From a virus, in the IMG/VR virus record IMGVR_UViG_3300046532_003215, positions 1 to 25,114 of that record: 25,114 bases of DNA, one strand, 5' to 3'. The position numbers and the translations under genes were made by a program. Below, piece by piece: positions 1-25,114 of this stretch. The notes beneath the pieces were generated by a model that saw nothing but the letters and a program-made list of their open reading frames with translations, made no database searches and was not told the origin of the DNA. The stretch's first letter is position 1. Every line of letters begins with the position of its first letter.

Positions 1-1102
1 CATCTAACGCCATGATGGCCTGTAGTTCATTACTTTCGTTAATTGTCATGGTTTCCTCTAAAATTAAATCATTGAGAATTACTATACGTTGTTCTTCTGG
101 CAATGGTTTTAAGTGTTTTATAAAATGAGCTAAATCTTGTGTTTTGATATTGGCTTTACCAGATTTTCTAGCACCCGCCCTTTTCTTTAATTTTTTCTTA
201 GTTGCTGAGTTTTTATCATCCATTTTCTTTATGTCTTGTACAGTTAATACTTTTCCTGATGGTTCATGATAATTATATCCTTTTGGTGCCTTGTCATATT
301 TTTTATAATACTCATCAGGATCCATCCCACCATCTTTACCAACATTTTTAGAATCGGCTTTTTGTTGTTTATTCTTAGCCTTTATCTCACCCGCCTGCTT
401 TATATCATCTTCAGCATCATCTTTATCCTTTTGTTTATCTATAACCTTTTTAGCCTTTTTAGCTTTAGATCCTTTACCCCATTGATCCCAGGCTTTTTTC
501 AATAAATATCCACCACCAACTGCTGCTAGACCACCAATCCAATCACTTGTTGATTCAGTAACCCCAACTTCTTCCTCATTTAAGTCTTTTTTTTTAGTTG
601 AAGACTCGACTGCTTCACGGAAACTTTTTCTTATATGCCTCTGTTCCATTTTTGGCTTAGTATCAATTTTTGGTGATTTTCCATCAAGTTTAGTTTCTTT
701 ATTTTTTATTTCTTTCTGTTCCTCTTCCGCGTCCTTCATCATTGTTGTTATGTGTCCCATAACAGCATCAGTAACTTGTTGTACTAATATAGGATCTGGT
801 CCAGATGGTTTAGTATCTCCTGCACCGTCATCAGGTTCTTCCTCAGGTTCAGGTTCTGTCTCAGGTTCAGGTTCTGTCTCAGGTTCGGCTTCAGGTTCCG
901 TCTCTGGGTTGTCTTGATCACCTACAGGAGCTTCATCCTCATCTTCTTCATCATCTACAAATGGAGCATCCGGTTTATCTTTAGCTTCTTTCTCAGCCTT
1001 TGCCTTTAATTTTTCTTTTAGTTTTTTGTCTAATTTTTTTGCTTCTCGATCTTCGCTTTTAACAAGACCAGCAATTACAGACAATAGGCTATCGGACGCC
1101 AT
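1..1102 (-). CDS. Virion-type charged protein, 3' end off the window
   Basis: The frame is open from an ATG at 1102 to the left edge (367 codons, no stop), so the C-terminus is missing. The start has a clear AGGAG ribosome site. The protein is very rich in Lys, Glu and Asp. After a Lys/Glu-rich N-terminus (residues about 15-45) comes a Glu-Pro/Glu-Thr low-complexity stretch coded by a tandem repeat at 843-878. A Gly-rich hydrophobic segment (GGLAAVGGGYLL) lies near the middle, followed by more Lys-rich sequence. The string SFREAVESS resembles an x-x-E|A prohead-protease site. It overlaps the upstream nucleotidyltransferase gene by 14 bases and is last in the run served by the late promoter at 8393. 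I do not recognise the family; a head or scaffold-associated structural role is an inference from location and composition. Confidence 0.75.
   Translation of the reverse strand, partial: MASDSLLSVIAGLVKSEDREAKKLDKKLKEKLKAKAEKEAKDKPDAPFVDDEEDEDEAPVGDQDNPETEPEAEPETEPEPETEPEPEEEPDDGAGDTKPSGPDPILVQQVTDAVMGHITTMMKDAEEEQKEIKNKETKLDGKSPKIDTKPKMEQRHIRKSFREAVESSTKKKDLNEEEVGVTESTSDWIGGLAAVGGGYLLKKAWDQWGKGSKAKKAKKVIDKQKDKDDAEDDIKQAGEIKAKNKQQKADSKNVGKDGGMDPDEYYKKYDKAPKGYNYHEPSGKVLTVQDIKKMDDKNSATKKKLKKRAGARKSGKANIKTQDLAHFIKHLKPLPEEQRIVILNDLILEETMTINESNELQAIMALD
843..878. repeat. Two perfect 18-bp tandem units coding Glu/Pro/Thr
   Basis: The 18-base unit TCAGGTTCAGGTTCTGTC occurs twice without change, followed by degenerate copies to about 905. 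On the minus strand it codes an acidic Glu-Pro-Glu-Thr type linker inside the truncated virion-type protein. Confidence 0.85.
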
Positions 1103-2123
1103 GTATTTCTCCTGAAAGTTGTGTAAAAGTTTTTGGGGGTAAAATCTTATTATCACATATCTCAACTTGAAGATCGTTCAAAAACGAATAGTCAAATGGG
1201 ATACCTAATCTATCTCCTACTCCCTCTAATAGTTTTATTGCTTTATTGGAACATTCTATATAATTATGAACATCTTTGTGTTCAATTAGTTCTTCTTTGG
1301 TACATGCAATACCGAGACACTTATCAACCAATATTAAAGATTCTTTCAAATATGACAATTCTGGTCTAGTAAAAGAACTTTGACCAATACTATTAACAAT
1401 TTCATCATATAATTCGAATGCTTCATCACAAGTAGATAAATTTATAGTATCATAACCCTGCCATGATAATTCTTTTGCTTCTTTGTAGTCGTTATTTTCG
1501 ACTTCAAGTGGTGTTTGTAATCCTCTTCGTCGCTTCATTGCTTCACGGATTGAATCTAATTTTAACCCTTTTCGTACACCATTCATCATATTTTTTATAT
1601 CTTGTGTGGTTAAGTTACTTGATGATCCCTTTTGAAAGGTCTCAAAGTCTCCTTGAGTTGCTGATTTCCTCATCTTGGATGCCGACATACCAGCCGCACC
1701 GTCATCATCTGGATCTCTTTCTCCAGCACTAACTACTTCTATTTCTTTAAATTCATAAATTCCATGTTTGGACTTTACTCCATTGTAACTATTTAGTAAT
1801 GATCTAAAGTCTGAAACCCTATCACTACCTGCTACCATTATTAATTTATCAAATTTTCCATTTAAACTGGATGCAATTTCCATTACATTCTTCTCTTTTG
1901 CCCTACTTTGTAAAGATTTCTTTAAAGAAGGGAACATTTTTTGTAGATACTTAAACTTTTCTTTATGGGATAATGGATTTTTCCTAGAATCTTCTGAATG
2001 ACTACCATAAATGAAGAGAGTACCACTGTTTCGCTGATTGGTTGCAATTACAGCATTTACTAACTTTTCATGTCCGATTGTAGGGGGATTAAATCTCCCA
2101 AATGCAAATACAGCTGTTTTCAT
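1089..2123 (-). CDS. Cytidylyltransferase-like nucleotidyltransferase with C-terminal extension
   Basis: The N-terminal 160 residues are a HIGH-type nucleotidyltransferase domain (the NMN/NaMN adenylyltransferase and phosphopantetheine/FMN adenylyltransferase superfamily). FGRFNPPTIGHEKL at residues 8-21 holds the GxxxPPTxGH nucleotide-binding motif. MSASKMRKS at 146-154 matches the second ATP-binding (I/S)SxxxxR motif. Such enzymes transfer a nucleotide monophosphate from NTP and release pyrophosphate; the acceptor here is unknown. After about residue 190 there is an unrelated extension of about 150 residues containing SIREAMKRR, which resembles a prohead-protease site. It lies between probable head proteins in a late operon, so NAD or cofactor synthesis during infection and a packaged enzyme are both possible. 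The start has a GGAAG site and lies 5 bases after the upstream stop. Confidence 0.85.
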   Translation of the reverse strand: MKTAVFAFGRFNPPTIGHEKLVNAVIATNQRNSGTLFIYGSHSEDSRKNPLSHKEKFKYLQKMFPSLKKSLQSRAKEKNVMEIASSLNGKFDKLIMVAGSDRVSDFRSLLNSYNGVKSKHGIYEFKEIEVVSAGERDPDDDGAAGMSASKMRKSATQGDFETFQKGSSSNLTTQDIKNMMNGVRKGLKLDSIREAMKRRRGLQTPLEVENNDYKEAKELSWQGYDTINLSTCDEAFELYDEIVNSIGQSSFTRPELSYLKESLILVDKCLGIACTKEELIEHKDVHNYIECSNKAIKLLEGVGDRLGIPFDYSFLNDLQVEICDNKILPPKTFTQLSGEIHGVR

Positions 2124-2128
2124 TTTAT

Positions 2129-2515
2129 CTAAACTTCCAGTTTTTGATCTTTTGTTTTAAAATTCTTTTTTCTCATTACCGTCTTTGCAACAAGATCAAG
2201 CATTCCACCCTTATCTATATTTAATACAAATGGGAGATTTACATCTGTTTCCATATCGTGAATTACTGCCTCTGCATCTGGATTCATTTTTGATATCTTC
2301 TTACCATACTTCTTATAAGTCAAACGAAACAATCTAACAAGTTCTGCAGTACTGATTGGTTTCTTATTTCGTTCATCGTTGACTCTATCAAGAAAATGTC
2401 TGGTAAACTCTATATCAATTCCAACGGCCGCAAATAACTTATCTGCATATTTCTCTACTTGATCCAAATCACTCTTAGACACATCTTCGTTTAAATGTTG
2501 TTTAAATGATTTCAT
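2129..2515 (-). CDS. Small protein with capsid-targeting-like N-terminus
   Basis: I chose the ATG at 2515, which gives the N-terminus MKSFKQHLNEDV. It overlaps the stop of the upstream gene in an ATGA arrangement, which suggests translational coupling. A longer frame up to 2566 exists but its leader is not convincing. The leader matches the M-K-x-F-x-x-x-L-x-E pattern of the three neighbouring genes, with LNE|D as a possible protease cut. The remaining 118 residues form a compact domain (FTRHFLDRVNDERN, then KTVMRKKNF near the end). I have the impression that similar proteins occur in marine T4-like phages, but I know no function. A RelE/DUF4258-like small fold would fit the F-x-x-H-x-x-x-R pattern but is unproven. 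Confidence 0.82.
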   Translation of the reverse strand: MKSFKQHLNEDVSKSDLDQVEKYADKLFAAVGIDIEFTRHFLDRVNDERNKKPISTAELVRLFRLTYKKYGKKISKMNPDAEAVIHDMETDVNLPFVLNIDKGGMLDLVAKTVMRKKNFKTKDQKLEV

Positions 2516-3354
2516 TTTCCAGCTTTTTTTGTAATATATGATTCTAAATCTTCTGCAGATGGCCAAATCTTAAAAGGTATATTTCCAGCGAGTTTTTTTG
2601 GTTCTTCAGGAATTTCCCATTCTAACGCTTCTTCTAAGAAATGGAATTTTTTAATTGAAATATTATTAACTATTTGTTCATCCCAAGTTCCAGCCCAACC
2701 ACCTTTATCTTGTATATAACCATAGAAATTTTTTGCTATTGCAGCATGATATTTTTTATTTTTCATTATTCCTTCCAACCCATCAAAATATCCCGCAATT
2801 AATCTCGCTTTTGTTTTACCATCTGCTTTATTTCCATAATCATACCAAGCTTGAATTATTCGTTCTATCGATGAAGCATGTTTAACTTTTTCTTTTTTCA
2901 AAAGATCAGACAACATCTTTCCAAAATCCTTTTTTATTTGACCATGTATTGGTTGTGTTCCTTTATTCTCTCCTGTAGCAATAGCAAAATCAATCCATCT
3001 CCTACCAGTTTTATCGGGTTTACTCATTACATCTTCTTCTCCAGAAAAGAGAACATTTGCTTCTAGTTCAGCAACAATAGCACCACCTGATTGTACTCCA
3101 TCTTCTATTGCATCTGCTTCCATTCTAAAAAATGCAGAAATTGATTTTTTCTTTCCTTGAATTGCTTTTAAATTTTTAATATCCCTATACCCTAATGTAT
3201 GGAATACTGTATCTCTGGTCTGTTCCATTATTCTACCAAGTATACTTGGAGATAAAGGCAACATTACATAATCAAAACTATCCCAACCAAATACCATTTT
3301 AGAAGTACTTTGTTGCCATGCAAGTTCGGTTAAATACGTATTAAAGGTTTTCAT
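2512..3354 (-). CDS. Probable internal head protein, paralogue of the next gene upstream
   Basis: The 280-residue product begins MKTFNTYLTE|LAW, a good match to the leader of T4 packaged internal proteins and a (L/I)-x-E cut site. The body aligns along most of its length with the product of 3351-4244. Shared blocks are TVFHT near residue 50, KKKSISAFF about 20 residues later, a GG-x-V-x-E-L-x-A-x-VL strand, the D-V-M-S...DK-x-GRRW block and WDEQIVNN near residue 225. The order H-x-T, then S-A-F, then D-E-Q is reminiscent of ADP-ribosyltransferase folds, but I cannot confirm it. It overlaps both neighbours by 4 bases. Late expression is inferred from the promoter at 8393. Confidence 0.85.
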   Translation of the reverse strand: MKTFNTYLTELAWQQSTSKMVFGWDSFDYVMLPLSPSILGRIMEQTRDTVFHTLGYRDIKNLKAIQGKKKSISAFFRMEADAIEDGVQSGGAIVAELEANVLFSGEEDVMSKPDKTGRRWIDFAIATGENKGTQPIHGQIKKDFGKMLSDLLKKEKVKHASSIERIIQAWYDYGNKADGKTKARLIAGYFDGLEGIMKNKKYHAAIAKNFYGYIQDKGGWAGTWDEQIVNNISIKKFHFLEEALEWEIPEEPKKLAGNIPFKIWPSAEDLESYITKKAGK

Positions 3355-4244
3355 TTTCCTAATTCCTTTTTAGCAACTTGTCGTGTATATGCCTCTAACC
3401 CTATAGCAGCATCCCACATTTTTGTTTTCCATCCCTTAGATTTTGCAAACTCTATCAACTCTTGTTGTTCTGGATACAAAGAGGCTTCTTTCTCAGTCTG
3501 AGCAATTTTTAATCGTAGTTTAAAAAAGTGTGCTGTCTTAACCTTAAAGTTATTGACTATTTGTTCATCCCACGATAAATCAGTTGTTCGTTTCTTTGCG
3601 TAACTCAACATAGCACTACTGAATGTATCAATGTTTTTCTTGATAACCTTTTCCATTCCATCTATGTAATCTTTTATTATCAGACTCATTGTTTTTTTGT
3701 CAACTTTTCTCTCCGCCATTCTCCAAAGTTCCCATACTGTTGCGTTCTCTTGAAACTCACCCTTTTTGAGATATTTCTTAACCAGAGGGTCAAACATTTT
3801 CTGAAGGTCTTTCTCTACTGCACCAAACTTCACAAACCTAGAAGTTTCTTTAAGGTCACTTATAGATGTCCACCTTCTACCTTTTTGGTCTAAATGACTC
3901 ATCACATCACCCGAAGCAGACAATAGAACATCAGCATCCATCTCTAATACTGAATGAACACCACCCTGAGTTGCAACACCGATATCCATATAACGAGATT
4001 GCATTTCAAAAAAAGCAGATATTTGTTTTTTCTTTCCTTCCATTCTTGATATTGATTTAATACCCTTTCCATCCGTTGTATGAAATACCGTTGCTCTGAG
4101 TGTGTCTGGCCATATCCTTTTGAACATTGATGAAGATATAGGAATCATCAGTTGATCATAGTAACCAATTCTTGGAAGAAATAACAAACCAGATAGACTC
4201 GTTCCTCTAGCTTCGGTTAGATATGTTTTAAACGAGTTTATCAT
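3351..4244 (-). CDS. Probable internal head protein with possible ADP-ribosyltransferase-like fold
   Basis: The 297-residue product starts MINSFKTYLTE|ARG. T-E|A-R-x resembles the processed leader of T4 internal proteins, with cleavage expected after residue 11. It is a paralogue of the gene at 2512-3354: shared are ATVFHTT, KKKQISAFF, GGVHSVLEMDADVLLS, DVMS and GRRW blocks, and WDEQIVNN. If these blocks are the H, S and E strands of an ADP-ribosyltransferase fold, the protein would parallel T4 Alt, which is packaged and injected. This function is inference only. An adapted structural role is equally possible. It is joined to its neighbours by 4-base overlaps, which points to one operon. Confidence 0.85.
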   Translation of the reverse strand: MINSFKTYLTEARGTSLSGLLFLPRIGYYDQLMIPISSSMFKRIWPDTLRATVFHTTDGKGIKSISRMEGKKKQISAFFEMQSRYMDIGVATQGGVHSVLEMDADVLLSASGDVMSHLDQKGRRWTSISDLKETSRFVKFGAVEKDLQKMFDPLVKKYLKKGEFQENATVWELWRMAERKVDKKTMSLIIKDYIDGMEKVIKKNIDTFSSAMLSYAKKRTTDLSWDEQIVNNFKVKTAHFFKLRLKIAQTEKEASLYPEQQELIEFAKSKGWKTKMWDAAIGLEAYTRQVAKKELGK

Positions 4245-4462
4245 TGAGCGGCTTCTATTTGCACAATCAGTTTTGCCTTACTTTTTCTTCGATCTAATTC
4301 AAGTCCAAGACTTCTACCATGTTCTTCAAGTTGTTTTTTATTCATAGACTGTAAAGACTTTACTTTTTTAGTAATAGGAGCTTCCACTACAGGCTTAACT
4401 TCTATACTGTTAATTGTATCCATATTAAAAATGGACTTAATCATATTTTTTAACCAAGACAT
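4241..4462 (-). CDS. Small protein with C-terminal SAP/HeH-like motif
   Basis: A 73-residue protein with a good AAAGGAT ribosome site. The N-terminal half is short and partly hydrophobic (MSWLKNMIKSIF). Residues 40-73 carry MNKKQLEEHGRSLGLELD followed by RRKSKAKLIVQI. This matches the two-helix SAP/HeH/Rho-N type signature (L-x-x-x-G-x-x-L-D-x-R-K-x-K-x-x-L-x-x-x-I) used for nucleic-acid binding. It may bind packaged or replicating DNA. It overlaps the downstream internal-protein gene by 4 bases. The motif is visible; binding is inferred from the family. Confidence 0.78.
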   Translation of the reverse strand: MSWLKNMIKSIFNMDTINSIEVKPVVEAPITKKVKSLQSMNKKQLEEHGRSLGLELDRRKSKAKLIVQIEAAQ

Positions 4463-4492
4463 ATTATCCTTTCATCAATTGTTAATAGTATT

Positions 4493-5302
4493 TCATTTAC
4501 CCATCATTTTCATTGCAAATGCTTGAGATTTCATAAACCCTGCTTTATCTTTAATCATTGTTTCAAACTTTGTTTTTGTTTTCGGTTTTAGAGCATCATA
4601 TACTTGAATCATTGCAGAGGCGGTAAAAAGGTCAACCTTTGCTTGACCTGATTTGAACATAACTGTTTGATATTGTTTATCTTTAACTATTTTTCGGAGA
4701 GTTTCTACTGTTGCTGGATATGCAGTCCCTTTAGCTTCATCAATTAAACTTTTTGCTTTATCTACTAACTGTTCAGAATATTTTTTAATAGATTCAGTAT
4801 AAGCGTCTGTTGATTCAATCATTTTTGTGAACAAGTCATCAACTTCTTCACCAAGTTCGCCTGGCGTAACTTCTTTATATTTTTGCACAATCCGGTCTGT
4901 ACCATCTTCTAGTACTTCTTCTTTCTTCATCTTTTTTTCTTTTTTCTTGTCATGATCCATAACTTTTTTACCTAAAGGTGTGAGATTACCTTTTTTGTCA
5001 TACATCATATTGATAAGTTTTTTCTCAGCCGCTGTCAATTCGTTGACAACTTCAACTTCTTCTTTCTTCATCTTTTTTTCTTTTTTATATTGAGCAATGT
5101 TTGCTGCTCGTTTTCTATCTGAAGGTGACAATTGACCCCACCACTTCTCCATATTCTCTGGTTGTTTATCTACTTTTCCACCAGCTTTCTTCCATTTTGA
5201 TATTGCTAATGCACGTTTAAGAGCTTCCTTGTCGGCCTCATCTAATTCTTCTTCTTCAACAAGACTATCTACCCATTGAATTTGTTCTATAAAAGTTTTC
5301 AT
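4493..5302 (-). CDS. Lys/Glu-rich virion-type protein with internal repeat
   Basis: A 269-residue protein beginning MKTFIEQI, sharing the MKTF start of its neighbours but without a clean L-x-E at residue 10; LDE|A at about residue 21-23 is an alternative cut site. It contains two copies of a KKEKKMKKEEV segment (coded by the 32-bp direct repeat), and LIDE|AKG near residue 190, another possible prohead-protease site. The C-terminal 80 residues look like a compact helical domain (TVETLRKIVKDKQYQTVMF). I do not recognise a catalytic family. A head-internal or structural role is inferred from the leader and the operon. The gene abuts the upstream stop directly. Confidence 0.82.
   Translation of the reverse strand: MKTFIEQIQWVDSLVEEEELDEADKEALKRALAISKWKKAGGKVDKQPENMEKWWGQLSPSDRKRAANIAQYKKEKKMKKEEVEVVNELTAAEKKLINMMYDKKGNLTPLGKKVMDHDKKKEKKMKKEEVLEDGTDRIVQKYKEVTPGELGEEVDDLFTKMIESTDAYTESIKKYSEQLVDKAKSLIDEAKGTAYPATVETLRKIVKDKQYQTVMFKSGQAKVDLFTASAMIQVYDALKPKTKTKFETMIKDKAGFMKSQAFAMKMMGK
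4914..5086. repeat. 32-bp direct repeat pair within a virion gene
   Basis: The 32-base stretch at 4914-4945 recurs identically at 5055-5086, with starts 141 bases apart. It codes KKEKKMKKEEV in both copies. The coordinates span both copies and the spacer. It could be a duplicated protease or binding peptide, or a slippage product of pyrimidine-rich sequence. Confidence 0.8.
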
Positions 5303-6535
5303 TTATTTATCCCAGTTTTTGGCAGCGTTAAAGTTCTGCATTGAAAATTCAAGGCGATCAACTAATTTAACCGCTCCACCTGTAAGTTTATCTATAGCAA
5401 CAAATCCTTCTGGGGCTGTTACTTTATATCCTGTAGAAGTTTTCATCAAAGTCGTTATTCCTCTAATCTTTTCTAACTTACGAATAATTAATAGTTTTGC
5501 TTCAATAAGTAAGTTTTGCATTGCAAATATCTTGACAATTTCAGAAGAATTTTTCCTAAGAAACCCTACATATCGATCTAGTATAAGTTTCTTACTCGCC
5601 TTAGTCTTAGCTTGTTTTACTTTATCAATATCAGCTTTTAGTTTGTCATATATAAATGCAATTAATCCAGCCGTATGTTTTTTCACATTTTTAATTTGTT
5701 GTCCTTCTCTTACCAACTTATTAGTATAAGTCTGAATCAACCTTGCTGTTTGTGGATCATTTGAAATCATCTCTAACACACTAGAATTTAACTGACGGAA
5801 TAGAGTTCCTGCGCTACTTAATATTTTAGTAACCTCTCCAGTCTCTGTCGCTGTCATAGTGGCACTCCCAGTATGATCTTTAAAAGATGCATCTGCTTGC
5901 CATATCGTATTACTTTTTTTAAATGCTCCTGAACTAACTCCAAAAGAAGCAGACATACTTTCCATTGAAGAACCATTATACGTAGTATGCCACACGATTC
6001 CCATAGTAGAAGATAAGACTTTGCGTGCTAATTTAGATTTAGCGGGTATAGCATAAACAATTGTATTTGGTTGAAATGTAATATAATCTTCCCCACTAAT
6101 CGTTTCTTTTTTTATCATTTCTTTTACGAACATAAAGTCACCTTGTAAAATTCCTTTTATGTTCACTTTTGGTAATTCTCTGAGAGCCACCGTCAATTTA
6201 TTATTGAGGCTTGATGCTCCTGATCCAGGGTGATTTTTATTGATATCAGCCTCAGTATAGTTTAATTTGCCACCTGACTTAGCAAATACCCCTTTTGTTC
6301 CTACGAAAAATTTATCATTTTCCGGATTAATACCAGCGAACACTGCTGGTGCTCCATCCCATTTTACGGTTACATTGACGGAAGCATTAGAGTGTCCAGC
6401 TAACATATCTCTTAAACCTTGAAGGAAACTTATTGCTCCTCTTGTACCTTTTACTCCACCATTTAACACCTCATCTTCAAGGTGTTCCATGTGAAGGTTC
6501 TTTGCTTCAGTTAAGAATGATGAGAATGCGAACAC
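5303..6535 (-). CDS. KxDG nucleotidyltransferase/ligase-like protein with capsid leader (DUF6267-like)
   Basis: The 410-residue product begins MFAFSSFLTE|AKN, a capsid-leader-like sequence with a predicted cut after residue 10. Next comes LEDEVLNGGVKGTRGA, which I associate from memory with the DUF6267 phage family. VTVKWDGAPAVFAG at residues 56-68 has the KxDG motif of ATP/NAD-dependent ligases and capping enzymes (K58). GTKG (79-82), ILQGDFMF (129-136) and GIVWHTTY (179-186) follow in the order expected for ligase motifs Ia, III and IV. C-terminal TGYKVTAPEGFVA could supply a late lysine motif. I infer a covalent nucleotidyltransferase fold, perhaps an RNA or DNA end-joining enzyme carried in the head. 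Activity is unproven. It overlaps the upstream gene by one base. Confidence 0.85.
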   Translation of the reverse strand: MFAFSSFLTEAKNLHMEHLEDEVLNGGVKGTRGAISFLQGLRDMLAGHSNASVNVTVKWDGAPAVFAGINPENDKFFVGTKGVFAKSGGKLNYTEADINKNHPGSGASSLNNKLTVALRELPKVNIKGILQGDFMFVKEMIKKETISGEDYITFQPNTIVYAIPAKSKLARKVLSSTMGIVWHTTYNGSSMESMSASFGVSSGAFKKSNTIWQADASFKDHTGSATMTATETGEVTKILSSAGTLFRQLNSSVLEMISNDPQTARLIQTYTNKLVREGQQIKNVKKHTAGLIAFIYDKLKADIDKVKQAKTKASKKLILDRYVGFLRKNSSEIVKIFAMQNLLIEAKLLIIRKLEKIRGITTLMKTSTGYKVTAPEGFVAIDKLTGGAVKLVDRLEFSMQNFNAAKNWDK

Positions 6536-8358
6536 TATTTACTTGCCTTTCCATATTTGTCCACAAACCTTTTAGCATCAATAGTAGTTGCTCCCTCAAA
6601 AACAAAAGAAAAATTTGAGCCTCCTTGATTAGTTCCCATACGATTTAAAGTATATGTTGGTACTCCTTCTGGATCTACGTTATATAAAAAAGAACTTTCA
6701 AGTGCATAATAATTTCCTCCATCAGTACTATTGGCATGGAATCCACACACAGCACCAACTAAACCTGCAAAAGACGATTCTTTCCCTTCTTCAAATTCTT
6801 TTGCTCCTTGTAGATTTTCCCAAGGATCACCCCCTCCACCAATTCCGTATACTTTCCATACTGGAAGAGTGGTCTTACCAAATAACATCTCTTTTTGCAT
6901 TGCAATCATTTCTTTTTTTAATTTGTTCATATCTCCTAAATTAGCAGAAATAACCTCATTGAAAACATAAACACCGGTATAATTTGAAAACAGTTTATAT
7001 ATATCCCCTACATCCTTCATATTCTTACTATGTAATCTCCCTGTTTTTTTGTAAGAAAATGTTGGTGAACTAGCGGCTGATGAAAAATCACTTAACCGTT
7101 TTTCGATTCCTTTTCTGACTATATTTAATTTTGGGACATCTAATTTTTTCAGTTCTGAATTTAATCCTTCACAAATAAATCCTTGTTCATCGAATTTAAA
7201 GGCTTCCTTTAGATTAATCTTCGGTCCTGACATTTTATCAAATTGTCTTTGTAGATCATTTAAATCACCTTTAACTTTTTTATCAAACGTCTGTGAAAAC
7301 TTTTTAGTTAATCCCTTTACCCAACTTTTAAGTTTACCTACAAACCCTTTTATTTTTTTCCAAACACCAGAAAAAAAATCTCCGAATCCTTCATCTAGAT
7401 ATCCTTCATCTAATAAGGTCTTCAACATTACTTCATATTTGGGTAGATTATACTTTTTTTGTAACATTGCAGTAATCTTACCAAGCTGTGCCGCACCTTT
7501 TGCTTTCTTCAATGAAATTTGGAGAAATTTAATGTTTGTATCTACGATAGTACAAGTTGATTTGTTATCATATTCAACTTTTCCCTTTTTCATTGCTAAA
7601 AGTAGTTTATCAGAAGGTACATTAGATATAATAACATCTGCTGCATTAGCCTTTGATCCTCTAACTTCAATAGTTGGATTATTTTCTTCTGCAGAATAAT
7701 AACTTTTAATTTTACCATGAGTTATATAAGCCGTTCCAAGTGAAGATTTGCCTACCTTTTCCCAGAATAGTTGCATTCCTGCGGCTAATCCCAAAAGTAA
7801 ATTCATATCACCTAAACTAATATCATCAAGTTTGGATGTAATTTTTGCTACTCCACCACTATCCCAATCTTGACCACCTCCGAGGGCTGACTTTATTTCT
7901 GACTTAATTGAAGATGTAACACTACTAGATGGTGTACCACCTGCTTTACCTATTTTTGCTAATGCAGCATTTGCATCATAATAAAGTCCCAAACATTGAG
8001 CAGTTTCTATTGAATCTGCTTTCCATGTGATTCCCGTACCGTCTTTGTAACCATTAAAATAGTTTTTGATTGTAGCAGCTGATCCTTTTAAAACAAATGT
8101 TTTACCACCAACTTCTAAATATACTTCTTGATCCCCACCCGATCCTACTTGTACTTCTTTGGCAGTAGAACTAGGGCTCACTTTTGTTAAAATGGTGGAT
8201 GCATCTATTTTAACACCTAAAAATTCAGATACGGTATTAATTTTATCTATTTTAACGACTACTTTTTCACCTACACCATATTTTGAATCATATATGCTAT
8301 ATTCTAGTAGATCATCCAGAAAAGATTTATTTTCAGAAAAATTGATAAATGTCTTCAT
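6535..8358 (-). CDS. Large virion-type protein, first gene of the late head operon
   Basis: A 607-residue protein, first after the late promoter at 8393-8400. The N-terminus MKTFINFSEN is a weaker version of the shared leader. The middle has LDEGYLDEGFGDFFSG (two LDE|G sites), then an amphipathic basic segment, VWKKIKGFVGKLKSW, that could touch membrane or DNA. LKE|AFKF lies shortly after, so the protein may be processed into two or more parts. The C-terminal third is Gly-rich (VYGIGGGGDPWENLQG; NRMGTNQGGSNF) and may be a separate domain. I do not recognise a named T4 homologue; virion protein is the best call from promoter, leader and neighbours. Confidence 0.82.
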   Translation of the reverse strand: MKTFINFSENKSFLDDLLEYSIYDSKYGVGEKVVVKIDKINTVSEFLGVKIDASTILTKVSPSSTAKEVQVGSGGDQEVYLEVGGKTFVLKGSAATIKNYFNGYKDGTGITWKADSIETAQCLGLYYDANAALAKIGKAGGTPSSSVTSSIKSEIKSALGGGQDWDSGGVAKITSKLDDISLGDMNLLLGLAAGMQLFWEKVGKSSLGTAYITHGKIKSYYSAEENNPTIEVRGSKANAADVIISNVPSDKLLLAMKKGKVEYDNKSTCTIVDTNIKFLQISLKKAKGAAQLGKITAMLQKKYNLPKYEVMLKTLLDEGYLDEGFGDFFSGVWKKIKGFVGKLKSWVKGLTKKFSQTFDKKVKGDLNDLQRQFDKMSGPKINLKEAFKFDEQGFICEGLNSELKKLDVPKLNIVRKGIEKRLSDFSSAASSPTFSYKKTGRLHSKNMKDVGDIYKLFSNYTGVYVFNEVISANLGDMNKLKKEMIAMQKEMLFGKTTLPVWKVYGIGGGGDPWENLQGAKEFEEGKESSFAGLVGAVCGFHANSTDGGNYYALESSFLYNVDPEGVPTYTLNRMGTNQGGSNFSFVFEGATTIDAKRFVDKYGKASK

Positions 8359-8392
8359 TCATTCCCTTATGTTGAAATATATTTTACTGATA

Positions 8393-8400
8393 TATTTATA
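8393..8400 (-). promoter_or_regulatory. T4-type late promoter TATAAATA
   Basis: The minus strand reads AGTATAAATATATC, with an exact T4 late consensus TATAAATA about 35 bases before the ATG at 8358. It has no -35 box, as expected for gp55/gp33/gp45-dependent late transcription. It heads the run of capsid-leader genes down to the left edge. Confidence 0.8.
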
Positions 8401-8424
8401 CTATTGGTCAGCTCCATTTTTCAT

Positions 8425-8853
8425 TTATAATCCTTTATATGTTCCTTTTATGTCGCATGTTAGCCAGACTTGCCCTTGCTCATCGGTGATACCGTGATAC
8501 ATTCTAGTTGGGTATTCTCGGTGTGGAGGGCGATTCTTGTTCATGTAGTTTTTGTCAGGCTTATTACCTTGATGGTCTAAATGTTGTGTGCTGAATTTAC
8601 TCTCTCCCACTCCATTTTCATAGTAGTTCCAACAGTTTACTTCAGATGTAAATTCCTTGTCTATTGTTCTATTGACGGGGTTCCAAATAGTGACTATAGC
8701 GATCCATATCACCTCAGTAGATAAATTAGTTCTTGTTTCGGTGGATGTTTTAGCAGGCGTGGTAATTGGTGAGTCTTCAGCTGTTGCGTCTTTTGCACAT
8801 CCGTTAAGACTTAATGCTACTAACACAATGATGATGATCACCCAATTCTTCAT
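8425..8853 (-). CDS. Phage-encoded lipoprotein
   Basis: The 142-residue product starts with a basic-hydrophobic signal sequence, MKNWVIIIIVLVALSLNGC, ending in a lipobox (L-N-G-C, Cys19), so it should be lipidated and exported. A low-complexity Thr/Ser/Pro region follows to about residue 45. The C-terminal domain has two cysteines in CWNYYE and VWLTC. The same two motifs occur in the shorter exported protein at 9698-9967, so the two are diverged relatives. It begins one base after the preceding stop. A role in host-envelope modification, such as superinfection exclusion or lysis, would suit a phage lipoprotein, but nothing in the sequence selects one. Confidence 0.83.
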   Translation of the reverse strand: MKNWVIIIIVLVALSLNGCAKDATAEDSPITTPAKTSTETRTNLSTEVIWIAIVTIWNPVNRTIDKEFTSEVNCWNYYENGVGESKFSTQHLDHQGNKPDKNYMNKNRPPHREYPTRMYHGITDEQGQVWLTCDIKGTYKGL

Positions 8854-8854
8854 A

Positions 8855-9103
8855 TTAGTTTATCTTATATGTTCTATCTACACGCCTGATCTTAGATTGC
8901 TCTTGATCATAGATGAATACTTCTTTTATTGGACCATCTATGTTCTTATCCCAATAGTCTAGGAATTTGGTAATACGTGGATATTCTGGTAATTGATCCT
9001 CAGTCTGCCACATGAATTCATTTACAATATGTAAATAATCTGGTATATAATATATTACTTGAACCGTAGCAACAGTCCATTTCTTTATGTGAATATAGCT
9101 GAT
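8855..9103 (-). CDS. Small protein gene lacking an ATG at its likely start
   Basis: The frame is open from 9139 to a TAA at 8857-8855 and looks coding throughout (KKWTVATVQVIYYIPDYL, then ITKFLDYWDKNIDGPIKEV). There is a strong GGGAGG ribosome site just before ATT-ATC at 9106-9101, but no ATG, GTG or TTG near it. I place the start at the ATC (9103), 4 bases after GGAGG, giving 82 residues. The first ATG is at 9013 and would give only 52 residues with no good ribosome site. Its stop is one base before the lipoprotein ATG. No family recognised. Confidence 0.6.
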   Translation of the reverse strand: MSYIHIKKWTVATVQVIYYIPDYLHIVNEFMWQTEDQLPEYPRITKFLDYWDKNIDGPIKEVFIYDQEQSKIRRVDRTYKIN

Positions 9104-9131
9104 AATACCTCCCTGTAGTCTACTAATTAGT

Positions 9132-9383
9132 TTAATCGGTCAATCGAATCCATTCTTCTTGACTTAGTGGGGCTCCAGCCCTTTTTTTGAGTAAATCTTT
9201 TCGCTGTTGTTTTATAGTCTTTTTTATAGTTTGTTTTATCTCTTTTTTAGATGGCATTTTAGGTGGTTCTCTTAATTTAAATGCTAAGTTAACTTCTCTC
9301 TCTATTAAATCTTGTACAACACCCCAGCTATAGTTTTCTCTTTCATGACTTAACATACTTTGAAGTCCCATGCAACCGGCCAT
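9132..9383 (-). CDS. Small basic protein, unknown
   Basis: An 83-residue product. Residues 1-40 are mixed (SHERENYSWGVVQDLIEREV); residues 41-75 are strongly basic and helical (KKEIKQTIKKTIKQQRKDLL). The ATG at 9383 overlaps the preceding small gene by 34 bases. In-frame ATGs at 9371 and 9356 are alternatives, the last giving only a short overlap with that gene's TAA. Function unknown. A basic helix could bind nucleic acid, but no domain is recognised. Confidence 0.65.
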   Translation of the reverse strand: MAGCMGLQSMLSHERENYSWGVVQDLIEREVNLAFKLREPPKMPSKKEIKQTIKKTIKQQRKDLLKKRAGAPLSQEEWIRLTD

Positions 9384-9508
9384 TGTTCTTCTTTTAATTT
9401 TTGTCGTTTATCGAAATCTTCACGCCATTCTTGCCACAGCAATTTATTTTTATTTTGCATCGCTTTTTTGCTACGTGAATACTGAGCCTCGTAATATTCT
9501 ATACTCAT
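9350..9508 (-). CDS. 52-residue Lys/Gln/Trp-rich protein
   Basis: This short gene begins MSIEYYEAQYSRSKKAMQ and continues as a charged helix with several tryptophans (LLWQEWREDF, EEQWPVAWDF). Its ATG overlaps the TGA of the upstream membrane-protein gene in an ATGA arrangement, good evidence for coupled translation. The TAA is at 9352-9350, inside the start region of the next gene. Function unknown. Confidence 0.65.
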   Translation of the reverse strand: MSIEYYEAQYSRSKKAMQNKNKLLWQEWREDFDKRQKLKEEQWPVAWDFKVC

Positions 9509-9690
9509 TTTAAATCTTTCTTGTAATCTAAGTAACTTTGGCGCATATCGTTCACTGTAGTTTTTATTTCTTTTACGTCTTTTTGTATATCATATACTAT
9601 TATACAGTTCCATGCGAGTAATGCTCCTGCAATTGATGCTAGAACAGAAATCACTAATGTATTATCTACGCCTTGATGTTTTGGTATCAT
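9505..9690 (-). CDS. Small membrane protein with coiled-coil tail
   Basis: The start at 9690 has an AGGAAAAAC ribosome site and gives 61 residues; the longer frame to 9723 overlaps the upstream gene and has no better signal. After a short polar N-terminus (MIPKHQGVDN) comes one transmembrane helix (LVISVLASIAGALLAW). An amphipathic heptad-like tail follows (DIQKDVKEIKTTVNDMRQSY). This layout resembles small phage spanin-like or membrane-anchored accessory proteins. I cannot assign a function. Confidence 0.72.
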   Translation of the reverse strand: MIPKHQGVDNTLVISVLASIAGALLAWNCIIVYDIQKDVKEIKTTVNDMRQSYLDYKKDLK

Positions 9691-9697
9691 GTTTTTC

Positions 9698-9967
9698 CTA
9701 TTTCGGTGTTGGTAGTGGTACATTTAATGGGAATTTAGAATTATCATTCCCCCTCAGGTCTGACAACTTTTCACAAGTTATCCATACAAGACCGTGTTCA
9801 TCACTATTGTATAACCTTACATAATAATCTTTGGGAAATGCTTCATCTATTTGTCTGTAGAGCAGAGGATGTTTTTCGTAAAACTCCCAGCACAATTCTT
9901 TACTCTTGAAATGTTGGTCTATTTGTGCATTCAACGAAAATGTAAAAAGAATTATTGATACCCACAC
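9698..9967 (-). CDS. Small exported protein related to the lipoprotein at 8425
   Basis: A GTG start at 9967 gives an 89-residue protein with a short signal-like N-terminus (MWVSIILFTFSLNAQ). The rest shares ID-x-x-F-x-S...CW-x-[YF]-YE and DE-x-G-x-VW-[IL]-TC with the lipoprotein at 8425-8853, including both cysteines, which may form a disulphide outside the cytoplasm. No ATG is available: the frame is closed by the preceding gene's TAA only six codons upstream. Function unknown. Confidence 0.65.
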   Translation of the reverse strand: MWVSIILFTFSLNAQIDQHFKSKELCWEFYEKHPLLYRQIDEAFPKDYYVRLYNSDEHGLVWITCEKLSDLRGNDNSKFPLNVPLPTPK

Positions 9968-9982
9968 TTGGATCGCTTTCGA

Positions 9983-10216
9983 TTATGTATCCCATCGATT
10001 TGATAGAATAGGAGTTCTATTTTCTTCTAGATTAGCTTGTTGTTCTTGTTGGTGTCTATGCTCTTTCAGAGACTTACACCTATCGTTCAATTCATCCAAA
10101 TCTGAATTAGTAAAATATAAAAGAAATGTATTAATTGCCGTTATCATATTTTGGCGAGAATACAACATTTCTTTCTTATTGATGAATATTTGAATATTGT
10201 TATCTTTTTCTTTCAT
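9983..10216 (-). CDS. Small charged protein, unknown
   Basis: The ATG at 10216 gives 77 residues starting MKEKDNNIQIFINKKEML. A longer TTG start at 10267 is out-competed, because the ATG at 10216 overlaps the TGA of the microprotein gene just upstream (ATGA coupling). The middle is hydrophobic and helical (MITAINTFLLYF), the C-terminal half polar with a Gln/His-rich stretch. Family unknown. Confidence 0.65.
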   Translation of the reverse strand: MKEKDNNIQIFINKKEMLYSRQNMITAINTFLLYFTNSDLDELNDRCKSLKEHRHQQEQQANLEENRTPILSNRWDT

Positions 10217-10296
10217 AATGACTGTATCCAAGCATAAATTATAGCGGTCATGAGCCCATAATTCCAAATGAATAGAGCAATAAAATCTATACCCAT
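10213..10296 (-). CDS. 27-residue membrane microprotein
   Basis: This gene starts ATG at 10296 with an AGGAG box 11 bases upstream and ends TGA at 10213. It codes MGIDFIALFIWNYG, then LMTAIIYAWIQSL, essentially one hydrophobic helix. Its stop overlaps the next ATG (ATGA), and its start follows the previous stop by three bases, so the packing is exactly that of a real gene in this operon. Function unknown. Confidence 0.55.
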   Translation of the reverse strand: MGIDFIALFIWNYGLMTAIIYAWIQSL

Positions 10297-10299
10297 AAA

Positions 10300-10530
10300 T
10301 TAATATTCTCCTAGCCCACCGAGTCTTCGCTCTACGTCTTCAAGAGTAAAGAATTTGGGTATCCCATCACGCCCTTCTTCTTTCATATACGAGGCATTAT
10401 CTTTAAACAATTCAAACTGACCCTTGTCACCTTCTACGTAGGTAGTGTGAAGTCCAGCATTATTCATATCAACAGTAAGACTTTCTGCTTGTGGACGATA
10501 TTTTCGACCACAAAATTTAATTGTCCACAT
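10300..10530 (-). CDS. Small protein directly after a late promoter
   Basis: A 76-residue soluble protein (MWTIKFCGRKYRP at the start, FFTLEDVERRLGGLGEY at the end). It has an AAAGGAAAAT ribosome site and lies about 15 bases below a TATAAATA late promoter, so it is the first gene of the small-gene operon that runs to 8425. Family not recognised. Confidence 0.72.
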   Translation of the reverse strand: MWTIKFCGRKYRPQAESLTVDMNNAGLHTTYVEGDKGQFELFKDNASYMKEEGRDGIPKFFTLEDVERRLGGLGEY

Positions 10531-10544
10531 ATTTTCCTTTTAAA

Positions 10545-10552
10545 TATTTATA
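10545..10552 (-). promoter_or_regulatory. T4-type late promoter TATAAATA
   Basis: The minus strand reads GTTATAAATATTTAAAAGGA, an exact late consensus followed at once by a ribosome site and the ATG at 10530. It separates the gp43-uvsX-gp41 block from the late small-gene operon. Confidence 0.78.
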
Positions 10553-10562
10553 ACTCGTTCCA

Positions 10563-10877
10563 CTATCGATCCCAAGGTGATGTTGGTATATTTTTTTCTA
10601 CAGCAGTCGTAAATACTTCTTCGTCAAGTTCCTCCCACCCCTCACAAGTTTCTTCTTCGACTGTATCAGCAAAGAAATTACCGTACTGATCTTCCATCAC
10701 GTAGATCATTTCTGAGGTATAATGTACACTTTTATCTGTAATAGATAAGATATGAATCATTATTCCCATTTCAGGAAGGATGTAATACCCATCAAGTAGA
10801 AAAGCCTTGAGTGAAGGTACTATTTTGTTTTTTTCTTTCTTATAGTTTTCCAGGCTTATAACTTTGTCATCACTCAA
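10563..10877 (-). CDS. Small acidic protein following gp41
   Basis: A 104-residue protein starting MSDDKVISLENYKKEK. The middle has beta-like sequence (GIMIHILSITDKSVHY), the C-terminal half is acidic (TVEEETCEGWEELDEE). It overlaps the end of the helicase gene by 8 bases and so is probably translated with it. Family unknown. It is the last gene before the late promoter at 10545. Confidence 0.75.
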   Translation of the reverse strand: MSDDKVISLENYKKEKNKIVPSLKAFLLDGYYILPEMGIMIHILSITDKSVHYTSEMIYVMEDQYGNFFADTVEEETCEGWEELDEEVFTTAVEKNIPTSPWDR

Positions 10878-12297
10878 ATTTAAACTCCCCGAAATCTTTT
10901 TTCGTCTTTTTTACATTTCCACTACTGCGGTCAAAAACAGGGATGCTGTCATCAACCAAATCTTTACCTGTATCAACTAAATCAGCTTGAGATTTATCTC
11001 CTAAATCAATAAGTCTCATCTTTGGTCTATCTACCCCAACTAAAAACTTTTTATTAGAAGTAGGATCGCTATATCTATTCTTCAATTGTTTTATTAACAT
11101 TTGACCAGATTCTTCTAAATTTTCATTACTAATAAGAGCAAACATAAAATCTGCTGTTGCAGGAAGGCCAAAACTTTCACTAGTATCTTCTAGTCCCACA
11201 TCTGCATTTTGAAATCCTTGACGATTTGTTTGTGTTGCTGACATAACAGGAACATTAAACTCAACTGCCAATCCTCTAAGTTCTTCCGCAACAGATTTTA
11301 TATAACTGTATGAATTCACATACACTCCTTGCTTAATTCGGGATGAAGAACATATGTTAATATAATCCACAAAAACAATATCTGGTTTAAAATTTCTTTT
11401 AAGATTTAATTCATTAAATAATGACCTAAAATGATTTGTACTTGCAGATGCGGTAGGATATTCTTTAATAATTAATCTTCCTTTAACTTTATTCTTAATA
11501 TCATTTATTTTCTTATCATACATTGATTTAGGAAGAAGTTTTAGATCATCTAAGTTAATATTCAATAAATTTGCATCAATTCGTTCTGCTATTCGTTCTT
11601 CTGCCATCTCTAATGTTATGTATAATGCATTATAACCTTGAGATAATGCATTACTAGCCATGTGACACATAAACAAGGACTTACCAACACCTGTCCCTGC
11701 TAAAGCGACATTTAAGGTTTTAGTGGATAATCCTCCTTGTGTGATTTTGTTGAAATATTCCAGATCAAATGGAATTTTCTTTTCGACATTATGGTAAAAT
11801 GAATAGCGATCATCAGAGTCCATAAGATAATCGTGGCCCACATGAGGGTCAAAACTAACAGAAAGTGCAGAGGTAAGTAAATCAGGAATCGCACCTTTAT
11901 CCGACTGAGATTTTTCGGGTTCATCCAATATACTAATTGACGCAACAACGGCATTGTAGATTGCTTTGTCTTGACAGAATTTTTCTGTTGTTTCCAATAA
12001 CCACTGAAGATCTGTTTGCTCATCGGTTCTTTCCTCATCTAAATGAGTTATAAGCTCTGTTACATTTTGAAATTCTTCGTCTTTTAGTGGAGTACCATCC
12101 AACTCAATAACTAATGCTTCTTTAGTAGGCAAGTTATTGTATTTATTAATAAAGGAATTTATTTGCTCATATAACAATTTATCTGTATGTTCTACAAAAT
12201 ATTCTGTGGCAAGAAAAGGTAAAACCTTCCTAGAATATTCATCATTGTATATTAAATTTTTAAGTATTAAGGTTTCTATCCTTTGCTGCATATTCAT
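10870..12297 (-). CDS. 41: Replicative DNA helicase/primase-helicase gp41 (DnaB-like)
   Basis: The 475-residue product is a DnaB-family helicase that unwinds duplex ahead of the phage replisome and partners the gp61 primase. The N-terminal helical domain ([20 protein letters not shown]) matches phage gp41. Walker A is AGTGVGKS at about residues 200-207 and Walker B is IVFVD at about 307-311. TLEMAEERIAERIDAN and SATQTNRQG are typical DnaB motifs. The frame extends to a TTG at 12321, but I prefer the ATG at 12297 (or 12291), where similarity begins. It overlaps the upstream small gene by 38 bases. Order uvsX, small gene, gp41 matches marine T4-like phages as I recall them. Confidence 0.93.
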   Translation of the reverse strand: MNMQQRIETLILKNLIYNDEYSRKVLPFLATEYFVEHTDKLLYEQINSFINKYNNLPTKEALVIELDGTPLKDEEFQNVTELITHLDEERTDEQTDLQWLLETTEKFCQDKAIYNAVVASISILDEPEKSQSDKGAIPDLLTSALSVSFDPHVGHDYLMDSDDRYSFYHNVEKKIPFDLEYFNKITQGGLSTKTLNVALAGTGVGKSLFMCHMASNALSQGYNALYITLEMAEERIAERIDANLLNINLDDLKLLPKSMYDKKINDIKNKVKGRLIIKEYPTASASTNHFRSLFNELNLKRNFKPDIVFVDYINICSSSRIKQGVYVNSYSYIKSVAEELRGLAVEFNVPVMSATQTNRQGFQNADVGLEDTSESFGLPATADFMFALISNENLEESGQMLIKQLKNRYSDPTSNKKFLVGVDRPKMRLIDLGDKSQADLVDTGKDLVDDSIPVFDRSSGNVKKTKKDFGEFKFE

Positions 12298-12583
12298 CCA
12301 TTTGTTGTTGTATGATTTCAATTAACCACTCACCCAAGTTTTTTTCAAACTCGGTGCCCGCTTCTTCAGAAATTTCCATACCTACGTCATGTGGTGGAAT
12401 TTCAATTTCATATTTATATTGACAAGCTATATCATCACCTGTCAATTCCTGTTCTGTTATTTTAAATGTTGTATATCTAATCACCGCACCATCAAATGGA
12501 GAATCATCTTGTACTAATATACATAATGATTTATCTATTGAATCATTTGGATTTGAACATACTTTATATAAATTATTCGACAT
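12260..12583 (-). CDS. Conserved small protein between uvsX and gp41
   Basis: A 107-residue acidic protein with the segments [25 protein letters not shown] and [17 protein letters not shown] similar-sized gene sits between uvsX and gp41 in marine T4-like phages from memory, so it probably belongs to the core replication set, but no function is known to me. It overlaps uvsX by 11 bases at its start and gp41 at its end. Confidence 0.8.
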
Positions 12584-13634
12584 TTTCCACCTCTTCTTTC
12601 ACTTCTTCTTTCACTTCTTCTTTCACCTCATCAAATCCACCATACAAAAACACCGTCTTAGCATGAGCATTTAATTTGTCAAGAATTTCTGGTGTAAAAT
12701 ACTTTTCGGGATCATTTATAATTGCCTTTCCAAAGACTTTAGAACCATCCGGCATCTCATATCTTGTAGATACTTTGGTAAAGATTCCCGCGTCTTCTGC
12801 CAATTCAATGAGTCCGTAATACCTATTCAAACCTTTATCATACCGTAAGAGAACATCAACTTTTTTGTTCTCCTTAGTCAATCTAGATTTGAAATTTTTA
12901 CAATGAATTACATTTCCTACGACATCGGTTCCTTCTTTTTCTTTTCTCTTGGAAAGGAATATAATAGTTGAAGCGGCATACTGTAAACCACTTCCTCCAC
13001 CCATTACATCAGTTGGAAACATTGTACCCATTTGTTTGTATGTGTGATTAGTAACTAATAATGGAATACCTGCCTTACCAAGTTTCAATGTTAATACTCT
13101 GAAAGCACCTTTGACTAATTGTGCTCGCGTCATATCTTTGGTTTCTTTCCCATCGGAAATATCGGTTACTTCTTTAGTAGTAGATAACATTCCGAGTGAA
13201 TCTAAACACATCATTATTGGCCTATCTTGAGTATGATTATCCACCACTTTAACTGCTTGATGAGCAAATTCCTGAATGGTTGTTACAGGAAGAATTATCA
13301 TTCTACTAGAATCAATTCCACGTTCTTCGATCATGGATTTGGTGAGTGCAGACTCAGACTCAAAATACAGAACACCGCCGCTAGGATTGTCTGCAAGAAA
13401 CTGCTTGACAATACCCAATGCAAAAAAGGTTTTTCCTGTTGCTGTCTCACCCGCCAAAGCTGTAATTTTGTTAGAAGGGATTCCTCCATAAATATCTCCT
13501 GAAACTAATGCGTTTAAAATATAACTTCCGGTGTCTACAAAACCGGAAACATCTCCGGCTTCAACACCATCTGACACTTTTGATCCAAATTCATTACCTG
13601 TCACCTTTAATAAATTATCTAAAAAATCACTCAT
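12573..13634 (-). CDS. uvsX: UvsX recombinase (RecA/Rad51-like)
   Basis: A 353-residue RecA-fold ATPase for strand exchange and recombination-dependent replication. Walker A is GETATGKT at residues 62-69 and Walker B is MMCLDS at 141-146. [14 protein letters not shown] and the DNA-binding-loop region [12 protein letters not shown] are as expected. The C-terminus is a strongly acidic EVKE repeat tail that may bind partner proteins or modulate filament formation. The start has a GGAGAATAA ribosome site and lies 8 bases after the gp43 stop. Confidence 0.95.
12593..12628. repeat. 12-bp tandem repeat in the uvsX C-terminal tail
   Basis: Three near-perfect copies of TTCTTTCACTTC code repeated Glu-Val-Lys-Glu units at the end of UvsX. 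Copy number could vary by slippage without breaking the frame. Confidence 0.8.
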
Positions 13635-13642
13635 TTATTCTC

Positions 13643-16117
13643 CTATACAAAAAAATTATCAAGACTTGAACGGTGTTCAGTGTCCCACCCTATTACATCT
13701 AATACACCTTTCAATGGTTCAACAAAAGCTTTGTTGAATTGTGTATCATAATCTATATATTTTTCCAATTCAAATTCTTTAGGTAAATTATTTAATATGG
13801 AAATTACCTTATCCCCCGCCGGATTTGGGTCTTTAAGATAAACAAACTTTACCTTTTCCCCTTCTTGAATTATAGGATATTTTTTTGTAAGTTTCTTTGA
13901 TCTAAGCATGTGATTATAAATCAACGAACCCTTTACATGAATTGGAGTACCCTTTGTGTAAATGCTGGCGGGATCTTTATATTTTTTTAGTCCATTAACC
14001 GATCTTGGAAACGCAATCTTTTCCATATCTAAACTAAAAAACTCTTCTTTAAACTTTTCAATATAACTAATCACCTCATCTTCTGTACCTGAAATAATAA
14101 TATTGAAAATAGCTTTCAATGACTCTCTACAAGCTTGTGGAGTAGAACTCTTAATAGCTTCAATACCTACAATCTTTAATTTAGGTTCTTCATATCGAAC
14201 CCCCTCAGAATCATGAACGTTCAGAATATAATGTTTCTTTGCTGTCCAAATACCTGTATCAGCAATGACCTCACGTTTCATGACCATCTTTTGTTGATAG
14301 GCATTTACATACTCAGCCAATTCTTTATAAGATTCTTCAATAACCCCTTCAATTCTTCCACATGCTTTGTCTAAGAAATCAACAATTTTTTCATCATCAG
14401 TAATACCAACTTTAGAAACAAGATCGCCAAGACACACATATAAAGAATCAGTATCCATAGCAACAATATAATCCTTATTCGCCGTACCCAATGTAGTGTT
14501 TAAGTAGCCATTCACCGCATTTTCTGCCCATTGCACAGACAATTGACCAGCAACAGAAACGGCTTCAGCATTTCGTTCATCATAATACCGAAACCATTGA
14601 TTACCCATTGCACCGTAAGCGGAGTTGAGTGCGATCTTTAGGTTTTGTTGATAATTGTAATACTGTGATAATTTATTGGGGTCAGCGTTTCTTCCCTTTT
14701 TCTGTTCTTCTAACATCAACTGCTTGTATGTAACTCTATCATTATACATACTTTCCATTAATTTAGGAAGAAACCCTTGTTTATCTTTACGATAAACCGA
14801 CCCATTCGGTGTAACTGTTACATTCTTTTCTTTCCAAGTACTTGTATCAAATTCCCTATTCAATAACCCATCTACACCAATATCATCTTGCCATGTACCA
14901 AGAATAGTCTCTGGGGAAATATTGTATTGCATGATCAAATGTGGATATAGACTATTCAAGTCAAAACTAACTATCCAATTATGTCTACCTTTTTGTGGTG
15001 CTTTCACATAAGCACCTTCATACATATCCCCCTTTTTTTCATTTTTCTTTTGGGGAATAACTACTTTTTCTTTCAAGAGATGATTATAAATGATAGAATC
15101 CCATAATCTAGTTTGAGCAAAAACATCTGTGAATGGACACTTTGCCAAATATGCTAGAGAAATAATCAATTCTAAAAGTTTCATCTTCTTTTCAAGACGA
15201 TCTACTAATAACACATCTTGAATATTATATTCAATAAACTTTTGATAATCCGTTCTGTACAATTCGTGTAAAGTATTTACTTCAGAATAATCTAGTTTAC
15301 GTTCACCCAATTCAACATGTGCGATATGATCTAATCTATAGGATTCTTGATTGGTATAAGTAAATTTCTTATATGCATCCATGTAGTCAATCTCAGACAC
15401 ACCATATATTTCATAAGTCTGAACTTCTTTTCCACCCATACCAAAAATCTTTTGTTCTTTTACAAATCCCCACGGCGATAGTTTCTTAACCCAAGCTGGC
15501 CCCAATTCTCCACGGATTCTATTAACCAAATATGGAGTATCAAATGTTTTAGTATTCCAACCCGTAATTACATGAGGACAATTTTGTTGCCAATGCATCA
15601 CAAACTGTTCTAGTAATTGACGTTCATCTCCACATTTATTATATGTAATATTTTCTTGAGTATTATTAAAATCAGAACAACCCCATACCTGAATGTCATC
15701 ATTTATTTTGATTGTAATTGCGGTAACTTCTTCATGAGCATTTTCTGGATTGGGAAAACCATGTTCTGAACCAACCTCAATATCGATAAACATTATCTTG
15801 AGGTGTTCTAATTTATAATCAATAGCTTCAGGATAAGTATCAGCAATAAAAGTATTCTTGAAATTTGTATTACCGTAGATTTTCATATTTTCTACACCCG
15901 CATACTTTTTTATTGAAGCACGAGTTTCTTTGATAGATCCCCACTGAATAGGGCCAACTAACTTATCATCAAGAGTACGCCAATCTGTATTACTAGTAGT
16001 AGGAATATATAAAGTTGGTTTGTAAGCATGTCGTTCCTCAAATGGAATTCCATTTTCGATTCCTCGTTCAAAAATGTAATCACCGAGACATACTACATCA
16101 GTATAAAATTTGGACAT
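13643..16117 (-). CDS. 43: Family B DNA polymerase gp43
   Basis: The 824-residue replicative polymerase has all proofreading and polymerase motifs. Exo I is D112-x-E114 in FIDIEVG, Exo II is in GWNTKTFDTPYL, and Exo III is in YNIQDVLLVD (D301). Motif A is DLNSLYPHL at 386-394, motif B is KIALNSAYG at 494-502, and motif C is DTDSLYV from 555. The C-terminus SSLDNFFV resembles the clamp-binding tail of T4 gp43 (recalled as ending SLDFLFG). It is shorter than T4 gp43 (898 residues), as is usual in marine relatives. There is no clear Shine-Dalgarno site before the ATG; the promoter is at 16184-16212. Confidence 0.96.
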   Translation of the reverse strand: MSKFYTDVVCLGDYIFERGIENGIPFEERHAYKPTLYIPTTSNTDWRTLDDKLVGPIQWGSIKETRASIKKYAGVENMKIYGNTNFKNTFIADTYPEAIDYKLEHLKIMFIDIEVGSEHGFPNPENAHEEVTAITIKINDDIQVWGCSDFNNTQENITYNKCGDERQLLEQFVMHWQQNCPHVITGWNTKTFDTPYLVNRIRGELGPAWVKKLSPWGFVKEQKIFGMGGKEVQTYEIYGVSEIDYMDAYKKFTYTNQESYRLDHIAHVELGERKLDYSEVNTLHELYRTDYQKFIEYNIQDVLLVDRLEKKMKLLELIISLAYLAKCPFTDVFAQTRLWDSIIYNHLLKEKVVIPQKKNEKKGDMYEGAYVKAPQKGRHNWIVSFDLNSLYPHLIMQYNISPETILGTWQDDIGVDGLLNREFDTSTWKEKNVTVTPNGSVYRKDKQGFLPKLMESMYNDRVTYKQLMLEEQKKGRNADPNKLSQYYNYQQNLKIALNSAYGAMGNQWFRYYDERNAEAVSVAGQLSVQWAENAVNGYLNTTLGTANKDYIVAMDTDSLYVCLGDLVSKVGITDDEKIVDFLDKACGRIEGVIEESYKELAEYVNAYQQKMVMKREVIADTGIWTAKKHYILNVHDSEGVRYEEPKLKIVGIEAIKSSTPQACRESLKAIFNIIISGTEDEVISYIEKFKEEFFSLDMEKIAFPRSVNGLKKYKDPASIYTKGTPIHVKGSLIYNHMLRSKKLTKKYPIIQEGEKVKFVYLKDPNPAGDKVISILNNLPKEFELEKYIDYDTQFNKAFVEPLKGVLDVIGWDTEHRSSLDNFFV

Positions 16118-16132
16118 TTATTTTTTGGGGAT

Positions 16133-16330
16133 TCAGAGGTGGCGATTTGTTTTATCGTATTTACTATTAATTTCATCTAGTTTATTATAACACGACTTTA
16201 CGTGTTTGTCAACCCATGTTGGTTTTGACAAAGACGCACCAATAACAAATAGAACTTGGAGATAAGATTTAAGTCCAAATTCTATTATTTTTCTACGCAA
16301 GAAGGCCGGACTTATATGACGTTTTTCCAT
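16133..16330 (-). CDS. Small basic ORF overlapping the endolysin end and gp43 promoter
   Basis: A 65-residue frame with a GAGAA ribosome site and MEKRHISPAFLRRKIIEFGL at the start, then a short hydrophobic stretch (YLQVLFVIGA). It overlaps the M15 gene by 38 bases and contains the whole gp43 promoter, so its coding status is less certain than its neighbours. Function unknown. Confidence 0.5.
   Translation of the reverse strand: MEKRHISPAFLRRKIIEFGLKSYLQVLFVIGASLSKPTWVDKHVKSCYNKLDEINSKYDKTNRHL
16184..16212 (-). promoter_or_regulatory. Sigma70-type promoter of gp43 with palindromic spacer
   Basis: TTGACA (16207-16212) and TATAAT (16184-16189) are perfect consensus boxes with 17 bases between. 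The spacer holds the 6-bp inverted repeat AACACG/CGTGTT (plus strand) around ACTTTA. Transcription would start near 16177, about 60 bases before the gp43 ATG. It lies inside the small ORF at 16133-16330. Confidence 0.8.
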
Positions 16331-16784
16331 TTATTCTCAATGCTGTCATTGTTTTACTACGATTGCTCCCGTCAAGGACATATGAACAATGAATCCATCC
16401 ACTATTTGGATCAACTCCGTCATAAAATTCTAGAATGAGTTGGTCAAATGTTAGATTCTTTTCAATCCATTTTGCGAGGTTTGGATTTGAAATTCGTGTT
16501 GATTCAAAGTCTGCTGCTTGACCATTACAATGTTGACTTGTCTTTGATCCGCCTACAGCCTTGTTCAGTGCAGGAGAACGATACCCACTGTTGATACGGA
16601 TAACTCCAAATTCTTCTCTTATTGGTTGTAAGATAAAATTACAGAGATTTGTTAAATTGATAACGTGTTCTCTTGTTGCATCGTTTGATATACCCAAACG
16701 GTCAGCGGTGGAACTTTTTATCATTTCTTGATACCCAAAGTTTTTTGTCAGGTGTCCGTTATAAGTTGGTATCTTGACTGCCAT
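16293..16784 (-). CDS. M15-family zinc peptidase, probable endolysin
   Basis: The 163-residue product is a VanY/Peptidase_M15_3-type D,D- or L,D-peptidase that cuts peptidoglycan stem peptides. INSGYRSPALNKAVGGSKTS leads into QHCNGQAADF, which supplies zinc ligands H85 and D92. ILEF supplies the catalytic Glu (E119), and WIHCSY the third ligand H132. There is no signal peptide, so it needs a holin or another release route, or it acts in the virion. It has an AGGAG ribosome site. Neighbours are a 99-residue protein and, further upstream, a two-helix membrane protein. Confidence 0.92.
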   Translation of the reverse strand: MAVKIPTYNGHLTKNFGYQEMIKSSTADRLGISNDATREHVINLTNLCNFILQPIREEFGVIRINSGYRSPALNKAVGGSKTSQHCNGQAADFESTRISNPNLAKWIEKNLTFDQLILEFYDGVDPNSGWIHCSYVLDGSNRSKTMTALRINGKTSYKSGLLA

Positions 16785-16799
16785 AATATTCTCCTAAGT

Positions 16800-17099
16800 T
16801 TATTTTATTTCAACTGAGCCAGTAGTAGGATCGAATATAACTGTAAATGTTTTTTCGATTCGTTTGAGTGTTCCGTCTGCTTTGACGATAGGTAACTTAC
16901 CCTCAACTGCGGCCATCAATGCCTCTTTGGCATTTTTGAATTCATGTGCGGGGTCTTCTTTTATAGCTTTGTCTAATTCTTTTTGTGCTTCTTTTGGAAG
17001 TAGATCATCTATCATACTTTCAACGTGTTCTGTTGCTAAGTCTGTAGCCTTGTCTATAACAAGACCAGAAATAACATTGAATAATAATAAAGGTAACAT
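16800..17099 (-). CDS. 99-residue protein upstream of the endolysin
   Basis: It starts MLPLLLFNVISGLVIDKATD, a short hydrophobic N-terminus too brief for a clear transmembrane helix. An amphipathic charged middle follows (EAQKELDKAIKEDPAHEF), then a beta-like end (IEKTFTVIFDPTTGSVEI). The ribosome site is AAGGAAT. Being directly before the M15 gene suggests a lysis-related role, but I recognise no family. Confidence 0.78.
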   Translation of the reverse strand: MLPLLLFNVISGLVIDKATDLATEHVESMIDDLLPKEAQKELDKAIKEDPAHEFKNAKEALMAAVEGKLPIVKADGTLKRIEKTFTVIFDPTTGSVEIK

Positions 17100-17114
17100 A
17101 ATATTCCTTTTTCT

Positions 17115-17204
17115 CTATAAATCACATCCACATGGAGTTTCCTCTGAACACTCACATGGTTCACAGGTACAATTAACACATTTACATTCTTCGTTATTAC
17201 ACAT
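17115..17204 (-). CDS. 29-residue metallothionein-like cysteine-rich protein
   Basis: The minus strand has AGGAG, five A's, then ATG at 17204 and a TAG at 17115. The product has 9 cysteines in 29 residues: MCNNEECKCVNCTCEPCEC, then SEETPCGCDL. The core CKCVNCTCEPCEC is the CxCxxCxCxxCxC pattern of metallothioneins, followed by another C-x-C. It therefore probably binds Zn or Cu through thiolate clusters in the cytoplasm. It lies between the Hsp20 terminator and the 99-residue gene, 15 bases before the latter, and is likely the first gene of the lysis-type operon. It could instead be a structural zinc peptide. Confidence 0.78.
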   Translation of the reverse strand: MCNNEECKCVNCTCEPCECSEETPCGCDL

Positions 17205-17238
17205 TTTTTCTCCTAATGATATGGGGTTGTTTCTGTAA

Positions 17239-17245
17239 TATTTAG
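17239..17245 (-). promoter_or_regulatory. Possible late promoter variant CTAAATA
   Basis: The minus strand reads GTATACTAAATATTACAG right after the Hsp20 terminator, about 35 bases before the metallothionein-like ATG. CTAAATA is close to the late consensus, and position and spacing match the late promoters at 8393 and 10545. It is weaker than those. Confidence 0.4.
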
Positions 17246-17250
17246 TATAC

Positions 17251-17287
17251 AAAAGAGCCCACCAGTATTACAAGTATACTGGTGGGC
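17251..17287 (-). terminator. Rho-independent terminator after hsp20
   Basis: A perfect 12-bp stem (GCCCACCAGTAT / ATACTGGTGGGC) with a 7-base loop is followed on the minus strand by TCTTTT. It begins 22 bases after the Hsp20 stop. Confidence 0.92.
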
Positions 17288-17308
17288 ACACCACAAACAC
17301 AAGACAAG

Positions 17309-17887
17309 TTATTTAGAACGAATTCCTGGCTTGTCTTGAGGAGCAAGACGAGGGACTTTTGTCCACTTCTCTTCTCCTATGCGATTGAGTTCAGCCGCTG
17401 TCAATTTTTTAGTTGCGGCTCCAATAGGAATTAAACGTGCTCGTTTCTCCTCTGGAATTTGTTTCTCAAGTTCAACGGTTAACATTCCGTTAGTAAGGTT
17501 ACAACCCTTTACAACAATGTCATCAGAAAGAGTAAATTTTCTTTCAAATGCTCTACAGGCAATTCCCTTATGAACATAAGATGAGTCTGAAAGTATTTCT
17601 GTAGCCATCTCTACACCGGAATTGATTTTAGTACGAATTGTAAGGGTTTGTTCTTTCAATTCTACTTCCAAATCATCCTCATTAAAACCAGCAATCGCCA
17701 TTTCAATGAAAAAGAATTCTTCTCCAGTTTTTCGGATGTTGTAGGGGGGATATCCTTGATTGTTTGTAACGTGTTGCGTAGAATCTCCAAGCAAACGGTC
17801 AAACATTGAATCGAACCCTATTGAAAATCCTAGAGCCCTTTCGAAATCCCCAAAATTTGCAGGGACATGTGATGCGCGTAGTACCAT
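17309..17887 (-). CDS. Small heat-shock protein Hsp20/IbpA-like
   Basis: The 192-residue product has an alpha-crystallin domain. YPPYNIRKTGEEFFFIEMAI at about residues 46-65 is the IbpA-type start, followed by AGFNEDDLEVELKEQTLTI. The core ends with NGMLTVELEKQIPEE. ARLIPIG supplies the C-terminal I/L-x-I motif used in oligomer assembly. It is a holding chaperone for unfolded proteins, common in marine T4-like phages, perhaps helping virion assembly. The tail after about residue 155 is longer than in typical IbpA. The ribosome site AAGGAGG is strong but sits inside a predicted hairpin (17886-17913), and a terminator follows the gene. Confidence 0.93.
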   Translation of the reverse strand: MVLRASHVPANFGDFERALGFSIGFDSMFDRLLGDSTQHVTNNQGYPPYNIRKTGEEFFFIEMAIAGFNEDDLEVELKEQTLTIRTKINSGVEMATEILSDSSYVHKGIACRAFERKFTLSDDIVVKGCNLTNGMLTVELEKQIPEEKRARLIPIGAATKKLTAAELNRIGEEKWTKVPRLAPQDKPGIRSK

Positions 17888-17977
17888 AATTCCTCCTTAT
17901 ATAAGCGAATTATTTGAAATTCACCCCTCATACGCTGAGCGGGTGATCTTGTCGAGGTTTCCACTATGGACAACCTC
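17886..17977 (-). promoter_or_regulatory. Three-hairpin 5' leader of hsp20, possible RNA thermometer
   Basis: In mRNA order there are three inverted repeats. Hairpin 1 (17977-17954): GAGGTT-G-TCCA-TAG-TGGA-AACCTC. Hairpin 2 (17946-17921): TCACCC-G-CTCA-GCGTA-TGAG-GGGTGA. Both have a 6-bp lower stem, one bulged G on the 5' arm and a 4-bp upper stem. Hairpin 3 (17913-17886) pairs ATAATTC with GAATTAT, burying two bases of the start codon and part of the ribosome site, with an inner CTT/AAG. None is followed by a T-run, so they are not terminators. Bacterial small-Hsp genes are often controlled by such leaders; the role here is inferred. Confidence 0.55.
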
Positions 17978-17979
17978 TA

Positions 17980-18147
17980 TCAATCGATGAAGCCATCTCC
18001 TTTTAAGAAATGCTGACAGCGATGCTTTAAAACAATCCAAATTAATTCAGAAAAAGAATCTGCTGTATAAGTGCCAGATTCTTTTACAACTAATTTAAAT
18101 TTTGTTTCCATTTCGTTTGTTTCAATTAACCAATTATTTTGTTTCAT
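17980..18147 (-). CDS. Short ORF between a terminator and hsp20
   Basis: From the ATG at 18147 it codes 55 residues (MKQNNWLIETNEMETKFKLV, ending FLKGDGFID). The ATG lies directly after the T-run of the terminator at 18151-18197 and has no clear ribosome site, so read-through or a modest real gene are both possible. A GTG in the terminator loop (18171) is a less likely start. No family recognised. Confidence 0.45.
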   Translation of the reverse strand: MKQNNWLIETNEMETKFKLVVKESGTYTADSFSELIWIVLKHRCQHFLKGDGFID

Positions 18148-18150
18148 AAT

Positions 18151-18197
18151 AAAAGAAAGGGGACTATCCACTCAGTTAAGAGATCAGGTCCCCTTTC
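18151..18197 (-). terminator. Rho-independent terminator, 10-bp stem
   Basis: GAAAGGGGAC pairs perfectly with GTCCCCTTTC around a 23-base loop, and the minus strand continues TTTTATT. It ends any transcript from the promoter at 18236 after about 75-80 bases, or acts as an attenuator for the short ORF and hsp20. Confidence 0.8.
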
Positions 18198-18229
18198 AGT
18201 TGTATTTCCATAATATAAATTTCACTTAC
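18151..18229 (-). ncRNA. Putative short RNA between promoter and terminator
   Basis: A strong promoter at 18236-18263 and a strong terminator at 18151-18197 enclose about 79 bases with no substantial gene. The only reading frame is an 11-codon ATG frame (MEIQLKGDLIS) that runs into the terminator's 5' arm and loop. This could be a small regulatory RNA or an attenuating leader. No family is recognised. Confidence 0.4.
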
Positions 18230-18235
18230 TCTTCC

Positions 18236-18263
18236 AGTATATCATACTTTTTGGAATTGTCAA
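18236..18263 (-). promoter_or_regulatory. Sigma70-type promoter TTGACA-16-TATACT
   Basis: TTGACA (18258-18263), a 16-base spacer and TATACT (18236-18241) sit just after the stop of the two-helix membrane protein. It has the same boxes as the promoter before tRNA-Gly. Start expected near 18229. Confidence 0.78.
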
Positions 18264-18267
18264 GTAC

Positions 18268-18489
18268 CTACTTCTTGGTATAAATTCCCCAAAGTACCCA
18301 TACAGCGACTAAACCAACTAGGCCTTCGCTCCCGAGTGATTTAACTACATCAGTTACTGATCCAATGACATCAATGCCAAGGAAGGGAACAGCTGCTCCA
18401 AAAAGAATTTGAAGAACCACACCTAATGCGATCAACGCAAGTCCTGCTTCTGTAAGACTACGAATCCAGCCTGTTGCTTTTTCTAACAT
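18268..18489 (-). CDS. Small two-helix membrane protein, possible holin
   Basis: A 73-residue hydrophobic protein with an AGGAG ribosome site. Helix 1 is about residues 14-32 (AGLALIALGVVLQILFGA), helix 2 about 54-70 (EGLVGLVAVWVLWGIY), separated by a Gly/Val-rich linker; the end is Lys-Lys. Size and topology fit a class II-type holin that would release the M15 peptidase encoded downstream. Many phage membrane proteins look like this, so holin is only a suggestion. Confidence 0.8.
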   Translation of the reverse strand: MLEKATGWIRSLTEAGLALIALGVVLQILFGAAVPFLGIDVIGSVTDVVKSLGSEGLVGLVAVWVLWGIYTKK

Positions 18490-18527
18490 ATATGCTCCTG
18501 TTTAAGTTAAAATATGATGTGTATTAA

Positions 18528-19127
18528 TCACACACCTGTTGAACCAAAACCACCATCTCTATTTGTTTTTTGAGAAGGGGCTTCATCAGTCTCATCCAAT
18601 GTATATTTTTCACATCGAACCAGTTCTCCTTGACATATTCTATCTCCGCTATAAATCCGCACTGGTACATTACTGATACTTGTTACCATTACGAAAATTG
18701 GATCAACATAATCGCTGTCAATCACACCTTCGCAATTTGTGAGATAAACTCCCTGTTTAAATGCCAGTCCTGATCTTGGGTGTAACCTAACTGAAAAACC
18801 CACAGGTATATCTGCGATAAGTCCAGTTGGAATTAACATTCTTTCACTACTCATTAACTGAATATAAGCTTTTCTTTTATTTATATCAAATGATATTCGT
18901 TTAGGTAATTGTTTAGAATGTCCTGCACTACAATATTGTATGTCTTCTCCCTCAATTATATTTGCATGTATATCAAAACATGCTGCATGATCTGTTGCAA
19001 ATATTGGAAGTTCTACAGACTCATTTAATTTAAAAAACTTTAATGATTCTTTTGTCATTGGTGATTTTGACAATGTAGTATTCTTACTCTGATTTGGTGT
19101 TTGAATTTTGCTCGTCGCTTTGCTCAT
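18528..19127 (-). CDS. dut: dUTPase (dUTP nucleotidohydrolase)
   Basis: A trimeric-type dUTPase of 199 residues that turns dUTP into dUMP and pyrophosphate, keeping uracil out of phage DNA and feeding dTMP synthesis. All five motifs are present: AACFDIHA (48-55), PRSGLA (117-122), NCEGVIDSDY (131-140) with the catalytic Asp, GDRICQGELV (161-170) and the C-terminal RDGGFGSTG (190-198). There is an insert between motifs I and II. The ATG at 19127 overlaps regA by 44 bases; an ATG at 19058 would give a 176-residue protein without overlap, retaining all motifs. Both starts have only weak ribosome sites. Confidence 0.93.
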   Translation of the reverse strand: MSKATSKIQTPNQSKNTTLSKSPMTKESLKFFKLNESVELPIFATDHAACFDIHANIIEGEDIQYCSAGHSKQLPKRISFDINKRKAYIQLMSSERMLIPTGLIADIPVGFSVRLHPRSGLAFKQGVYLTNCEGVIDSDYVDPIFVMVTSISNVPVRIYSGDRICQGELVRCEKYTLDETDEAPSQKTNRDGGFGSTGV

Positions 19128-19527
19128 AATCTACTCTTTTATTTCCAATATTATATTTTGCTGTTAATACCCATTCCTCTTTTTCTTTAAAAGATAAAAT
19201 CTTTAATTGATTTAATGGAACGGTTAACGTAGATGATTTTTCAGGAGATACTAATTTTATTAATCCCCATTCAGCTAATAGGTTAGCTATGGTATTTCTT
19301 CTCGCTTGATCATTTTCTAAAAAATTGGTTGGTTTTCCATCCAATGCAAATAATTCTTTAAAATGGACAATATAATATCGTGCCTGTTTATGTAATATAT
19401 GACAAGATTGATATATTATTCTCTCTTTTCTAGATGCTACACCAATTCTTGTTAGTGTTTCTCTAATCTTTAAAAAATCTTCAGGTTCTGCTAATGTACA
19501 TTCTATCATATCTTCAATGCTAATCAT
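19084..19527 (-). CDS. regA: RegA translational repressor
   Basis: A 147-residue homologue of T4 RegA, which binds ribosome-site regions of many early mRNAs and represses translation. The blocks FLKIRETLTRIGVASRKERI, YQSCHILHKQARYYIVHFKE and DQARRNTIANLLAEWGL match the family closely. The C-terminal tail is polar and extended. It overlaps the end of gp62 by 4 bases, the same gene pairing as in T4. Confidence 0.95.
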   Translation of the reverse strand: MISIEDMIECTLAEPEDFLKIRETLTRIGVASRKERIIYQSCHILHKQARYYIVHFKELFALDGKPTNFLENDQARRNTIANLLAEWGLIKLVSPEKSSTLTVPLNQLKILSFKEKEEWVLTAKYNIGNKRVDYEQSDEQNSNTKSE

Positions 19528-19901
19528 TCCACTCCGCCTTCCATGAATTTACTCTTGATTTCTTCGACATCTTCATCGGATAGTAATTCTAAAGCATTCT
19601 TTGCTTTTTCATTACCAAAACCAAAATATGTTTTAACTATTTCTAAATTTTCTATTTTCTCAGGTTTTAACCATTTAGACCACCTAGAACGTGGTCTGAC
19701 ATTATTTAGTAAAAAGTCAAATTGGAGTTTTTTATCAAGGAAATGGCATCTATTCATTTCATTGACTTGAATAACAGTATCTTGAAAAAAAGAAAGACCT
19801 CTATTTACAAGAAAAGGTATATAATCCTTTTCCGTAAGAGGATCATTTTTCATGATATCTTTTGATTCGTTAATAGCTTTAATATAATCAAATGGTCCCA
19901 T
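19524..19901 (-). CDS. 62: Clamp loader small subunit gp62
   Basis: The frame extends to a GTG at 19982, but that would run through the tRNA gene. I choose the ATG at 19901, giving 125 residues starting MGPFDYIKAINESKD, the usual gp62 start. Segments such as FLVNRGLSFFQDTVIQVNEM and DKKLQFDFLLNNVRPRSRWS are characteristic of the marine T4-like gp62 family. It pairs with gp44 to load the gp45 clamp. It is shorter than T4 gp62 (about 187 residues), as in its marine relatives. The ribosome site is weak. Confidence 0.92.
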   Translation of the reverse strand: MGPFDYIKAINESKDIMKNDPLTEKDYIPFLVNRGLSFFQDTVIQVNEMNRCHFLDKKLQFDFLLNNVRPRSRWSKWLKPEKIENLEIVKTYFGFGNEKAKNALELLSDEDVEEIKSKFMEGGVE

Positions 19902-19922
19902 AATGTAGTCTTTATATTCAAG

Positions 19923-19996
19923 TGGAGCGAACTGGAGGAATCGAACCTCCGTCTTCAAGATGGAATCCTGAAATATTACCACTATACGAAGCTCGC
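19923..19996 (-). tRNA. tRNA-Gly(UCC)
   Basis: A complete cloverleaf of 71 bases plus encoded CCA. The acceptor GCGAGCT pairs with AGTTCGC (one G-T), D-stem GTAT/ATAT, anticodon stem TCAGG/CTTGA with loop ATTCCAT (anticodon TCC), and T-stem GGAGG/CCTCC with loop TTCGATT. The discriminator is T, as expected for bacterial tRNA-Gly. It decodes GGA/GGG. It lies 21 bases before gp62 and 8 bases after its promoter's -10 box. Confidence 0.95.
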
Positions 19997-20004
19997 ATAT
20001 ATTT

Positions 20005-20032
20005 AGTATATCATATATTTTCTATTTGTCAA
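20005..20032 (-). promoter_or_regulatory. Sigma70-type promoter before tRNA-Gly
   Basis: TTGACA (20027-20032), a 16-base spacer and TATACT (20005-20010). The start would fall at or just before the tRNA 5' end, so the promoter can serve tRNA-Gly, gp62, regA and dut. The rest of the 20033-20102 gap shows no further convincing signal. Confidence 0.8.
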
Positions 20033-20102
20033 GAGGGGTTGAGAGGTGATGCCCATATAAATGGTCTGCTTCAGGCTTAAAAAAGACATTCAGCACGTTA
20101 CC

Positions 20103-21479
20103 TCACTTCAACCCCATTTTAGAATTCCACATATAATGTGGTTCTGAGCCATCACTGTCACTAATATTTGGATGGTTCATCAAAGCACGTCTATACGGAT
20201 TCAGTGCCATACCGTAAGGTCTATCATTACTCATCCATTCAGTTAATTTATATTTGGAAATGATTTTCTCTGTTTTTACACGTTCTACCATTTCCGTAAA
20301 TCGATTGGATCTATCTGTTATACCCTTTTCTTCAGAAATTATGTCATCAAAATAAGTAAGCATTTTCTGCATCTCTATAGTATATATTAGATGTTTTTTA
20401 AGGTGAATTAGACCATCCTTCGCCATACTATTTCTATGAGACTCATTATCCAAATATTCATTGAGTAACTGAATTGCCTCATCATTATCCTCGAAAAAAT
20501 TTGCTTTGGGATTCAATTCTTTGTAGTATAAAGCATCATACATAATGTAAGGAACGCCCTTCATAATACCGTCTGTGGAAGCAACAGACCACCCACCATA
20601 CGATTGTTTTGGTGAATATCCTACACAACATCTTTGAAGTTCTTTGTAGTATCCCTCTTTATCATATTCAGTTACATATACATAGGGGCGATTAGAAACT
20701 TCTAAAAGTGGTATCCAAACCTTAAAATCTTGTCTCTGCTCCCACAACAAATCCATAGTTTTCATAAAATTATCGAAATCTTTGTATGTTGCTGGTCTAT
20801 GATTAAAAACTATTATTTTTTCATAAGGCTGTATATCTTCAATTTCTATAATATCGACTTCTCTAATTCCTGGATGTTGTACTTCCAAAATTTTATCTAA
20901 TTTTTTACAATTCCAAATACTCAGAATTTTTCCCGCTTCTTCTAATACTAAATCTTTTTGTGCTTGTGTGTTCAGATAACACCTTTTCATTTCCAACAAC
21001 CCCATTAAATTGTAGGTAAAGGCGTGCATCGTAGAAACTACTACATCTTTAATATCAAACCAATGACAATAACCTACAACTGGTGGATTGTGTGAACTAG
21101 TATTGTATAATACATTTTTAATATTGAGTGTATGTTCAGGCAAATGTGAAAATATTAAATCAAAATCCCATTTTCTATGTCTAATAAGATTCCAATCCTT
21201 TACATCAAAGTGCATCCTCATATTTTGGGGATAACTTGGAAGATGTATTATAAATTGATATACATTAGAAAATTCCTTAAACATTACCATATGCTTTGGC
21301 ATCACCAAATAGAAAAATAGATCATCTCGGATCTTGTTCAATTCAGTAATCATGGAATATATTACTTGAATATAACTATCTTTTTCTAAATCTTTAGCAT
21401 ATGTAATATTAGGATAAACTAATATTCTTAGAGTTTTTTGTGGAGTTTTAAACTCCCCGTAAAAATTTTCTAAGCTCAT
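20103..21479 (-). CDS. GT-B-like glycosyltransferase
   Basis: A 458-residue protein with a two-domain GT-B layout. The N-terminal half begins with a Rossmann-type strand (TLRILVYPNITYA) and includes VVGYCHWFDIKDVVVS. The C-terminal half begins EKIIVFNHRPATYKDFDNFM and continues FKVWIPLLE and YGGWSVASTDGIMKGVPYI, which resembles the acidic donor-site region of GT4/GT1 enzymes. The C-terminal 90 residues are an extra helical and basic tail. It starts inside the upstream gene's stop (ATGA), so it is coupled to the DruA-like gene. The substrate may be phage DNA bases, a host surface glycan or a virion protein; the sequence does not decide. Confidence 0.75.
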   Translation of the reverse strand: MSLENFYGEFKTPQKTLRILVYPNITYAKDLEKDSYIQVIYSMITELNKIRDDLFFYLVMPKHMVMFKEFSNVYQFIIHLPSYPQNMRMHFDVKDWNLIRHRKWDFDLIFSHLPEHTLNIKNVLYNTSSHNPPVVGYCHWFDIKDVVVSTMHAFTYNLMGLLEMKRCYLNTQAQKDLVLEEAGKILSIWNCKKLDKILEVQHPGIREVDIIEIEDIQPYEKIIVFNHRPATYKDFDNFMKTMDLLWEQRQDFKVWIPLLEVSNRPYVYVTEYDKEGYYKELQRCCVGYSPKQSYGGWSVASTDGIMKGVPYIMYDALYYKELNPKANFFEDNDEAIQLLNEYLDNESHRNSMAKDGLIHLKKHLIYTIEMQKMLTYFDDIISEEKGITDRSNRFTEMVERVKTEKIISKYKLTEWMSNDRPYGMALNPYRRALMNHPNISDSDGSEPHYMWNSKMGLK

Positions 21480-22645
21480 CTAATAATATCCAAGGTATCA
21501 ATGTTATCTGCATTCCAAAATTCCAAATTTGGCCGTATTCTACCATCTGATCTAAGTTTTTCCCATCTTTTTTGTGCCTTCTTTTTCCACCATTTGGTCA
21601 AATTGTCAAAAGAGTAGTTGTCATAATTGGGTTTTTTAATTAGTTTATCTGTTTTACCAAATATATAATCTTTAGTATTTGCAAATCCATAATCAGAAAT
21701 ATAGTAACGTTTCTGGGTAGTGATTGCCATTTTTTCTTTAATCAGTTGTAAGAACTCAGCGTGCTTTGTAAGGTCATATGCCTTCAGATTATGTTTTAAG
21801 ATGGAATAGATTTTATCTTGTGTTCTCATCTTAACGCTTGTAGGAATTTCTTGATCTGTTGTATAAAGGGGTCCCCCATTTTTCGCAGCAAGAAAATCTC
21901 TTGTTTCTTTATATAATTCATCTGAAAGATTTAAGAGCATTGCACTCATGGTATTACCCTTATGATGTATAAAAGGTTTCAGTCCATCATACTGACTTAC
22001 ATTTTTAATTGATCCATATAGAGAAGTAGTTTCAAAAAACAATGCTTCCATTTTCTCGTACTTCTTATTGATAACCGCTCTAAGTTCGTGGCTACAACAA
22101 TATAATGCTAACAATTTTCCACCCAAACAATTATACCCAAATGGCTGAGCGGGAACAATATTAAAACCGTTCACAAAATGTTTATTAGCAAGATCTAGTG
22201 GAGTTTTCTTAACTCCAAAATAATCGTTTCTTGGGCGGATGTTTAATACAGGAGAACCTAATTTAATAAAACCAACATATTTACCTGTATTTTTTTCTCT
22301 AATACAAAATCGTATCGATCTCCCAGGATTAGCCTCAACATTAAATGAAGCCGTGATTTCTAAAAGATGAGTATAATCTTTTCCCAAAATCTTACCTTGT
22401 TCAGGCTTATCTGTAGTAGTAACTACTTCAAACTCCATATCTTCTGGAGCAAGATCAGGAGAATTAAATAAATCATCCTCAGGACCCACACCAAAAAGAG
22501 AAAGAGAAGTGGGTAGATTTTCTAATCGTTTTTTCTTCTTATAACGATAATATGCCTCAATGTCACTAAAAGCAGAATAATGATCATTAAACTTATCAAC
22601 TATATTGAAAGTTTCTTCTTTAGTTAATTTTAAATAATCTATCAT
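21476..22645 (-). CDS. DruA/DUF4338-like protein
   Basis: A 389-residue protein. Residues 110-220 follow the DUF4338 (Druantia DruA) pattern: a YVGFIKLGSPVLNIRPRNDY strand, FGVKK, FNIVPAQPFGYNCLGGKLLA, then the helix LYCCSHELRAVINKKY, then ALFFETTSLYGSIKNVSQYD. In the family the equivalents are the LGPRD-x-x-IGW, LILPWV...LAS-x-LL and LETFV...RFRGT segments, from memory. DruA is part of the Druantia defence system; stand-alone members exist but their biochemistry is unclear to me. The C-terminus is basic (LTKWWKKKAQKRWEKL). It sits between gp44 and the glycosyltransferase, splitting the gp44-gp62 pair found in T4. Confidence 0.65.
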   Translation of the reverse strand: MIDYLKLTKEETFNIVDKFNDHYSAFSDIEAYYRYKKKKRLENLPTSLSLFGVGPEDDLFNSPDLAPEDMEFEVVTTTDKPEQGKILGKDYTHLLEITASFNVEANPGRSIRFCIREKNTGKYVGFIKLGSPVLNIRPRNDYFGVKKTPLDLANKHFVNGFNIVPAQPFGYNCLGGKLLALYCCSHELRAVINKKYEKMEALFFETTSLYGSIKNVSQYDGLKPFIHHKGNTMSAMLLNLSDELYKETRDFLAAKNGGPLYTTDQEIPTSVKMRTQDKIYSILKHNLKAYDLTKHAEFLQLIKEKMAITTQKRYYISDYGFANTKDYIFGKTDKLIKKPNYDNYSFDNLTKWWKKKAQKRWEKLRSDGRIRPNLEFWNADNIDTLDIIR

Positions 22646-23584
22646 TTATTTAAACTCACAATCTACCATCATCTCTGTGAGACAGGCGACTAGGTTAATT
22701 TCTTGGTCTGCAACAAACGCAGACTTGTACTGATAATCTGCTATAATAAGGATAGCAGATGGGATTGAAGTATCTTTCAAATGATTACTTATGCCATCAT
22801 AAATTTTTCGAAAGATTGATGTGGGATCATTATCGACATTTTGAGTTACCCAATTACGGACTTCTGAGAAATGTTTAGCTTGTAATGCCTTCATTAAGGC
22901 ATTTAAATTAATTTCTCCGATTTGAGCAAGAATTCCAGCATCAATAACTCCACCCGTTGAATATCGCTGAAGTTCATTTAGAACTCTTCGCATATCAGGA
23001 AAATGTTTCATAATCAATTCAACAAGAACCCTGTCATCAGATTTAATTTCTAATGATTCTAATATTCTCTTTATCTCAACTAAACATTCTTGAGCAAGTT
23101 TGGGTTTATCTTTATTCGGAGTTGAAAATTCTATAACAGAGCAACGTGAATGGATAGGAGCAATGATCCGATTACGAAAGTTACAAGTAAAAATAAAACT
23201 AACATTGGCGCTAAATTTTTCAATGAAACCTCTTAGTGCAGGTTGAACCGAATCAGCATTCATGTAATCTGCTTCATCGACTATAACAACTTTTCTCCCA
23301 CCTTGCATGGAAACGGAACTACAATATTGTTGTAAAGTAGTTCTAACAGTATCTATATTTCTACCTTCATTGGAACCATTGATCATTAAATAATCAACTC
23401 CAATTTCATCACACATAGCACGTGCAACAGTAGTTTTACCTACACCAGGCCCACCTGATAAAAGTAGATTAGGAATACGCCCATCATCAACAAAACCTTG
23501 ACAAGCATCTTTAATATTTTTTGATAGGATACAATCCGATACTTTCTTTGGACGAAATTTCTCTACCCATAAATATGTTTCCAT
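22646..23584 (-). CDS. 44: Clamp loader large subunit gp44
   Basis: A 312-residue AAA+ ATPase that opens and loads the gp45 clamp together with gp62. Walker A is GGPGVGKT at residues 44-51, Walker B is VVIVDEAD at 99-106, and the arginine finger SRC is at 146-148. The C-terminal collar domain follows. It begins 2 bases after the gp45 stop with no separate ribosome site, so it is probably coupled to gp45. Confidence 0.96.
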   Translation of the reverse strand: METYLWVEKFRPKKVSDCILSKNIKDACQGFVDDGRIPNLLLSGGPGVGKTTVARAMCDEIGVDYLMINGSNEGRNIDTVRTTLQQYCSSVSMQGGRKVVIVDEADYMNADSVQPALRGFIEKFSANVSFIFTCNFRNRIIAPIHSRCSVIEFSTPNKDKPKLAQECLVEIKRILESLEIKSDDRVLVELIMKHFPDMRRVLNELQRYSTGGVIDAGILAQIGEINLNALMKALQAKHFSEVRNWVTQNVDNDPTSIFRKIYDGISNHLKDTSIPSAILIIADYQYKSAFVADQEINLVACLTEMMVDCEFK

Positions 23585-23586
23585 TA

Positions 23587-24249
23587 TTAACCAGTATAGC
23601 TAGAGTTTTGTTCAGTAGCAATCCAATATTCTAATTTGGAAGTATCATGAATAAAATGTGCAATACCTTTAGAAGAAATCTCAACCTGATATCCACCACT
23701 CAAAAGTTTCATGTTCTCAATTTTGAAAACCATTTTAAATTCTTTATCTGTAGTACCAACATCTTTTCGAAATTGGTCAGAAGAATTATTACTTGAATCG
23801 ACTGCTGTTAAATAGATTTTACCATCAGTACTTGTTACAATCAATTCAGGTAATGCCAACACTTGTGCGGCTTTCAGAACTTCATCATAATCTTCTTTTG
23901 TCATTTTAAAACTGATTTCCGGAACTGGAAAGTCGAGAGTTTTTTCTGGTGGTAAGACTAACATAGCGGGATCGCCATAAACATAATCTAATTCACCTGA
24001 ACCCCTAATTTCTAATTTCGTGTCACCAACATTTATATCGGCATCATGAAAAAGACTAAGTGCTCCCAATAATCTATTAAGATCATAGATGGCAAAAGTA
24101 GATGGAATTTCTTCACTAATTTCCGCTTTGGTTAGAATATTTTTCTGAGGGGAAATCGTTGATAAAATTTTCCCCTGTTTAAATTGTATATTTTGATTTA
24201 TTGCTGCGTAATTTTTAAGTATATTAATCGTTTCCGCTGTTAGTTTCAT
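23587..24249 (-). CDS. 45: Sliding clamp gp45
   Basis: A 220-residue clamp monomer; three make the ring that holds gp43 on DNA and activates late transcription. MKLTAETINILKNYAAINQN, STFAIYDLNRLLGALSLF and the GSGELDYVYGDPAMLVLP segment are characteristic. It is first after the consensus promoter at 24288-24315. The late promoters at 8393 and 10545 would depend on it. Confidence 0.95.
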   Translation of the reverse strand: MKLTAETINILKNYAAINQNIQFKQGKILSTISPQKNILTKAEISEEIPSTFAIYDLNRLLGALSLFHDADINVGDTKLEIRGSGELDYVYGDPAMLVLPPEKTLDFPVPEISFKMTKEDYDEVLKAAQVLALPELIVTSTDGKIYLTAVDSSNNSSDQFRKDVGTTDKEFKMVFKIENMKLLSGGYQVEISSKGIAHFIHDTSKLEYWIATEQNSSYTG

Positions 24250-24287
24250 TATGTCCTTGTATGTTGATTTATTAAATGTATAGCTTC

Positions 24288-24315
24288 ATTATACCACGTA
24301 TAGTTGATTTGTCAA
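24288..24315 (-). promoter_or_regulatory. Consensus sigma70-type promoter of gp45
   Basis: Perfect TTGACA (24310-24315) and TATAAT (24288-24293) with 16 bases between, about 40 bases before the gp45 ATG. It lies in the 88-base gap after the bS21 gene. It should be read by the unmodified host polymerase early in infection. Confidence 0.88.
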
Positions 24316-24337
24316 GTCTTATTTTTTCATTTGTATT

Positions 24338-24559
24338 TTAACACCTCCATTCTTGTTCAGCATTTTCAGCTGCCTTATGGAGGTCCTTGGCTCTTTGTTT
24401 GGAAGCATCTTCGCTCTTAAGGCGTCTTTTTGTAGATGCATCAACAAAATATTTCCTTTTCTTCAACTCTAAAAATAGTCCCTCATTAATGAGAGTATTC
24501 TTAAGTTTTTGAAATGCCCTATTCGGATCTTGTCCTGGGCGGAGTTTAATTGTGATCAT
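24338..24559 (-). CDS. Phage-encoded ribosomal protein bS21 homologue
   Basis: A 73-residue protein with the bS21 layout: an N-terminal strand ITIKLRPGQDPNRAF, then QKLKNTLINEGLFLELKKRK and a basic helical tail (KRRLKSEDASKQRAKDLHKA). bS21 sits on the 30S platform near the anti-Shine-Dalgarno and helps initiation. Phages of marine bacteria are known to carry bS21, and it may tune host ribosomes toward phage mRNA; that role is inferred. It begins just after the glycosyltransferase stop and is followed by the gp45 promoter. Confidence 0.85.
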   Translation of the reverse strand: MITIKLRPGQDPNRAFQKLKNTLINEGLFLELKKRKYFVDASTKRRLKSEDASKQRAKDLHKAAENAEQEWRC

Positions 24560-24560
24560 A

Positions 24561-25114
24561 TTATTTTTCTGGTATTGTAAGGTTTACTTTTTTTTCTATA
24601 TTTTTATTACGTTCTTTTCTAGACGCTTTTTGTGGTCTTGTTGTTTGATCTGCCCCATGAGAAGCAAAATCTAATTTTCCTAGATCTTTTAATGTCCCGT
24701 TAAAGACATGAGTTCCCACGTGATTTACTTCCATCCAAGGACACAACCAAACCGAAAATCCGATTTTTCTTGCCCACTGACAAAACATATAATCCTCAGA
24801 CAAATAACGATCTGAACCACTTGCACCTTTTCCTGCATATAATTCATTATCAATCACTGTATCAAAGAAGGCATGAATGTATCGCTTACCATCAAAATGT
24901 TCTGATCGATTATGATCTGGTTTGTAGGAAAATTGTGGATATTCTTCTCTGAATTTTTCAAAGACTTCACGGCGAATAATTACGAATCCAGTACCTACTT
25001 CTAATACTTCTGTTGGAGTATCAATTTTAATTTGAGTGGTATCTTTGGTAGGATTGAATACAAAATCTCCAGTATATTTTTCTAGATCATTGGGATTTTC
25101 ATCACCTAATCCAG
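24561..25114 (-). CDS. Glycosyltransferase-like protein, 5' end off the window
   Basis: The frame is open from the right edge to the TAA at 24561, about 183 residues of the C-terminal part. Motifs seen are EVGTGFVIIRREVFEKF, FSYKPD, YLSEDYMFCQWARKIGFSVW and CPWMEVNHVG. The G-T-G-F, the S-E-D-x-x-F-C and the late H-x-G are typical of a phage GT-A-like glycosyltransferase family, where the Glu-Asp pair acts near the catalytic base. The tail is Lys-rich. The substrate is unknown. The start is not visible, so an internal GTG at 24857 is not the real start. Confidence 0.72.
   Translation of the reverse strand, partial: GLGDENPNDLEKYTGDFVFNPTKDTTQIKIDTPTEVLEVGTGFVIIRREVFEKFREEYPQFSYKPDHNRSEHFDGKRYIHAFFDTVIDNELYAGKGASGSDRYLSEDYMFCQWARKIGFSVWLCPWMEVNHVGTHVFNGTLKDLGKLDFASHGADQTTRPQKASRKERNKNIEKKVNLTIPEK

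Follow-up and report, generated by a model that had tools for sequence, protein, structure and literature searches.

The gene at positions 17115-17204 of a 25 kb IMG/VR virus fragment (the window, meaning the whole stretch of DNA that was analysed) probably encodes a phage metallothionein-like miniprotein that is made late in infection and acts as a metal-thiolate buffer. Judged from the sequence comparisons described below, the ORF is a genuine coding gene that is conserved chiefly for its cysteines, and many marine phages of several lineages carry this tiny Cys-rich gene. The phage miniprotein is apparently a new, undescribed version within the known metallothionein-type proteins.

Gene, leader and neighborhood in the window

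The window contains T4-type genes for a family B polymerase, a UvsX-like recombinase, a clamp loader, RegA, a dUTPase and Hsp20. The following features were annotated around the miniprotein gene:

17309..17887, minus strand: Hsp20 small heat-shock protein gene, upstream neighbor (PF00011, 6e-14; phrog_432, 9e-36)
17257..17287, minus strand: hairpin resembling a rho-independent terminator, in the intergenic gap that separates hsp20 from the miniprotein gene (12 bp stem, TCTTTT tail; conserved in relatives)
17239..17245, minus strand: CTAAATA element, candidate T4-like late promoter (34 nt upstream of the start codon, its first base at -41)
17210..17214, minus strand: Shine-Dalgarno sequence AGGAG (5 nt 5′ of the ATG, within the conserved TTAGGAGAAAA block)
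17115..17204, minus strand: Cys-rich, metallothionein-like miniprotein gene (29 aa, 9 Cys; conserved in relatives)
16800..17099, minus strand: 99-aa gene, function not assigned, directly downstream (conserved cluster c14)
16293..16784, minus strand: M15 zinc peptidase/endolysin gene (PF08291, 2e-18; phrog_894 endolysin, 2e-42)

Translation of the miniprotein gene yields MCNNEECKCVNCTCEPCECSEETPCGCDL, in which the cysteines occupy positions 2, 7, 9, 12, 14, 17, 19, 25, and 27 and thus make up 31% of the residues, with a CxCxxCxCxxCxC core and 0 aromatic residues. Everything that a preliminary description of this DNA had read from the ORF, namely its 90 bases, a good ribosome site, the cysteine content, and the core, was reproduced by this translation, and the zinc peptidase is, as described there, the next but one gene. 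The ribosome site is strong. A TTG-started 45-aa form (17115-17252) was rejected, because its upstream part covers the conserved leader, of which the block of Shine-Dalgarno sequence and ATG is what stays. This block is kept even at loci in which inserted genes separate hsp20 from the miniprotein gene, and there much of the leader travels with the miniprotein gene.

For the intergenic region between hsp20 and the miniprotein gene, a fold z-score of -4.4 was obtained. Among 28 relatives, about 20 have the short motif [CT]TA[AT]ATA with its start between -41 and -43, and CTAAATA has been reported as the late promoter sequence in the T4-like phage Aeh1 (PMC1524935). Since the terminator-like hairpin after hsp20 is followed by CTAAATA as reported for Aeh1 late promoters, late expression of the miniprotein gene is plausible, in agreement with the late-infection timing proposed in the preliminary description.

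Several further genes were noted at related loci. Between hsp20 and the miniprotein gene, two loci carry a gene for a NicO-like membrane protein with an H-x4-DH motif (L013:2853-3494 and L015:4030-4698), which is possibly a phage metal transporter; its match to PF03824 had an E-value of 2e-4 in L013 (below cut-off) and 0.16 in L015. In several phages, genes for 2OG-Fe(II) oxygenases recur near the miniprotein (L043:4675-5241, L015:3212-4033, and the upstream gene in L158/L216). A holin identity of the small membrane proteins adjoining the miniprotein was not supported, and no metal sensor gene was seen beside the phage miniprotein gene.

Conservation and selection

Relatives were fetched by means of the Hsp20 protein, while the miniprotein itself played no part in their selection. 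A Cys-rich ORF was present downstream of hsp20 in 43 of the 47 close loci with enough downstream DNA, as found by the search for short Cys-rich ORFs at the same place that had been proposed as a check. In the other four (L027, L028, L038, and L050), the slot is filled by a membrane protein of ~110 aa starting with MCPVCW. This protein has a His-rich tail, with HGHG in L028 and L050, and no Pfam or PHROG family above cut-off was found for it.

Among 24 distinct hsp20-selected versions, pN/pS was 0.34, which indicates purifying selection. Five Cys columns were conserved in 24/24 versions and two more in 23/24 and 23/23, with switching between TGT and TGC at most near-fixed Cys columns. The frame and the cysteines, on whose conservation in relatives the preliminary description had made the gene depend, are thus both retained. 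The selection tests used the hsp20-selected set only; in pattern-found sequences (see below), the positions covered by the pattern are biased. In 400 window-sized Markov-1 sequences, the CxCxxCxCxxCxC core occurred 0 times and ATG ORFs of ≥20 aa with ≥25% Cys occurred at 0.0025 per window. By these chance estimates together with the conservation, a chance ORF was ruled out.

Distribution among viruses

A tblastn search of phages with the 29-mer gave no match, probably due to low-complexity masking, and DNA patterns and an HMM were used instead. Two degenerate DNA patterns each returned at least ~120 matching stretches, part of which were not the miniprotein gene; after removal of off-target ORFs, at least 95 distinct viral versions were obtained. 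The phage peptides of this family have 20-50 residues, nearly one-third of them Cys. For the 95 versions among the matches listed, the content was 28% Cys and 0.7% aromatic residues (22/3018) with no enrichment of Met or other sulfur, and exactly nine Cys were found in 76, while some others have 7-8 Cys or are one CXC short. In an NCTC[DE]PC core, residues other than the cysteines are conserved too, and the non-Cys positions outside this core vary. An acidic-then-hydrophobic C-terminal tail (DLVAAI, DQVAPV) is conserved in 21 of the 95 versions among the matches listed, including L168, L183, L190, L203, L206, and L218; from its sequence, it is possibly a docking or degradation signal.

The viral neighborhoods are of several unrelated types. 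In the window's type, the miniprotein gene follows hsp20. In the others it precedes a staphylococcal-nuclease-type gene and IscU, follows A-type carrier genes and IscU, adjoins tail-fibre-assembly-like genes, or lies near terminase genes. With the family profile, one copy was found per positive phage record tested. In a motif scan of seven cultured marine phages (HTVC034P, C48C1, Melnitz, HTVC008M, P-SSM4, ACG-2014f, and Sf-CH5), the gene was not recognized: two had no motif match, and the remainder were chance-like by sequence and by a reversed-pattern control. In C48C1, a 34-aa ORF after hsp20 is not Cys-rich.

Comparison with known metallothioneins

No model of Pfam, PHROGs, or NCBIfam matches the miniprotein, noting that HMMER bias filters can hide Cys-rich matches. 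Membership in PF02069 (SmtA) was rejected, because Pfam gave 0 families for the window peptide while SmtA itself was recognized as a control (2.5e-21). With hhalign, 11 columns were aligned to PF02069 at a probability of 24%. The likeness to SmtA/BmtA consists of a short CxCEPCxC stretch (KCACEPCLC in SmtA, NCTCEPCEC in the phage) and of one cellular relative of the miniprotein in an arsR/smtB-type operon, whereas the miniprotein has half the length and contains neither the histidine nor the YC..C portions found in the zinc fold of SmtA.

When 177,635 PDB sequences were searched with the family profile, the sole match was metallothionein 1m0j from a notothenioid fish (E 0.41, not significant alone). 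The variant MCNNEHCNCENCTCGSSCKCTAENQCGCE likewise had a sole match, metallothionein 1qjl from sea urchin (E 9.2), with all nine Cys aligned. Three shuffled queries gave no match or an unrelated peptide, one of them matching an unrelated protein at E 0.4. The layout C-x4-CXC-x2/3-CXC-x2/3-CXC-x4/5-CXC fits 63 of the 95 viral versions among the matches listed and equals that of the 1qjl beta-domain within one residue per gap; its chance probability for nine Cys in 28 residues in random order is 2.9e-6, which is a post-hoc figure. Shared with this animal beta-domain are the 28 residues and the nine Cys, arranged as one Cys followed by four CXC pairs. In contrast to it, the phage protein is encoded by a separate single-domain gene, is acidic instead of Lys-rich, and has a tighter middle spacing (x2) and the conserved NCTC[DE]PC core. 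Because neither PDB match amounts to significant sequence homology with the animal beta-domain, convergence is likely, and the phage miniprotein probably arose independently of animal metallothioneins.

Small fungal copper metallothioneins of the Neurospora type have 7 Cys and are Gly/Ser-rich and not acidic. They share with the miniprotein a single, very short CXC-rich chain, while the miniprotein has more Cys and an acidic chain. It also has the broad traits of metallothioneins, i.e. a small Cys-rich chain with repeated CXC/CXXC and few or no aromatic residues. The cysteine spacing, which the preliminary description had called typical of metallothioneins, matches the beta-domain layout. No description of a phage metallothionein was found in the open-licence literature, an earlier description elsewhere being possible.

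Cellular relatives

Most matches from scanning a genome collection were due to chance, but short homologues stood out clearly in Oscillospiraceae, Coriobacteriia, Defluviitaleaceae, Verrucomicrobiota, SAR202, Thaumarchaeota, and Tenericutes. The most telling context is that of L386, in which the stop codon of an ArsR/SmtB-type repressor gene overlaps the start of the miniprotein gene as ATGA; in L388 the miniprotein adjoins an LMWPc/ArsC-like gene, and SAR202 copies are located near FecCD/ABC/periplasmic-binding importer genes (L423, L427). In L397, L400, and L360, no clear metal gene adjoins the miniprotein, and the neighbors of other relatives were uninformative. The cellular metal contexts are few and each comes from single MAGs. 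Cellular versions are rare, because a profile search of about 600 bacterial genomes gave just three seed genomes and one weak, longer match. In Tenericutes MAGs (L398, L411), a 4Fe-4S ferredoxin carries the Cys-rich motif as a C-terminal fusion.

Probable metal-thiolate buffering

A metal-thiolate buffer is the best reading of the gene, because the PDB matches, which are not significant, were to metallothioneins only and the nine cysteines follow the beta-domain layout. We infer that the miniprotein binds metal. An animal beta-domain holds three divalent or about six monovalent/Cu(I) ions. The acidic, nearly aromatic-free phage chain would lack a core of its own and would fold around soft metal ions, which the nine thiolates would hold as the nine-Cys animal beta-domain does. 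Made late in infection, the peptide would keep free Zn, Cu, or similar ions buffered and thereby shield enzymes of both phage and host, among them Fe-S scaffolds, up to lysis. Also counted in favor were the pairing with IscU, A-type carrier, and nuclease genes in some phage lineages and the NicO-like gene just upstream at two hsp20-type loci; counted against were the small number of cellular metal contexts, the versions with 7-8 Cys or one CXC short, the lack of a metal sensor gene beside the phage gene, and the failure to recognize the gene in the seven cultured phages. Among the roles that the preliminary description had offered, metal buffering thus appears the best supported, on the strength of the cysteine layout and some of the cellular metal contexts.

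Fe-S assembly genes next to the miniprotein

IscU and A-type carriers of T4-like ocean phages were described earlier (Nishimura 2017, PMC5332604), in the main text of which the word metallothionein is absent. The miniprotein occurs in the same kind of phages and sits in several such Fe-S neighborhoods. The neighbors were confirmed by family matches to IscU (NifU_N, 9e-52), the A-type carrier (1e-9), and the nuclease (2e-11). Two cluster forms were observed around the miniprotein, either a staphylococcal-nuclease-type gene, a small membrane protein gene and IscU, or two A-type carriers and IscU (L160, L163, L183, L190, L200, L203, and L206).

From these neighborhoods, the miniprotein might be an Fe-S assembly partner of phage IscU and A-type carriers, for which it would carry or release iron, sulfur, or a protective metal instead of serving as a general metal buffer. 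In viral loci fetched by IscU, the miniprotein was found on the same strand at a distance of up to about 5 kb in 26 of 80, compared with 0 of 104 control viral loci, and IscU or A-type genes were present in 45 of 148 pattern-found loci among the matches listed. The miniprotein lies upstream of IscU in neighborhood types B and C and downstream in type D, and the cellular ferredoxin fusions also fit such a role. However, Fe-S assembly genes occurred in 0 of 51 hsp20-selected loci, which are partial loci of the window's own lineage (controls 0/104), and most IscU loci have no miniprotein near IscU. In the large phage records G003 and G005, both genes are present but far apart, and shared ancestry swells the co-occurrence counts. 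On balance, we regard this role as unlikely. Somewhat tentatively, it is conceivable that a metal-thiolate miniprotein common to several marine phage lineages works with the phages' own Fe-S assembly genes; it would shield IscU from Zn/Cu poisoning or hand over metal, and the dying cell would keep making Fe-S proteins for the phage.

Other possible functions

A zinc-stabilized interaction peptide, in which the metal is structural only and which binds a host or phage protein for takeover or regulation, would agree with the conservation of the NCTC[DE]PC core beyond its cysteines and with the acidic-hydrophobic tail, and many takeover proteins of T4-type phages are tiny. We consider it improbable, as nine Cys exceed the need of one zinc site, the non-Cys positions outside the core are variable, the neighborhoods are very different, and some cellular relatives are in metal contexts.

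The high cysteine content and, in the window's lineage, the position after the gene for a stress chaperone would also suit a peptide acting mainly as a thiol redox buffer or as a cysteine store for infection. This is highly unlikely, since a store would not need a fixed Cys spacing, other sulfur is not enriched, and the cellular contexts suggest a link to metals.

Zinc supply to the M15 endolysin two genes downstream, as the preliminary description had suggested for a same-strand gene in the same region whose product belongs to a zinc peptidase family, is hardly credible, because most loci with an 88-98% identical M15 have no miniprotein nearby, the near-identical-M15 loci with one are only those of the window's hsp20 type, and the IscU, tail-fibre, and terminase types have no M15 among the listed neighbors, L250 being an exception in which an M15-like gene and a divergent hsp20 adjoin the miniprotein.

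The M15 gene of the window itself has 70% DNA identity over 142 bases to the small Pelagibacter phage HTVC034P (35 kb), which suggests that this gene may have been exchanged between unlike phages. M15 proteins of 88-98% identity were found in many other contigs.

Implications

Across much of the ocean, growth is limited by metals. A probable metal buffer encoded by a recurrent one-copy gene of 20-50 codons would offer a direct, testable handle on viral control of trace metals in infected ocean microbes. The gene also shows that a widespread phage gene is overlooked by both gene callers and family libraries. Because it recurs next to Fe-S assembly genes, it can be tested whether phage metal handling is linked to Fe-S supply.
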